Source of the DNA: Gemmatimonadota bacterium | GTDB taxonomy: Bacteria > Gemmatimonadota > Gemmatimonadetes > Gemmatimonadales > Gemmatimonadaceae | DNA: 64,000 bases | Assembly: GCA_021298835.1 (NCBI GenBank) | Contig: JAJTHG010000038.1 | Coordinates: 1 to 64,000 of the forward strand | Direction: 5' to 3' | Shown here: one piece after another, positions 1 to 64,000 of the stretch | Layout of the letters: each line of letters opens with the position of its first letter | Position numbering within the stretch: position 1 is the first letter of the stretch | Program-made: the position numbers and the translations under genes | Notes under the pieces: model-generated | What the model was told of the DNA's origin: nothing | Seen by the model: only the letters and a program-made list of their open reading frames with translations | Database searches by the model: none

Positions 1-681
1 GACCGCCTCGGCGTCGCGGGCGGCCGCCGCCGCCCGGGCCGCCGCCGCGGCGAGCGCCCGGGCCGCCGCCTCGTGGCGGGCCTGCGCCGAGCGCCACTCG
101 TCGTCGAGCACGTCGGGGTCGCGCATCGCGGTGCGAATCCCCGCGACCTCGCTCGCGATCGCCTTGCGGCGCTCGCGCACCAGTCCCTGCGCCGCGCGCA
201 GCCGCTCGTAGCCGAGCACGCGCGAGAGGAACTGCCCGCGCTCGGCCGGCGTGAGCGCGGCCATCACGTCGAGTTCCTTCTGGCCGGTGAAGTAGGTGTG
301 GAAGAACTCCTCGCGCGTCATCCCGAGCCGCCGCTGCAGCAACTCGGTGACGCCGGTGAGCGAGTTCGCGATCGGGACATCGCCGCCGTCGAGGAAGACC
401 TCGGCGCTGGTGAGCCCCCGCACCACGCGGTACCGATGGCCGCCCAGCTCGAACTCGAGCTCGACCTTCACCGCGGCGCGCCCGCCGGCCCGGAGCCAGC
501 GGATGGACTCGCGCGTCCCCCGCGCCGCCGCGTTGCCGTAGAGGGCCCAGGCGATCGCCTCGAGGATCGTGGACTTGCCGCTGCCGTTGGCACCGATGAT
601 GCCCGTCAGCCCGGCGTCGAAGGTCACCGTGGAGTCGGCGTGCTGGCGGAAGTTCTGCATCCGCAGCGCGTGCAGTCTCAT
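1..681 (-). CDS. sbcC: SbcC/Rad50-like SMC-type ATPase, N-terminal part (runs off the left edge)
   Basis: This is the first 227 codons of an SbcC/Rad50-family ATPase; the rest lies beyond position 1. The protein starts MRLHALRMQNFRQH and has a clear Walker A motif GANGSGKST at residues 30-38, followed by the ATPase lobe. Toward the visible end it becomes Ala/Arg/Glu-rich, consistent with the start of the long coiled coil of this family. The family partners with SbcD/Mre11 to process DNA ends and hairpins in an ATP-dependent way. The ATG at 681 overlaps the TGA of the upstream sbcD-like gene by 4 bases (ATGA), so the two are probably translationally coupled. Whether it is closer to bacterial SbcC or archaeal Rad50 needs the missing zinc-hook region. 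The call as an SMC-type ATPase is firm. Confidence 0.9.
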   Translation of the reverse strand, partial: MRLHALRMQNFRQHADSTVTFDAGLTGIIGANGSGKSTILEAIAWALYGNAAARGTRESIRWLRAGGRAAVKVELEFELGGHRYRVVRGLTSAEVFLDGGDVPIANSLTGVTELLQRRLGMTREEFFHTYFTGQKELDVMAALTPAERGQFLSRVLGYERLRAAQGLVRERRKAIASEVAGIRTAMRDPDVLDDEWRSAQARHEAAARALAAAAARAAAAARDAEAV

Positions 682-1889
682 CGCACCGCGCCCTCGTCGG
701 TGCCGGCCGCCATCCCGGCATCGCCGGACGCGTCGGCGGCGGCGGTGAGGTAGCCGAGCGCGAGCTGCACGAGGCGATCGCGCTCGAGGCCCGGCTCGAG
801 GGGTCGTGCCAGCAGCGCGTCGGCGACGAGGTCGGCGAGGGCGCGGCGCCGCCGTCCGCCGGGCGCCCCCTCTCCCGCCCCCGGGCGCACGAGCTCCGGC
901 TTCCGCGCGTCGAGCTGGAAGTGCAGCGCCTCGGCCTTCCACGCGCGCATCGCCTTGTGGTCCAGCTCGCGCAGCACGTGGCGCGGCACGTCGCGGGCCA
1001 CGAGCCGCACGACCTTCCCCGCGATCCCCCCCGGGCACGCGGTGACCGCGGCCGCGATCGCCGCGTCGAGCTCGGCCGCGGACAGCCCGCGCGCCTCGAT
1101 CGGCGGCAGGTCCACGAGCGCGCGCGGTGCCGGCACCGCGTGGAAGCGATGCGCCCGGCTGTCGAGGTCGTGCTCGATGAACCCCTTGCCCGGCAGGCGC
1201 GCGGCGCGCTCCTCCCGCAGCTCCCCCCAGGGGTTGGCGCTCGCGTACTCCAGGGCCCCGGAGTACCACGCGTTGGGCGCGACCTGCCGGTACACGTGGT
1301 AGTGCCCGAGCGCGATGTAGTCCCAGCCGCCGGCGACGAGCGACTCGGTCGTCCACGTGGCGGCGGCGCGGTCGTCCGCCGCCGCGTGCACCGGTACGAC
1401 GCCCTCGACCTCGCCGTGCAGCAGCAGCACGTTGCGACGGACGCCCGGTTCGGGGGTGAGCGCCGGCCGGTCGCCCGTGTCCGGCACGGCGAGCACGGCG
1501 AGATCGCGCTCGGGGAACACGAAGCGCTCGGCGACGCGGTCGGCGACGTGGATCCCGAGCGGCGCGAAGAGCCGGAGGATGCAGCCGGTCTCGGCGGCAC
1601 GCGGCGTATCGTGGTTCCCGGCGACCATCACGACGATCGCCCCGGGCAGCGCCTGCCGGAGGCGCGAGAGCTGCAGGTAGGCGTGGATGATCGCCGGGTT
1701 GCTCGGCCGGACGACGTGGAAGATGTCGCCGCCGAAGAGCACGAGGTCGGGGGCGAGCGCGATCACCTGGTCGATCGCACGCTTGAAGGCCTGCGCGACG
1801 TCGGCCTCGCGCTGGTTGATCCCGCCCGGCGTGAGTCGCGCGTAGCGGCGGAAGCCCAGGTGGAGGTCGGACAGGTGAACGAGGCGCAC
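678..1889 (-). CDS. sbcD: SbcD/Mre11-like DNA repair exonuclease subunit
   Basis: This calcineurin-type metallophosphoesterase of 403 residues has the full Mre11/SbcD metal-binding set: SDLHLG (D8, H10), GGDIFH (D55), GNHD (92-94), HGE (H158) and GHYH (195-198). Family members are Mn-dependent nucleases that work with the SbcC/Rad50 ATPase on double-strand ends. The chosen start is the GTG at 1889, because the first metal motif begins only seven codons later. A longer open frame continues upstream but only by running antiphase through the herA-like gene. The GTG lies 2 bases after the stop of that gene, and the stop overlaps the start of the SbcC-like gene, giving a tight herA-sbcD-sbcC operon. 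Confidence 0.93.
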   Translation of the reverse strand: MRLVHLSDLHLGFRRYARLTPGGINQREADVAQAFKRAIDQVIALAPDLVLFGGDIFHVVRPSNPAIIHAYLQLSRLRQALPGAIVVMVAGNHDTPRAAETGCILRLFAPLGIHVADRVAERFVFPERDLAVLAVPDTGDRPALTPEPGVRRNVLLLHGEVEGVVPVHAAADDRAAATWTTESLVAGGWDYIALGHYHVYRQVAPNAWYSGALEYASANPWGELREERAARLPGKGFIEHDLDSRAHRFHAVPAPRALVDLPPIEARGLSAAELDAAIAAAVTACPGGIAGKVVRLVARDVPRHVLRELDHKAMRAWKAEALHFQLDARKPELVRPGAGEGAPGGRRRRALADLVADALLARPLEPGLERDRLVQLALGYLTAAADASGDAGMAAGTDEGAVR

Positions 1890-1891
1890 GT

Positions 1892-3862
1892 TCAGCCGCC
1901 CACGCCGTAGGGATCGTCGGCGGGCCCCGCCTGCACGGGGAGGCGACCCTCGGGCCGCGCGGCCGCCTTCACCTTGCGCCCCAGCCGCGACTGGAGGAAC
2001 GCCCGGGGATCCTCCGGCCGCGCGAGCTCGGTCTGCCGCAGCGCCTTGAGCACTTCGCGCTCGTCGTGCAGCGCGAGCAGGTCCTGCACGTAGGGGAGCG
2101 TCGTGGCCGGCTCGAGCGCCCGGAGGCGCGCGAAGACCGCCCGGTCGAGCTCGGCGTCCTGCTCGCGCGGATAGCGCGTGGCCCCGTCGCGGCCGCGCAG
2201 CACCGCCGGCCGCGGGAACTTCACGAAGACGGGCTGGGTGAAGTGCGGGTGCCGCACCATGAGCTGCCCCTTCTCGAGCGCGGAGAGCTTGGTGCGGATC
2301 GCGGGGCTCAGCGTCGCGTAGCCCGGCGCGGCGAGCTCGTCGGCGTCCATGCGGCCGAAGAGCGACGTCCCCGCGTTGCCGACCACGCGCCGATGCACCT
2401 GCGAACGGAACTGCTGCGCCCCGAAGAGCACGAGCCCGAGGTAGCGGCCGCGCTCGGCGACGTCGAGCAGCATCTGGCGCACGTAGGTGTCCGGCCCGTC
2501 GGACGGCGCGTACTTGTTGAGCTCGTCCACGAAGACGATCACGTGGTCCACGCCGAGCGCGCGCCGCTCGAGCTGCTCGCGCAGGCGCGAGACGATCCGG
2601 GCGAAGACGAGGTCCTGCGCGTCCTCCTCGAGGTTGGCGACGTCCACGACGTACACCGTGCGGTCGTCGAAGCCGCCCTCGAACGGCAGGTCGCTCGAGG
2701 TCCCGTCGTCGGTGACCAGCCCCGCGCAGCGCGTCGCGATGTTCACCAGACGGTTGCGGACCTTGCGGATCGTCGCGACGTGGTGCGTCCGCCAGGTCTG
2801 GTCGTCCTGCTGCTCGAGGGCCCGCAGGATGTCCTTGAACCAGTCGTCGAGCTCGGCGAACGAGCGCACCGTGTGCGCCCGGGACAGCCGCGCGTCGGTG
2901 AAGGGCCGCTCGACGACCTGCTCGCGGATGAAGTCGATCAGCGCGTCCGCCTTGGCGTCCACGTCGTCCTTGTTGAGCAGCACCTCCGCGTACTGCAGCA
3001 CCTCGGTGAGCCCCCACGTGAGCGGCGCGACGTTGTGCAGGAGCGCCGGGTGGGCGCGCGCCGTGTTGAGCACGCCGCCGCGCGCGGTGTAGGGGGCGAA
3101 GTAGCGCACGCGCGCGAACGGCTCGGCCGGCACCTCGAGCGCCGCGTACAGCGCCCGGTCGGCGTCGTCGAGCTCGCCGGGCAGGTCGAGGAAGCAGAGG
3201 TCCGGGCCCTTCACGTTGAAGCACACCGCCGCGACGCGCCCCTTCGCCGCCGGGAAGTGCGCGAAGATCGCCTGCAGCAGGAACTCGACCGCGCTCGTCT
3301 TCGTCGCCAGCCCCGAGACGCCGGTGATCGTGCAGTGCGCCGCCTCGGGCCCGAGCAGGAACTCCGCGTCGAGGTGGATCGGCGCCTGCATGCCCCCTGC
3401 CGTGTACACGCCGACGGGGATCCCCGTGCGCGCGCCGTCGCGCAGGTAGCCGTCCATCCGCAGCGCCACGGCCACGTCGGCGTCCGTCGCAAGGAACACC
3501 TCGCCCATCGGCACCGGCTGCATCGGTTCGTCCGGCACCTGCCGCAGCACCGCGGCGGTGTAGAGCCGGATCTCCGCGCGCCGCGTCGGCGCCTCCCCGC
3601 CCCGCGCCGGCGAGCCGTCGGCACCGAGCACGTCGTGCAGCGGCGACTCGAGGTCGGTGTAGCCCAGCGCCTCGGTGATGACGCCGTAGATGACCGGCAC
3701 GTGCCCCGCCACCGGATGTGTGCCGTGGACGCGCACGATCGTGCCGATCCCCACCGGGGCCTCGACCGCCGTCCAGAAGTGGAACTGGTGCGGCGTGTTG
3801 GGGCGCTTCTCGGTGGCGACGACGCGGCCAAGCACGGCCGGGACGGGCGCGGAATCGGACAT
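1892..3862 (-). CDS. HerA-type ATPase (DUF87 family) in an SbcCD operon
   Basis: A 656-residue RecA/FtsK-superfamily ATPase of the HerA type. Seen directly: an N-terminal beta-rich region (about 1-160) like the HAS-barrel domain, a Walker A variant GVSGLATKTS (181-190, K188), a Walker B strand VIVFVDELNKYAP (from 441), and the downstream QFRSQVHRRVVGNAGT segment, where HerA proteins place the sensor and arginine residues. HerA hexamers translocate on double-stranded DNA and drive the NurA nuclease during end resection; some bacterial relatives work in anti-phage defence. Here the gene lies directly upstream of sbcD and sbcC and downstream of a NurA-like gene, which favours the resection role. 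A candidate -10 (TAGCTT on the minus strand, 3899-3904) lies 36 bases before the ATG, so the gene may also have its own promoter. Confidence 0.88.
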   Translation of the reverse strand: MSDSAPVPAVLGRVVATEKRPNTPHQFHFWTAVEAPVGIGTIVRVHGTHPVAGHVPVIYGVITEALGYTDLESPLHDVLGADGSPARGGEAPTRRAEIRLYTAAVLRQVPDEPMQPVPMGEVFLATDADVAVALRMDGYLRDGARTGIPVGVYTAGGMQAPIHLDAEFLLGPEAAHCTITGVSGLATKTSAVEFLLQAIFAHFPAAKGRVAAVCFNVKGPDLCFLDLPGELDDADRALYAALEVPAEPFARVRYFAPYTARGGVLNTARAHPALLHNVAPLTWGLTEVLQYAEVLLNKDDVDAKADALIDFIREQVVERPFTDARLSRAHTVRSFAELDDWFKDILRALEQQDDQTWRTHHVATIRKVRNRLVNIATRCAGLVTDDGTSSDLPFEGGFDDRTVYVVDVANLEEDAQDLVFARIVSRLREQLERRALGVDHVIVFVDELNKYAPSDGPDTYVRQMLLDVAERGRYLGLVLFGAQQFRSQVHRRVVGNAGTSLFGRMDADELAAPGYATLSPAIRTKLSALEKGQLMVRHPHFTQPVFVKFPRPAVLRGRDGATRYPREQDAELDRAVFARLRALEPATTLPYVQDLLALHDEREVLKALRQTELARPEDPRAFLQSRLGRKVKAAARPEGRLPVQAGPADDPYGVGG

Positions 3863-3932
3863 CGGGGCAGGCGCGGGGAGGACGGGTTCGCCCCGGGAAA
3901 GCTACCGCGGCGGGGCCCCCCGAGGGGGCGCG

Positions 3933-4898
3933 TCAGCCCATCACCGCCCGCAGGACCTCCTCGCAGTCGCGGATGCCGTACGCCATGACCGGCCAGCGCG
4001 GGTCGGGGAGCGCCAACGGGGCCGCTTCGGCGAGGACCATCCGCGTCAGCCGGTCGGCGCGGGCGGTGAAGGCGGCCGGCGGCTCGCCGTCGGGCAGCGC
4101 GGCCTCGAGCCGCACGAGGCCGAAGAGCGGGTCGCGCCCGCGCGCGTCGTGCCGGCGCGCGTACCAGCTGGCGACGGCGGTGCGGCGGGCGCTCGTCACC
4201 CGCACGGCGGTCGTACGCTCGCCGACGGCCAGGCCGGCCAGGAGCCCGAGCGCGTCGGACGGGACGTACAGCGACCGATGGGTCTTCACGACTCCCAGTA
4301 CGTCAAGCGACCGCGCCACCCGCTCGGCCTTGGGGAGCCCCCCGTCCACGTACAGCACCCCGGCCGGCGCCGCCACCCACGCATCGGCCAAGGAGCGCTC
4401 GAGGTCCTCGCGCGCCTCCTGCACGGCGTGGTAGGCCCGGTCGTGCCACGCGAAGGGATGCACGTCGCCGATCGCCTCCCCGTCGGCCAGATCGGTGAGC
4501 GGCTGCGCGGCCTGCAGCGCGCTCCAGAGACCGGGCGGGATCGCCGGTCGCGGGGCCCACAGACCCGCGCGCATGCGCAGCCCGCCCGGCCAGGTGACGA
4601 GCCGACGGTCGCTGCGCTGGCGCACCACGGCACCCACGTGCCCCCAGACGATCGGCACGAGCCCCGCGTGCGCGACGACGCGACTCTCCTGACGGCCGTC
4701 GAGGAACGCCGACACCAGCGCGCCGTCGGCGGGCCCCGCGGCGCGCACGCGCAGCACGTCGGATTCGAGGGCTTCGGCCGGCACGAGCCGCGGTGGCTCG
4801 GCGGAGGCGTCACGCTGCAGCTCCAGTGGCCGGCCGGTGGCGTCGGGATGAGCCCCGGCCGCCTCGCAGGCGCGGCGCGCGGCATGGAAGCCGTTCAC
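3933..4898 (-). CDS. NurA-like nuclease (probable)
   Basis: A 321-residue protein I read as a NurA-family nuclease (RNase H-like fold). The support is the motif pattern: an early acidic motif FLDGRQ (D67), a mid-protein helix with QEAREDLER, and then VLYVDGGL followed by LGVVKTHRSLYV. This resembles the NurA pattern of hydrophobic-Asp-Gly-x-Leu and then a Gly-x-x-Lys-Ser/Thr segment. The C-terminus has an aromatic/acidic helix (MAYGIRDCEEVL) where NurA carries its last active-site residues, but the usual histidine is not obvious. The start is GTG at 4898. It lies 70 bases upstream of the HerA-like gene on the same strand, which is the expected neighbour. The motif reading is mine and no alignment was run, so the family call is likely rather than certain. 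Confidence 0.6.
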   Translation of the reverse strand: MNGFHAARRACEAAGAHPDATGRPLELQRDASAEPPRLVPAEALESDVLRVRAAGPADGALVSAFLDGRQESRVVAHAGLVPIVWGHVGAVVRQRSDRRLVTWPGGLRMRAGLWAPRPAIPPGLWSALQAAQPLTDLADGEAIGDVHPFAWHDRAYHAVQEAREDLERSLADAWVAAPAGVLYVDGGLPKAERVARSLDVLGVVKTHRSLYVPSDALGLLAGLAVGERTTAVRVTSARRTAVASWYARRHDARGRDPLFGLVRLEAALPDGEPPAAFTARADRLTRMVLAEAAPLALPDPRWPVMAYGIRDCEEVLRAVMG

Positions 4899-4980
4899 GC
4901 GGCGCCGGGTCCCGGCGGTCCGGGGGCGACGACCGCCGGACGGTAGCGGGAGTCGGCCAGTACCGGGACGAGCGACGGGT

Positions 4981-5478
4981 TCACGAGCCCTCCGGGCACG
5001 GGGGAACGTTCAGCAGCCAGACGCCCGCAAAGCTACCGGTGTGGTCGAGGTCGATGCAGACGTCGCGCGCCTCGCGTACCGTCCGCGTGACGCGCCGGCC
5101 CGCGACGCGCAGCCGCACGAGGCCGCGGTCCGGGGCCACTTCGGCCACCAGCGTCGTCGCCAGCGCGCGCACCGCGCCGGCGGCCGCAAGGCGGCGCCAC
5201 GACAGCGTCACCGGTTCGACCACCGGCGCCACCAACGTGGGGACGACGCGCACCGCAGGCCACACGACCACGTCCACGCCGGTCAGCCGGTCGCCGGCCA
5301 GTTCGAGCGTGACCCATGCGCCGTCGCGGCCGGCGAGCGCGAACTGCGCGGAAGGTGCCGATGCCGGCACGGGGTGGGCGATGCGGGCCGCGAGGATGCC
5401 AGTGGCGCGGTCCCAGCGGAAGTCCACGGGGACATCGGCGAGCGGGGCGGTTCGGACGCGGGCAACGGCGACGGACAT
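4981..5478 (-). CDS. Conserved-looking protein of unknown function upstream of the nurA/herA/sbcCD genes
   Basis: A 165-residue soluble protein without signal peptide or membrane segment. I do not recognise the family. It has a beta-rich N-terminal half with alternating hydrophobics, and it ends in a segment (DVCIDLDHTGSFAGVWLLNV) whose Asp-x-x-Gly-x-hydrophobic-Gly pattern recalls the DUF2283-type ending, though that is weak. It is on the same strand as, and 82 bases upstream of, the NurA-like gene, so it may be the first gene of the end-resection operon. Codon use matches its neighbours. The ATG at 5478 is the only early ATG. Function cannot be assigned. Confidence 0.6.
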   Translation of the reverse strand: MSVAVARVRTAPLADVPVDFRWDRATGILAARIAHPVPASAPSAQFALAGRDGAWVTLELAGDRLTGVDVVVWPAVRVVPTLVAPVVEPVTLSWRRLAAAGAVRALATTLVAEVAPDRGLVRLRVAGRRVTRTVREARDVCIDLDHTGSFAGVWLLNVPPCPEGS

Positions 5479-5580
5479 GGCGGCGCTCCGGGAAGGGGAC
5501 GGCGGACCATGCGCTCGCGCCCGGCCCCCCGCAGGGCCGCGGCGTTGCCGATGACGCCGTCCGAACGCCTCAGCGCCCCG

Positions 5581-6792
5581 TCAGCGCCCCGTCAGCGCGC
5601 GCCAGTGCGCGACGAGCCGGCGTACGCCCTCGACGACCTGCGCCTGCGGCGCGGCGTACGACATGCGCACCCATCCCGGCGCGAGGAAGGCCGAGCCCGG
5701 CACGACGGCCACGCCCCGCTCCTCGAGCAGCGTGCGCGCGAAATGGTCGCCGTCCCCGTGGGCACCACCGACCTCGAAGAAGAGGTAGAAGGCCCCCGTC
5801 GGCGGCACCACAGCGGGCGCGGGGCCCTCGGCGAGTACCGCGAGGCAGGCGTCGCGGCGCGCGCGGAACTCGTCCACCATGTGCCGCACCGCCTGCTCGA
5901 TCGCCACCCCGCCGCGCACCGCCGCCAGCGCGGCGTGCTGCGAGACGGCCGCGGGGTTGGAGGTGGTGTGCGACTGGAACGCCGCCATCGCCGCCGCGAC
6001 GGGGCGCGGGGCGATCGCCCAGCCGATCCGCCAGCCGGTCATCGCCCACGCCTTCGCGACCCCGTCCACGACGACGAGCCGGTCGCGCGAGGGTGCCACC
6101 GCCAGCGCCGACGTCGCGGTCCCTTCGTAGGCGATCTGCGCGTAGATCTCGTCGGCGATCACCCACCACCCGCGCTCCTCCGCGAGCGCGAGCAGGTCGC
6201 GCAGCTCGTGGAGGGTGTACGTCGCGCCGGTGGGATTGCTGGGCGAGTTGAGCAGCAGGCCCCTGGTCGCCGGCGTGGCCGCCGCCGCGACGTGCGCCGC
6301 GGTCGCCTTGAGGCCGTTCGCCGGATCGCCAATGACGGGCACGACGTTCGCGCGCGCCAGGGCCACCATCTCGTAGTAGCTCGTCCACGCCGGCGACGGC
6401 ACCAGAACGTCGTCCCCGGCGCCGAAGAGGACGTAGATCGCATTGAACAGCGACTGCTTCGCCCCGTTCGAGACCACGACCTCGGCGGCCGCGACCGGCA
6501 GCCGTCCCGCGCTCTCGCGCGTGGCCCGCTCGGCGATCGCCTCGCGCAGCGGCAGGATGCCCTCGGTCGCGGTGTACTTCGTGGCGCCCGCGTCGATCGC
6601 CGCCTTCGCCGCCTCGACGATCGGCGCCGGCGTCGGGAAGTCCGGCTCGCCCACGCCGAGGTCGATCACGTCGCGCCCCTGCGCCTTGAGGGCCTTCGCG
6701 CGCGCGGAGACGGCGATCGTCGCCGATTCCCGCAGGAACGCGACGTTGGAGGAGGGCGCGAACGGCTGGGCCGCGGGCGGGGAAGCGGTCAT
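5581..6792 (-). CDS. aspC: Pyridoxal-phosphate aspartate aminotransferase, class I subgroup Ib
   Basis: A full-length 403-residue fold-type I aminotransferase. Visible landmarks are GVGEPDFPTP (46-55), the substrate/PLP region NSPSNPTGA (182-190), IADEIYAQIAYEG (Asp214, Tyr217) and the Schiff-base lysine in VAKAWAMTGWRIGW (K247). The pattern matches subgroup Ib enzymes, which transfer amino groups between aspartate and 2-oxoglutarate and sometimes accept prephenate. It has no obvious operon partner; the nearest same-strand gene downstream is the unknown gene at 4981-5478, 102 bases away. The last codons and stop lie in a tandem 11-base duplication (5570-5591). The exact substrate is not determined by sequence. 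Confidence 0.93.
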   Translation of the reverse strand: MTASPPAAQPFAPSSNVAFLRESATIAVSARAKALKAQGRDVIDLGVGEPDFPTPAPIVEAAKAAIDAGATKYTATEGILPLREAIAERATRESAGRLPVAAAEVVVSNGAKQSLFNAIYVLFGAGDDVLVPSPAWTSYYEMVALARANVVPVIGDPANGLKATAAHVAAAATPATRGLLLNSPSNPTGATYTLHELRDLLALAEERGWWVIADEIYAQIAYEGTATSALAVAPSRDRLVVVDGVAKAWAMTGWRIGWAIAPRPVAAAMAAFQSHTTSNPAAVSQHAALAAVRGGVAIEQAVRHMVDEFRARRDACLAVLAEGPAPAVVPPTGAFYLFFEVGGAHGDGDHFARTLLEERGVAVVPGSAFLAPGWVRMSYAAPQAQVVEGVRRLVAHWRALTGR

Positions 6793-6919
6793 CGCTGGGC
6801 GGGCGGGAGGGCGGCGGGGACGCTAGGTTTCGCGCACGACGTGCGACCGGTGCGTCGCTGCGAAAGCTACGCCTCCCCGGCGGCGCCCGCCAATTCCGCT
6901 TTTTTCCCGACGATTTCCG

Positions 6920-8422
6920 TTGTCTGCCGAACCGACGGCCGCGCGCGCGGCCCACGTCCTCCACGAGCGCCCGACCGACCCGGCGCTCGTCCTCGACCTC
7001 CTCTCGGCCGCCTCGGCGCGCCTCGACGCCGAGGCGCCCGGCCCGCAGGTCCTCGTGGTCGTGCCCGATGCCGACGCCGCGCTCGCGGTGGCGGATCTCG
7101 CCCGCGACGTCCCCGCCGCCCGAGGCCTGTTGCCCGTCACGAGCGTCAAGCGCGCGCTGCGCCTGCTGCCGTCGGCACCGGCGATCGTCGTCGGCGGACT
7201 CGCCGATCTCGGCGAACTCCTGCGTCGGTCGGCGCTCAAGCTCGAGCGCATCGGCCAGGTGATCGTGCTCGAGGCGGAGCGGCTCGATGCCGAGGCGGGG
7301 CTGGCGACGCTCGACGCGCTGCTGGCCGAGCTGCCCAAGGACGCGACGCGTACCGTCGTCGCGGCAACGGTGTCGGACGCCGTCCGTGACCTTGCCGAGC
7401 GGCACCTGCACCGCGCGCGGCGGCTCGCGGCGCCGGCCGCCGGCGGCGCGGTGCCGCCGTCGCTGCAGGTGCTCGTGGCGACGCCGGCGACGCGCGCCGG
7501 CGCGCTCGCGCGGCTGCTCGACGACCTCGATCCTCCCTCGGTGACGATCGTCGCCGACCGCGCGGCCGACCGCGACGCCGCGGCCGACGCGGTGGCCCGG
7601 CTCGGACTGCCCCCCGCGCTCGCCTCCGTGGTCGGGGCGACGGGCACGGTGCCGGAGCACGTCGCCGTCGCGGTCCTGTGGGGGATCCCCTCGGCGCGCG
7701 CCCTCGCCGCGGTCGCGGCGGCGCAACCGGCGCGCGTGGTCGCGATCGTCGGCGCGCGCGAGCGCCACGCGCTGGCGGCCGCCGCGTCCGGCGCGGGGCT
7801 CGTCCCGTACGTGCCCGCGGAGTCGTCGCGCGCGGTGCGCGCCGCCGATGCCCGCCTCCGGTCCGCGCTGCGCGAGGAACTCGCGCGCGGCACGCCGCTC
7901 CGCGAACTCGGCGCGATCGAACCGCTGTTCGACCACTTCGAGCCGGCCGACGTCGCGGCCGCGGCGGTGCGCCTGCTCGACGCGGCACGGGCGACGCTGG
8001 CCGCCGCGAAGGCCGCGCCGCCCCCCGCCGTGGCGACGGCGGTCCCCGCGGTGCCGCCGGCCCGAGAGACCGGCGCGCCGACGAGCGATCGGCCGCGTGA
8101 CCGCGGCGGGGACCGCAGCGCAGCCCGCGGCGGGGACCGCAGCGCAGCCCGCGGCGGGGACCGCGGCGCTGCTCGCGGCGCTGCTCGCGGCGGGGACCGC
8201 GGCGGGTCCCGGGGCCCGCGCGACGCCAAGCCGCCGTTCCGCGGCGGTGCCAAGCGCCCGGCGACCGGTGGTGCACGCGGCCGCGACGCGGCCATGCGCG
8301 ACGGACCGAAGGGCTTCGGCCGCGGACGTCCCCCGCGTGGTCCGGAGGAAGGGGGCCCGCGCAAGGACTGGCAGGACCGCGGCGAGCGGCTGCGCAACGC
8401 CAAGCGGCGGCGCGACACATGA
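6920..8422 (+). CDS. Degenerate DEAD-box-like protein with an RG-rich tail
   Basis: A 500-residue protein whose layout follows a DEAD-box RNA helicase but whose catalytic motifs are missing. Around residues 45-170 a RecA-like lobe is recognisable. The stretch [20 protein letters not shown] sits where helicases have LVLDEADRML, and [14 protein letters not shown] sits where they have the SAT motif. I see no Walker A P-loop, no DEAD and no HRIGR motif. A second lobe follows (about 180-330), and a segment [17 protein letters not shown] near 345 resembles the region after the helicase core. The last 120 residues are basic, RG/GD-rich and partly encoded by 24-base tandem repeats, typical of RNA-binding tails. 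The start codon is an uncertain TTG at 6920. It overlaps tdk by 4 bases. It is probably a non-catalytic RNA-binding paralogue. Confidence 0.65.
8102..8209 (+). repeat. 24-bp in-frame tandem repeat in the RG-rich tail
   Basis: Two exact 24-base copies (8102-8125, 8126-8149) are followed by two diverged copies (8150-8173, 8186-8209) with a half unit between them. Each unit is a whole number of codons and encodes Arg-Gly-Gly-Asp-Arg-type octapeptides, so copy-number change would keep the frame. Confidence 0.85.
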
Positions 8423-9075
8423 TGGGCGCGCCGTTCCAGCCGACCGGCGGATGGATCGAGGTGATCGCGGGCGTGATGTTCAGCGGCAAGTCCGAGGAAC
8501 TCATGCGGCGCGTCCGCCGCGCCGTCATCGCCCGCAAGCGCGTGCAGGTCTTCAAGTCGCACCTCGACGCGCGCTACTCGGGGCTCTTCGCGGTCTCGTC
8601 GCACGACGGTCGCTCGATCGAGGCCATCCCGGTGGACTCGGCCGAGCAGGTGGCGCAGCGACTCGACCCGACGGCACAGGTCGTGGCGGTGGACGAGGCG
8701 CAGTTCCTCGACGAGGGCATCGCGGACCTCGCCTCGGCGCTCGCCGACCGCGGCCGGCGGGTGATCCTCGCGGGGATCGACACCGACTTCCGCGGCGAAC
8801 CCTTCGGCATCATGCCGCGCCTGATGGCCCAGGCGGAGATGGTGGACAAGCTGCACGCGATCTGCGTGCTGTGCGGGGCACCCGCGAGCCGCAACCAGCG
8901 CCTGATCGCGGGACGGCCGGCGGCGTGGGATTCCCCCACGATCATGGTCGGCGGCACCGAGTCGTACGAGGCGCGGTGCCGGGCCTGTCACGTCGTGCCC
9001 CGCGAGGACGCCGCGCAGGCCGTGCTGCCGTTCGGCCTGACGTCGGCCGACGGGGTGAAGATCTCCGGCCGCTAG
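8419..9075 (+). CDS. tdk: Thymidine kinase, type II
   Basis: This salvage enzyme phosphorylates thymidine to dTMP. The 218-residue protein has the P-loop GVMFSGKS (18-25), the catalytic glutamate in VAVDEAQF (E93), the [10 protein letters not shown] loop (about 121-130) and the zinc-binding lasso pairs CVLC (C149, C152) and CRAC (C187, C190). Length and order match bacterial type II thymidine kinases. The ATG at 8419 overlaps the stop of the degenerate DEAD-box gene (ATGA). A second ATG follows at once at 8422, so the true start may be one codon later. Coupling to an RNA-helicase-like gene is odd but gives no clear functional hint. Confidence 0.95.
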
Positions 9076-9214
9076 TCCCTTCGTGGCGAGGGGCCTCCCC
9101 AAAGTCTGAACTTCGTCACGTTGTGACTCACGTCGTCTTGCCTGTGATGGTGCGCTCCCTTACGCTCATCCTGCGCGCCACGAGCGTGACACCAGCCGAC
9201 GGGAGTGGACGACG

Positions 9215-10048
9215 ATGGGCGTGATCGCAATCCTTTTGCCGAATGCGCTGTGGGGCCAGCGCCTGCGCCTCGCCGTGCGCGAACGTCACCAGATCGTGCC
9301 GTGCGACGACTGGAGCGGCCTCATGCGGTCGTGCGAATCCGAGCCGGTGCATCTGGCGGTGTTCGACCTCTACGCCGACGGCTCGCTCAACCTCGACCAC
9401 GTGCGGCAGATGCGGCGTCGCTTCCCGCGCTGCACCCTGGTCGCCTACGTCGCGCCGACTGCCGAGCGGGCGCGCGACTTCTTCGATGCGGGCCGCATCG
9501 GCATCGACGGCCTCGTGCTCGCCGACCGTGACGACCAGCCGCAGGCCCTGCGGGCGATCGTCGAGCAGGCCGAGGCGCGGTCGATCGCCGGCGTGGTGCG
9601 CAACCACCTGCCGGCCGACCTCCGTCCGCTGCTGCGCGACGCGCTGCTCATCGCCGTAACGCGCGCCCACGAACGCCTGTCGCCCGAGGGGCTCTCGCGG
9701 CTGCTGACCGTCTCGCGCCGCACGCTCGCGCAGCGGCTGCAGGAGGCGGGCTTCCCGCCGCCGCAGCGCCTCCTCACGTGGGGCCGCCTGATCGTCGCCG
9801 CCCACCTGCTCGAGGACCGCAACCGCTCCGCCGACAGCGTGGCGCACGTGCTCGACTTCCCCTCCGGCAGCGCGTTCCGCAACACGTGCCAGCGCTACCT
9901 CCAGAGCACGCCGCAGCAGATCCGCGACAAGCGCGGGGCGACGTTCGTCATCGGCACGCTCCTGTCGATCCTCGGTACGCCGGCGGCGATGGGCGAGGAC
10001 ACCGACGAGCCCGAGGAGACCGAGGCGGGCCCCGCCGCCGAGGACTGA
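9215..10048 (+). CDS. AraC-type transcriptional regulator with a receiver-like N-terminal domain
   Basis: A 277-residue cytoplasmic protein. Residues 1-125 resemble a response-regulator receiver fold: a strand ending FDLYADG with an Asp near residue 51 where phosphorylation would occur, then LVAYVAP and DGLVLADRD strands. However, the acidic pair expected near the N-terminus is absent (ILLPNALWG). Residues 140-245 carry the double helix-turn-helix of the AraC/XylS family, including LTVSRRTLAQRLQEAGF and VAHVLDFPSGSAFRNTCQRYL. A predicted hydrophobic patch and a strongly acidic tail (about 262-277) follow. A GGGAG at 9201-9205 precedes the ATG by 9 bases. No partner kinase is adjacent, so regulation by something other than phosphorylation is plausible. 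The target genes are unknown. Confidence 0.8.
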   Translation: MGVIAILLPNALWGQRLRLAVRERHQIVPCDDWSGLMRSCESEPVHLAVFDLYADGSLNLDHVRQMRRRFPRCTLVAYVAPTAERARDFFDAGRIGIDGLVLADRDDQPQALRAIVEQAEARSIAGVVRNHLPADLRPLLRDALLIAVTRAHERLSPEGLSRLLTVSRRTLAQRLQEAGFPPPQRLLTWGRLIVAAHLLEDRNRSADSVAHVLDFPSGSAFRNTCQRYLQSTPQQIRDKRGATFVIGTLLSILGTPAAMGEDTDEPEETEAGPAAED

Positions 10049-10067
10049 GGCACCACCGGGCGGCGGC

Positions 10068-10670
10068 GTGACGCGCGTCATCGCCCTCACCGGCAACATC
10101 GCCGCGGGCAAGTCGCTGGTCGCGCGCCGGCTGGCGGCCCTCGGCGCGACGATCATCGACGCCGACGTGCTCGCCCGCGAGGCAGTCGCGCCCGGCACCC
10201 CGGCGCTCGACGCGATCGTCGCGCACTTCGGGGCCGGGATGCTGGCCCCCGACGGCACGCTCGATCGTTCCCGGCTGCGCCGGTGCGTGTTCGGCGACCC
10301 CGCCGCGCGGACGGCGCTCAACGCGATCGTGCACCCCGAGGTCATCCGGCGGCGCGACGCCGCGCTGGCCGCGGCGCGGGCCCGCGGCGATGCGCTCGTC
10401 GTCTGCGACATCCCCCTGCTCTTCGAGACGGGGCGCGAGGGGGAGTTCGCGACGGTCGTGCTGGTGGACGCCCCGGAAGCCGTGCGGCGCGAGCGGCTCG
10501 TGCGCGACCGCGGCCTCTCGCCCGCCGAGGCCGAGGCCATGATCGCGGCGCAGGCCCCAAGCGGCCCCAAGCGGGCGCAAGCGACGCTCGTGCTCGACAA
10601 CGCCGGCACGCCCGCCGAGCTCGAGGCGCAAGTGGACGCGGCCTGGCCGCGGCTGCTCGCGGGTCATTGA
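10068..10670 (+). CDS. coaE: Dephospho-CoA kinase
   Basis: It catalyses the last step of coenzyme A synthesis, phosphorylating the 3'-hydroxyl of dephospho-CoA. The 200-residue protein opens with the P-loop GNIAAGKS (9-16), then has IIDADVLARE, where the Asp acts in catalysis, and later VVCDIPLLFETG and VDAPEAVRRERLVRDRGLS in the lid region. All are standard CoaE landmarks and the length is normal. The start is GTG at 10068. It lies 20 bases after the AraC-type gene and may be cotranscribed with it. Confidence 0.94.
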   Translation: MTRVIALTGNIAAGKSLVARRLAALGATIIDADVLAREAVAPGTPALDAIVAHFGAGMLAPDGTLDRSRLRRCVFGDPAARTALNAIVHPEVIRRRDAALAAARARGDALVVCDIPLLFETGREGEFATVVLVDAPEAVRRERLVRDRGLSPAEAEAMIAAQAPSGPKRAQATLVLDNAGTPAELEAQVDAAWPRLLAGH

Positions 10671-10743
10671 CCCCCCGCCTCGCGCGGCGGCAGATTTGGC
10701 CCGTCCGTCGCACCCCCCTTCGCCGTCCAGCCCGGAGCCCCTC

Positions 10744-11127
10744 GTGGCCCTCGTTCCCGCAGGCCTCAAGTACACCGCCGAGCACGAATACCTGAAGGCC
10801 ACCGACGACGCGTCGGTGCTGATCATCGGCATCACCGACTACGCGCAGGGCGAGCTCGGCGACATCGTTTACGTGGACCTGCCGAAGATCGGGACGGCGT
10901 TCAGGAGCCACGACGTCTTCGGGACAATCGAGGCCGTGAAGGCCGTCTCCGAGCTGTTCTGCCCCGTGGCCGGCGTGGTCGTCGAGGTCAACGCGCGCCT
11001 CGCCGACGAGCCCGCGCTCGTGAACGCCGATCCCTACGGCGACGGGTGGATGATCAAGCTCCGGGTGGACGGCGCGATGGACGGGCTGATGAGCGACGCG
11101 GAGTACGCGCGGCACATCGGGCAGTAG
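10744..11127 (+). CDS. gcvH: Glycine cleavage system H protein
   Basis: The lipoyl carrier of glycine cleavage, shuttling the aminomethyl group from GcvP to GcvT. I start it at GTG 10744 rather than the upstream in-frame TTG at 10696: this gives a normal 127 residues, and GGAG at 10734-10737 is well placed. The lipoylated lysine is K66 in GTIEAVKAVSE. The C-terminal GDGWMIKLRV and the final Asp-Ala-Glu-Tyr helix are typical. gcvP lies directly downstream on the opposite strand. No gcvT is in the window. Lipoyl groups could come from the LipM-like enzyme at 14138 or from LipB at 34977. Confidence 0.95.
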   Translation: MALVPAGLKYTAEHEYLKATDDASVLIIGITDYAQGELGDIVYVDLPKIGTAFRSHDVFGTIEAVKAVSELFCPVAGVVVEVNARLADEPALVNADPYGDGWMIKLRVDGAMDGLMSDAEYARHIGQ

Positions 11128-11143
11128 GGGCGCACGCGCGCCC

Positions 11144-14029
<2,886 letters not shown>

Positions 14030-14035
14030 GCCCGA

Positions 14036-14130
14036 AAGTTAACCGGTCCGCGCGCCGGCCACGCCGCCCCGTGCGGCGGCGAGGGCGCGCGGCTCGGACC
14101 GGCGGTACCAGCGCGCCGTCGCGCTACGTT
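14036..14130. promoter_or_regulatory. Divergent gcvP / lipM-like promoter region
   Basis: Within the 108-base gap are two -10-like hexamers pointing outward. TAACTT on the minus strand (14036-14041) is 6 bases from the gcvP ATG, and TACGTT on the plus strand (14125-14130) is 7 bases from the GTG at 14138. I see no good -35 box for either, and no Shine-Dalgarno site. The layout fits two leaderless promoters. Confidence 0.4.
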
Positions 14131-14137
14131 ACCGCGC

Positions 14138-14902
14138 GTGCGCTGGCACCTCTTCGAGACCCCGCCGTGGAGCGGCGCCGCCAACATGGCCGCCGACCTC
14201 GCCGCGCTGGACGCCGCCCGGCGGACGGGCGACGCGATCGTGCGCACGTACGGCTGGCGCGTCCCCACCGTGTCCTTCGGGCGCCATCAGCGCGCCCGGG
14301 GCGTGTACGACGCGGCCCTGATCGCCGCCGACGGCTACGACGTCGTCCGGCGTCCCACGGGCGGCCGCGCGATCCTCCACGCACGCGAGTTCACCTACGC
14401 GATCGCCATGCCCGCTGCGGGGTCGTTGCGCGACAGTCACCGGACGCTCACGGCGCTGGTGGCCGACGCCCTCGGTCGCCTCGGCGTCCCCACGGCGCTC
14501 GCGCCGCGGGCCGGGCGCGCGGTGGCCCTCGGGGCCGCGCCGTGCTTCGACCGGCCGGCCGAGGAGGAGCTCGTCGTTGACGGGCGGAAGCTGGTCGGCA
14601 GTGCCCAGGTGCAGGTCGAAGGAGCGCTGCTGCAGCACGGATCGGTGCTCCTCGACGACGACCAGGCACGCCTCGCCCGATACCTCCTCGTTCCGGCACG
14701 CCCGGTGCCGCCCCCCGCCACCCTGCGCGCGCTCCTCGGCCGCGCCCCGGTCCTGCGGGAGTTCACGCAGGCGTTCCGCGAGGCGCTCGCCGCCGGCACC
14801 GGCGCGCGCCCGCAGGAGGGCTCGCCCGCGCTGCTCGACGCCGCCGACGTGCGGCGCCACGTGGCCACGATGCGCGACCCGGACTGGACCTGGGGGCGGT
14901 GA
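14138..14902 (+). CDS. LipM-like octanoyltransferase (biotin/lipoate protein ligase family)
   Basis: A 254-residue member of the LplA/LipB/BirA catalytic fold. It has VVRRPTGGRAILHAREFTYA (69-88), the lysine motif DGRKLVGSAQ (K151) and a cysteine at 136 in APCFDRP. In the Bacillus LipM family a catalytic cysteine sits in just this CF-x-x-P setting ahead of the GRK-x-x-GSAQ motif, and the enzyme moves octanoate from acyl carrier protein to GcvH. LplA-type ligases, which use free lipoate and ATP, usually lack this cysteine. The gene sits beside gcvP and near gcvH, its likely acceptor. The GTG start at 14138 is chosen because the domain begins immediately after it; the frame stays open far upstream only as an antisense artefact of gcvP. 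LplA remains possible. Confidence 0.75.
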   Translation: MRWHLFETPPWSGAANMAADLAALDAARRTGDAIVRTYGWRVPTVSFGRHQRARGVYDAALIAADGYDVVRRPTGGRAILHAREFTYAIAMPAAGSLRDSHRTLTALVADALGRLGVPTALAPRAGRAVALGAAPCFDRPAEEELVVDGRKLVGSAQVQVEGALLQHGSVLLDDDQARLARYLLVPARPVPPPATLRALLGRAPVLREFTQAFREALAAGTGARPQEGSPALLDAADVRRHVATMRDPDWTWGR

Positions 14903-14983
14903 CCCCGGCCCTCGGCCGTTCGTCCCCTCCTCGGGCGCGTCGCCGAAGGCGTGCCGCCCGTGCCTCCTCCCTCCCGATCCGCG

Positions 14984-16618
14984 ATGCGCCGTCGCTCGCT
15001 CGCTCTGTGCCTGCTCGCCCTCGCCGCCTGCCGCGGGGGAAGGGACTCGACCGCCGCCGCAGCCGGGGGACGGCTGGTCATCGCGACGTCGGCGGACGCC
15101 GACGCCCTCCTGCCGCCGCTGACGGCGACGCAGACGGGACGCGCGGTCGCCGACAACGTGTTCGAGCGGCTCGCCGAGGCGCCGGCCGGCGACACGGTCG
15201 CGACGACGGGCGACGCGGGGTGGCGTCCGCGCCTCGCCTCGTCGTGGACGTGGGGCCCCGATTCCCTGTCGCTGGCGTTCGCGCTCGATCCGCGGGCCCG
15301 TTTCCACGACGGGGTCCCGGTGCGCGCGCGCGACGTGGCGTTCACCTTCCGCCTGCTGCGCGACCCCGCGCTCGGGGCCACGACGGGGGCGCTGCTCGGC
15401 AACATCGACTCGATCACCGTTCGCGACTCGCTGACCGCCGTGGCGTGGTTCCGCCGCCGCACGGCCGAACGCTTCTTCGATGTCGCCTACCAGCTGTGGA
15501 TCCTCCCCGCCCACCTGCTCGACACCGTGCCGCCGGCCCAGCTCCGGAGCCACCCGTTGGCGCGTCGCCCGGTCGGCTCGGGCCGCTTCCGCCTGGTCGC
15601 GTGGGAGCCGGGCGAGCGCATCGTGCTCGCCGCCGACTCGACGCATCCGCGCGGCCGACCGGGGCTCGACGCCGTCACCTGGGTCATCACGCCCGATCCG
15701 TCCGCTGCCGTCGCGCGGCTGACCGCCGGCGAGGCCGACCTGCTCGAGAATCCGCGCGGTCCGCAGGTCGCGGAGGTCACCGCCGCCCCGGACGTCCGCC
15801 TGCTCGCGTATCGCTCGCGGCAGGTCGGCACGATCCTGCTGCGCGTGAAGGACGGGGCGATGCCGCATCCGGTGCTCGGTGACGCGCGGGTGCGGCGGGC
15901 GATCACGCAGTCGCTCGACGCCGCGGCGATCGCGCGCAACGTCTTCGACACGCTCGGCGCTCCGGCCGGCGGCCCGCTGCCGGACGCAACCCGGCCGCCG
16001 CGCTTCTCGTACGACACGGCCGCCGCCGCCGCCGCGCTCGACAGCGCCGGGTGGCGGCGCGGGCCCGACGGCATGCGGCGGCGCGGCACCCGGGGCCTCG
16101 CCTTCTCCCTCCTCGTCCCCTCGGTCTCCCGCCCGCGCCAGCAGATCGCGACGCTCGTCCAGGAGGCGCTCAGGCGCGCCGGCATCGCGGTCACGATCGA
16201 GCAGGCCGACATGCCGGCGTTCGTCGCGCGGCTGGCGTCGCGCCGCTTCGACGCGGCGATCCAGGTGTTCTCCAGCGACCCGAGCCCGTTCGGGCTGCGG
16301 GAGCAGTGGGGGGGCGCCGCCGCCCGCACCCCGGAGACCGCCAACTACACCGGCTGGTCGAGCGCCGCCTTCGACGCGCTGCTCGACTCGGCCGAGACCG
16401 CGGGGGCGGCGCAGGTCGGTGACTACCTCCAGCGGGCGATCGACGTGCTCCGGGACGATGCGCCCGCCGTGTTCCTCGTCCAGCCACGGGCCGCGATCGC
16501 CCTGCACCGGCGCCTCCAGCCGGTCGGCGTGCGCGAGGACGGCTGGTGGACGGACCTCGCCGACTGGACGGTGGCGCCAGACGCGCGTCTCCCCCGCGAC
16601 ACCGCGTCGAGACCCTGA
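14984..16618 (+). CDS. Peptide ABC transporter substrate-binding lipoprotein (SBP family 5)
   Basis: The extracytoplasmic receptor of an oligopeptide/nickel-type ABC importer. I start it at ATG 14984: MRRRSLALCLLALAAC is then a clean lipoprotein signal with lipobox LAAC. In-frame GTGs at 14951 and 14960 would add a useless leader. The mature 530-residue protein shows family-5 landmarks such as NVFERLAE, the SW/FHDG region (LDPRARFHDGVPVRARDVAF) and VRRAITQSLDAAAIA. It heads a run of transporter genes; the next starts 15 bases after its stop. The ligand (peptide, metal chelate or sugar) cannot be fixed from sequence, but the POT peptide symporter at the end of the run favours peptides. Confidence 0.9.
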   Translation: MRRRSLALCLLALAACRGGRDSTAAAAGGRLVIATSADADALLPPLTATQTGRAVADNVFERLAEAPAGDTVATTGDAGWRPRLASSWTWGPDSLSLAFALDPRARFHDGVPVRARDVAFTFRLLRDPALGATTGALLGNIDSITVRDSLTAVAWFRRRTAERFFDVAYQLWILPAHLLDTVPPAQLRSHPLARRPVGSGRFRLVAWEPGERIVLAADSTHPRGRPGLDAVTWVITPDPSAAVARLTAGEADLLENPRGPQVAEVTAAPDVRLLAYRSRQVGTILLRVKDGAMPHPVLGDARVRRAITQSLDAAAIARNVFDTLGAPAGGPLPDATRPPRFSYDTAAAAAALDSAGWRRGPDGMRRRGTRGLAFSLLVPSVSRPRQQIATLVQEALRRAGIAVTIEQADMPAFVARLASRRFDAAIQVFSSDPSPFGLREQWGGAAARTPETANYTGWSSAAFDALLDSAETAGAAQVGDYLQRAIDVLRDDAPAVFLVQPRAAIALHRRLQPVGVREDGWWTDLADWTVAPDARLPRDTASRP

Positions 16619-16633
16619 CGGAACCGACCGCGC

Positions 16634-17581
16634 ATGTCGCTCGTGCGCCTCATCGCGGGGCGGGCCGTCGGCGGCGGCGGCGTGCTGCTCGTCGTGGCCG
16701 TGGCGACCTTCGGGCTGCTCGCGGCGCAGCCCGGCACGGTGGCCGACCGGTACGACGACCCGCGCATCCCGGCGGCGACGCGCGCGGCCCTGCGCGCGCA
16801 GGCCGGACTCGACCGGCCCTGGCCGGCGCGCCTGCGACACCATCTGGCGGCCGCCGCGCGCGGCGACCTCGGCTGGTCCGTCGCGCGGGCGCAGCCCGTC
16901 GGCGAAGCGCTGCGCCGCGCGGCCGGCCCCTCGCTGCTGCTCGGCGCGAGCGGGCTCCTGCTGGGCGTCCTCGGCGGACTCCTGCTCGGCACGTGGCAGG
17001 GCGTCGCACCCGGCCGGCCGGCCGACCGCTGGACGTCGCGCGCGGCGACGGTCGTGGCAGCGACGCCGGACTTCTGGCTGGCCATGCTGCTGCTGACGGT
17101 GGGCGCCAAGTGGCTGCGGCTCTTCCCCGCCGGCGGCTGGCCGCGCGACGCCGCGCTGCCCACGGCGCTGCACCACCTCGTCCTCCCCGTCATCACGCTC
17201 GCGCTGCTGGTCGCCGCGCGGGTGTCACGCTACCATCGGACGGCCGTGGCCGGTGCCCGGGCGGAGGGCTGGGCGCGCGCCGCGCGGGCGCGGGGGCTCA
17301 CGCCGTCGCGAATCCGCTGGCATCACCTCGCCCGCGCCGCGGCCGCCCCGACGATCGCGCTCGCGGGCCTGCTCGCGCCGATGGTGATCGCCGGTGCCGT
17401 CTTCGTCGAGGTCGTCTTCGCCTGGCCGGGCATCGGCCGGCTCCTGCTCGATGCCGTGCAGGCGCGCGACGTGCCGCTCGCGATCGGCGCGACGCTCGCG
17501 ACGGCGCTGGCGGCCGTCGTCGGCAGCGTCGTCGCCGACGTCGCGCACGGCTGGCTCGACCCTCGCACCCGCGACGCGTGA
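16634..17581 (+). CDS. ABC transporter permease, DppB/OppB type
   Basis: A 315-residue inner-membrane permease with an N-terminal transmembrane helix (about 14-34), a periplasmic loop and five more hydrophobic segments. The cytoplasmic coupling region reads ARAEGWARAARARGLTPSRI, the EAA-type loop that contacts the ATPase. The family usually begins with a helix followed by a conserved loop mentioning Pro-Gly, as in AAQPGTVADRY here. The stop overlaps the GTG start of the second permease by 4 bases. Confidence 0.9.
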   Translation: MSLVRLIAGRAVGGGGVLLVVAVATFGLLAAQPGTVADRYDDPRIPAATRAALRAQAGLDRPWPARLRHHLAAAARGDLGWSVARAQPVGEALRRAAGPSLLLGASGLLLGVLGGLLLGTWQGVAPGRPADRWTSRAATVVAATPDFWLAMLLLTVGAKWLRLFPAGGWPRDAALPTALHHLVLPVITLALLVAARVSRYHRTAVAGARAEGWARAARARGLTPSRIRWHHLARAAAAPTIALAGLLAPMVIAGAVFVEVVFAWPGIGRLLLDAVQARDVPLAIGATLATALAAVVGSVVADVAHGWLDPRTRDA

Positions 17582-18414
17582 CGCGGCACCCGCCCGGGCG
17601 AACGGCCCGCCGCGCGGCCATCGGCACGCTCGTCGGCCTCGCCGCCGCCGGTGTGCTGGCACCCTGGCTGGCGCCGTTCGATCCCGTCGCGCAGCCGGAC
17701 ATCCTCGCGGGGGCCGGTCGCCCGCCGCACTGGCCGCACGTGCTGGGGACCGACGCCTACTCACGCGACGTCCTGAGCCGGCTGCTGCACGGGACGCGCG
17801 TCTCGCTCGGCCTCGGCCTGGCCGCGGGCGGCCTGGCGGCGGCGCTGGGGACGCTGGTGGGACTGGCGTCGGGTGCGTCGCCGCGGTGGCTCGATGGGAT
17901 GCTCATGCGCGGCGTGGACACCGCGGTGGCGATCCCGCGCGTCGTCGTGCTGGCGACGGCCGTCGCCATCTGGGGCGCCCTACCGGCACCGCTGCTCGTG
18001 CTGCTGATGGCCGCGACCGGATGGTTCGGCATCGCGCGCCTCGTGCGCACGGAGGTGCGGGCGCTGCGGGGGACCGAGTGGATGACGGCCGCCGTCGCGC
18101 AGGGCGTCCCGCCGTGGCGGCGGTGGTGGCACCACCTGCTGCCCGCCGTGTGGCCCACCATCGGCGTCGCGGCGACCTTGGCGGTCGCGCAGACGATCGC
18201 GCTCGAGGCAGCGGTGTCGTTCCTCGGGATCGGCGTGCGTCCCCCGCAGTCGAGCTGGGGGACGCTCCTCGCCGACGCGGCCGATCATCCGTGGCGCTGG
18301 TGGTGGCTCGCCGCCGCCCCCGGTGCCACCCTCGTGGCGACGTTGCTGGCCTGCAACGCCCTCGCCGACGGATTGCGCGAGCGCCACCGCCCGGGCGAGG
18401 TTGCGTCGCCGTGA
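17578..18414 (+). CDS. ABC transporter permease, DppC/OppC type
   Basis: The second permease, 278 residues. It opens with a basic N-terminus and one helix, then the DppC signature APFDPVAQP followed by HVLGTDAYSRDVLSRLLHG, then five hydrophobic segments, with the coupling loop GTEWMTAAVAQGVPPWR. The GTG start at 17578 overlaps the stop of the first permease (GTGA) and its own stop overlaps the next gene in the same way. A longer frame upstream lies inside the first permease and was ignored. Confidence 0.92.
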   Translation: MTRHPPGRTARRAAIGTLVGLAAAGVLAPWLAPFDPVAQPDILAGAGRPPHWPHVLGTDAYSRDVLSRLLHGTRVSLGLGLAAGGLAAALGTLVGLASGASPRWLDGMLMRGVDTAVAIPRVVVLATAVAIWGALPAPLLVLLMAATGWFGIARLVRTEVRALRGTEWMTAAVAQGVPPWRRWWHHLLPAVWPTIGVAATLAVAQTIALEAAVSFLGIGVRPPQSSWGTLLADAADHPWRWWWLAAAPGATLVATLLACNALADGLRERHRPGEVASP

Positions 18415-19406
18415 CGTCCCCGCTGCTCGAGGTCCGCGACCTCCGGGTCGAGTTCGACACCGCCGCCGGCCCGGCCCGGGCCGTGGACGGCGTGTCGTTC
18501 GCGATTGCGGCCGGCGAGACGGTCGCGCTCGTCGGCGAGTCCGGCTGCGGCAAGTCGGTGACCGCCGCGGCGCTGCTCGGGCTGGTGGACCCGCCCGGCA
18601 CCGTGCGCGCGGGGCGGATCACCTTCGAGGGACGCGACTGCACGACGCTCGACGAGCGGGCGTGGACGCCGATCCGCGGTCGCCGCATCGGACTCGTCTT
18701 CCAGGAGCCCTCGAGCGCGCTGACGCCCGTGCGGTCCGTCGGGGCGCACCTCGTCGAGGCGGTGCGGGCGCACGAGCGGGTGTCGGTCGCCGAGGCCGAA
18801 CGACGCGCGCTCGACGCGCTCGCGATGATGGGCATCGACGAACCGGCGATGCGCCTGCGGCAGTATCCCCACGAGCTCTCGGGGGGCCTGCGCCAGCGGG
18901 TGCTGCTGGCGATGGCGCTGCTCCCCGGGCCCGCGCTGCTCGTGGCCGACGAGCCGACCACGGCGCTCGACGTGACCGTGCAGGCCGACGTGCTCGACCG
19001 CCTGCGCGAGGCGCAGGCCGGCCGAGGGATGGCGCTGCTGCTCATCACCCACGACCTCGGGGTGGTGGCGACGATCGCGCGCCGCGTGCTGGTGATGTAC
19101 GCGGGCCAGCTGGTGGAGGCGGCACCCGTCGAGCGCCTGTTCGCCGAGCCGGCGCACCCGTACACGGCCGGCCTTCTCGCCGCGCGGCCCTCGGCGGCGC
19201 CGGCCGGCGAGCGGCTCGCGGCCATTCCGGGGACGGTGCCACCCGCCACGGCGTGGCCGACCGGCTGCCGCTTCGCCGCCCGTTGCCCGCTCGCGTGGGA
19301 GCGGTGCCGGCAGGAAGCCCCCGCGCTGCTCGAGGTCGCACCGGGCCACGCGGCGCGGTGCCACCTCGTGTCGGAGCCGGCCCGCCGCGGCGGGGGCCCC
19401 GCGTGA
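18411..19406 (+). CDS. Oligopeptide ABC transporter ATPase, DppD/OppD type
   Basis: A 331-residue nucleotide-binding subunit with Walker A GESGCGKS (42-49), Q-loop VFQEPSSALTP, signature LSGGLRQRV, Walker B LLVADEPTTALD and the H-loop LLITHDLG. The C-terminal extension ends with a cysteine-containing segment (CRFAARCPLAWERCRQ) typical of OppD/DppD proteins, where cysteines can hold an iron-sulfur cluster. The GTG start overlaps the second permease stop; the stop overlaps the next ATPase gene. Confidence 0.94.
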   Translation: MTSPLLEVRDLRVEFDTAAGPARAVDGVSFAIAAGETVALVGESGCGKSVTAAALLGLVDPPGTVRAGRITFEGRDCTTLDERAWTPIRGRRIGLVFQEPSSALTPVRSVGAHLVEAVRAHERVSVAEAERRALDALAMMGIDEPAMRLRQYPHELSGGLRQRVLLAMALLPGPALLVADEPTTALDVTVQADVLDRLREAQAGRGMALLLITHDLGVVATIARRVLVMYAGQLVEAAPVERLFAEPAHPYTAGLLAARPSAAPAGERLAAIPGTVPPATAWPTGCRFAARCPLAWERCRQEAPALLEVAPGHAARCHLVSEPARRGGGPA

Positions 19407-20389
19407 CGCCCGCGCCGCTCGTGCAGGTCGAGGGCCTCGCCAAGCGGTTCGCCGCCGCGCGCAACTGGCTGGGCCGCCCCGCGGCGTGGCGGCAGGCGGT
19501 GGACGACGTCAGCTTCACCGTGCATGCCGGCGAGACGCTGGCGCTGGTCGGCGAGTCGGGGAGCGGCAAGACGACCACCGGACGTTGCGTGCTGCGGCTG
19601 CTGGAGCCCGACGCGGGACGCGTCGTCGTGGATGGCCACGACGTGCGCGCGCTCGACGCGCGCGCCCTCCGCGCCCTGCGCCGCCGGATGCAGCTCGTCT
19701 TCCAGGATCCCGCCACGTCGCTCAACCCGCGACTCACCGTCGGCGCGCTCGTCGGCGAGGGGCTCGTGGTCCACGGCCTCGCGCGCGGCGCGGCGTTGCG
19801 CGAGCGCGTGGCGGCGCTGCTGGCCGAGGTGGGCCTGGAGTCCGCGCACGCCGAGCGATTCCCGCACGAGTTCTCCGGGGGGCAGCGCCAGCGCATCGGC
19901 ATCGCGCGCGCGCTCGCGGTCGATCCCGCGTTCGTCGTCTGCGACGAGCCGGTCTCGGCTCTCGACGTCTCGGTGCAGGCGCAGGTGCTGAACCTGCTGC
20001 GCGACCTGCAGCGGGCGCGCGGGCTCGCCTACCTGTTCATCTCGCACGACCTCGCCGTGGTGCGGCACGTCGCCGACCGAGTCGCGGTGCTCTACGCCGG
20101 CCGGCTCGTCGAAGTCGCCCCGGCCCTGCGGCTGTTCGCCGCGCCGCGGCACCCGTACACGACGGCCCTGCTGTCGGCTGTGCCCCCCGCCGCGCCCGGC
20201 GCACCGTCGCGTCGCCTGCCGCTCGCGTCGCACGAGTCGGCGCCGCCGCGCGCGGGCTGCGTGCTCGAGCCGCGGTGTCCGCACCCGGCCCGGGATGCGC
20301 GTTGCCGCACGGCACCTCCCCCGCTTCTTCCGGCGGCCGACGGCCACCTCGTCGCCTGCCATCATCCCCCCCTGCCCCTGCCCGCGTGA
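19403..20389 (+). CDS. Oligopeptide ABC transporter ATPase, DppF/OppF type
   Basis: The second ATPase of the importer, 328 residues: Walker A GESGSGKT (50-57), Q-loop VFQDPATSLNPR, signature FSGGQRQRIGIARAL, Walker B FVVCDEPVSALDVS, H-loop FISHDLAVV, and a C-terminal OppF-type cysteine segment (CVLEPRCPHPARDARC). OppD and OppF normally form a heterodimer under the two permeases. Start GTG 19403 overlaps the upstream stop, and its TGA overlaps the POT transporter start. Confidence 0.94.
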   Translation: MTPAPLVQVEGLAKRFAAARNWLGRPAAWRQAVDDVSFTVHAGETLALVGESGSGKTTTGRCVLRLLEPDAGRVVVDGHDVRALDARALRALRRRMQLVFQDPATSLNPRLTVGALVGEGLVVHGLARGAALRERVAALLAEVGLESAHAERFPHEFSGGQRQRIGIARALAVDPAFVVCDEPVSALDVSVQAQVLNLLRDLQRARGLAYLFISHDLAVVRHVADRVAVLYAGRLVEVAPALRLFAAPRHPYTTALLSAVPPAAPGAPSRRLPLASHESAPPRAGCVLEPRCPHPARDARCRTAPPPLLPAADGHLVACHHPPLPLPA

Positions 20390-21840
20390 CTGCCGCCACC
20401 CTTCCCGCCGCCGACGACACCCGCTTCTTCGGCCATCCCAAGGGGCTGGCGCTCCTCTTCGTCGCCGAGATGTGGGAGCGCTTCTCGTACTACGGGATGC
20501 GCGCGCTGCTGGTGCTCTACCTGATCAAGCAGCTGGGCTGGCCGGACGCGCGCGCCTACGAGCTCTACGGGACGTACACCGGGCTCGTGTGGCTGACGCC
20601 GATGATCGGCGGGTGGATCGCGGACCGCTTCCTCGGGACGCACCGCGCCCTGCTCATCGGGGGGGCGATCATCGCCGCGGGGCACTTCACCCTCGCGCTG
20701 CCCGGCCAGTCGGCCTTCTACGCCGGCCTCGGGCTGGTGATCGCGGGTACGGGCCTCTTCAAGCCGAACGCGTCCACGATGGTGGGGCAGCTGTACCCGC
20801 CGGGCGACGCGCGGCGCGACCGCGGCTACACGATCTTCTACATGGGGATCAACACCGGGGCCTTCGTCGCGCCGCTCGTCTGCAGCTGGCTCGGCGAGAC
20901 GATCGGCTGGCACTGGGGCTTCGGGGCGGCGGGCGTCGGGATGTTGATCGGCCTCGCCGCCTACGCGGCGGCCAAGCGCCGGTACCTCGGCGCGATCGGC
21001 GACCTGCCGGCCGGCCGCGCCGCGGGCGGTGCCACGGGCGACGGCACCGGCATCCGCGGGTGGCACGCGCTGCTGGGGGCGGCGATCGGCTTCGCGCTCG
21101 CCTTCGCCACGGGCGGCCTCAACCCGGTCGCGCTGCTCACCGGCACGGTGATCGGGGCCGCCATGGCTGCGGCGCTCCTGTCGTCGCACGGCGACGAGCG
21201 GCGGCGCGTCATGGCGCTCTGTCTGGTGGTGTTCTTCGTCATCTTCTTCTGGATGGCGTTCGAGCAGGCGGGCAGCTCGATGAACGTCTTCGCCGACCGG
21301 CACACGCGGCGGACCCTCGGGTCCTTCACGATCCCCGCGGGGTGGTTCCAGTCGGTGCAGCCGCTGACCCTGATCCTCTTCGCCCCGCTCGTCGCCGCCG
21401 GCTGGGGCTGGCTCGCGACGCGGAACGCCGAGCCGAGCACGCCGATGAAGATGGCATGGGGGCTGGTCCTCGTCGGCCTGTCGTTCGTCGTGATGGCGAT
21501 CGGCGGGCGGGCGGCCGACGCCGGGGTGCAGGTCTCGCCCTGGTGGCTCGTCGCGGCGTATGGCCTGCAGTCGCTGGGCGAACTGGCCGTCTCCCCGGTC
21601 GGGCTCAGCTACGTGAGCAAGGTCGCGCCAGCCCGGCTGGCGGCCCTCGCGATGGGGCTGTTCTTCCTGAGCAACGCCGCGGCCAACAAGGCGGCCGGCA
21701 TGCTCGCGGCGCGCACGGAGGCCATCGGCTCGCTCGCCGGCTTCTTCCTGCTGCTCGTCGGCACGTCGATCGGCGCGGGGCTCGTCCTCATGGTGCTCGT
21801 GCCCACGCTGCGGCGCATGACGGCGTCGGTCGAGGCGTAG
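20386..21840 (+). CDS. POT-family proton-dependent oligopeptide transporter
   Basis: A 484-residue major facilitator of the proton/peptide symporter family. The diagnostic EMWERFSYYG (28-37, the ExxERFxYYG proton-coupling motif) is in helix 1. The second POT signature region reads FKPNASTMVGQLYPPGDARRDRGYTIFYMGINTGAF. About 12-14 hydrophobic segments follow, ending with an Ala-rich tail. It imports di- and tripeptides in known members. The GTG start at 20386 overlaps the DppF-type stop, so an ATP-driven and a proton-driven peptide importer are translationally linked. The gene ends 2 bases before the convergent outer-membrane gene. Confidence 0.94.
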   Translation: MTAATLPAADDTRFFGHPKGLALLFVAEMWERFSYYGMRALLVLYLIKQLGWPDARAYELYGTYTGLVWLTPMIGGWIADRFLGTHRALLIGGAIIAAGHFTLALPGQSAFYAGLGLVIAGTGLFKPNASTMVGQLYPPGDARRDRGYTIFYMGINTGAFVAPLVCSWLGETIGWHWGFGAAGVGMLIGLAAYAAAKRRYLGAIGDLPAGRAAGGATGDGTGIRGWHALLGAAIGFALAFATGGLNPVALLTGTVIGAAMAAALLSSHGDERRRVMALCLVVFFVIFFWMAFEQAGSSMNVFADRHTRRTLGSFTIPAGWFQSVQPLTLILFAPLVAAGWGWLATRNAEPSTPMKMAWGLVLVGLSFVVMAIGGRAADAGVQVSPWWLVAAYGLQSLGELAVSPVGLSYVSKVAPARLAALAMGLFFLSNAAANKAAGMLAARTEAIGSLAGFFLLLVGTSIGAGLVLMVLVPTLRRMTASVEA

Positions 21841-21842
21841 CG

Positions 21843-23636
21843 TCAGGGCCAGGTGAACAGCGAGGTCGGCAGCGCCACCGGGCGCGAGCGTGCCACGTCG
21901 CGCGGCTCGCGCCAGAACTGCCGACCGACGTCGCGGATGACGACCCGCACGTCCCACCCGCGCGCGAACGGGTCGGTGGTCAGCCGCCGCGCGACCTCGA
22001 GCCGCCAGGTCACCTGCGACGCCGGCGGTACCGCCGCGAGCAGCGCCACGCCGAAGCTCGCGCTCGGCGCCGTCGTCCGGCCGTAGGGCACGTCCCCGGC
22101 CCAGAGGCGGCCGACATCGGTGAAGGGAGCGACCGCCAGCGACACCACGTTGCGCACGCGGCCAAGGTACCAGCGGTCCTCGAGGCGCCAGACGGCGCGC
22201 GCGCCGCCCGCCTCGCGCGACTGGCGGAACCCGCGCACGCCGGCGTCGCGGTCGTCGAGGGTCAGCTGGAACGGCGTGCGGTTCCGGCGTCCCCATGCGA
22301 CGTCCACGTCGGACACCAGCGTGTGTTCGGCGCTCAGGCGCCAGTAGCCCGTGATGCGGCCACTCGCGACGGTCGCGTCGAGGCGACCCGTCTCGGGTGC
22401 GAACCGCGACTCCCAGTTGGCGACCGCCTGCACGTAGCGCACGTCGTCGCCGAGGCCCCCGTTCATCCCCACCGACGCGAACCAGTCCGCGTCGTCGCTC
22501 CCCAGCGCCGGCAGGCCCCGCCCGACCGTGCCGCCGAGTTCGAAGCCGATGCGCACGTCCTGCAGGCCCTCGACGGCGTCGAAGCCCGCGACGCGAAGGA
22601 AGCGCAGCCGTCGCCACCCGAGCAGGGCGTTGGCCCGCACGCTGCGGGTCGGGCGGTAGCGGTCGTTCGCCGGCGACGGGATCACCGGCCGCACCTCGCC
22701 CGGGATCACCGTGACCCCCTGCGCATCCGGGACGTCGCGTTCGTACGTGAGCGACGAGCCCACCAGGAACAGCTTGCCGGGCGGACCGATGCGGGTGAGC
22801 CCGCCGATCGAGGCCCACCGCCGATCCACCGGGAGCGAGAGGTCGAGGGAGTCCCGACGCCGGAAGTTGAAGTAGCCGTCCCACCCGCCCGCCGAGGCCG
22901 CCCAGGCGTAGCGCTGGAAGTCGGTGAAGAACGGGCGCGCGGCGTCGAGGACCCACCGCGTCGCGAGCGGGTCACGCGCGCCGAGCGCCGACAGCATCAC
23001 CGGGCGGCCGAGGACGGCGAACTTGGTCACCTCGGCGCTCCAGCCGTTGCGGAAGCCGGCGCCGTCGGTGAACCCCGCGACGGCGCGAATCCCCAGGCCA
23101 TAGACGTTGCCGCTGCCAAGGCGCATCCGCGCGATGTACGGGTCGCTCGGCCGCGGGCGCACGTCCGCGATGACGGCGACTTCGTCGGTGGTCTCGACGA
23201 TGAGCACCACCGTCGTGCCGTTGCGCCGGTAGACCGCCAGCCGGGCGTCCGCGATGTACGACTGCGCACGCAGGATACGCTCGCTCTCGGCGCGTCGCCG
23301 CTCGTCGCACCGGTCGCCCTCGCGGAGTTGCAGGAAGGGTCGCACGGCCTCCGGCTGCGACGCGCTGTGGAAGCGCGTCTGGGCCTGGCCGACGAAGGTC
23401 TCGATGGCGCGCGCGTTCGGGACGAAATCCGGGAGGCGCGCGCGGAACAGGGGCGGCTTCGAGACCATCACGATCTCGTCGATCAGCTGGCCCCGGCACT
23501 CGGTCCGCACCAGCCCGTCCGCCGGGACCGGCGCCGGCTGCGCCTGCGCGGTCGCGAGGCGCGCGAGCCCGACGAGCCCCGCCCACGCAGCAACGGCGAG
23601 CCCGGCGCCCCGCACCGGTGGCCGCCGGCGCCGCAC
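21843..23636 (-). CDS. Outer-membrane beta-barrel protein of BamA/TamA type
   Basis: A 597-residue exported protein. It begins MRRRRPPVRG and has a hydrophobic core ending in Ala-Thr-Ala-Gln-Ala, a classic signal peptidase I site. Residues about 35-140 form a POTRA-like alpha/beta module (REGDRCDERRRAESERILRAQSYI). The rest is alternating strands with aromatic ends typical of a 16-strand barrel, including GVRGFRQSREAGG, which resembles the conserved loop-6 VRGF of the BamA/Omp85 family. The protein ends SLFTWP, an aromatic-rich barrel end. GTG at 23636 shares one base with the TAG of the upstream coiled-coil gene. It may assemble or secrete proteins; the exact role is unknown. Confidence 0.78.
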   Translation of the reverse strand: MRRRRPPVRGAGLAVAAWAGLVGLARLATAQAQPAPVPADGLVRTECRGQLIDEIVMVSKPPLFRARLPDFVPNARAIETFVGQAQTRFHSASQPEAVRPFLQLREGDRCDERRRAESERILRAQSYIADARLAVYRRNGTTVVLIVETTDEVAVIADVRPRPSDPYIARMRLGSGNVYGLGIRAVAGFTDGAGFRNGWSAEVTKFAVLGRPVMLSALGARDPLATRWVLDAARPFFTDFQRYAWAASAGGWDGYFNFRRRDSLDLSLPVDRRWASIGGLTRIGPPGKLFLVGSSLTYERDVPDAQGVTVIPGEVRPVIPSPANDRYRPTRSVRANALLGWRRLRFLRVAGFDAVEGLQDVRIGFELGGTVGRGLPALGSDDADWFASVGMNGGLGDDVRYVQAVANWESRFAPETGRLDATVASGRITGYWRLSAEHTLVSDVDVAWGRRNRTPFQLTLDDRDAGVRGFRQSREAGGARAVWRLEDRWYLGRVRNVVSLAVAPFTDVGRLWAGDVPYGRTTAPSASFGVALLAAVPPASQVTWRLEVARRLTTDPFARGWDVRVVIRDVGRQFWREPRDVARSRPVALPTSLFTWP

Positions 23637-24196
23637 TAGCCTTGCCCCAGCTTCCGCTTGAGCTCCGCGAGCCGCGCCTCGGCGTCGGCCTCCGCGTCGG
23701 CCCGGGACCGCGCGCGCGCCATGGCGTCGGTCTCGCGACGGAGCGCGTCGTCCTGGCCGAGCCCGAGCGCCTCGTCGTCGAGCGGCGCGCGCGTCGCCGG
23801 GCGCGCACCCGCCCCGACCGACGCGGCCTTGAAGTCGCGGGTCATTTCCGCCACATCGCGCTCGGCGAGCGCCAGTTCCTGCTCCTCGACCGCGAGCTTC
23901 TGCCGCCGGACCGCGACCCGCTCGAGAAGCGGTGCCTCGTACTTCGCGGCGACGGCCGCGGTCTCGGCATCGGCGACCTGCTCCGCCAGCTGCCGTCGCC
24001 GCTGCACCGTGGCCAGTTCGGCCTCCTCCTCGGCCAGCCGCCGCCGGGTGGCCGACACCTGGTCGCGTACGTCGTCGAGGGCCATCTTCGCGCGCACGAG
24101 GGTGTCGCGCATGGCGGCGAGGGCGGGCCGCCGCTCGTCGGGATCGAGCGGCGCGGCCATGAGGTCGCGGAAGGCGCGGCGGAGGTCGTCGAACAT
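23636..24196 (-). CDS. Coiled-coil protein resembling PspA-type proteins, function unknown
   Basis: A 186-residue, highly charged, almost entirely helical protein. It starts MFDDLRRAFRDLMAAPLDP and then runs as a long coiled coil (about 25-125), with heptad-like Arg/Glu/Leu spacing, an Ala-rich break and another charged helix to LAELKRKLGQG. The pattern recalls PspA/IM30 membrane-stress proteins, but length and sequence are not a clear match. There is no signal peptide. It is the upstream gene of the outer-membrane barrel protein, with a 1-base overlap, so it probably serves the same envelope process. Confidence 0.65.
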   Translation of the reverse strand: MFDDLRRAFRDLMAAPLDPDERRPALAAMRDTLVRAKMALDDVRDQVSATRRRLAEEEAELATVQRRRQLAEQVADAETAAVAAKYEAPLLERVAVRRQKLAVEEQELALAERDVAEMTRDFKAASVGAGARPATRAPLDDEALGLGQDDALRRETDAMARARSRADAEADAEARLAELKRKLGQG

Positions 24197-24296
24197 GCGG
24201 TGGGCGGGCCCCGGGGCGCCGGCGCACGACGCGCGCGGCGGGACGGGTGACCGCCCTACGCTACCCCGCCGCGCGGAGATTCGGCAGTCCGATCGA

Positions 24297-25028
24297 TCAG
24301 GAGGCCAGGCGCCAGCGCGCGTCGTCGCGCACCTGCCGCAGGAGACGATCGGGCGTGTGCCGGTCGGGGAAGAACAGGGTGTCGCTCACCGCGTTGAGCG
24401 CGATGCGGAGCGCCACGTACCGCCGGGCGGCCTCGGCGAAGAGGGGCGAGAGTCCCTGCTCGTGCGCCAGCCGGTGTTCGGCCGCCAGCGCGTATCCGCG
24501 GGCCCCGAGCACGTCGTAGTAGTCGAGGTCCGGCCCCCCGCGGCGGTGGCGGCGGGCCTCGATGCGGTCCGGAAAGCACCCCGCGAGCCAGAGGGCGTAG
24601 TTGCCGAGATGCACGCGGATGAGGTACGCCCGCCGCGCGTCCGCGGTCTCGGAATCGCGCACGAGGTCGGCGAGCGTCTCGTACCGTTCGTCGTCGGTCG
24701 GCGCGATGCGGTGCGCGCGGTCGCGCCACGCGAAGGCCTCGAGCACCGCCGCGACGTAATCGGCGAGGGTCCGGTCGTTGATCGCGTGCGCCCGCAGCGC
24801 GTGGCGCACGACGACGTAGCAGAACAACGGCCACGAGGCCGCCGCACCCGCGGGCGTGCGTACGAGTCCCTCGAGCAGGCGGGGGTCGTCGAGCAGGGCG
24901 TCGAGCCCCGCGTCGCGCAGCGCGGCCTCCGCGTCGTCGCGCTCGCGGCTCGAGTCGCGCGCGATCAGCGACATTGCCAGCTGGGCGTCGTTGCGGGTCA
25001 GTCGATGCCGCACGTTGGCCACGATCAT
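24297..25028 (-). CDS. Protein of unknown function, 243 residues
   Basis: I do not recognise this family. It is predicted soluble and mostly helical, without signal peptide. It contains WPLFCYVVVRHALRAHAI, a DYYDVLGARGYALAAEHRLAH stretch and a C-terminal FPDRHTPDRLLRQVRDDARW. These look like a compact helical domain with several conserved-type aromatic and His/Arg residues, but I cannot name an active site. A purine-rich GAGGAG about 11 bases before the ATG at 25028 supports the start. It is divergent from the glycosyltransferase operon. Confidence 0.7.
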   Translation of the reverse strand: MIVANVRHRLTRNDAQLAMSLIARDSSRERDDAEAALRDAGLDALLDDPRLLEGLVRTPAGAAASWPLFCYVVVRHALRAHAINDRTLADYVAAVLEAFAWRDRAHRIAPTDDERYETLADLVRDSETADARRAYLIRVHLGNYALWLAGCFPDRIEARRHRRGGPDLDYYDVLGARGYALAAEHRLAHEQGLSPLFAEAARRYVALRIALNAVSDTLFFPDRHTPDRLLRQVRDDARWRLAS

Positions 25029-25266
25029 CGTCGGAACGCTCCTCGAGGACGGTCGGACTGCCGGACTGCCTATCGGTTACACGGCGGACGCCGTTCCCGC
25101 CAGAGGGCGATGCCGCGCCCCTGCCTCGGCATATCGGCCGATCGGTGCCGGAGTTCCAGCACGGCACGCCCCCCCGGCCGGCGGGGTAAGATGAAAACCG
25201 CCGCGCGGTGGCGGGGGGTCGCCGCAGGCCGGTAGCTTTGAGAGTTCTTTCCTCCCGTCCCCTTCC
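25029..25266. promoter_or_regulatory. Divergent intergenic region upstream of the glycosyltransferase operon
   Basis: This 238-base gap separates the unknown minus-strand gene from the plus-strand GT2 operon. It contains TAGCTT at 25233-25238, a hexamer also found upstream of herA (minus strand, 3899-3904) and of aspC (minus strand, 6864-6869), so it is my best -10 candidate. A weaker TAAGAT is at 25187-25192. No convincing -35 box or RNA structure was found. Confidence 0.35.
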
Positions 25267-26028
25267 GTGCTGCATCTCGCCATCCCCGTCCGCGACGAAG
25301 CCCCCACCATCGGGGTGCTGCTGTGGCGCATCCGCCAGGTGCTCCGCGAGTTCTCGCGGGAGTTTCAGGTCGTCGTGTACGACGACGGCAGCCGCGACGC
25401 GACGCGCGAGGTGCTCGCGCCGTACCACGAGGTGATGCCGCTGACGGTGCTCGGGGATGCGACGTCGCGCGGCTATGCCCATGCCGTGGACGCGCTGTTG
25501 CGCCACGTGGCGTCGGTGGGGCGGTACGCGCGGCGCGACGCGATGATCCTCATGCAGGGCGACCTCACCGACCGGCCGGAGGACCTGCCCGAGCTGGTCA
25601 AGCGATTCGAGGGCGGGGCCGACTGCGTGGGCGCGGCGACGGCGCCGGACGCGGCCGCGCCGACGCCCGTCCGGCGGCTCTCGCGCGTCGCACCGTGGGT
25701 GCTGCGGCCGTTCGTCTCGCTCCCGGCGGGCATCGACCCCTTCGGCACCTACCGGGCGTTGCGCGTGAGCGTGGTGAAGGACCTCGTGCGGCAGTCCGGT
25801 ACGGCGCCGATCGTGCGCGGCGACGGATGGGCGGCGAACGTGGACCTCCTGCTGGCCACCGCTCGGCTGACGCGGCGGATCGAGACCGTCGCGCTCGCCC
25901 GGCGATGGGACCTGCGGCCGCGTGAGACGCGGGTGCGCCCCTGGCCGGACGCCCTCGCGCTCTTCCGGTACGGGCGCGGCACGCGCGGTCGCGGCACCGC
26001 CGGCGCCGGCGCCGCGGCCCCCCGATGA
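25267..26028 (+). CDS. Family 2 glycosyltransferase
   Basis: A 253-residue GT-A fold glycosyltransferase. The nucleotide-sugar site shows as LHLAIPVRDEAPTIG (2-16) and VVVYDDGSRDAT (DDGS at 39-42). MQGDLTDRPEDL (D99) sits where family members have the metal-binding Asp. GTYRALRVSVVKDL matches the acceptor-side region of dolichol-phosphate-mannose-synthase-like GT2 enzymes. There are no transmembrane helices at the C-terminus, only an Arg/Gly/Ala-rich tail. Start GTG 25267. It overlaps the DUF3108 gene by 4 bases. The sugar and acceptor are unknown. Confidence 0.88.
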   Translation: MLHLAIPVRDEAPTIGVLLWRIRQVLREFSREFQVVVYDDGSRDATREVLAPYHEVMPLTVLGDATSRGYAHAVDALLRHVASVGRYARRDAMILMQGDLTDRPEDLPELVKRFEGGADCVGAATAPDAAAPTPVRRLSRVAPWVLRPFVSLPAGIDPFGTYRALRVSVVKDLVRQSGTAPIVRGDGWAANVDLLLATARLTRRIETVALARRWDLRPRETRVRPWPDALALFRYGRGTRGRGTAGAGAAAPR

Positions 26029-26843
26029 CCGTCGCCCGCCGGCGGCGCCGAGCGGGCGCGCTCGCGCTCGGCATTGCCGGTCTCCTCGCCCTCGGCGACG
26101 CCGCCGGTTCGCTTCCCGCACAGGAGGACTCCACGGCACCCCGTGGCGACCGTCCGTCCCCGGCCCCCACGCGGCGGCCGTTCGACGTCGGCGAGCGGCT
26201 CGAGTTCGACGTCCGCTTCTCGCGCCTGCGCGTCGGCCGCGCCAGCATGGAAGTCGCCGGAATCGAGGACGTGCGCGGACGTTCGGCCTTTCGCACGAGA
26301 TTCCGCGTGAAGGGCGGGACCTGGTTCTACCACGTCGAGGACGTGCTCGACAGCTGGATCGACACCACGCAGTTCCGCTCGCTGCGCTTCGCGCAGGACT
26401 ACATGGAGGGCGGCCGGTCGCACGAGCGGACGTACGAGTTCTTCCCCGAGCGGCAGGCCTACCGCGAGCGGGCCGACACGTCCGACCAGCCCACCGTCCC
26501 CGATCCGCTCGACGACGGGTCCTTCCTCTACTTCGTGCGCACGCTGCCGCTCGAGCCGGGCCGGACGTACGAGTTCCCGCGGTACTTCCGCCCCGACCGG
26601 AACCCGGTGCGCCTGCGCGTGCTGCGCCGCGAGCGCGTCCGCGTGCCGGCGGGGGTCTTCGATGCAATCGTCGTCCAGCCGCTGATCAAGGCCCGCGGCG
26701 TCTTCGCCGAGGGCGGCGAGGCGCGGCTCTGGCTCCGCGACGACTCGACCCGCATCCTGCTGCAGATGACGTCGAAGCTGCCGATCGGGTCGCTCAACCT
26801 GTACCTGACCGCGGAACGCCCCGGCGTGCGCGGAGGTCCCTGA
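26025..26843 (+). CDS. Secreted DUF3108 domain protein
   Basis: A 272-residue exported protein. It has a basic N-terminus (MTVARRRRRAG), a hydrophobic core and cleavage around SLPAQ. The mature protein matches the DUF3108 pattern: FDVGERLEFDVRFSRLRVGRASMEV near the start, then FYHVEDVLDSWID, and a late GVFDAIVVQPLIKARGVF followed by EARLWLRDDSTRILLQMTSKLPIGS. These proteins are periplasmic, beta-rich and of unknown function. It sits between the glycosyltransferase and an unknown gene with essentially no spacing, so all three probably act together on the cell envelope. Confidence 0.85.
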   Translation: MTVARRRRRAGALALGIAGLLALGDAAGSLPAQEDSTAPRGDRPSPAPTRRPFDVGERLEFDVRFSRLRVGRASMEVAGIEDVRGRSAFRTRFRVKGGTWFYHVEDVLDSWIDTTQFRSLRFAQDYMEGGRSHERTYEFFPERQAYRERADTSDQPTVPDPLDDGSFLYFVRTLPLEPGRTYEFPRYFRPDRNPVRLRVLRRERVRVPAGVFDAIVVQPLIKARGVFAEGGEARLWLRDDSTRILLQMTSKLPIGSLNLYLTAERPGVRGGP

Positions 26844-26844
26844 G

Positions 26845-27804
26845 ATGGAGTACGCCGAAGCCGACCTCCAGCGCGTGCGCACGGTGCCGATCGCCGTGCG
26901 CCCCAACAAGGTGGACGCGCGCGAATTCTCCCGCCCGCCGGGCGCCGACCGGTCGTTCGCCGCCTTCCTCGACGCGCTGCCCGACATCCTCGTGGCGCGC
27001 AGCTTCCGACGCGTCGTGGCGGACGTCGTCGCCGCCACGCGCGCCGGCCGGGGCGTCGTCGTGATGCTGGGCGGCCACGTCGTGAAGACGGGCATCGGCC
27101 CGCTGCTCATCGAGCTCATGCGCCGCGGCGTCGTCACGCACCTCGGGATGAACGGGTCGGCCGCGATCCATGACTACGAGATCGCCCGCTTCGGCGGGAC
27201 ATCCGAGGACGTGGCCGCCGGCCTCAAGGACGGCACCTTCGGCATGGCCGACGAGACGGGGCGCGAGCTCAACGCGGCCTTCACGCGCGGCATGGCCGAG
27301 GAGCGCGGCATGGGCGAGGCCGTCGCCCTCGCGCTGCGCGAGGCCCCGGCGGTGGCGCAGCCCGAATTGTCGGTGCTGCTGGCCGCCCACGACCTCGGCG
27401 TCCCGGCGACGGTGCATGCCGCCCTCGGCGCGGAGATCATCCACCAGCATCCCGCGGCGGACGGCGCTGCAATCGGCGCGACGAGCCACCGCGACTTCCG
27501 GCGGCTGGCGGCGTCGCTGCCGGCGCTGCACGACGGAGGCGTCGTGCTCAACCTCGGCAGCGCGGTGATCATGCCCGAGGTGTTCCTCAAGGCGCTGACG
27601 ATCGCGCGCAACCTCGGTGACGGGCGCCCCACCGGGTTCACGGCGGTGGACCTCGACATGCAGCGGCACTACCGGCCGCGCATGAACGTCGTGCAGCGCC
27701 CGACGCTGCACGGGGGCGCGGGCTACGAGATCACCGGGCACCACGAACTCATGGTGCCCCTGCTGGCGTGGGCGGTGGTTGATGCCCTCGACCGGGGACC
27801 GTGA
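26845..27804 (+). CDS. Conserved protein of unknown function with a Rossmann-like core
   Basis: A 319-residue cytoplasmic protein starting one base after the DUF3108 stop. It has strong, conserved-looking motifs: VVVMLGGHVVKTGIGPLLIE (about 71-90), VVTHLGMNGSAAIHDYEIA, RFGGTSEDVAAGL and HQHPAADGAAIGATSHRDF. The Gly-rich strand-turn followed by His-Asp-Tyr-Glu suggests an NAD- or nucleotide-binding alpha/beta fold. The general pattern weakly recalls deoxyhypusine-synthase-like folds, but I would not assign that activity. The invariant-looking His and Asp residues imply an enzyme. Its operon partners are a glycosyltransferase and a secreted DUF3108 protein. Confidence 0.8.
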   Translation: MEYAEADLQRVRTVPIAVRPNKVDAREFSRPPGADRSFAAFLDALPDILVARSFRRVVADVVAATRAGRGVVVMLGGHVVKTGIGPLLIELMRRGVVTHLGMNGSAAIHDYEIARFGGTSEDVAAGLKDGTFGMADETGRELNAAFTRGMAEERGMGEAVALALREAPAVAQPELSVLLAAHDLGVPATVHAALGAEIIHQHPAADGAAIGATSHRDFRRLAASLPALHDGGVVLNLGSAVIMPEVFLKALTIARNLGDGRPTGFTAVDLDMQRHYRPRMNVVQRPTLHGGAGYEITGHHELMVPLLAWAVVDALDRGP

Positions 27805-27816
27805 CGTCCCGGACCG

Positions 27817-28041
27817 TCAGAACGACGAGCCGGACGCCCCGTCCTTGATCCGCTTGGCCGCGTCGGGAGCGACGATCTTGAGTGCGACGTAGCCGACGCC
27901 CGCGAAGAGCAGCACCGGAATCGCGATCTTGAGCAGCAGGCCGAGCAGCCCGAAGGCGAAGCCGACCAGCCCGAAGACGACCTTGAGCGCAACGAGCCCG
28001 AGGAGGGCCAGCAGGCCGATGGTGAAGATGGTGCGAAGCAT
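27817..28041 (-). CDS. Small membrane protein, 74 residues
   Basis: A short gene reading MLRTIFTIGLLALLGL and then two or three hydrophobic segments rich in Leu, Val, Gly and Phe, ending in a charged tail with KRIKDGASGSSF. There are no catalytic residues; it is probably an inner-membrane anchor or regulatory peptide. It lies convergent to the unknown enzyme gene (12 bases apart) and divergent from the ThiO-like gene. A longer frame upstream is antisense to that gene, so the ATG at 28041 is the sensible start. Confidence 0.7.
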   Translation of the reverse strand: MLRTIFTIGLLALLGLVALKVVFGLVGFAFGLLGLLLKIAIPVLLFAGVGYVALKIVAPDAAKRIKDGASGSSF

Positions 28042-28125
28042 GGCGTCGGGTCCGGAAAGGGTCTGCCGAGATGTACGGAATCCCGGCGGCGCCGGTTTCG
28101 GGTCCCGCCCCCCCGGGACGCTCCG

Positions 28126-29184
28126 GTGACGTCCGACGTCGTGGTCGTTGGCGGCGGCCTGGTCGGGCTGTGCGTGACGCATGCGCTGGTCCGGTGCGGG
28201 GCGCGCGTGACGCTCGTGGATGCGCCGCGCCCGGGCGCCGCGTCGCGCATCGGCGCCGGCATGCTCGCCCCGTCCGTCGAGCGCACGGGAGGGGCGGCGC
28301 AGGGCTTCCTGCAGGCCGCCCGCGATGCCTACCCGGACTTCGTCGCGACCATCGGCGATGCCGCGGGCATCGCGATTCCCCTCGACCGAGGCGGCATCCT
28401 CGAGATCGCCGGCGACGAGACCGACGCCGCCCGCCGACGGGCCGGGGCCTCGGGCGACGCGATCTGGTGCACTCCCGACGACGTCCGGGCGATGGATCCC
28501 GGATACGCCGCTCCGTTCGGCGCGGTCTGGCACTCCCGGGACGGCGCCGTGGACCCCGTGCCCCTGCTCGAGGCGCTCGAGTTGCTCGTCGCCCGGTCAT
28601 CGTCGGTCCGCCGGGTCACCGAGCTCGTCGCCGCCCGGACGCCGGGTGAGGTCAGGCTCGGGACGGGCGAGCGGCTGGCGACCGGTGTCCTCGTGCTCTG
28701 CGCCGGGGCGTGGAGCGGGACAGTCGTCGGCCTCCCACGTCCGATCCCGGTGCGGCCGGTCCGGGGGCAGATGCTCGAACTGCCCGTCGCCCCGACCCGT
28801 CGGGCCGCCTACGGGGCCGGGGGCTACCTGGTGCCACGTGCCGACGGGCGCACGTACGTCGGGGCCACGATGGAGGAGGTGGGATTCGACCCCTCGACCA
28901 CCCCGGACGGGGCAGCCTACCTGCGCGGCGTCGCGGCCGCGCTGGCCCCCGCCCTCCGCGATGTCCCCGTGGCGGTGCATGCGGCCGCCCTTCGCCCGCT
29001 GACCCCGGACCATCTCCCGGTGATCGGGCCGGATCCCGATGCGCCGGACGTGTGGTACGCCTGCGGGCACGGCCGGAACGGGATCCTGCTTGCGCCGTTG
29101 ACGGGGGAGGTGGTGGCCGATGCCATTGCAGGGCATGAGGTTCGCCACGATTTGCGCCCGTTTTCGGCGTCCCGATTCGACTAA
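28126..29184 (+). CDS. thiO: Glycine oxidase ThiO-like FAD-dependent oxidoreductase
   Basis: A 352-residue member of the D-amino-acid oxidase (DAO) family. The FAD-binding start is VVVGGGLVGLCVTHALVR (6-23), followed by SRIGAGMLAP, a ThiO-like segment, and the C-terminal WYACGHGRNGILLAPLTGE, which matches the ThiO ending that contacts FAD. ThiO oxidises glycine to the imine used for the thiazole ring of thiamine. No other thiamine genes are in the window, so another DAO activity is possible. Start GTG 28126. Confidence 0.8.
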   Translation: MTSDVVVVGGGLVGLCVTHALVRCGARVTLVDAPRPGAASRIGAGMLAPSVERTGGAAQGFLQAARDAYPDFVATIGDAAGIAIPLDRGGILEIAGDETDAARRRAGASGDAIWCTPDDVRAMDPGYAAPFGAVWHSRDGAVDPVPLLEALELLVARSSSVRRVTELVAARTPGEVRLGTGERLATGVLVLCAGAWSGTVVGLPRPIPVRPVRGQMLELPVAPTRRAAYGAGGYLVPRADGRTYVGATMEEVGFDPSTTPDGAAYLRGVAAALAPALRDVPVAVHAAALRPLTPDHLPVIGPDPDAPDVWYACGHGRNGILLAPLTGEVVADAIAGHEVRHDLRPFSASRFD

Positions 29185-29187
29185 CCT

Positions 29188-29204
29188 TCTAAGGCCATTT
29201 TAGA
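29188..29204. promoter_or_regulatory. Small AT-rich inverted repeat upstream of lipA (candidate operator)
   Basis: TCTAAGGCCATTTTAGA is a perfect 5-base inverted repeat with a 7-base spacer, in an AT-rich island unlike its surroundings. It lies between thiO and the lipA-pdh gene set, 80 bases before the lipA ATG. It could be an operator or part of a promoter; the arms are short, so chance is possible. Confidence 0.3.
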
Positions 29205-29283
29205 CGGTTACTCACCCCGGTCTTCCCTGGTGCACTCCCTACCTTCTTCCCACGCGCCGCTCGGCGCTCCCTCGCCTCCTGCC

Positions 29284-30192
29284 ATGGCCGACGTCCTTTA
29301 CCAGATCATGGGTCGCCACCGCGTCCAGCCCCTTCCCGAGCGGAAGCCGGGCTGGCTCAAGGTGCGCGCCCCCGGCGGGCCCAACTACCTGCGGCTCAAG
29401 CAGCTGATGCGGGAGCTCGACCTGCACACGGTCTGCGAAGAGGCGCACTGCCCCAACGTGGGCGAGTGCTGGGAGCACGGGACCGCGACGTTCATGATCC
29501 TGGGCGACGTGTGCACGCGGAATTGCGCGTATTGCGCGGTGTCGCACGGGCGACCGCCGAAGTTCGACCCGGCCGAGCCGTCGCGCGTGGCCGAGGCGGC
29601 CCGGGCGATGCGGCTGCAGCACCTGGTCATCACGTCGGTGGACCGGGACGATCTGCCCGACTTCGGGGCCTGGGCGTTCGCGGAGACGATCCGCCAGGTG
29701 CACGAGGCGGTCCCGGGGTGCTCGGTCGAGGTACTCGTGCCCGACTTCCAGGGGAAGCACGACAGCATCCGCACGGTGCTCGAGGCGCGTCCCGAGATCT
29801 ACAACCACAACACCGAGACCGTCCCGCGCCTGTACAAGAAGGCGCGGCCGGGCGGGCGCTACGAGCGGGTGATGGACATCTTCCGCACGGCGAAGCGCCT
29901 GGCGCCGGACATTCCCACCAAGACCGGGATCATCCTCGGGATGGGGGAGACCAACGAGGAGGTCCTCGCGGTCATGGCCGACCTGCGCGCCGTGGACGTG
30001 GACATCCTCACGCTCGGCCAGTACCTGCGCCCGAGCGACGGCCACATCGCCCTCGATCGCTACGTGACACCGGAGGAGTTCCGGATGTTCTACGAGCGCG
30101 GGATGGCGATGGGCTTCAAGCACGTGGAATCCGGCCCGCTCGTCCGCTCCAGCTACCATGCGTGGGAGCAGGTGCAGGCGGCGGGCGTCTGA
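29284..30192 (+). CDS. lipA: Lipoyl synthase
   Basis: A radical SAM enzyme that inserts two sulfurs into protein-bound octanoyl groups. The 302-residue protein has the auxiliary cluster motif CEEAHCPNVGEC (C51, C56, C62), the radical SAM motif CTRNCAYC (C77, C81, C84) and the conserved C-terminal RSSYHA serine that ligates the auxiliary cluster. ATG 29284 is preferred to the GTG at 29230, which would add an 18-residue Ser/Pro-rich leader. It opens the pdh gene set and its substrates, octanoyl-E2 and octanoyl-GcvH, are made by the LipB and LipM-like proteins of this window. Confidence 0.96.
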   Translation: MADVLYQIMGRHRVQPLPERKPGWLKVRAPGGPNYLRLKQLMRELDLHTVCEEAHCPNVGECWEHGTATFMILGDVCTRNCAYCAVSHGRPPKFDPAEPSRVAEAARAMRLQHLVITSVDRDDLPDFGAWAFAETIRQVHEAVPGCSVEVLVPDFQGKHDSIRTVLEARPEIYNHNTETVPRLYKKARPGGRYERVMDIFRTAKRLAPDIPTKTGIILGMGETNEEVLAVMADLRAVDVDILTLGQYLRPSDGHIALDRYVTPEEFRMFYERGMAMGFKHVESGPLVRSSYHAWEQVQAAGV

Positions 30193-30219
30193 CGCTGACC
30201 CTCTTGTCCGGCCTGCCGC

Positions 30220-31232
<1,013 letters not shown>

Positions 31233-31233
<1 letters not shown>

Positions 31234-32216
31234 TGGCCGTGCTCACGTACCGCGACGCGCTCAACCACGCCCTCCGCGAGGAGATGCAGCGCGACGACCG
31301 CGTCTTCCTGATGGGCGAGGAAGTCGGGGTCTATCAGGGCGCCTACAAGGTCTCGAAGGGGCTGCTGCAGGAGTTCGGCGAGATGCGCATCGTGGACACG
31401 CCGATCACCGAGCTCGGATTCGCCGGCGTCGGCGTCGGCGCGGCGATGGTGGGGCTGCGCCCGATCATCGAGTTCATGACGTGGAACTTCGCGCTGCTCG
31501 CGCTCGATCAGGTCGTGAACGCCGCGGCGAAGATGCTCTACATGTCGGGCGGGCAGTTCCCGATGCCGATCGTCTTCCGCGGTCCCAACGGCGCCGCCCT
31601 CCAGCTCGGGGCGCAGCATTCGCAGGCGTGGGAGAGCTGGCTGACGCACATCCCCGGCCTCAAGGTCGTCGCCCCGGGCACGCCGGCCGATGCGAAGGGG
31701 CTGCTCAAGGCCGCCATCCGCGACGACAACCCGGTGATGGTGCTCGAAGGGGAGATGCTCTACAACGTGAAGGGCGAGGTGCCCGACGGCGACCATGTCG
31801 TGCCCCTCGGCAAGGCCGAGGTCAAGCGCGAAGGGTCGGACGTCTCGATCATCACGTGGGGCAAGATGGTCAACGTCGCCACGCAGGCGGCCACGCAGCT
31901 CGCCGAGCAGGGGATCTCGGCCGAGGTCGTGGACCTGCGTACGCTGCGGCCGATGGATACCGAGGCGGTGCTGCGCACGGTCGGGAAGACCAATCGCGCG
32001 GTGGTGCTGGAAGAGGGCTGGGAGGTCTGCGGCTTCGGCGCGCAGGTATCCGACGTGATCCAGCGCGAGGCGTTCGACCTGCTCGACGCCCCCGTGCTGC
32101 GGGTGCACCAGGCCGACGTGCCGATGCCCTACGCGAAGTCCCTCGAGAAGGCCGCCAAGCCGGACGCCGCCAAGTGCATCGCGGCGGTGCGCAAAGTGCT
32201 CTACCTCGACCGCTGA
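31233..32216 (+). CDS. pdhB: Pyruvate dehydrogenase E1 component, beta subunit
   Basis: The 327-residue beta subunit of the E1 heterotetramer. It starts MAVLTYRDALNHALREEM and has the family motifs FLMGEEVGVYQGAYKVSKGL, RIVDTPITELGFAGVGVGAA and the C-terminal domain ending in YAKSLEKAA. The start ATG 31233 shares a base with the pdhA stop, and pdhC follows 9 bases after. Together E1-alpha and E1-beta deliver the hydroxyethyl group to the E2 lipoyl domain. Confidence 0.95.
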
Positions 32217-32225
32217 GGATCGAAC

Positions 32226-33524
32226 ATGGCGACGAAGGTGGTGATGGAGGCGCTGTCCCCCACGATGGAGGAAGGGCGCCTGGTGAAGTGGGTCGCCGCC
32301 GAGGGATCGGCGGTGAAGCCCGGCGACGTGCTCGCCGAGGTCGAGACCGACAAGGCGGTGATGGAGCTCGTCGCCCGCGCCGAGGGGGTGCTGCGCACGC
32401 AGCTCCTCGCGGAAGGGGCGACGGCGGCGGTCGGCACGCTCCTCGGGGTGATCGCCGGAGCGGACGAGGACATCGCCGCGCTCATCGGTGGGGCGGCGGC
32501 GGCCAAGCCGGCCGCGACGGCTCCCGCGCCCGCCGCCCCCTCGGCCGCCGCGACGCCCGCGGCCGCGCCCCCGGCGGCCATTCTGCCGACGGCCGCCCTG
32601 CCGACGGCCCTGCCGACGGCCCTGCCGGCCGCCGCCGTGCCGGCGGCCGCGACGCCCGCCGGCAAGGTCAGGTCGAGCCCGCTGGCCCGCCGCCTCGCCG
32701 CCGACAAGGGGGTGGACCTCGCCGCCATCGCCGGCACCGGTCCCAACGGTCGCGTGATCCGGCGCGACATCGAGGCGGCCCCGGCCGGCGGCACCGCCGC
32801 CGCGGCTCCCCGCGCGCCGGCGGCCGTCGCCCCGCCCGCCGGCCCCGACGTCGTGGACGTGCCGCTCACCCAGATGCGCAAGACGATCGCGAGGCGCCTG
32901 AGCGAGTCCATCGGCCCCATCCCGACCTTCTACCTCACCGCCGAGCTCGACCTCACCCGGGTGCAACAGCTGCGCGCCTCGATGGCGGCGCTGGGCCCGG
33001 AGCACAAGGTGAGCGTCAACGACGTGCTGCTGAAGGCGGTGGCGCTTGCGCTCGTCGAGCACCCCGAGGTGAACGCGCACTGGCTGGGCGACCGCATCCG
33101 CCGCTTCGCGCGCGTGCACCTCGGCATGGCCGTGGCCACCGACGACGGGCTCATCGTGCCGGTGCTGGCCGACGCACACGCGCGGCGGATGACCGACCTC
33201 TCCCGCGACGCCAAGCGCCTCGCCGGGCTCGCCCGCGAGCGGAAGCTCACGCCGGAGCAGTACTCCGGTGCCACATTCAGCGTCTCGAACCTCGGGATGT
33301 TCGGCATCGACCAGTTCACGGCGATCATCAACCCGCCGGAGGTCGCGATCCTCGCCGTCGGCGCGGTCGAGACGAAGCCGGTGCACGAAGCCGGCGCGTG
33401 GGTGCCGCGCGACGTCATGCGGGTGACGCTGTCGTGCGACCACCGGGCGATTGACGGCGCGGTCGGGGCGAGGTTCCTGCAGACGGTGCGGCGGTACGTG
33501 GAGAATCCGCTGCTGCTGGCGTAG
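32226..33524 (+). CDS. pdhC: Pyruvate dehydrogenase E2, dihydrolipoamide acetyltransferase
   Basis: A 432-residue acyltransferase with one lipoyl domain (K43 in VETDKAVMELV). An Ala/Pro linker follows (about 95-145), with three copies of a 12-base CTGCCGACGGCC unit between 32583 and 32621. Next come a peripheral subunit-binding domain (SSPLARRLAADKGVD to GRVIRRDIEAA) and the catalytic domain, with the active-site HRAIDG (H406, D410) near the end. One lipoyl domain and this length are common in Gram-positive-like E2 chains. It forms the core of the complex together with PdhA, PdhB and Lpd encoded alongside. Confidence 0.95.
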   Translation: MATKVVMEALSPTMEEGRLVKWVAAEGSAVKPGDVLAEVETDKAVMELVARAEGVLRTQLLAEGATAAVGTLLGVIAGADEDIAALIGGAAAAKPAATAPAPAAPSAAATPAAAPPAAILPTAALPTALPTALPAAAVPAAATPAGKVRSSPLARRLAADKGVDLAAIAGTGPNGRVIRRDIEAAPAGGTAAAAPRAPAAVAPPAGPDVVDVPLTQMRKTIARRLSESIGPIPTFYLTAELDLTRVQQLRASMAALGPEHKVSVNDVLLKAVALALVEHPEVNAHWLGDRIRRFARVHLGMAVATDDGLIVPVLADAHARRMTDLSRDAKRLAGLARERKLTPEQYSGATFSVSNLGMFGIDQFTAIINPPEVAILAVGAVETKPVHEAGAWVPRDVMRVTLSCDHRAIDGAVGARFLQTVRRYVENPLLLA

Positions 33525-33568
33525 GGCGCCGGGCCCCGCGTCCTCCCCCATCCCCCTCCCCCGCCCGC

Positions 33569-33574
33569 TAGGTT
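33569..33574 (+). promoter_or_regulatory. Candidate -10 box of a leaderless lpd transcript
   Basis: TAGGTT lies 6 bases before the lpd ATG, in a C-rich stretch that has no Shine-Dalgarno sequence. The distance would put transcription start at or next to the ATG. No -35 box is seen. Confidence 0.35.
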
Positions 33575-33580
33575 CACCCC

Positions 33581-34984
33581 ATGGCTACCTACGACGTCAT
33601 CTTCCTCGGCGGCGGCCCCGCCGGCTACGTCGGCGCGATCCGCGCGTCGCAACTCGGCCTCTCGGCGGCCGTCATCGAACGCGAAGCCCTCGGCGGCACC
33701 TGCGTCCTCTGGGGCTGCATCCCCGCGAAGGCGCTGCTCGAGAGCGCGGGGTTGGCCGAGAAGCTCAAGAAGGCCAAGGAGCACGGCATCACCCTCGACG
33801 GCGTGCACCTCGACTTCGGGCCGGCGATGAAGCGCTCGCGCGCCGTCTCCACCCAGAACTCCAAGGGCGTCGAGTTCCTCTTCAAGAAGTGGAAGGTCGC
33901 CTGGATCAAGGGCACCGGACGCCTCGCCGGCGGCAAGCGCGTGGCGGTCAAGGGCGCCGACGGCAAGGAAGAGACGCACGAGGCGAAGAAAGCCGTCGTG
34001 ATCTCCACCGGCTCCCGCGTGAAGGGGCTGCCGCAGGCCGGGCTCGAGCTCAACAAGACCACCGTCGTCTCGTCCGACGAGGTGCTCATCGCCGAGAAGG
34101 CCCCCAAGACGATGGCGGTCGTCGGCGCCGGCGCGGTGGGCTGCGAGTTCGCCGACGTCTTCGCGGCCTTCGGCACCAAGGTCACGATCGTCGAGGTCAT
34201 GGACCGGCTGCTGCCCATCGAAGACGCCGACTGCTCGGCCGAGCTGGGCAAGGCGTTCAAGAAGCGCGGCATCGAACAGCTCCTCGGTGCCAAGATCACC
34301 AAGGCCGACGTCCGCCCGAACGGGGTGACGCTGCACGTCGAGTCCGGAGGCCAGAAGCACACGCTCGAGGTCGAGCAGGTGCTCGTCGCCGCCGGCCGCG
34401 CACCGAACGTCGAGGGGATCGGCCTCAAGGAAGCCGGCGTCCAGCTCACCGACCGCGGCTTCATCAAGGTCAACCAGCGGCTCGAGACCACGACGCCCGG
34501 CATCTACGCCATCGGCGACGTCGCCGGCCCGCCGATGCTCGCGCACAAGGGCTCGCGCGAAGGCCACGTGGTGGCCGAGATCATCGCCGGTGCGCCGTAC
34601 CACCCGGTCAACTACGGCAACATCCCGAGCGCCACCTATTGCCACCCCGAGGTCGCCTCCATCGGCCTGACCGAGGCGCAGTGCAAGGAGCAGAAGCTCG
34701 ACTACAAGATCGGCAAGTTCCCCTTCTCTGCCAACGGCCGCGCCCGCACCTCGGGGGAGACCGACGGTTTCGTGAAGATCATCCGCGGGGCGAAGCACGG
34801 CGAGATCCTCGGCGCCCACCTGGTCGGGCCGCACGTGACGGAGCTGCTGCACGAGCTCGTCGTCGCCCGCGAGAACGAGTTCACCGTCGAGGAGATCGAC
34901 CTCGCGGTCCACGCCCACCCCACGCTCTCCGAGGCGGTGGCCGAGGCGGTGCTCGACTCGATGGGCAAGATGCTGCATGCCTGA
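33581..34984 (+). CDS. lpd: Dihydrolipoamide dehydrogenase (E3)
   Basis: A flavoprotein disulfide reductase that reoxidises dihydrolipoyl groups of the E2 and GcvH proteins with NAD. The 467-residue protein has FLGGGPAGYVGAIRASQLG for FAD, the redox pair CVLWGC (C41, C46), VVGAGAVGCEFADVFAAFG for NAD, and the catalytic base in HAHPTLSE (H446). There is no extra N-terminal lipoyl domain. The first part of the gene uses more Lys codons than its neighbours. It overlaps lipB by 8 bases. Confidence 0.96.
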   Translation: MATYDVIFLGGGPAGYVGAIRASQLGLSAAVIEREALGGTCVLWGCIPAKALLESAGLAEKLKKAKEHGITLDGVHLDFGPAMKRSRAVSTQNSKGVEFLFKKWKVAWIKGTGRLAGGKRVAVKGADGKEETHEAKKAVVISTGSRVKGLPQAGLELNKTTVVSSDEVLIAEKAPKTMAVVGAGAVGCEFADVFAAFGTKVTIVEVMDRLLPIEDADCSAELGKAFKKRGIEQLLGAKITKADVRPNGVTLHVESGGQKHTLEVEQVLVAAGRAPNVEGIGLKEAGVQLTDRGFIKVNQRLETTTPGIYAIGDVAGPPMLAHKGSREGHVVAEIIAGAPYHPVNYGNIPSATYCHPEVASIGLTEAQCKEQKLDYKIGKFPFSANGRARTSGETDGFVKIIRGAKHGEILGAHLVGPHVTELLHELVVARENEFTVEEIDLAVHAHPTLSEAVAEAVLDSMGKMLHA

Positions 34985-35705
34985 CGCGCCATCGGCGCGC
35001 GCGCTGTGGGTGTGCGACCTGGGCCTCGTCGACTACGACGAGGCCCTTGGTCTTCAACGGGCGGTCGCGCGGGCGCGCATCACGGGGGAGATCCCGCAGG
35101 ACGTGCTGCTGCTGTGCGAGCATCCGCCGGTGGTGACGCTCGGCCGGTCGAGCAAGGCGGGACACCTGCTGCTGCCGGCGCCGGCGCTCGCCGCGCGGGG
35201 GATCGCCCTCCGCGAGGTCGAGCGCGGCGGCGACGTGACGCTCCACGCGCCCGGCCAGCTCGTCGGGTACCCGGTCGTGGACCTCAAGCGCCACCGGCAG
35301 GACCTGCACTGGTACCTGCGGCAGATCGAGCAGGGGCTGATCGACGCGATGGCGGCGCTGGGCCTGCCGTGCGCGCGCCGCGCCGGGCTCACGGGCGTCT
35401 GGGTGGCCGACCGCAAGCTGGCGAGCATCGGGGTCCATGCCCGCGACTGGGTCACGTGGCACGGCTTCGCGCTCAACGTCTCGACCGACCTGTCGCTGTT
35501 CGACGTGATCGTGCCGTGCGGCATCGCCGACGTCACGATGACCTCGGTGACGCGCGAACTGGGGGCCTCGGCGCCGGCGGGGCCGGCAGTCACCGCCGCC
35601 GTCGTCGCCGGGGTTGCCGGGACCTTCGGGCTCGCGGCCCTGCCGGTCGCTCGCGCGGCGCTCGCGGCGGAGGCGCCGGCCCTTCCCCGCCCGGGCGCGC
35701 CGTAG
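34977..35705 (+). CDS. lipB: Octanoyl-ACP:protein N-octanoyltransferase
   Basis: It transfers octanoate from acyl carrier protein to apo-lipoyl domains, the first step before LipA. The 242-residue protein carries GGDVTLHAPGQLVGYPVV, the catalytic lysine in DRKLASIGVH (K147) and the catalytic cysteine in VPCGI (C181). The C-terminal 40 residues (Ala/Val/Pro-rich) extend beyond the usual LipB length. The ATG at 34977 overlaps the end of lpd. A second, LipM-like octanoyltransferase is encoded at 14138. Confidence 0.94.
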   Translation: MPDAPSARALWVCDLGLVDYDEALGLQRAVARARITGEIPQDVLLLCEHPPVVTLGRSSKAGHLLLPAPALAARGIALREVERGGDVTLHAPGQLVGYPVVDLKRHRQDLHWYLRQIEQGLIDAMAALGLPCARRAGLTGVWVADRKLASIGVHARDWVTWHGFALNVSTDLSLFDVIVPCGIADVTMTSVTRELGASAPAGPAVTAAVVAGVAGTFGLAALPVARAALAAEAPALPRPGAP

Positions 35706-35771
35706 ATTGCCGCTCGCGCCCGCCGGATGCCGCGCCCCGGCTGCCGGCGTCCCCGGCGTCGCCCCTCCCCC

Positions 35772-37865
35772 GTGTCCGACCTCCCGCGCATCTACCAGCC
35801 CAAGCCCCGCGACGTCGCCGCCAGCACCGACCTGGAGCGCGACTTCGCCGGGCTCAACGTCGAGCAGCAGCGGGCCGTCGTGCATCCCGGCGGCCCGCTG
35901 CTGATCGTCGCCGGTGCCGGCACGGGCAAGACGCGCACGCTGGTGCACCGGGTGGCGCACCTGATCGAGGGGGGCGTCGCCCCCGAACGCATCCTGCTCC
36001 TGACCTTCACGCGCCGCGCCGCGCAGGAGATGCTCTCGCGGGCGGAGCGGCTCGTGGGAGCCGCGAGCGCGCGCGTGCACGGCGGGACCTTCCACGGCAC
36101 CGCCAACCGGCTCCTGCGCCGGTACGGGCCGTCGGCCGGCCTCCCGTCGGACTTCACGATCCTCGACCAGGCCGACGCCGAGGACCTCATGCAGTTCGCG
36201 CGCGCCGCGGCCGGCCCGGGCAAGCCGCACGAGAAGCGCTTCCCGAAGAAGGAGACGCTGCACTGGCTGTACTCGCGCCACGTGAACACGGAGATCCCGC
36301 TCGAGACGCTGCTCGGCGACGAGCTGCCCGCCTTCGTCGAGCACGAGCCCGCCATCCGCGCGGTGCTGCGGGAGTACACGCGGCGCAAGGCCGAGCGCAA
36401 CCTGCTCGACTACGACGACCTGTTGCTCTCGTGGGCGATGCTGCTCGAGCGCGGCGGCGAGCTGGCCGACCGGATGGCCGCGCTCTACGACCACGTCCTG
36501 GTGGACGAATATCAGGACACCAACGCGCTGCAGGCGCGCATCCTGCGCGGCATGGTGGGCCGCGGGGGCGCCCCCGCGAACCTCACCGTGGTCGGCGACG
36601 ATGCGCAGAGCATCTACTCGTTCCGCGGCGCGACGGTGCGCAACATCCTCGACTTCCCGCGCGACTTCGGCGGGGCGACGCTGGTGGCGCTCGAGCAGAA
36701 CTACCGCTCGACGCCCGCCATTCTCGACGTGTCGAACGCCGTCATGGCCAAGGCGTCGGAGGGCTTCCGCAAGGCGCTCTGGACCTCGCGCACCGGGGGC
36801 GAGCGCCCGTGGCTCGTGACCGCGCGCGACGAGCCGCAGCAGACCCGGTTCATCGCCGACCGCATCCTCGAACTCTACGAGGAGGGGATCGCGCTGTCGG
36901 GGATGGCGGTGCTCGTGCGCGCCGGCTTCATGAGCGCCGACCTCGAGATCGAGTTGCAGCGCCGCGGCATCCCGTTCGACAAGTGGGGGGGGCTCAAGTT
37001 CCTCGAGGCGGCGCACGTCAAGGACGTGCTCGCCTTTCTGCGGATCCTCGAGAACCCGCGCGACGAGGTGAGCTGGTACCGGATCCTGCTGCTGATGCCG
37101 GGAATCGGCGAGGCCACGGCGCGCTCGGCCGTCGAGGCGATGTCGGCCGGGGCCTGGGCACCGGCCGCCTTCCGCCACTTCGCGCCGCCGGCGCGCGCGC
37201 AGGCCGCCCACCGCGCGCTGGCCGCCCTGCTCGACTCGCTCCGCGAGACCGTCGCGGTGGGCGACGGCGTCGGCGGCGCGGTGGGGCTCGAGATCGCGCG
37301 GGTGCGGACCCTCTACGACGAGCTCCTGCGCGAGAAGTACGACCGCCCCGAGGCCCGGCTCGCCGACCTCGACCAGCTGCAGACGATCGCGTCGGGCTAC
37401 CCGGACCGCGCCAGCTTCCTCACCGCCATCGCCCTCGAGCCGCCGCAGGCGACGCAGGACCTCGCGCAGGGCGAGGACGGGCCGGACGACGCGCTCGTGA
37501 TCTCGACGATCCACTCCGCGAAGGGACGCGAATGGGATGTCGTCTTCATGCCGTGGGCCGTGGACGGCTACCTCCCGCTCGCCCGGTCGCTCGCCACCCC
37601 CGAGGGTGCCGAGGAGGAGCGCCGGCTCTGTTACGTCGCCCTCACGCGCGCCCGGCACCAGCTGTACGTCACCTACCCGCTCAACGCCTACGCCACACGG
37701 CGCGGCGCCGACTATTCGCTCGACCAGGTGAGCCGCTACCTCGACCGCGACGTCCGCGAGCTGATGCTGCGCGTCGCGCTCGGCGACGACGACCGCCCCG
37801 CGCGCGACGACGCCCCGGTGCGCGCGCCGATCGACCTGCGCGCGCTGCTCGGCGGCCGCTTCTAG
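35772..37865 (+). CDS. UvrD/PcrA/Rep-type ATP-dependent DNA helicase (SF1A)
   Basis: A 697-residue 3'-5' helicase with motif Q/I (LNVEQQRAVV, GAGTGKT at 48-54), Ia (LLTFTRRAAQEM), II (VDEYQDTN), III (VVGDDAQSIYSFRGA), IV (ALEQNYRST), V (ISTIHSAKGREWDVVF) and VI (VALTRARHQLYV). Compared with UvrD, the C-terminus is short and lacks the long tail that recruits other proteins. I prefer GTG 35772; the ATG at 35727 would add a basic Pro/Arg-rich leader. It could serve repair, replication restart or an RNA polymerase-linked role. Confidence 0.92.
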   Translation: MSDLPRIYQPKPRDVAASTDLERDFAGLNVEQQRAVVHPGGPLLIVAGAGTGKTRTLVHRVAHLIEGGVAPERILLLTFTRRAAQEMLSRAERLVGAASARVHGGTFHGTANRLLRRYGPSAGLPSDFTILDQADAEDLMQFARAAAGPGKPHEKRFPKKETLHWLYSRHVNTEIPLETLLGDELPAFVEHEPAIRAVLREYTRRKAERNLLDYDDLLLSWAMLLERGGELADRMAALYDHVLVDEYQDTNALQARILRGMVGRGGAPANLTVVGDDAQSIYSFRGATVRNILDFPRDFGGATLVALEQNYRSTPAILDVSNAVMAKASEGFRKALWTSRTGGERPWLVTARDEPQQTRFIADRILELYEEGIALSGMAVLVRAGFMSADLEIELQRRGIPFDKWGGLKFLEAAHVKDVLAFLRILENPRDEVSWYRILLLMPGIGEATARSAVEAMSAGAWAPAAFRHFAPPARAQAAHRALAALLDSLRETVAVGDGVGGAVGLEIARVRTLYDELLREKYDRPEARLADLDQLQTIASGYPDRASFLTAIALEPPQATQDLAQGEDGPDDALVISTIHSAKGREWDVVFMPWAVDGYLPLARSLATPEGAEEERRLCYVALTRARHQLYVTYPLNAYATRRGADYSLDQVSRYLDRDVRELMLRVALGDDDRPARDDAPVRAPIDLRALLGGRF

Positions 37866-37870
37866 CCCGC

Positions 37871-39547
37871 ATGCCGCCGGACCTGCACCCCGCCGTCCTG
37901 CAGGCGGCCGTCGTCCTCGGCCTCGGACTCGTCAGCGCGCTGCTCGCGCGCACGTACCGCAAGCCCGTCTTCGCGTGGTGGACCGCCGCGTGGACGCTCT
38001 ATCTCCTGCGCCTGCTCGCCATCCTGGCGTTCGTGCGCACCGGGGCACCGGTGCTCCTGTTCTGGCATCAGGTACTCACCGGGTGGAGCGCGCTCGCGCT
38101 GCTCGGCACGGCGCTCGTGTTCGCCGAGCGCCTGGTGTTCCGGCCGTGGCTCCTCGGGGTGGCGGCGATCCCCCTCGCGTGGGCGTGGGTCGCGATGGGC
38201 CAGCTCGACAACGTCGGGCTGGCGGCGATCCCGGCGGCGTTCTTCCTGGCCGGCGCGACGGCCCACACCGGCTGGGTCTTCCTGCGGTACGCACTCGCCA
38301 CCGGCTCGCCCGGGGGCGGCGTCCTCGCCGGCGCGTACGGACTGTGGGCGCTGCACCACCTCGACTACCCCATCCTCCGGGCGCGCGGCGCGTGGATCCC
38401 GTGGGGCTACTACCTCGACATCCTGCTCGCGCTGGCCGTCGGCGCGGGGATGCTCCTGCTGGTGGCCGACGACCTGCGGCGCGGGATCGCGGCGCTCGCG
38501 ACCGTCTCCCGCGAACTCGCCCCGGGAGCGGCGCGGCCTCGGCCGGCGCTGCTCGACGCCATCCTCGGGCAGCTGCTCACGCTCCCGTCCGTGCGCGGGG
38601 CGGCGTACTACCGGCGCGACACCGGCGGCGCGCTCTCGTGCGAGCGCGGGGCGGGGGCCTGCGAGGGATGGTCCGGCCCGTTCCCCGACCGCGTCCCCTT
38701 CCCGTTCAGCGCGACCCTGCGCGTGCCGCAGGGGGCCGGCGCGGCGGGGGCCCTGCTCATCGTCGGCGACGCGCGCAACCCGTTCGCCGCCCTCGACCGC
38801 CGGTTCCTCGCGGCACTCGGCGAGCAGATCGGCACGGCGCTCGACGCCGCGACCCTGCAGGTCGGCCTCGCCCAGCGCACGCGCGAACTCGAACGGCTGC
38901 AGGGACTCATGGTGCGCCAGCACGAGGAGGAACGTCGCCGGTTCGCGCGGGAGCTGCACGACGAGTCGGCGCAGGTGCTGGCCGCCGTGAAGATGGAACT
39001 CGCCGTCCTGCACGAGCGCCTCGCCCCCGAGGACGCCGTGCGGCTCGAGGACGCGCTCGCGCTCCTGTCCGGCGGCATCCGCGGCATCCGCGCCGTCGCG
39101 CGCGACCTGCGCCCCGCGCTGCTCGACGACCTGGGCCTCGTCCCCGCGCTCGCGTCGCTGTGCGCCGACTTCCGCGACCGGAGCGGACTCGACGTCGTCG
39201 TCGCCATGCCCGATCCGGCGACGCTTCCGAAGGTGAGCCCGGAGGGGGAGCTCGCCCTCTTCCGCGCGCTGCAGGAGGCGCTCGCCAACGTCGCCCGCCA
39301 TGCCGACGCGCGCTCGGTGCGCGTGCGGCTGGTGCACGCCGGCGACGGCCTGACCCTCGACGTCCGCGACGACGGCCGCGGCCTGGCGGGTTCCGCGAGC
39401 CCCGGCACCGACGGAACCGCCCACGTCGGGCTGGCCGGCATGCGCGAGCGCGTCGCCGCCCTCGGGGGCGACGTCGTCGTGGCCGGCGCCGAGGGGGGCG
39501 GCGCGGCGGTCACCGTCCGCTTGCCCTTGGCGCGGCCCTCCGCCTGA
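37871..39547 (+). CDS. NarL-type sensor histidine kinase with a membrane sensor region and GAF-like domain
   Basis: A 558-residue membrane kinase. Residues 1-200 are six or seven hydrophobic helices with no large outside loop, suggesting a ligand or state sensed within the membrane. Residues about 215-345 look like a GAF domain (AALDRRFLAALGEQIGTALDAA at the end). The dimerisation/phosphoacceptor helix is HisKA_3 type: RRRFARELHDESAQ with H363 as phosphoacceptor. The ATPase part shows EALANVARHADA and DVRDDGRGLAG, with GLAGMRERVAALGG at the end. ATG 37871 follows the helicase stop by 5 bases; the response regulator starts 13 bases downstream. The signal is unknown. Confidence 0.9.
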   Translation: MPPDLHPAVLQAAVVLGLGLVSALLARTYRKPVFAWWTAAWTLYLLRLLAILAFVRTGAPVLLFWHQVLTGWSALALLGTALVFAERLVFRPWLLGVAAIPLAWAWVAMGQLDNVGLAAIPAAFFLAGATAHTGWVFLRYALATGSPGGGVLAGAYGLWALHHLDYPILRARGAWIPWGYYLDILLALAVGAGMLLLVADDLRRGIAALATVSRELAPGAARPRPALLDAILGQLLTLPSVRGAAYYRRDTGGALSCERGAGACEGWSGPFPDRVPFPFSATLRVPQGAGAAGALLIVGDARNPFAALDRRFLAALGEQIGTALDAATLQVGLAQRTRELERLQGLMVRQHEEERRRFARELHDESAQVLAAVKMELAVLHERLAPEDAVRLEDALALLSGGIRGIRAVARDLRPALLDDLGLVPALASLCADFRDRSGLDVVVAMPDPATLPKVSPEGELALFRALQEALANVARHADARSVRVRLVHAGDGLTLDVRDDGRGLAGSASPGTDGTAHVGLAGMRERVAALGGDVVVAGAEGGGAAVTVRLPLARPSA

Positions 39548-39560
39548 TTACCCGCCACCC

Positions 39561-40208
39561 ATGGCTCCCCCATCCCCCATCCGCGTCCTGCTCGTGGACG
39601 ACCACCACCTCGTGCGCGCCGGCATCCGCTCGGTGCTCGCGATGGACGCCGAGTTCGACGTCGTCGGCGAGGCCGGCAGCATCGGCGAGGCGCTCACGCT
39701 CATCGAGCGGCAGGCGCCGCACGTGATCGTCCTCGACCTCTCGCTCCCGGACGCCAGCGGCGTCAGCGGCCTGACGCGCGTGCGCGGCGCGGCCCCCGAC
39801 GCCCGGGTGCTGATCCTCTCGATGCACGACGACCCGGAGTACGCCCGCCAGGCGGTGCGTGCCGGGGCGAGCGGCTACCTGCTCAAGGACGACGCCGCCA
39901 CCGACCTGCGCTCGGCGGTGCGCACGGCGATCATGGGCGGGACCTTCTTCTCGCCGCCGATGGCCCGCGCCCTCGCCGAGCGCTCGAGCGGGCGCGACGC
40001 GGCGTCGCTCGACGTGCTGTCGCAGCGCGAGAAGGAGGTGCTCGCCGGCATCGCGCGCGGCCTCACCAACAAGGAGATCGCCGCCGAGCTGGGGATCGGG
40101 CGCCGCACGGTGGAGAGCCACCGCGAGAACCTCATGGACAAGCTCGGCATCCGCACGGTCGCCGGGCTCACGAAGTTCGCGATCGAGAGCGGGCTCGTCC
40201 GCGGCTGA
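39561..40208 (+). CDS. NarL/LuxR-type response regulator
   Basis: A 215-residue two-component regulator. The receiver domain has the acidic pair LVDDHH (D13, D14), the phosphorylation site IVLDLSLPD (D59) and the lysine in GYLLKDDA. The C-terminal GerE/LuxR helix-turn-helix reads LSQREKEVLAGIARGLTNKEIA and then RRTVESHRENLMDKLGIRT. It is the obvious partner of the kinase just upstream. Its stop codon lies in the first copy of a 13-base tandem repeat. Confidence 0.94.
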   Translation: MAPPSPIRVLLVDDHHLVRAGIRSVLAMDAEFDVVGEAGSIGEALTLIERQAPHVIVLDLSLPDASGVSGLTRVRGAAPDARVLILSMHDDPEYARQAVRAGASGYLLKDDAATDLRSAVRTAIMGGTFFSPPMARALAERSSGRDAASLDVLSQREKEVLAGIARGLTNKEIAAELGIGRRTVESHRENLMDKLGIRTVAGLTKFAIESGLVRG

Positions 40209-40265
40209 GCGCCGCGGCTGAGCGCCGCGGCTGAGCGCCGCGGCTGAGCGCCGCGGCTGAGCGCC
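40201..40265. repeat. Five exact tandem copies of a 13-bp palindrome-containing unit
   Basis: GCGGCTGAGCGCC is repeated five times head to tail, with a partial sixth copy. The first copy contains the stop codon of the response regulator. The self-complementary octamer GCCGCGGC is formed at each junction between copies, so the RNA or DNA can fold into a row of short hairpins. It sits between two convergent genes and may act as a terminator, but no U-run follows. Confidence 0.9.
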
Positions 40266-40279
40266 GCGGACGCGTCGCG

Positions 40280-42577
40280 TCACGGCAGCCGCACGAACGT
40301 CACCTGCGCGCCCACGCCCGCCGGGAAGGCCGTGCCGGTCGTCGGCGCGAAGCGCACCTGCACCGGCGGCCCGCCCGTCGGCGTGACCAGGATCGTGTAC
40401 TGCATCCCGCCCGGGGGCAGCTGGCCCCCGACGACCTGGCCGGCACGCAGCGTGTCGGGCGCGACCGGGAACGACACCGGGAACTGCACGGGCCCCGTCA
40501 CGTTGAAGCGCGCGAAGATGCGCCGCAGGTTGCGATCGGGCCCGAAGCTGAGCCGCGTGGGCATCGCGCTGCGCGGCGGCCCCCCGGGAATCGAGTCGGC
40601 GAAGATCGCCGCCGCGAAGTCGCCGTAGAGCGCGGGAAACGGTCGGCCCGTCGCCGCCGCGACGTTCGCCCGTCCCATCTGCCGCGTCTGCACGAGCCGT
40701 CCGAAGACCCCCTCGCCGTACTGGGTGCCGAGCCACCGCAGGAAGGCCCACGTGGCACCGCGCTCCTCGAGCGTCCCCTGCCCGGAATAGAAGGTTCCCG
40801 AGGTCCCCGCGGTGCGGAGCCCCTGCAGCCAGCGATACGTGTTCTGCAGTTGCGGCGGCGAGAATGCCTGCGCCGAGTCGGGGAAGAGCTGGTCGGGGTT
40901 CGTGCGTCCCGACAGCGCGGGGTAGCGCGACTCGTACCAGCGGCCGGCGGCTTCCTCGGCGATGTGGCTGAGTCCCTCGTTCAACCAGATGTCCTCCTGC
41001 TGGCCGCCCCGCAGGGTGACGTGCTGGCCGAAGGAGATCATGTGCTGGAACTCGTGAATGAACGTCGCCGGCAGCAGGAAGCGCACGTCGGACTTCCGGC
41101 GGGCGCAGCCGGCCGCTGCCGCGCTGTCCGGTGCGACGGCATAGAACACCTCGCCGCCGTTCGATCCCCGTTCCCCGGGGAAGAGGTCGAGCCCGTAGAA
41201 CAGGCCGGCGATGAACCGGCCGCACGCGGAGGACGGCGTGAGCCGGTTGATGGCCTCCGTGATGAGCACGATCACCCGGCCGTTGCCGTCGATGTCGGTC
41301 TCCGGCCCGAAGGTGTTCACGGCGAGACCGTGCAGGGCGTTGTCGAAGAGCGGGGCGAAGACGCCGAGCTCGGCATCCGTGAAGCCGACGCCGGCCGGCG
41401 GCGAGGCATCCTGGTACACCAGCGAGTTCGCCCCGACGTAGGCGAGTCGCATCTCGACCGCGCCGGTCTCGAGCGTCTCGATGTTGCGGATCACCTGGAA
41501 CGTCCGGCGCGACCCGACCGCCGGCGGCTCGACGACCGTCGGCTCGATGGGATACGCCGGCGGGCTCGTCAGGCGACGGGCGAGGTCGCGCTCCCGCTCG
41601 CGAAGCCGCAGGTGGAATGCCCCAGCCGGATCGGCGGGTGCCGGCATCGCGAGCACCGGCGGCGGCGACGGGACGGGCGCGGCACCCGCGCCACCCGCCG
41701 CCAGCGACACCGTTGCGCTGGCGGAGAGACTGTAGCCCGACACCGCGGCGGCGGGGGGGGCCGGAGGGCCGCCATCAATCGCCGAGGCGAAGTGCGGGAC
41801 GAGCAGGTACCGGCCGCCGTCCGCCGGCAGGGCGATGCACCCGCGCCCCAGCGCCGTGTCCGTCACCACCTGCGGCTGGAGGGTCGCGAGGGCCAGCACG
41901 CTGCCCCGGTTGGCGATCGTCACGGGGGTCGGATCGGTCTGCCGGGTGCCGTTGCGGACCGTCACCGACGTCGCCCCGTTGGGCAGGCACGCCGGCACGA
42001 TGGCCCGGACCAGCGTGTCGGCCGCCACGCCGAGCAGGGCCGCCTGCTGGCCCCCGATGGCCACCGATACGGCCGATGCCACCGTTCCCAGGCCGAAGCC
42101 GCGGATGATGAGCGTGTCGCCGCCGCCGGGGTTCGCGGGCTGCACCGATGCGACGGTGCTCCGGGTCGTCCCGCGAACGATCAGGTCAACGGCTTGGTCG
42201 CGCTGGGCCACGAGGGAAGCCCTGACGACGCCGCGATCGCCGAGGGCGGTGGCGCGCACCCCCATTTCGGCGACTCCATTGACGTCGGAAAGGGCGAGGG
42301 AGTCGCGCAGGATCGGGCCTTGGCCCGCCGGCGTGGAGCCCGGCAGGACGGCGAAGCGCACCTCGACCCCCCGGGCAGGGACGCCGGCCTCGGTACGGAC
42401 GACGACGCGAAGGGCTGCCCCGGCAAGGTCGCCGACAGGGGCCGATACGACGGAGTCGCCGGAGATGGGTCCAAGCCGGAATCGCTGGGCGGCTGGCGCG
42501 CCACTATCGCGCCCGCAACCGGCCACAACAACGACAAACAACGACAAGCATGAGGGGAAGGTGATTCTCTTCGCCAT
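40280..42577 (-). CDS. Secreted M30-like metallopeptidase lipoprotein with IPT/TIG and Ig-like domains
   Basis: A 765-residue lipoprotein. MAKRITFPSCLSLFVVVVAGC gives a lipobox ending at Cys. The order is an invasin-like Ig domain (about 35-130), an IPT/TIG-like domain (VQPANPGGGDTLIIRGFGLG, about 140-225), a Pro/Ala linker, and a peptidase domain with FIHEFQHMISF (H508, E509, H512) and NEGLSHIAEE as the third zinc ligand region, matching the gluzincin/M30 pattern. No C-terminal anchor is seen. The ATG at 42577 is chosen over a very long upstream frame that is antisense to dnaE. It probably digests protein outside the cell. Substrate unknown. Confidence 0.8.
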   Translation of the reverse strand: MAKRITFPSCLSLFVVVVAGCGRDSGAPAAQRFRLGPISGDSVVSAPVGDLAGAALRVVVRTEAGVPARGVEVRFAVLPGSTPAGQGPILRDSLALSDVNGVAEMGVRATALGDRGVVRASLVAQRDQAVDLIVRGTTRSTVASVQPANPGGGDTLIIRGFGLGTVASAVSVAIGGQQAALLGVAADTLVRAIVPACLPNGATSVTVRNGTRQTDPTPVTIANRGSVLALATLQPQVVTDTALGRGCIALPADGGRYLLVPHFASAIDGGPPAPPAAAVSGYSLSASATVSLAAGGAGAAPVPSPPPVLAMPAPADPAGAFHLRLRERERDLARRLTSPPAYPIEPTVVEPPAVGSRRTFQVIRNIETLETGAVEMRLAYVGANSLVYQDASPPAGVGFTDAELGVFAPLFDNALHGLAVNTFGPETDIDGNGRVIVLITEAINRLTPSSACGRFIAGLFYGLDLFPGERGSNGGEVFYAVAPDSAAAAGCARRKSDVRFLLPATFIHEFQHMISFGQHVTLRGGQQEDIWLNEGLSHIAEEAAGRWYESRYPALSGRTNPDQLFPDSAQAFSPPQLQNTYRWLQGLRTAGTSGTFYSGQGTLEERGATWAFLRWLGTQYGEGVFGRLVQTRQMGRANVAAATGRPFPALYGDFAAAIFADSIPGGPPRSAMPTRLSFGPDRNLRRIFARFNVTGPVQFPVSFPVAPDTLRAGQVVGGQLPPGGMQYTILVTPTGGPPVQVRFAPTTGTAFPAGVGAQVTFVRLP

Positions 42578-42626
42578 AGATGCAGGAATTCCCCCCGCCG
42601 GCCGGTTGTGTGCGGCAGAAGCTGTT

Positions 42627-42655
42627 TTGACGCCCGTGACGGGGATCACTACCTT
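42627..42655 (+). promoter_or_regulatory. Sigma-70-type promoter of dnaE
   Basis: TTGACG (42627-42632) and TACCTT (42650-42655) are separated by exactly 17 bases. The -10 ends 9 bases before the dnaE ATG and no Shine-Dalgarno is present, so the transcript should have almost no leader. Confidence 0.6.
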
Positions 42656-42664
42656 GGGCGATCC

Positions 42665-45600
42665 ATGTCGTTCGTCCACCTGCACTGTCATTCCGAGTAC
42701 TCGCTGCTCGATGGCGCGAACCGGATCGACGACCTGATCCGGCGGGCGAAGGACTTCGAACAACCAGCGCTGGCCATTACCGATCACGGTAACCTGCACG
42801 CCGCGTGGGAGTTCCAGGAGAAGGCCAGAAAGGCGGGGGTGCGTCCCATCATCGGGATGGAGGCGTACGTCGCCCCCGGCCACCGGAGCGAGCGGACGCG
42901 GCCGGCCCCCGGCACCAAACCATATTATCACCTGGTCCTGCTGGCCCGCGACCTCGCCGGCTACCGGAACCTCGTCAAGCTCTCCTCGCTGGCCTACACC
43001 GAGGGGTTCTACGTCCGCCCGCGGGTGGATCGGGAGCTGCTGGCCCGGTACGGCGAGGGGCTGGTCGTCTCGTCGGCCTGCATGGCGGGGGAGGTCGCCT
43101 CGCACCTGATGGCGGGCCGGCGGGCCGAGGCGAAGGCGGCCGCCGAGTGGTACGCCAACCTGTTCGACGGCCGCTACTACCTCGAGGTGCAGGCACACGG
43201 CTCCGAGGGCCAGCAGGCGCTCAACGCGCAGGTCTTCGACCTCGCCGGCGAACTCGGCCTGCCGGTGGTGGCCACGAACGATGCGCACTTCCTCGGGGCC
43301 GAGTCGCACGCCGCGCACGACGTCCTGTTGTGCATCGGGCTGGGGAAGGATCGCTCGGACCCGAACCGGATGCACTACGACGAGGGGCTCTACTTCAAGA
43401 GCGCCCCCGAGATGGCCGCTGCCTTTCCGGGCCGGCCGGACGTGCTCGCGAACACGCTCCGGATCGCGGACGAGACGGACATCGTCTTCGAGAAGAAGTA
43501 CCATGTCCCGTCGTTCCCGCTGCCGGAAGGCGTAGCGAGCGAGAACGACCTCCTCGTGCGGCTCGCCACCGAGGGCGCCCGGGACCGCTACGGCGACCCG
43601 CTGCCGGCGGACGTGCAGGAGCGGCTCGCCTACGAGCTGGACGTCATCACCAAGACCGGCTACGCGGGCTACTTCCTGATCGTCGCCGACTTCATCAAGG
43701 CGGCCCGCGACCGCGGCATCCCCGTCGGGCCGGGCCGCGGCTCGGCGGCCGGGTCGCTCGTCGCGTACGCGCTCCGCATCACGAACGTCTGTCCGCTGCG
43801 GTTCGACCTCCTCTTCGAGCGCTTCCTGAACCCGGAACGCGTCTCGATGCCCGACGTGGACGTGGACTTCTGCTTCGAGCGCCGGGGCGAGGTCATCGAG
43901 TACGTCCGCGGGAAGTACGGGCGCGAGTCGGTCGGCCAGATCGTGACGTTCGGCACGATGAAGTCGCGCGCGGCGGTGAAGGACGTCGGTCGGGTGCTCG
44001 GCTTCACCCCGGCCGAGACCGACGCGCTGGCGAAGCTGATCCCGAACCAGCCGAATTTCTCGCTGACCGTCCGCGAGGCGATCGGGCAGATCCCCGACGT
44101 CCGACGGCTGTACGAGGACGACCCGCGCTACACGCAGCTGCTCGACTTCGCCGTCGCGCTCGAGGGACTCTCGCGGCACACCGGCGTCCACGCCGCAGGC
44201 GTGGTGATCGCGCCCGGCCCGCTCGACGACTACGTCCCGGTCTGCACGCAGAGCACCAAGGGCTCCGGTGCCGGCGCCGGCGGCGAGGAGTCGGTGGTCG
44301 TGACGCAGTACGACATGAACGCCCTCGAGAAGGCGGGCATGCTCAAGATGGACTTCCTCGGGCTGACCACGCTCACGGTGATCAGCGACGCGGTGAAGTC
44401 CATCGCCGCGCGGACCGGCACCGTGGTGGACGTGGACGCGCTGCCGCTCGACGACGAGGCGACCTACCGGCTGCTGCGCGCCGGCCGGACCGCCGGGGTC
44501 TTCCAGTTCGAGTCGCCGCTCGCGACCGACGTGCTCAAGCGCATGCGGTGCGACCGGTTCGACGACCTCGTCGCCTCCAACGCGCTGCTCCGCCCCGGCC
44601 CGCTGGACAGCGGGATGCACCACACCTATATCCGGCGCAAGCGCGGCGACGAGGCGGTGGCGTACCCGCTCGCCGAGCTCGAGCCGGTGCTGGAGCCGAC
44701 CTACGGGGTCATCACCTACCAGGAACAGGTGATGCGCATCGCGCAGATCCTCGCGGGGATCTCGCTCGCCGAGGCCGACGTGCTGCGCAAGGCGGTCGGC
44801 AAGAAGGACGCCGAGCTCATCCGGGTCGAGCTCGGCAAGTTCACCGCGAAGGCGGTCGCGCGGGGCCACGACCGCGGCGTCATCGAGGACCTCGCGGCCC
44901 AGATCGAGACCTTCGGGCGCTACGGCTTCAACAAGTCGCACTCGGTGGCGTACTCGGTCGTCGCCTACCACACCGCGTGGCTCAAGGCGCACTGGCCGGC
45001 CGACTTCATGGCCGCCCTGCTGACGAGCTGCATCGGCGACACCGACTCGGTGGTGAAGTACGTCACCGAGGCGCGCGAACTCGGGCTCGAGGTGCTGCCG
45101 CCGCACGTCAACGAGAGCGGCTGGAAGTTCACCGTCGTCGGTGACCGGCGCCTGCGCTTCGGGCTCGGGGCGATCCGCAACGTCGGCCGCTCGGCGATCG
45201 ACTCGGTTCTCGCGGCGCGCACCGAGCGGCCCTTCGCCGACCTGTTCGACTTCTGCGCCCGCATCGACCTGCGCGCCTGCAACCGCCGCGCCCTCGAGGC
45301 GCTCGTCGGCGCCGGCGCGCTCGACGACCTCGGGGGCGCACACCGCGCGCAGCTGCTCGCCGGCCTCGACGCCGCGATGCAGGAGGCGACACTCGCTCAG
45401 CAGGAGCGCGAACTCGGGCAGGCCTCGCTCTTCGGCGAGGCCGCCCCGGCCGCGCCGCGCACGGCGGAGGGGGCCCGCGCGCTTCCGGTGGTGCCGCCGA
45501 TGGGCGAAGCCGAGCGGCTGCAGCAGGAGAAGGCGATCCTCGGCTTCTACGTCTCGGGACACCCGCTGGAACCCTTCCGCACCGAGGCCGAGCTCCTCGC

Positions 45601-46159
45601 GACCCACGGCGTGGCGCAACTGGGCGGGTGGACCCCGGAACCCATCTCGCTCGCGGTGGTGGTGACGGCGGTCAAGCGGCAGGTCTCGAAGAAGAGCGGG
45701 GCCGAGTTCGCGCGACTGGCCGTGGAGGACTTCTCCGGGGCCGGGGAGCTGCTCGTCTTCCCGGAGAAATGGGCGGCGATCGGGGAGTCCATCCGCCCCG
45801 ACATTCCGCTGCTGATCACGGGCGGCTACTCGAAGCGGGATCAGGGGGCCGAGTCACCGACCTTCATCGTCGAGTCGGTGCAGCGGATGGCCGAGGTGCG
45901 CGCGGCCGGGCAGTTCACGGTGGCGCTCGACGTGGACCCGGAGACGGGCGCCGCCGGCGCCTCGCTGTGGGCCGATGTCCGGGCGGTGGCGGAGACCCAT
46001 CCCGGGTCCTCGCCGCTGGAGATCCGGTGGAACGACGGGGCCGGGCAGCGCGCCCGCTGGCGCTCCCGCTCGCTGCGCGTCAGCGCGAGTGGTGCGGCCC
46101 TCAAGGAACTGCGGGCGCTGCTCGGAGACGCGCGCGTCCGCCTCGAACGAGGGACCTGA
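42665..46159 (+). CDS. dnaE: DNA polymerase III alpha subunit
   Basis: The replicative polymerase catalytic subunit, 1164 residues. It begins with a PHP domain ([19 protein letters not shown]), has the polymerase metal motif PDVDVDF (396-402, D399 and D401), then the tau/beta-binding and OB-fold regions ([14 protein letters not shown]). The length matches DnaE1-type enzymes. ATG 42665 fits the PHP start; the frame is open upstream to 42608. The stop TGA overlaps the accA ATG by 1 base, so replication and fatty-acid synthesis genes are coupled. Confidence 0.96.
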
Positions 46160-47133
46160 TGGGCACCACGCTGCTGGAGTTCGAGAAGCCGATCGCCGAG
46201 CTGGAACGGCAGATCGAGGAGTTGCGCAAGTCGGCCGAGGGCCACGAGGTCGAGGTGGCAGCCGAGATCGCGCCGCTGTCGGCCAAGCTCGAGTCGCTCA
46301 AGGCCGACATCTACCGCAACCTCACGCCGCTCCAGCGGGTGCAGGTGGCTCGGCACCCGCGACGGCCGTTCACGCTCGACTACGTGCGGCTGTGCATGAC
46401 CGACTGGATCGAGCTGCACGGGGACCGGGCGTTCCGCGAGGACGCCGCCATCGCCGCCGGCTGGGCGCGCCTCGACGGCGAGACGGTGATGGTCATCGGC
46501 CACCAGCGCGGCCGCGACACCAAGGAGAACCTGCGGCGCAACTTCGGGATGCCGCACCCCGAGGGCTACCGCAAGGCGCTGCGCCTCATGAAGCTGGCCG
46601 AGAAGTTCCAGGTGCCGGTGCTCACGTTCATCGACACGCCCGGCGCGTGGGCGGGGCTCGGGGCCGAAGAGCGCGGCCAGTCGGAAGCGATCGCCCGCAA
46701 CCTGTACGAGATGAGCCGCCTGACCGTCCCGATCATCGCGACCGTCATCGGCGAGGGCGGCTCGGGCGGCGCCCTCGCGCTTGGCGTCGCCGACCGCGTG
46801 CTGATGTTCGAGCACAGCGTGTACTCGGTCATCACCGTCGAGGGCTGCGCCGCCATCCTGTGGAAGGACGGCAAGTCGATCGAGATGCGCGAGCGCGCGG
46901 CGGACGCGCTCCGCATCACCGCCCCCGACCTCAAGCGGCTCGGCGTCATCGACGACATCCTTCCCGAGCCCGCCGGGGGGGCCCACGCCGATCCCGAGGC
47001 GGCCGCGCGGACCCTGCACGACGCGCTCGTCGAGGCACTCGAGACGCTCAAGGAGATCAAGCCCGAGAAGCTGCTGCGGCGGCGGCGCGAGAAGTTCCTC
47101 GCGATGGGGCAGGTGGTCGAGTCCGACGCGTGA
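46159..47133 (+). CDS. accA: Acetyl-CoA carboxylase carboxyltransferase subunit alpha
   Basis: The carboxyltransferase alpha subunit, moving CO2 from biotin to acetyl-CoA to make malonyl-CoA. The 324-residue protein shows the N-terminal helical region ([18 protein letters not shown]), [15 protein letters not shown], the CoA/oxyanion motifs [39 protein letters not shown] and [18 protein letters not shown]. These are standard AccA landmarks. No accB, accC or accD is in the window. It starts within the dnaE stop codon. Confidence 0.95.
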
Positions 47134-47162
47134 CGGACGGCATCGTGTATCTTTGATGCACG

Positions 47163-48473
47163 ATGTCCGCCTCCGCCGGCCCCGAGACGACCGTCCCGAC
47201 CGCTCCGCCCGCCCCCGAGCCACCGGCCGAGCCGGCGGTGGTCGAGGTCGCCTTCAAGGGCAACCGCCGGGAGTTCTTCCTGTGGTCGGGCCGCGAGGTC
47301 CCGAAGGTCGGTACCCCGGTCATCGTCGAGGCCGACCGCGGCGAGGACTACGGCGTCGTCCACAGCACGGGCGAGCTCGCCCTGCGCCGGGGACGCGGCA
47401 CCGCCCACGGGTTCGGCGCGGGCCGGCCGACCGCCAAGGCCCTGCGCGTGGCCGGCAAGGGGGACCGCGCCCGCCACGACGAGCTGCGGCAACGCGACGA
47501 GCCCACCCGGCGCGAAGCCACCGAGCGCGTCCGGCACTTCCGGCTCGCCATGAAGCTCTGCGACGCCGAGTGGCGCTGGGACCGGCAGAAGCTCGTGCTC
47601 TACTTCTCGAGCGAGCAGCGCGTGGACTTCCGCGAGCTCGTCCGCGACCTCGCGGCGCGCTTCCGCACCCGGATCGAGCTGCGGCAGATCGGCGTACGCG
47701 ACGAGGCGAAGCGGCTGTCCGGCATCGGCCGCTGCGGACGCGAGTACTGCTCCGCCTCGTGGCTCCCCGAGCTCAAGCCCGTCAATCTCGGCGTCGCGAA
47801 GGACCAGCGGCTGTCGCTCAACCCGACGCAGATCTCCGGGGCGTGCGGCCGGCTCATGTGCTGCCTGCGCTACGAGCACGACTTCTACGTGCAGCAGCGC
47901 AAGCGCTTCCCGCGGGACGGCAAGCTGGTGCAGACGGCGAAGGGCGAGGAGAAGGTGCTCGCCCTCGACATCTTTCGCGAACGGGTGACGCTGCGCGCGG
48001 CCGACGGCGAGGTGCGCGTGCTCGCGCTCGCCGACTTCCAGCGCGAGGCGGCCGGTGGCGCCATCACCGAGCCCGACCTCGACGAGCGGACGGGGGAGGA
48101 TGCCGAGGACGACGAGGAGACGAGCCCCCCGCCCCGCGTCGCGGACCCGCGCGGCGGCGACCGCGGCGGCGACCGCGGCGGCGACCGCGGCGGCGCGGCC
48201 CCGCGGGAGCGCCGTCTGCCGGTGCAGGAACGCCGGCCCCCGCGTCAGGACACGCGCCCGCCCCAGCGGCCGAAGACGGCGGACGCCGCCCCGCCGGTGG
48301 GTCTGCCGAGCGCCCCGCCGAGCGCCCCGCCGAGCGCCCCGCCGGCGTCCCCGACCGACGAGGCCGCCGCAGCGGAGGAGCGCCGCCGCCGCCGCGGGCG
48401 GCGCGGCGGGCGGCGCCATCGCCCGGGGGGCGGCACATCCGGGCCCCCGGCGGGAGGGGCGCCCACGCCGTGA
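47163..48473 (+). CDS. PSP1-domain protein, RicT/YaaT-like, with a long disordered tail
   Basis: A 436-residue protein. Residues 30-300 carry the PSP1/YaaT core: VVEVAFKGNRREFF, then the cysteine-rich signature GRCGREYCSASWL and ISGACGRLMCCLRYEHDFY. In Bacillus, RicT binds iron-sulfur clusters with RicA and RicF and affects RNA processing and sporulation. The last 130 residues are acidic then Arg/Pro-rich and disordered, built partly from 12-base repeats (48153-48188 and 48305-48340). TATCTT at 47148-47153 lies 9 bases before the ATG. The 4-base overlap with metG (GTGA) is notable because ricT-like genes often sit near tmk-holB-metG. Confidence 0.88.
   Translation: MSASAGPETTVPTAPPAPEPPAEPAVVEVAFKGNRREFFLWSGREVPKVGTPVIVEADRGEDYGVVHSTGELALRRGRGTAHGFGAGRPTAKALRVAGKGDRARHDELRQRDEPTRREATERVRHFRLAMKLCDAEWRWDRQKLVLYFSSEQRVDFRELVRDLAARFRTRIELRQIGVRDEAKRLSGIGRCGREYCSASWLPELKPVNLGVAKDQRLSLNPTQISGACGRLMCCLRYEHDFYVQQRKRFPRDGKLVQTAKGEEKVLALDIFRERVTLRAADGEVRVLALADFQREAAGGAITEPDLDERTGEDAEDDEETSPPPRVADPRGGDRGGDRGGDRGGAAPRERRLPVQERRPPRQDTRPPQRPKTADAAPPVGLPSAPPSAPPSAPPASPTDEAAAAEERRRRRGRRGGRRHRPGGGTSGPPAGGAPTP
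48153..48188 (+). repeat. 12-bp in-frame tandem repeat (three copies) in the PSP1-protein tail
   Basis: GGCGGCGACCGC occurs three times in a row and encodes Gly-Gly-Asp-Arg units. The same peptide motif appears in the degenerate DEAD-box tail at 8102-8209. Confidence 0.85.
48305..48340 (+). repeat. 12-bp in-frame tandem repeat (three copies), Pro/Ser/Ala linker
   Basis: GCCGAGCGCCCC occurs three times in a row, encoding Pro-Ser-Ala-Pro units near the C-terminus of the PSP1 protein. Confidence 0.85.
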
Positions 48474-50008
48474 AGAGGTTCTACATCACCACCGCCATCG
48501 ACTACGCGAACGGCGACCCGCACTTCGGGCATGCGCTCGAGAAGATCGGTGCCGACGCCATCGCGCGCTGGCACCGGATCCGCGGCGAGGCCGTGCACCT
48601 CTGCATCGGCATGGACGAGCACGGCATGAAGGTCGCGCAGACGGCCGCCGCGCAGGGCGTGGCGCCGCAGGCGTTCGTGGATGGCGTCGCGCAGGTCTTC
48701 CGCGACACATGGGCCCGCCTCGGCGTCGCCTACGACCAGTTCGTGCGCACCACGGATGCCGCCCACAAGGCCGGCGTGGTGGCGCTCATCCGGCGCATCC
48801 ACGAGCGGCGCCCCGACGACTTCTACCAGCGGCGCTACGAGGGCTGGTACTGTGTCGGCTGCGAGCTCTTCAAGCGCGACGGCGAGATCGTCAACGGCCG
48901 GTGCCTCCTGCACCCCACCCGCGAACTGCAGTGGACGACGGAAACGAACTGGTTCTTCCGGCTCAGCGCCTATCAGGGGTTGCTCGAGCGGCTGCTCGCC
49001 GAGCGGCCGGGCTTCCTCGAGCCCGAGTCGCGCCGCAACGAGGTGCTGGCGCTGCTGGCGCATGGGCTCGAGGACCTCTCGATCACCCGCTCGCGCCTCG
49101 CGTGGGCGATCCCCTTCCCGTACGACACGGACGACGGCGTGCCGCAGGGGACATGGGTCTGGTTCGACGCGCTCCCCAACTACCTCACGGCCACCGGCTT
49201 CCCGGACGGCGACTGGGCGACACGCTGGCCGGCGCAGGTGCACGTGGTCGGCAAGGACATCACGCGGCTCCACGCGGTCGTGTGGCCCGCCATGCTCGAG
49301 GCCGCGGGGCTGCCGCTGCCGGGGCGCGTGTGGGCACACGGGTTCATCTCGTTCGGCGGGGAACGGTTCTCCAAGAGCGCCGGCGTGAAGGTTTCGCTTC
49401 CCGAGGCGATCGACCGCTTCGGCGCGGACGCGTTCCGGTACTTCCTGCTGCGCGAAGTTCCCTTCGACGGCGACGGCTCGTTCTCGTGGGAGCGGTTCGA
49501 CGAGCGCTACACGGCGGACCTCGCCAACGGGCTCGGCAACCTCGCGAGCCGCGTGACGGCGATGGTCGAGAAGTACCGCGACGGGGTCGTGCCATCCGCC
49601 GGGCCGGTGGACGGCGACCGGGACGACCTCGCCGACCTCCGCGAGGCCGACGCGGCCATGGAGGGGGCCCGCGGTTTCCTGCCGCACGAGGCGCTCGCGT
49701 GCATCTGGCGCGCGGTGACGCGCGCCAACGAATACGTGCAGGCCACCGCCCCGTTCAAGCTGGCGAAGGACCCGGCGAAGGCGGAGGAACTCGACGTGGT
49801 GCTGGCGTCGCTGGTGCGGCGCCTGGCGCGCCTGGCGGTGGTGCTCGGCCCGTTCATTCCGGGCAAGGCGCAGGCCTTGTGGGAGGCCATCGGGGGGCCC
49901 GGTGACGTGCATGCGCAGCGCCTGGTGCACCTGGATGCGCTCGACGCGGGCGGGTGGGAGGTGCGGAAGGCGGCGCTGTTCCCGCGGCCGGAGCCGGCAG
50001 CGAGCTGA
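48470..50008 (+). CDS. metG: Methionyl-tRNA synthetase
   Basis: Charges tRNA-Met. The 512-residue class I synthetase has the HIGH-type motif in DPHFGHALEKIG (HFGH 18-21), the zinc/knuckle cysteines in CVGCELFKRDGEIVNGRC, and the KMSKS-type loop in GERFSKSAG. The anticodon-binding helical domain follows (ANEYVQATAPFKLAKDP). There is no C-terminal tRNA-binding extension of the EMAP/Trbp111 type. The GTG start at 48470 overlaps the PSP1 gene stop. Upstream of this point the frame is open but antiphase to the PSP1 gene. Confidence 0.95.
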   Translation: MKRFYITTAIDYANGDPHFGHALEKIGADAIARWHRIRGEAVHLCIGMDEHGMKVAQTAAAQGVAPQAFVDGVAQVFRDTWARLGVAYDQFVRTTDAAHKAGVVALIRRIHERRPDDFYQRRYEGWYCVGCELFKRDGEIVNGRCLLHPTRELQWTTETNWFFRLSAYQGLLERLLAERPGFLEPESRRNEVLALLAHGLEDLSITRSRLAWAIPFPYDTDDGVPQGTWVWFDALPNYLTATGFPDGDWATRWPAQVHVVGKDITRLHAVVWPAMLEAAGLPLPGRVWAHGFISFGGERFSKSAGVKVSLPEAIDRFGADAFRYFLLREVPFDGDGSFSWERFDERYTADLANGLGNLASRVTAMVEKYRDGVVPSAGPVDGDRDDLADLREADAAMEGARGFLPHEALACIWRAVTRANEYVQATAPFKLAKDPAKAEELDVVLASLVRRLARLAVVLGPFIPGKAQALWEAIGGPGDVHAQRLVHLDALDAGGWEVRKAALFPRPEPAAS

Positions 50009-50039
50009 GGTCGCCCGGGGGGCGGCCTCGACGGGCGCG

Positions 50040-50930
50040 CTAGGTCAGGCGTAGCGTCACCACCACGAACGACGACGCCTCTTGGTCGCGCGCCCTGGGC
50101 ACGGTGCGCACCCGCACCGTCACCGTGCGCGCCTCGCCGACGCGCAACGAATCGAGTGCGACGCGGCGGAGCCGCGTCCGTGCGCTGTCGGGGGTGGCCG
50201 GGGCATCGAGCGTCACCAGCAGGTCGTGCACCGACCCGCGCGCACGAACGGACAGGGTGCGGCCGGCCGGCACCTCGACGCGGAAGATGCGGTCGACGCG
50301 CGGAAGTGCCTGCGTCCCGATCGTCGCGACGGGGCACGCCACGTCGAGCGTAACGCGCGACTCGGGGAGTCGGTGCAGGTCGGGCACCGCGCGATCCGGC
50401 TCGGACGCGCTGTCCGGCCACGCGGCGCCGAGTGGCGCCCGCGACGAATCCACCGGTACGCCCGCCGTCGCGGCCACGGAATCGAGGGTCAGCAGCGCCG
50501 CGGGGGGTCGCCCTTCGGCGGCCGCCATGGCAGCCGGCGTATCAAGCCCGGGAACAGGACGTTCGAACGACAACCGCTGGCGCCCGTCGCGCGTGACGCC
50601 TCGGAACACGTATCGCGCGGGTGTCCCGGGGACGACGACGCGAACGCCCCGCACCTGCGGCCCGTCCACGTAGGCGAGGAGATATGGCGTGACGGTGCTG
50701 TCGGCGCCGGACGGCCAAGGGAAGCGCATGGGCGTCTCGGGCCGCGTCGCCAGGTAGCCGCAGAGCCGAGCGGCGTCCCGGTCGTCGGTCATGGGAGACG
50801 CGTTCATGCCGGCAGGGATCACCGCCACTGCGGGGGCGTCCGGGCGGCCGCACGCCGCGAACAGCGCCATCAGCAGGGCCCCCCTGCGGGCAGGCCCGTG
50901 GGCGCGTCGCACCTCGAGAAGGAGCGTCAT
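50040..50930 (-). CDS. Small lipoprotein of unknown function downstream of susD
   Basis: A 296-residue lipoprotein candidate. From ATG 50930 the N-terminus is MTLLLEVRRAHGPARRGALLMALFAAC, with a lipobox ending at Cys27. An ATG at 50984 would place the start inside a perfect stem-loop (50943-50978), so I reject it. The mature part is beta-rich, with VRVVVPGTPARYVFRG and a C-terminal domain of alternating strands (about 200-296). I do not know the family. It follows susD on the same strand, and the stem-loop lies between the two genes. Confidence 0.65.
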   Translation of the reverse strand: MTLLLEVRRAHGPARRGALLMALFAACGRPDAPAVAVIPAGMNASPMTDDRDAARLCGYLATRPETPMRFPWPSGADSTVTPYLLAYVDGPQVRGVRVVVPGTPARYVFRGVTRDGRQRLSFERPVPGLDTPAAMAAAEGRPPAALLTLDSVAATAGVPVDSSRAPLGAAWPDSASEPDRAVPDLHRLPESRVTLDVACPVATIGTQALPRVDRIFRVEVPAGRTLSVRARGSVHDLLVTLDAPATPDSARTRLRRVALDSLRVGEARTVTVRVRTVPRARDQEASSFVVVTLRLT

Positions 50931-50942
50931 GGACCGTAAGCT

Positions 50943-50978
50943 CGCAGGGGTCGGTGGCGTCTGCCACCGACCCCTGCG
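50943..50978 (-). terminator. Perfect 16-bp stem-loop between susD and the next gene
   Basis: Both arms are exact complements over 16 bases with a 4-base loop. It lies just after the SusD stop and before the next start on the minus strand. No U-run follows in that direction, so it may be a factor-independent terminator of a GC-rich type, an RNA-stability element or an attenuator. Confidence 0.6.
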
Positions 50979-51002
50979 GATCAAGCCTGAGCCGTCACGG
51001 CC

Positions 51003-52562
51003 TCACGGCGGGGTCGGCGAGTTGGCCGCCCCCGTGCCGCCCCACGTGTAGAACGCGGCGCCGGTGACACCGAGCTCCCTCGCGGGTACCGGCATCTCGC
51101 GTGGAGTGCCAGTGATCAGGCCATTGGTGGCGCGACGCCGCTGGTAGAACGGCGAGGGTCCAAGGCCGAGGAGCTCGACTTCCTGCTCGTACTCCAGTCG
51201 CTGCAGGAGCACGGCCTGACCGTCGCTGGCGGCAGCGGCCGGCAAGCCACCCCGAGTTACGCGCGTCCCGTTGATGAGCGAGGCGGCGTTGGTCAGCGAG
51301 CCGCCGGTCCGACGGAGCTCGGCTTCGGCCCAGAGGAGGTCGTTCGAGGCACGCGTGAACGCCGGGGCCCGTCCGAAGCCGCCGTACATCGACTGCGGGC
51401 TCTGCACGCCGGAGGCATCGTACCGGATGTGGGCGACGTTCGACTGGTGGTACATGCCGCGGGCCGGATTGAACAGTTCGTACCCACCGTAGGCGAAGTC
51501 GGACCCGCCACCGGCGTCACGCGGGATGTTGCCGAAGGCGTCCACCATCGCCGCCGTGCCGAAGGATCCGTTGCCCAGCCGGCGATCCGGCGAGTTGGGC
51601 CGCGGGTTGCCGCCGGACGGATACGGTGTCTGCTGCGTCGCCGGGTCGAGCAGGTTCGCGACCCGCGTGTGGACGACGCCGGTGTCCATCGAGTTGAACC
51701 ACAGCAGGATCTCGGGGCAGAATACCGAGCAGCCGTCGGCGATGAAATCGAAGTCGAAGGTCACGCCGTTCGACGCGAAGGTGGCGACGCGCGCCCAATC
51801 CACGCTGGCGTTCTCGGCCGAGGTGCGGGGCCAGTAGGCCAGCGCCATGGCGGAGAGCGTGTTGGCGATACGGGCGATCTCGGTGTTCGAATAGACGCGG
51901 CCGCCGGTCCAGTCGGCCGGGGTAGTGAACGTATTCGCCGCCGCGAGGGTCGCGGCCCGCTGCAGGAAGGCCACGGCGGAATCACGCATGACGCGTCGGT
52001 CGGCAAAGACGAGGTTCGTCAGGTCGCTCGACTCGGTGATGACGTAACCCTTGTCATACAGGAGCGCGAGCGCCATGTGCGACGCCCCGAGCGTGAGCTG
52101 GGCGATCGTCTCGGCGCGGCGGGTGTTCGAGGCGTTGCCAATGACGATGTTGTTCTGCCGGATCGCCTTGAGCACGTCGGTCGCCGAGGAGATGGCCGAG
52201 TAGTACCCGAACCAGCCGTTCTCGACGTTGGTGCGGCCAGCGGACGCGAGGTCGTTCTGCCAGGCGCGCGAGTTGCGCGTGTTGTCGCCGTCGACCGACG
52301 AGTAGAAGTTGAGGTTGAAGTTGTTCCAGGAGGCGGAGTAGGTGCGCGCCATGGCCGACAGCGCACCGGCGGACTCCATGTCCTCCCACGTGTTGTACCA
52401 GGTGGCCAACGTGCCCGCGGCAATGCCCTCGAGCGCTGCCGGGTCGGCCAGCGCGCGCCGGGCATCCGGCAGGTTCGGGTTGGTCACGTCGAGCGACTGG
52501 CACCCCGCGGCGAACAGCACCGCCAGAAGGCCGGCCTTGCCCGTGAATCGCGGCATCTGCAT
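51003..52562 (-). CDS. SusD/RagB-like outer-membrane nutrient-binding lipoprotein
   Basis: A 519-residue lipoprotein. MQMPRFTGKAGLLAVLFAAGC gives lipobox AAGC, followed by the SusD-type start SLDVTNPNLPDARRAL. The helical tetratricopeptide-like region includes NGWFGYYSAISSATDVLKAI, and the C-terminus has NDLLWAEAELRRTGG and YEQEVELLGLG, familiar in SusD/RagB proteins. SusD covers the SusC channel and captures ligand. It follows the interrupted susC by 41 bases. The ligand (glycan, peptide or other) cannot be told from sequence. Confidence 0.9.
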   Translation of the reverse strand: MQMPRFTGKAGLLAVLFAAGCQSLDVTNPNLPDARRALADPAALEGIAAGTLATWYNTWEDMESAGALSAMARTYSASWNNFNLNFYSSVDGDNTRNSRAWQNDLASAGRTNVENGWFGYYSAISSATDVLKAIRQNNIVIGNASNTRRAETIAQLTLGASHMALALLYDKGYVITESSDLTNLVFADRRVMRDSAVAFLQRAATLAAANTFTTPADWTGGRVYSNTEIARIANTLSAMALAYWPRTSAENASVDWARVATFASNGVTFDFDFIADGCSVFCPEILLWFNSMDTGVVHTRVANLLDPATQQTPYPSGGNPRPNSPDRRLGNGSFGTAAMVDAFGNIPRDAGGGSDFAYGGYELFNPARGMYHQSNVAHIRYDASGVQSPQSMYGGFGRAPAFTRASNDLLWAEAELRRTGGSLTNAASLINGTRVTRGGLPAAAASDGQAVLLQRLEYEQEVELLGLGPSPFYQRRRATNGLITGTPREMPVPARELGVTGAAFYTWGGTGAANSPTPP

Positions 52563-52603
52563 GAGGTCTCCGAAAGAAGGACCCGGGAGCGGTCGGGATC
52601 GGC

Positions 52604-55600
52604 TCAGAAGCCGATCTCGACCATGCCCGTCAGGGTGCGGAAGATGGGATACGTGAAGTAGTCGACGCGGTAGGCGAACGGATTGCCGCCGCCCGGGCCG
52701 GACACTTCGGGATCATAGCCGTTGTACCGCGTGGACGTCAGCAGATTGCGTCCGACGAGCCCGAGCCGGACGGTCTGCCCGTCCTTCATGCCGAGCATGC
52801 GGACGGTGGACCCGGGGAGAGCGTAGTTCACCGCCAGCTCGCGCAGGCGGACGTGGGTCCCCTTCTCCACGAAGTAGTCGTTCGGATCGAAGTTGTTGTA
52901 GAACGTCTGGTAGTACGCCACCGGCTTGCGGCCGTTCGCGTAGGGGTTGGTGGGGGTCCCCGCCGGCTTGGACCGCTGGTCGTAGTCCGGGTCCCGCTGC
53001 TCGTTGAACGGCCACTGGCGGGTGTAGTTGTAGATGTCCCCGCCCTTGATCCAGTTGATCACCGTCGTGACCGTGAGGCCGCGCCACGTGATCTGCTGGT
53101 TGAGCGCCAGCGTGAAGTCCGGGTTGACGTCGCCGATCTGCTGCAGCGCCGTGCCGTCACGGTTCCACGCGCGGAGCGGGCGCTCGTTGAGCGTCTGGTA
53201 GTCGGCCGCACGGACGTAGAAGCCTTCCTCGTTCACGCGGAACTGCGCGGCGGTCACGCCCGTGCCGAGCCGTCCGGAAGCAATGGCGTTCTCGAGCTGC
53301 TGCGGCGTGCGGATCCACTTCGTGCCGTAGAGCACGCCGAAGGTCTCGTCCGGCGCAATGCGGAAGATGCGCGTGTTCGCGTCGCCGGCATCCGGGCCGA
53401 CGAGGAACGCCGGGACCCCGAGCGTCGTGATGCGCTGGCGCGTGCGGTCGCCGGCGATGTTGGCGCGCCAGAAGAAGTTCCGCGTCTGCGCCAGCACCGC
53501 GCCGATGAGGATCTCGTGCGTCGTCCCCTGCAGGGTGCCGGTGTTGATCCACCGGTTATCGAATCCGGTGGCCGCCGAGACCGGCACGTTCAGGATGTTG
53601 TCCTTCGTCTGCTTGTCCGAGTACGACTACTCGAACGTGAAGTCGCGCAGGAAATTCAGGTTGAAGCCGACTTCCGTCTCGGTCGAGAAGGCGGGCCGCA
53701 GGTCGCGGTTGCCGAGGGTCGTCTTGATCGAGCGGCCGCCGCGGAGGGCGAACTGCTCGTACTGCGCGTCGAACACCGGCCGCAGGCCGGCCGAGCCCCG
53801 CGAGGCGCGGAGCTTGAACTCCTGGATCCCCGGGAGCTTGAGGTCTTCGGAGAGCCGGTAGGCGATCGAGTAGCGGCCGAAGGTGCGCGTCCGCTGGTCG
53901 GCGCCGAAGAGGGACGACGCGTCCTGCCGGACGAGCGCGTCCACGATCAGCTTGTCCTTGATGTCGAACGTCGTGATCGCGAAGTAGTTCTGGTTGCGGA
54001 TCTGCTGCGTGAACGACCGAGGCAGCGTCTGCAGCGACGCGTCGCGCGAGGCGGACGCGAACTCCGGCACCGCACCGAGCGTGAGCGCCTGGGCAAACGC
54101 GCCGAGCCCGATGTTCTCCTGGTCCTCGTACACCCACGCGAGCTTGGTGGTGTTCGTGAACCAGTTGCGGAAGTCGAGCACCGAGGTGACGGTCGCCCCG
54201 ACGTTGTACGCCCGGGTGGCATCCCGCTGGAAGTCGAGGTCGCCCTGGCTCACCGCGCCGACCGAGTTGCGGTAGCCGAACGGCGTGAGCGCCTTGAAAT
54301 TGTTGTTGCCGCGATCGTAGTTGACGTTCGCCTCCGCCGTCAGCCACGACCTCGGCCGGTAGCGGAGCTTTGCCGAGCCCGTGAAGCGGTCGCGGTCGTT
54401 GTTGACCCGCCGGTTCGCCGTGTAGTACAGCGGGTTGTTGACGTTGCCAGAAAGAGGCGGACGCCGGATCGCCGGGTTGAACGGCGTGCCGTCCGCGGCC
54501 GGCGCGCGCAGGTCAATGTCCGGCTCGAGGAACCGGAGCCCGAAGAAGATGCCGCCGCCGTCGTCCGTCTCGCCGGCCGTCGAGCGCGCGAAGAACGACC
54601 CGAACTGCAGGTCAACCTTGTCGTTCACCGCCACGTCGAGGTTGACGCGGAAGTTCTGGCGCCGGAACCCGTTGACCTGGTTGATCACGCCGCGGTCCGA
54701 CACGTTCTGGAACGCCGCGCTCAGGTTCGTGTTGCCCTTGCGCTGCCCCACCGACACGTAGTTCGTCATGAACTGGCCCGGCCGGAAGACCTGGCCCAGT
54801 TGGTCGAAGGTGCGGGGGTAGGGATTGTCCGAGATGCTGTCCGTCTTGGGGACCCGGTTCCCCGACGAGTTGAGCAGGAACGACCCGTCCGCGTTCAACT
54901 GGTAGTTGTGTGAGTTGTTGTTCGGGATCGTCCGCCGCAGGTCGTTCGCGCCGAACTCGTTGCGGACCGTCACCGTCGTCCTGCCGTCGGCCACCTCGGC
55001 CCCGCGCTTGGTGAAGATCTGCACGACGCCGTTGGCGGCATCGGAGCCGTAGAGCGACGAGGCCGCCGCGCCCTTGATCACCTCGACCCGCTCGATGTCC
55101 TCGGAGTTGATGTCCGAGAGCGAAAGGCGCGTGATCGTGCCGTCCACGATGATCAGCGGGTCCTGGCGGCCCGTCAGCGACGTCGCGCCGCGGAGGCGGA
55201 TCGCCGGCGCGGTGCCCGGGGCACCCGTGCCCGCGGTAACCTGCGCGCCGGCTACGCGACCCTGCAGGCCGCCCAGCGGGGTCACCGACGGGGCTTCCTT
55301 GAGCTGGACGTTGTCCACCACGCCCACCGAGAACGCCGTCTTCTTCTGCGACGTCGCGTCCGACGTGCCCGTCACGATGACCTGCTCGAGGTTCAGCACG
55401 TCGCGCTCGAGGTCGAAGTTCTGCGTGATCGACGTGTTGTCGAGCGCGATCGACCGGCGGATCGGCTTGTAGCCGATCATGCGCCCCACGATCGTCACCC
55501 GGCGCGTCGCCGTGGCCGGCCCCGCCACCACGAGCCGGTAGCGGCCCTCGGCGTCGGTGATCGTCCCCGCGGTGAGCTCCGATATGCTCACGGTCGCGCC

Positions 55601-55762
55601 GCCCATCGGCTGCGACCCGCCGCCGGTCGTCACCCGGCCGCTGATGGTGATGTTCTGTCCTTGCGCGGCCATCGGCACGCTGACCGCCGCGGCGGCCAGC
55701 AGCGTGCGCACCCACTGGTGCAGCCGACGACCGACCCCTTGCCCTGACTCGAGACGCCTCAC
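52604..55762 (-). pseudogene. SusC/RagA-type TonB-dependent receptor with one in-frame TAG stop
   Basis: A 1052-codon reading frame from GTG 55762 to the stop at 52604, interrupted by a single TAG at 53627-53629. The start is chosen because GGGAGGGG lies just upstream and a signal peptide follows (QWVRTLLAAAAVSVPMAAQG). Domains in order are a carboxypeptidase-regulatory-like domain (ISGRVTTGGGSQPMGGATVS), the plug (LGGLQGRVAGAQVTAGTG to RVEVIKGAAASSLYGSDAANG) and the barrel, ending VEIGF. Around the TAG the frame reads ...FLRDFTFE-stop-SYSDKQTKDNIL..., where these receptors commonly have an aromatic residue. One base change from TAC (Tyr) would explain it. The frame is otherwise intact on both sides, so this may be a recent mutation, a sequencing error or readthrough. 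Confidence 0.85.
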
Positions 55763-55913
55763 GTCCCCTCCCACGAAAATGATGTGGAGGCACACTGCTC
55801 CCCTGCCCCGACGGGCGCTTGGGTCGTGCGAATGTTCGTCGCATTTCCGAAACCCGCAAGATGCGACGCGAGCCCGACCTTGCCTTCCCTCCGCTGTCTG
55901 ACGAGAGTGGAGC
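55763..55913. promoter_or_regulatory. Divergent region between susC-like and plug-like genes
   Basis: A 151-base gap. On the minus strand the SusC Shine-Dalgarno GGGAGGGG sits directly before the GTG. I see no clear -35/-10 pair on either strand. A GGAGCATG just before the plus-strand start at 55914 is a weak Shine-Dalgarno. Confidence 0.35.
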
Positions 55914-56667
55914 ATGCGTCCGATCGCCTTCTTGTTGGCCGCCGCTCTGGCGTACGCGTATCCCGCGCTGGGAAGAGCGCAAGGCAGCGCCGCGTCATTC
56001 GCCGGACAGATCGTGATTCGCGAATCAGGCAACCCGATTCCCTACGCCCGGCTCGTCGTCCTCTCAGACGGCGGTCGGGCGGTCAATGCGGACTCGGTCG
56101 GTCGTTTCGACATCACCGGACTCAGGCCCGGCATCCACCGGTTCATGCTCGTCGTCCCGGGCGTCCCGCGCTCGAACTTCGTGATTGCCTTTGCGAAGGG
56201 CGAACGCATCGTCCAGAACGTGGAGATCGAGCTCGCGGCGCTCAGCGCGCCCCCCGATCCCCCGCCAACCGCCGCCGGCGCCAAGGCCCAGCCCCTCGCG
56301 CGCGTGGATGTCACCGCCCCCGCGCCGATGGACCGCCGCTACCTCGACTTCGAGCGACGCCTCCGCACGGGCCGCGGCCAGTACGTGACGCGCGCGCAGA
56401 TCGAGGAGCGCCAGTACAACACGCTCCAGGACGCGATGCGCCAGCTCCGGGGCGTGCGCGTGGACTGCGGGGGCGGCGCGGGATGCTTCATCACCATGGC
56501 CCGCGCCCCGATGGGCTGCAGCCCGGACTACGTCATTGACGAGCGGGTGGACAACGCCTTCGGACCCCAGACGCCGATCCGCGACATCGAGGCGATCGAG
56601 GTGTACACCGGCCCCGCCGATGTGCCCGGCGAGTTCGCGGGCACGAACGCCGGGTGCGGCCTCGTCG

Positions 56668-60402
<3,735 letters not shown>

Positions 60403-61807
60403 TCCCCCATCGTGACACCCTCGACGATGGCGGGCAAGTAGTGCAGACCACCGTAGAGCCGCGAGATCGCGACTTCGTCGCGCGCGTGAGCGAAGCTCCG
60501 GAAGGCCCGCGGCGGGTAGCCGATGTCGCGCTGCGTGCTGTCGGCGAAGGCGACCGAGTCGCCGACCAGCCGCGTGAGCACGCGGGCCGCGGCCCCGCTC
60601 TGCGTCGAGTGCCCCGATGGGTATTCAGGGAACGGTGGCGTGATCACCACGGTCTGGAAGCGGGGATCAAACACCCGCCGGACATACGTCACCGGCCGCA
60701 CCGTGAGCGACCGGTACTTCTCGCGCCACGTGGCGATGAATGCGTCGGCGATCGCGAGCGACATCGTCGCCGACACGCGCGCCGCTTCGGCCGCGCCGAG
60801 CCGCCGCTGGCCGATCACCTGCGCGAGCACCGACATCCAGTGGAAGGCGGGCGTCCCGGTCATCGCCGCGTTGTCGGCCCAGAAGAGCGCGACCCGCCGT
60901 TGCTCCTCGGTGAGCCGGGCTGTGGTGTCCACCACCACCTTGGCCATCGTCCAGAAGGGCGATCCCGGCCGCTCGTCGTACGCGGGCGGAGGCACGATCG
61001 GGCACGCGTCGGCGTGGGGGAGGACGAACGGCCGCAGCTGCCCCCAGAAGGGCTCGGTCGGCTTGCCAGGGTTGAGCGCCGCCAGCACCCCCGGCGCCTG
61101 CGCCTTGGGACGGGACATGAAGAGCTCGCGCGTCCCCGCCCGCTGCGGATCGAGCGCCACTCCGGCATTGCGCTCGAGCACGAGGTCGCTCGCGGCGGAT
61201 AGCGGCTCCGGCAGGTGCTGGTCGGGTGTCGAGGTGTTCTCCCACGTACCGCGCCCCGTCGGCAGCCGGTAGGGACGCCCGCGCGTCGCGGCGAACGAGT
61301 CGGCGTCGGCCCACGCCAGCAGGTGAGCCGCCAGCGCCGCCCCGTGCGCCGCCGAGCGCTCCGCGCGCGCCGAGGCGACCCCGGCGGCCACCCGAGCGGC
61401 AACCTGGGAGTCGGCGAGCGAGTCCACCGCCCGGCGGGTCGTGGGAAAGCCGCCGGCCACCATGCGGCCCAGCACCCAGCGCACCGCCTCGGCGGCCACG
61501 ATGCCCCCGTCCAACTCTCCGGACGGCGCCGCGACCGGTGCCAACCCGTTGAGGCGGCCCGCGAGCGGTGACAGGCCGAGCGCGTCGTCGCTGGCGAGCC
61601 CCTCGTGCAGCGCGACCGCCGTGTACGCGGCGATGCGGGTCGCCAAGGGCGGGTTCACCCGCTCGGCCCGCACGATGGCGAGCTCGAGGCGAAGCCACTG
61701 CGCCACCAGCGCGCCGTCAGGCGGCGGTGCCGCGCGATCGCAGCCCGCGAACGTGACGGCGGCGAGGGCCACGGCCGCCGCCGCCGCACGACGCCGACCG
61801 CCGTGCG

Positions 61808-62389
61808 TCACGGCTTCTTCGAGAAGTCCACCTTCGGCGCCTCACGCGCCTCGGCAGTCGCCACCTCGAAGTACGCCCGGTCCTTCGAACCGATCACCTT
61901 GGCCGTCATCACCTGCGGGAACTTGCGGATGTACGTGTTGTAGCGCTGCACCGCCTCGTTGTAGTCGGTGCGCGAGACGGCGATGCGGTTCTCCGTGCCC
62001 GAGAGCTCGTCCTGCAGCCGGATGAAGTTCTCGTTGCTCTTCAGCTGCGGATACGCCTCGCTGATCGCCAGCAACCGCCCCAGCGAGCTCGTGAGCCCCT
62101 GATTGGCGGCTGCCATCTGCCCGACGTCCCCGCTCTGCACGGCGCCGAGCAGCTTCGAGCGCGCCTCGGCCACCGCACCGAAGACGGCTTGTTCCTGCTG
62201 CGCGAAGCCCTGCACCGTGCTCACGAGGTTCGGCACGAGATCCGCGCGCCGCTGCAGCTGCACCTCGATCTGCTGCTTCGCGGCCTGCGCCGCCTCGTCG
62301 TACGTCTGGATGGTGTTGTAGCCGCAACCGGTGAGCGCCGGCACGAACAGCAGCGCGAGGGCGGTACGGCGGATCGTCGTTCCACGCAT
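61808..62389 (-). CDS. lemA: LemA family lipoprotein
   Basis: A 193-residue LemA protein. Lipobox in LLFVPALTGC, then the LemA start NTIQTYDEAAQAAKQQIEVQLQRRADLVPNLVSTVQGF and a long helix with VSRTDYNEAVQRYNTYI. The start is the ATG at 62389; an earlier ATG at 62437 gives a His/Pro/Arg-rich leader. LemA proteins are membrane-linked helical bundles of unclear role, often paired with a TPM-domain gene, which is present here two genes upstream. Confidence 0.92.
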   Translation of the reverse strand: MRGTTIRRTALALLFVPALTGCGYNTIQTYDEAAQAAKQQIEVQLQRRADLVPNLVSTVQGFAQQEQAVFGAVAEARSKLLGAVQSGDVGQMAAANQGLTSSLGRLLAISEAYPQLKSNENFIRLQDELSGTENRIAVSRTDYNEAVQRYNTYIRKFPQVMTAKVIGSKDRAYFEVATAEAREAPKVDFSKKP

Positions 62390-62479
62390 GGGGCGTCGTC
62401 TCCTGGGAGGATGAGGGCAACCCTGCACGAACATCATGACCGGGGTGCAGGTCCCGGGAACATCACGATCGCTGCGCGA

Positions 62480-63187
62480 TCAAGGGGCCGTCCACTGGTC
62501 GAGCCACCGCGCGAGCTGCTCGGCGGCGTCCACGTACGCCGCGAACGCCGCGCCGGGATCGGCCGGCTTCTCGCCCCGCTTGGCGGCCAGCGCCGCGATC
62601 ACGGGCGCCGCCGGAAAGCCGGCCACCCGCGCCGCGGCCTGCACGACATCGGCGGCCGCGGCGGGAGGCTGCTCCCCCGCGAGCCGCAGGGCGGCTCGGG
62701 TCATCGTCACGAAGGCGCTGACGCTGCGCGCGAGCAGGGCCGTCTGTTCGTCGGGATTCCCCGCCGTCGCCATCGCCCCCGCACGCAATTGCAGGAGCTT
62801 GCCGCGCGCCTCGAACTCGAGCTGGTGCCGCAGGTCGGCCGGCCGCACGGGATGGTCCGGCTCCGGCAGCGCCCCCGCGAGCACCCGGTGCCGCGCGAGG
62901 ATGTCCGCGACCTCGATCGGGAAGACGTCCACGCTCCGGCGCCATTCGTCCACCGACATGGTCATCGGCGGCGGATGGCCGGCCTCGCGCCACGCCCGCA
63001 CCGCGGGCGCCGCAGCCGCGAGGTCGGCCGGGCCAAGGCGGGTGGCGAGCACGAGCACGTTGTAGTCGCTCCCGTGCAGCGTCGCCCCCGGCGCGGCCTG
63101 CGAGCCGTACAGGACGACCGCCGCGAGGCCGTCGCCGAAGGCCGTCCGCAGTCGTGCGGTGAAGTCGTCGAGCGTCATCGTCGTCAT
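62480..63187 (-). CDS. Nucleotidyltransferase-fold protein with a degenerate active site
   Basis: A 235-residue protein. Residues 20-60 show the minimal nucleotidyltransferase fold, VVLYGSQAAPGATLHGSDYN, where active members have GS followed about ten residues later by an Asp-x-Asp pair. Here the pair reads D41-Y42-N43, so the second metal-binding Asp is lost. The rest (about 100-235) is helical. It sits between the TPM and LemA genes on the same strand. It may be a non-catalytic regulator or a degenerate antitoxin-like protein. Confidence 0.75.
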   Translation of the reverse strand: MTTMTLDDFTARLRTAFGDGLAAVVLYGSQAAPGATLHGSDYNVLVLATRLGPADLAAAAPAVRAWREAGHPPPMTMSVDEWRRSVDVFPIEVADILARHRVLAGALPEPDHPVRPADLRHQLEFEARGKLLQLRAGAMATAGNPDEQTALLARSVSAFVTMTRAALRLAGEQPPAAAADVVQAAARVAGFPAAPVIAALAAKRGEKPADPGAAFAAYVDAAEQLARWLDQWTAP

Positions 63188-63226
63188 GTGCCGTGTCCCT
63201 GCGGGAATCCCGCGCTCACCAACGTC

Positions 63227-64000
63227 TCACCAGTCGCCGCTCGAGCCGCCGCCGGAGAAGCCCCCGCCGCCGCCGAACCCGCCGAATCCGCCTCCGAAGC
63301 CCCCGCCACCACCGCCAAGCCCGCCGCTCGACCATCCGCCGCCGCTGCGCCGGCCCGAGTTGAGCAGCGAGTTGATGACCATCCACTTGAGCATCTCCTC
63401 GCCGCCGCCGCCGCGCCGCCCGCGCCGGCCGCGTCCGGAGAACACCGCGAGCAGCACCAGCCCGATCACGACCAGCACCGGGAACGGGATTCCCGAGTTC
63501 TTCCGCCGCGCCGCCGTCGGCGGCGCCGGGGCCGCCCCATCGAGCGCGAAACCGTACTGCGCGGCGTAGCGCTCGGCCAGGCGTGCCGTGATCAGTTCGA
63601 GCCCGGCACCATAGTCGCGCTGCCGGAAGAAGGGCGTCGCCTCGCGACGGATGTCCCCCGCGACCGCATCCGGGATGAACCCCTCGACTCCGCGCCCGAT
63701 CGTGATGGAAATGTGCCCGCGACCGTCCTGCGACGTCTCCTTGGGCACCAGCAGCACGACCACACCGGCGTTCTTCGCGGGATCTCCCGCCTCGCCCTTG
63801 GCACCGACGCCCCACTCGCGTCCGATGCGCAGGGCCACGTCACCCACGTCGCGTCCCGCGAGGTCGGGGAGCGTGACGACCGCGATCTCCCCCTGCGAGG
63901 CCTCGCGCACGCGCTGCGCGAGCGCCACGATCCGCGCGGCCTGGGCCGGCGGGACCACGTTGGCGAAGTCGTTGAGCCAGCCGCGCGGCGCGGGGATGAC
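63227..64000 (-). CDS. TPM-domain membrane protein (runs off the right edge)
   Basis: The last 257 codons of a TPM (TLP18.3/Psb32/MOLO-1) protein; the start lies beyond 64000. The visible part begins VIPAPRGWLNDFANVVPP, the TPM opening, then VGVGAKGEAGDPAKNAGVVV-like core, a transmembrane helix (IPFPVLVVIGLVLLAVFSG) and a long glycine-rich tail. LemA and TPM genes commonly occur together, as here. The role is unknown; some TPM proteins act as phosphatases. Confidence 0.88.
   Translation of the reverse strand, partial: VIPAPRGWLNDFANVVPPAQAARIVALAQRVREASQGEIAVVTLPDLAGRDVGDVALRIGREWGVGAKGEAGDPAKNAGVVVLLVPKETSQDGRGHISITIGRGVEGFIPDAVAGDIRREATPFFRQRDYGAGLELITARLAERYAAQYGFALDGAAPAPPTAARRKNSGIPFPVLVVIGLVLLAVFSGRGRRGRRGGGGEEMLKWMVINSLLNSGRRSGGGWSSGGLGGGGGGFGGGFGGFGGGGGFSGGGSSGDW

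Follow-up and report, generated by a model that had tools for sequence, protein, structure and literature searches.

The window analyzed here, 64,000 nucleotides of a Gemmatimonadaceae draft genome (82 contigs, 3.46 Mb), has as its first base the start of contig C73. A sequence-only reading of its first lines had delimited five open reading frames at this end, and all five were confirmed, with the same boundaries, on the minus strand (GC3 of 0.89-0.97). Along this strand, the order is an aminotransferase, a gene for a protein called X here, nurA, herA, mre11, and the 5' part of rad50. The class I/II aminotransferase (5581-6792, minus strand; PF00155, E 9.9e-69) is a conserved upstream neighbor and is followed outward by a divergent, likewise conserved flank of two plus-strand genes (6920-9075), namely a DEAD-like gene with an RG-rich tail (6920-8422) and a thymidine kinase (8419-9075). 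The spacing is 82 nt between X and nurA, 70 nt between nurA and herA, and 2 nt between herA and mre11, and mre11 and rad50 overlap by ATGA; an element ahead of herA, GTAGCTTT, may be an internal promoter. The four genes nurA-herA-mre11-rad50 are adjacent, co-oriented, and conserved as a unit across relatives, although nurA-herA is sometimes absent as a pair, and they are a genuine DNA-break end-processing cluster.

Identity of the encoded proteins

HerA (1892-3862, minus strand), a predicted hexameric DNA translocase, has no Pfam match, but its sequence matches HerA of Deinococcus radiodurans (7f6d_B) with an E value of 2.6e-42, and of 4.7e-58 with a profile. Its Walker A lysine K188 aligns with K175 of the Deinococcus protein (drHerA) and its Walker B residues D446/E447 with D487/E488; all three are invariant among 22 homologues, and in drHerA, changing K175 or D487/E488 weakens both ATPase activity and resection (PMC9960219). 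The P-loop reads SGLATKTS, an unusual form shared with drHerA (SGVATKTS). We therefore assign HerA, by sequence comparison, to the bacterial (Deinococcus) type, because it matches D. radiodurans HerA, matches no archaeal HerA structure even in a profile search, and has a P-loop that fits the bacterial SG(L/V)ATKTS. The description of the locus as archaeal-style is thus not supported as to type.

The NurA nuclease (3933-4898, minus strand) is harder to recognize by sequence. From one sequence, it matched D. radiodurans NurA (7f6d_H) with an E value of 2e-4, and no Pfam model matched it, the NurA model PF09376 included. The earlier reading had relied on NurA-like motifs and named a structure-based search as the check. 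An AlphaFold model (pLDDT 93) was compared using Foldseek. The hits were D. radiodurans NurA (1.4e-13), Thermotoga maritima TM1739 (5e-10), and Sulfolobus solfataricus NurA (9e-6), with no other fold below E 0.001; the predicted structure thus has the RNase H-like NurA fold. PF09376 matches only 1 of 30 NurA homologues (E 5.9e-4) and serves for searching; neither the fold nor the function of NurA is defined by it. Across 149 homologues, the residues D67, E167, D185, and K205 are retained in 141-148 sequences. In the alignment, K205 corresponds to K201 of the D. radiodurans protein (drNurA), which is required for cleavage (PMC9960219), and D67, judging from its position in the motif, would correspond to drNurA D53.

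The mre11/sbcD phosphodiesterase gene (678-1889, minus strand, GTG start) was recognized by PF00149 (E 3e-10), the NCBIfam Mre11/SbcD models, and Mre11 structures (E 1.7e-11), and the motifs SDLHLG, GGDIF, GNHD, LHGE, and GHYH can be read in its product. Only the N-terminal 227 codons of rad50 (1-681, minus strand) precede the contig end; they match PF13476 (E 6.3e-21) and a Rad50 model (7e-27), include the Walker A motif GANGSGKST, and score best with archaeal Rad50 models. The remaining 561 codons were found at G000:C43:3-1688, on a second contig of the same draft genome, with a CPTC zinc hook, an SGGEED signature, and the Walker B motif LVLDEVFGSLD, so that the two contigs combined encode a split ABC ATPase with a CxxC zinc hook, as in Rad50/SbcC. 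The earlier reading of a NurA, HerA, Mre11, and Rad50 set in a high-GC bacterium is therefore borne out by sequence, fold, and motif matches, and the catalytic motifs of the set are intact. Its "complete" machine holds in that the four genes are real, but rad50 is not complete within the window.

On contig C43, a GNAT acetyltransferase gene starts at the rad50 stop codon (TGATG). This gene lies beyond the contig end and was outside the view of the earlier reader.

Distribution of the pair and its neighbors

HerA was detected in 188 and NurA in 169 of the 298 genomes sampled from the phylum. Tallied by family from the two hit lists, the 102 sampled Gemmatimonadaceae genomes carry both proteins in 85 cases, neither in 17, and only one of them in none. 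In the sister family f2, in contrast, NurA was detected in 56 of 64 HerA-positive genomes and was not detectable in 8; moreover, in most sampled NurAs of one of its genera (g35), the first catalytic Asp is absent. For these two reasons, HerA may act without the NurA nuclease in this family.

Gene neighborhoods were surveyed in the best 80 HerA loci of a single scan, all of them from Gemmatimonadota or without a taxon label; as the selection was by HerA similarity and confined to one phylum, they are not independent events. NurA is encoded upstream of HerA in 54 of the 56 loci with enough sequence, and 46 of these 56 have an AsnC-like gene on that side. Downstream of herA, Mre11, Rad50, and GNAT genes are each present in 45/45 loci. 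In relatives, a DUF6263-like gene often lies between herA and mre11; the host has none. Gene distances across all loci, which span two families, correlate well (HerA-Mre11 r 0.86, HerA-aminotransferase r 0.85), in contrast to Gemmatimonadaceae alone, where the correlations are too weak to be informative (r from about 0 to 0.75); the two-family values are consistent with mostly vertical descent.

Among 59 relatives, Mre11 was found in all and HerA in 46. In those without HerA and NurA, the genes still run thymidine kinase, DEAD-like gene, aminotransferase, X and/or AsnC, mre11, rad50, GNAT as far as each contig extends (within loci L184-L197), and only nurA-herA is missing. These absences are scattered over several genera, including part of g22. 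Because the surrounding gene order is intact where the pair is absent, nurA-herA behaves as a two-gene cassette, an optional add-on to a fixed mre11-rad50-GNAT backbone. The four-gene cluster is thus a conserved, standard feature of Gemmatimonadaceae in which mre11-rad50 are constant and nurA-herA is present or absent as a unit.

Protein X (4981-5478, minus strand), which the earlier reading had offered as a possible new accessory factor, belongs to a real and conserved family, of which 24 homologues were aligned. DUF2283 (PF10049) matches 15 of these 24 (best E 1.6e-5), whereas X of the window itself falls below a match to the model. The predicted structure is all-beta and gave one fold match, the CdiI immunity protein 7vmc_C (E 2.9e-6, TM 0.69, 10% identity), a resemblance of a model that implies no function. 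A role for X as a fifth subunit dedicated to the NurA-HerA complex, or as a regulator of it, might be suggested by its place next to nurA on the same strand, its conservation, and its presence in 32 of 46 HerA-positive relatives. It is, however, as common in HerA-negative relatives (10/13, including all 7 of family f3), where it keeps its place beside the aminotransferase and mre11. In addition, the neighborhood survey, which agreed with the earlier reading for NurA, found X upstream in only 21 of the 56 loci with upstream sequence and not in the other 35. A dedicated role is therefore very improbable, and X is probably a neighbor and not part of the NurA-HerA machine. The GNAT protein, given its constancy downstream of herA, is a better accessory candidate.

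Comparison with known systems and proposed role

The closest characterized system is HerA-NurA of D. radiodurans (PDB 7F6D, 7WRW, 7WRX), which is alike in HerA by sequence, in NurA by fold, in the unusual P-loop SG(V/L)ATKTS, and in the conserved NurA K201. It differs in that, in Gemmatimonadaceae, the putative operon goes on with mre11 and rad50, the NurA similarity is only 22%, and HerA here exceeds the solved chain by about 40 residues. The archaeal nurA-herA-mre11-rad50 operon (Sulfolobus, Pyrococcus, Thermococcus) shares the same four clustered gene families, but no archaeal HerA structure was matched by sequence and S. solfataricus NurA was reached only by fold; also, the Gemmatimonadaceae putative operon adds the GNAT gene and sits in a bacterium. 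The rarity in bacteria supposed by the earlier reading is not upheld, as the pair is known in Deinococcus-Thermus and the order nurA-herA-sbcD-sbcC (as a nurA-hepA-sbcD-sbcC cluster) has been published for Oceanithermus profundus (PMC5448004). This cluster is likewise bacterial, and in it SbcD (Mre11) and SbcC (Rad50) come after NurA-HerA; it belongs to a different phylum, the cluster description in that source mentions no GNAT gene, and the comparison was one of published gene order. In the open-access literature, no paper on HerA-NurA in Gemmatimonadota was found.

Given the four identifications, with both HerA and NurA matching the solved D. radiodurans complex 7f6d, the intact catalytic residues, the strict pairing of NurA with HerA in the family, and the constant linkage to mre11-rad50-GNAT, the locus is probably the Gemmatimonadaceae version of a bacterial NurA-HerA plus Mre11-Rad50 module for DNA-end processing, and its most likely role, by homology, is the resection of DNA double-strand breaks. 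Mre11-Rad50 would bind the broken DNA end and trim it, the HerA hexamer would thread onto the end and pump the duplex into the NurA dimer, and NurA would cut mainly the 5' strand, providing a 3' tail for RecA. The HerA-NurA steps are those expected from drHerA-drNurA biochemistry (PMC9960219); that the proteins form a complex, with this strand polarity and a role in recombination, is inferred from biochemical work on the D. radiodurans and archaeal proteins. The host has RecJ and RecQ, and the RecB/AddAB/AdnAB-type nuclease domain PF12705 had no match in its genome, which is 91.6% complete, so that this absence is not proof. A complementary relationship of NurA-HerA to RecBCD/AddAB/AdnAB was considered and rejected, PF12705 being found in 18 of 46 HerA-positive and 7 of 13 HerA-negative relatives.

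The resection reading is disputed. In D. radiodurans and Thermus, nurA/herA mutants show modest effects or even better DNA-damage resistance (cited in PMC9960219), and a 2026 study of Thermococcus kodakarensis HerA-NurA doubts the resection role (PMC12977600); the archaeal proteins may break down both strands. Besides these mild or beneficial phenotypes, the 17 of 102 Gemmatimonadaceae without the pair and the NurA gaps in family f2 also speak against it. We consider it possible, as a tentative reading, that break resection in Gemmatimonadaceae rests on an always-present core of Mre11-Rad50 with a regulating, translationally coupled GNAT protein of its own, and that NurA-HerA is a two-gene booster gained and lost as a unit, the dead or missing NurA in f2 then pointing to a NurA-independent function of HerA with Mre11-Rad50.

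The presence or absence of nurA-herA as a unit would also suit a DNA-end-dependent degradation engine clearing foreign (phage, plasmid) or damaged DNA, that is, an optional defense or clean-up cassette beside Mre11-Rad50. Archaeal HerA-NurA cleaves predominantly double strands and has a proposed antiviral role, and HerA pairs with other nucleases in bacterial defense (PMC12977600). Typical mobile defense genes, however, do not keep a fixed chromosomal position beside housekeeping genes, as nurA-herA does in nearly all carriers, and the HerA distances track those of its neighbors over all loci. The PADLOC match of HerA is weak (7.7e-9), with none for NurA, and HerA has NurA as its partner in a conserved housekeeping neighborhood, not a SIR2, DUF4297, or other defense effector in a defense island. 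We regard such a degradation or defense role as fairly unlikely. A recent transfer of the complete four-gene operon from archaea could account for a gene set and order as in archaea and for the best scores of Rad50 with archaeal models. Against this, both HerA and NurA belong to the bacterial (Deinococcus) type, the neighboring genes have similar GC and GC3, and conservation of the cluster extends through two families of the order. Moreover, mre11 is universal in the relatives and nurA-herA is not, so the four do not travel as a set, and such a transfer is extremely unlikely.

Implications of the cassette in Gemmatimonadota

Least expected were the clean cassette behavior, the constant GNAT partner, and, in family f2, a NurA that is lost or has probably decayed catalytically while HerA is kept. 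The literature consulted on bacterial NurA-HerA covers Deinococcus-Thermus plus a Thermotoga NurA structure; the present results extend the system to a large part of another phylum, where it shares a locus with Mre11-Rad50. With nurA-herA naturally present in some genomes and missing from others against a constant mre11-rad50 background, the disputed function of bacterial NurA-HerA could be tested cleanly, and there are apparently cultured species on both sides: the pair is present in what we take to be Gemmatirosa kalamazoonensis and absent from what is presumably Gemmatimonas aurantiaca T-27.

Variation of HerA and NurA within the phylum

A second, Deinococcus-like pair of HerA and NurA is encoded in family f5 of the host's phylum (L172:3776-10471 and L183:75-6758), with the HerA matching the HerA chain of the D. 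radiodurans HerA-NurA structure (7f6d_B) at an E value of 1.4e-154 and the NurA match having an E value of 3.7e-19. The genes are arranged as herA-mre11-rad50-nurA, unlike the host-type order.

Within the sister family f2, the equivalent of D67, the predicted first catalytic Asp of the window NurA, is replaced by Asn, Ala or Gly in the homologues L059, L061 and L198-L200 (genus g35) and L063 (genus g43), the remaining sequence being mostly conserved. In the f2 genomes L067, L071, L072 and L073, HerA is retained close to mre11-rad50, and no NurA was found beside it at that locus.

A repeated element in the window

The element GTAGCTTT occurs four times in the window, versus 0.11 copies expected. 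On the minus strand, one copy (3898-3905) precedes herA, 43 nt away, another (6863-6870) precedes the aminotransferase gene, 78 nt away, and a third (5029-5036) lies within the 3' part of the DUF2283-like protein gene; the remaining copy is on the plus strand (25232-25239). It is possibly a promoter element of the host's phylum, and is infrequent at the corresponding places in relatives.

Other host genes and the GNAT gene after rad50

Divergently oriented from the operon, the gene at positions 6920-8422 overlaps that for thymidine kinase; its product, conserved and 500 aa long, weakly resembles DEAD helicases and ends in a repetitive C-terminal tail rich in arginine and glycine. The host also has a second Mre11/SbcD-like protein (G000:C36:2126-3229, L194; 3.4-kb contig), 33% identical to the Mre11 query, and no second Rad50 was found in its draft genome.

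In the host, the rad50 stop codon is also where a gene for a GNAT acetyltransferase begins (L171:1688-2656, contig G000:C43). This gene has equivalents in relatives, lying downstream of rad50 in 45/45 named loci, and HerA-less genomes likewise carry it after rad50. The acetyltransferase may regulate Mre11-Rad50.
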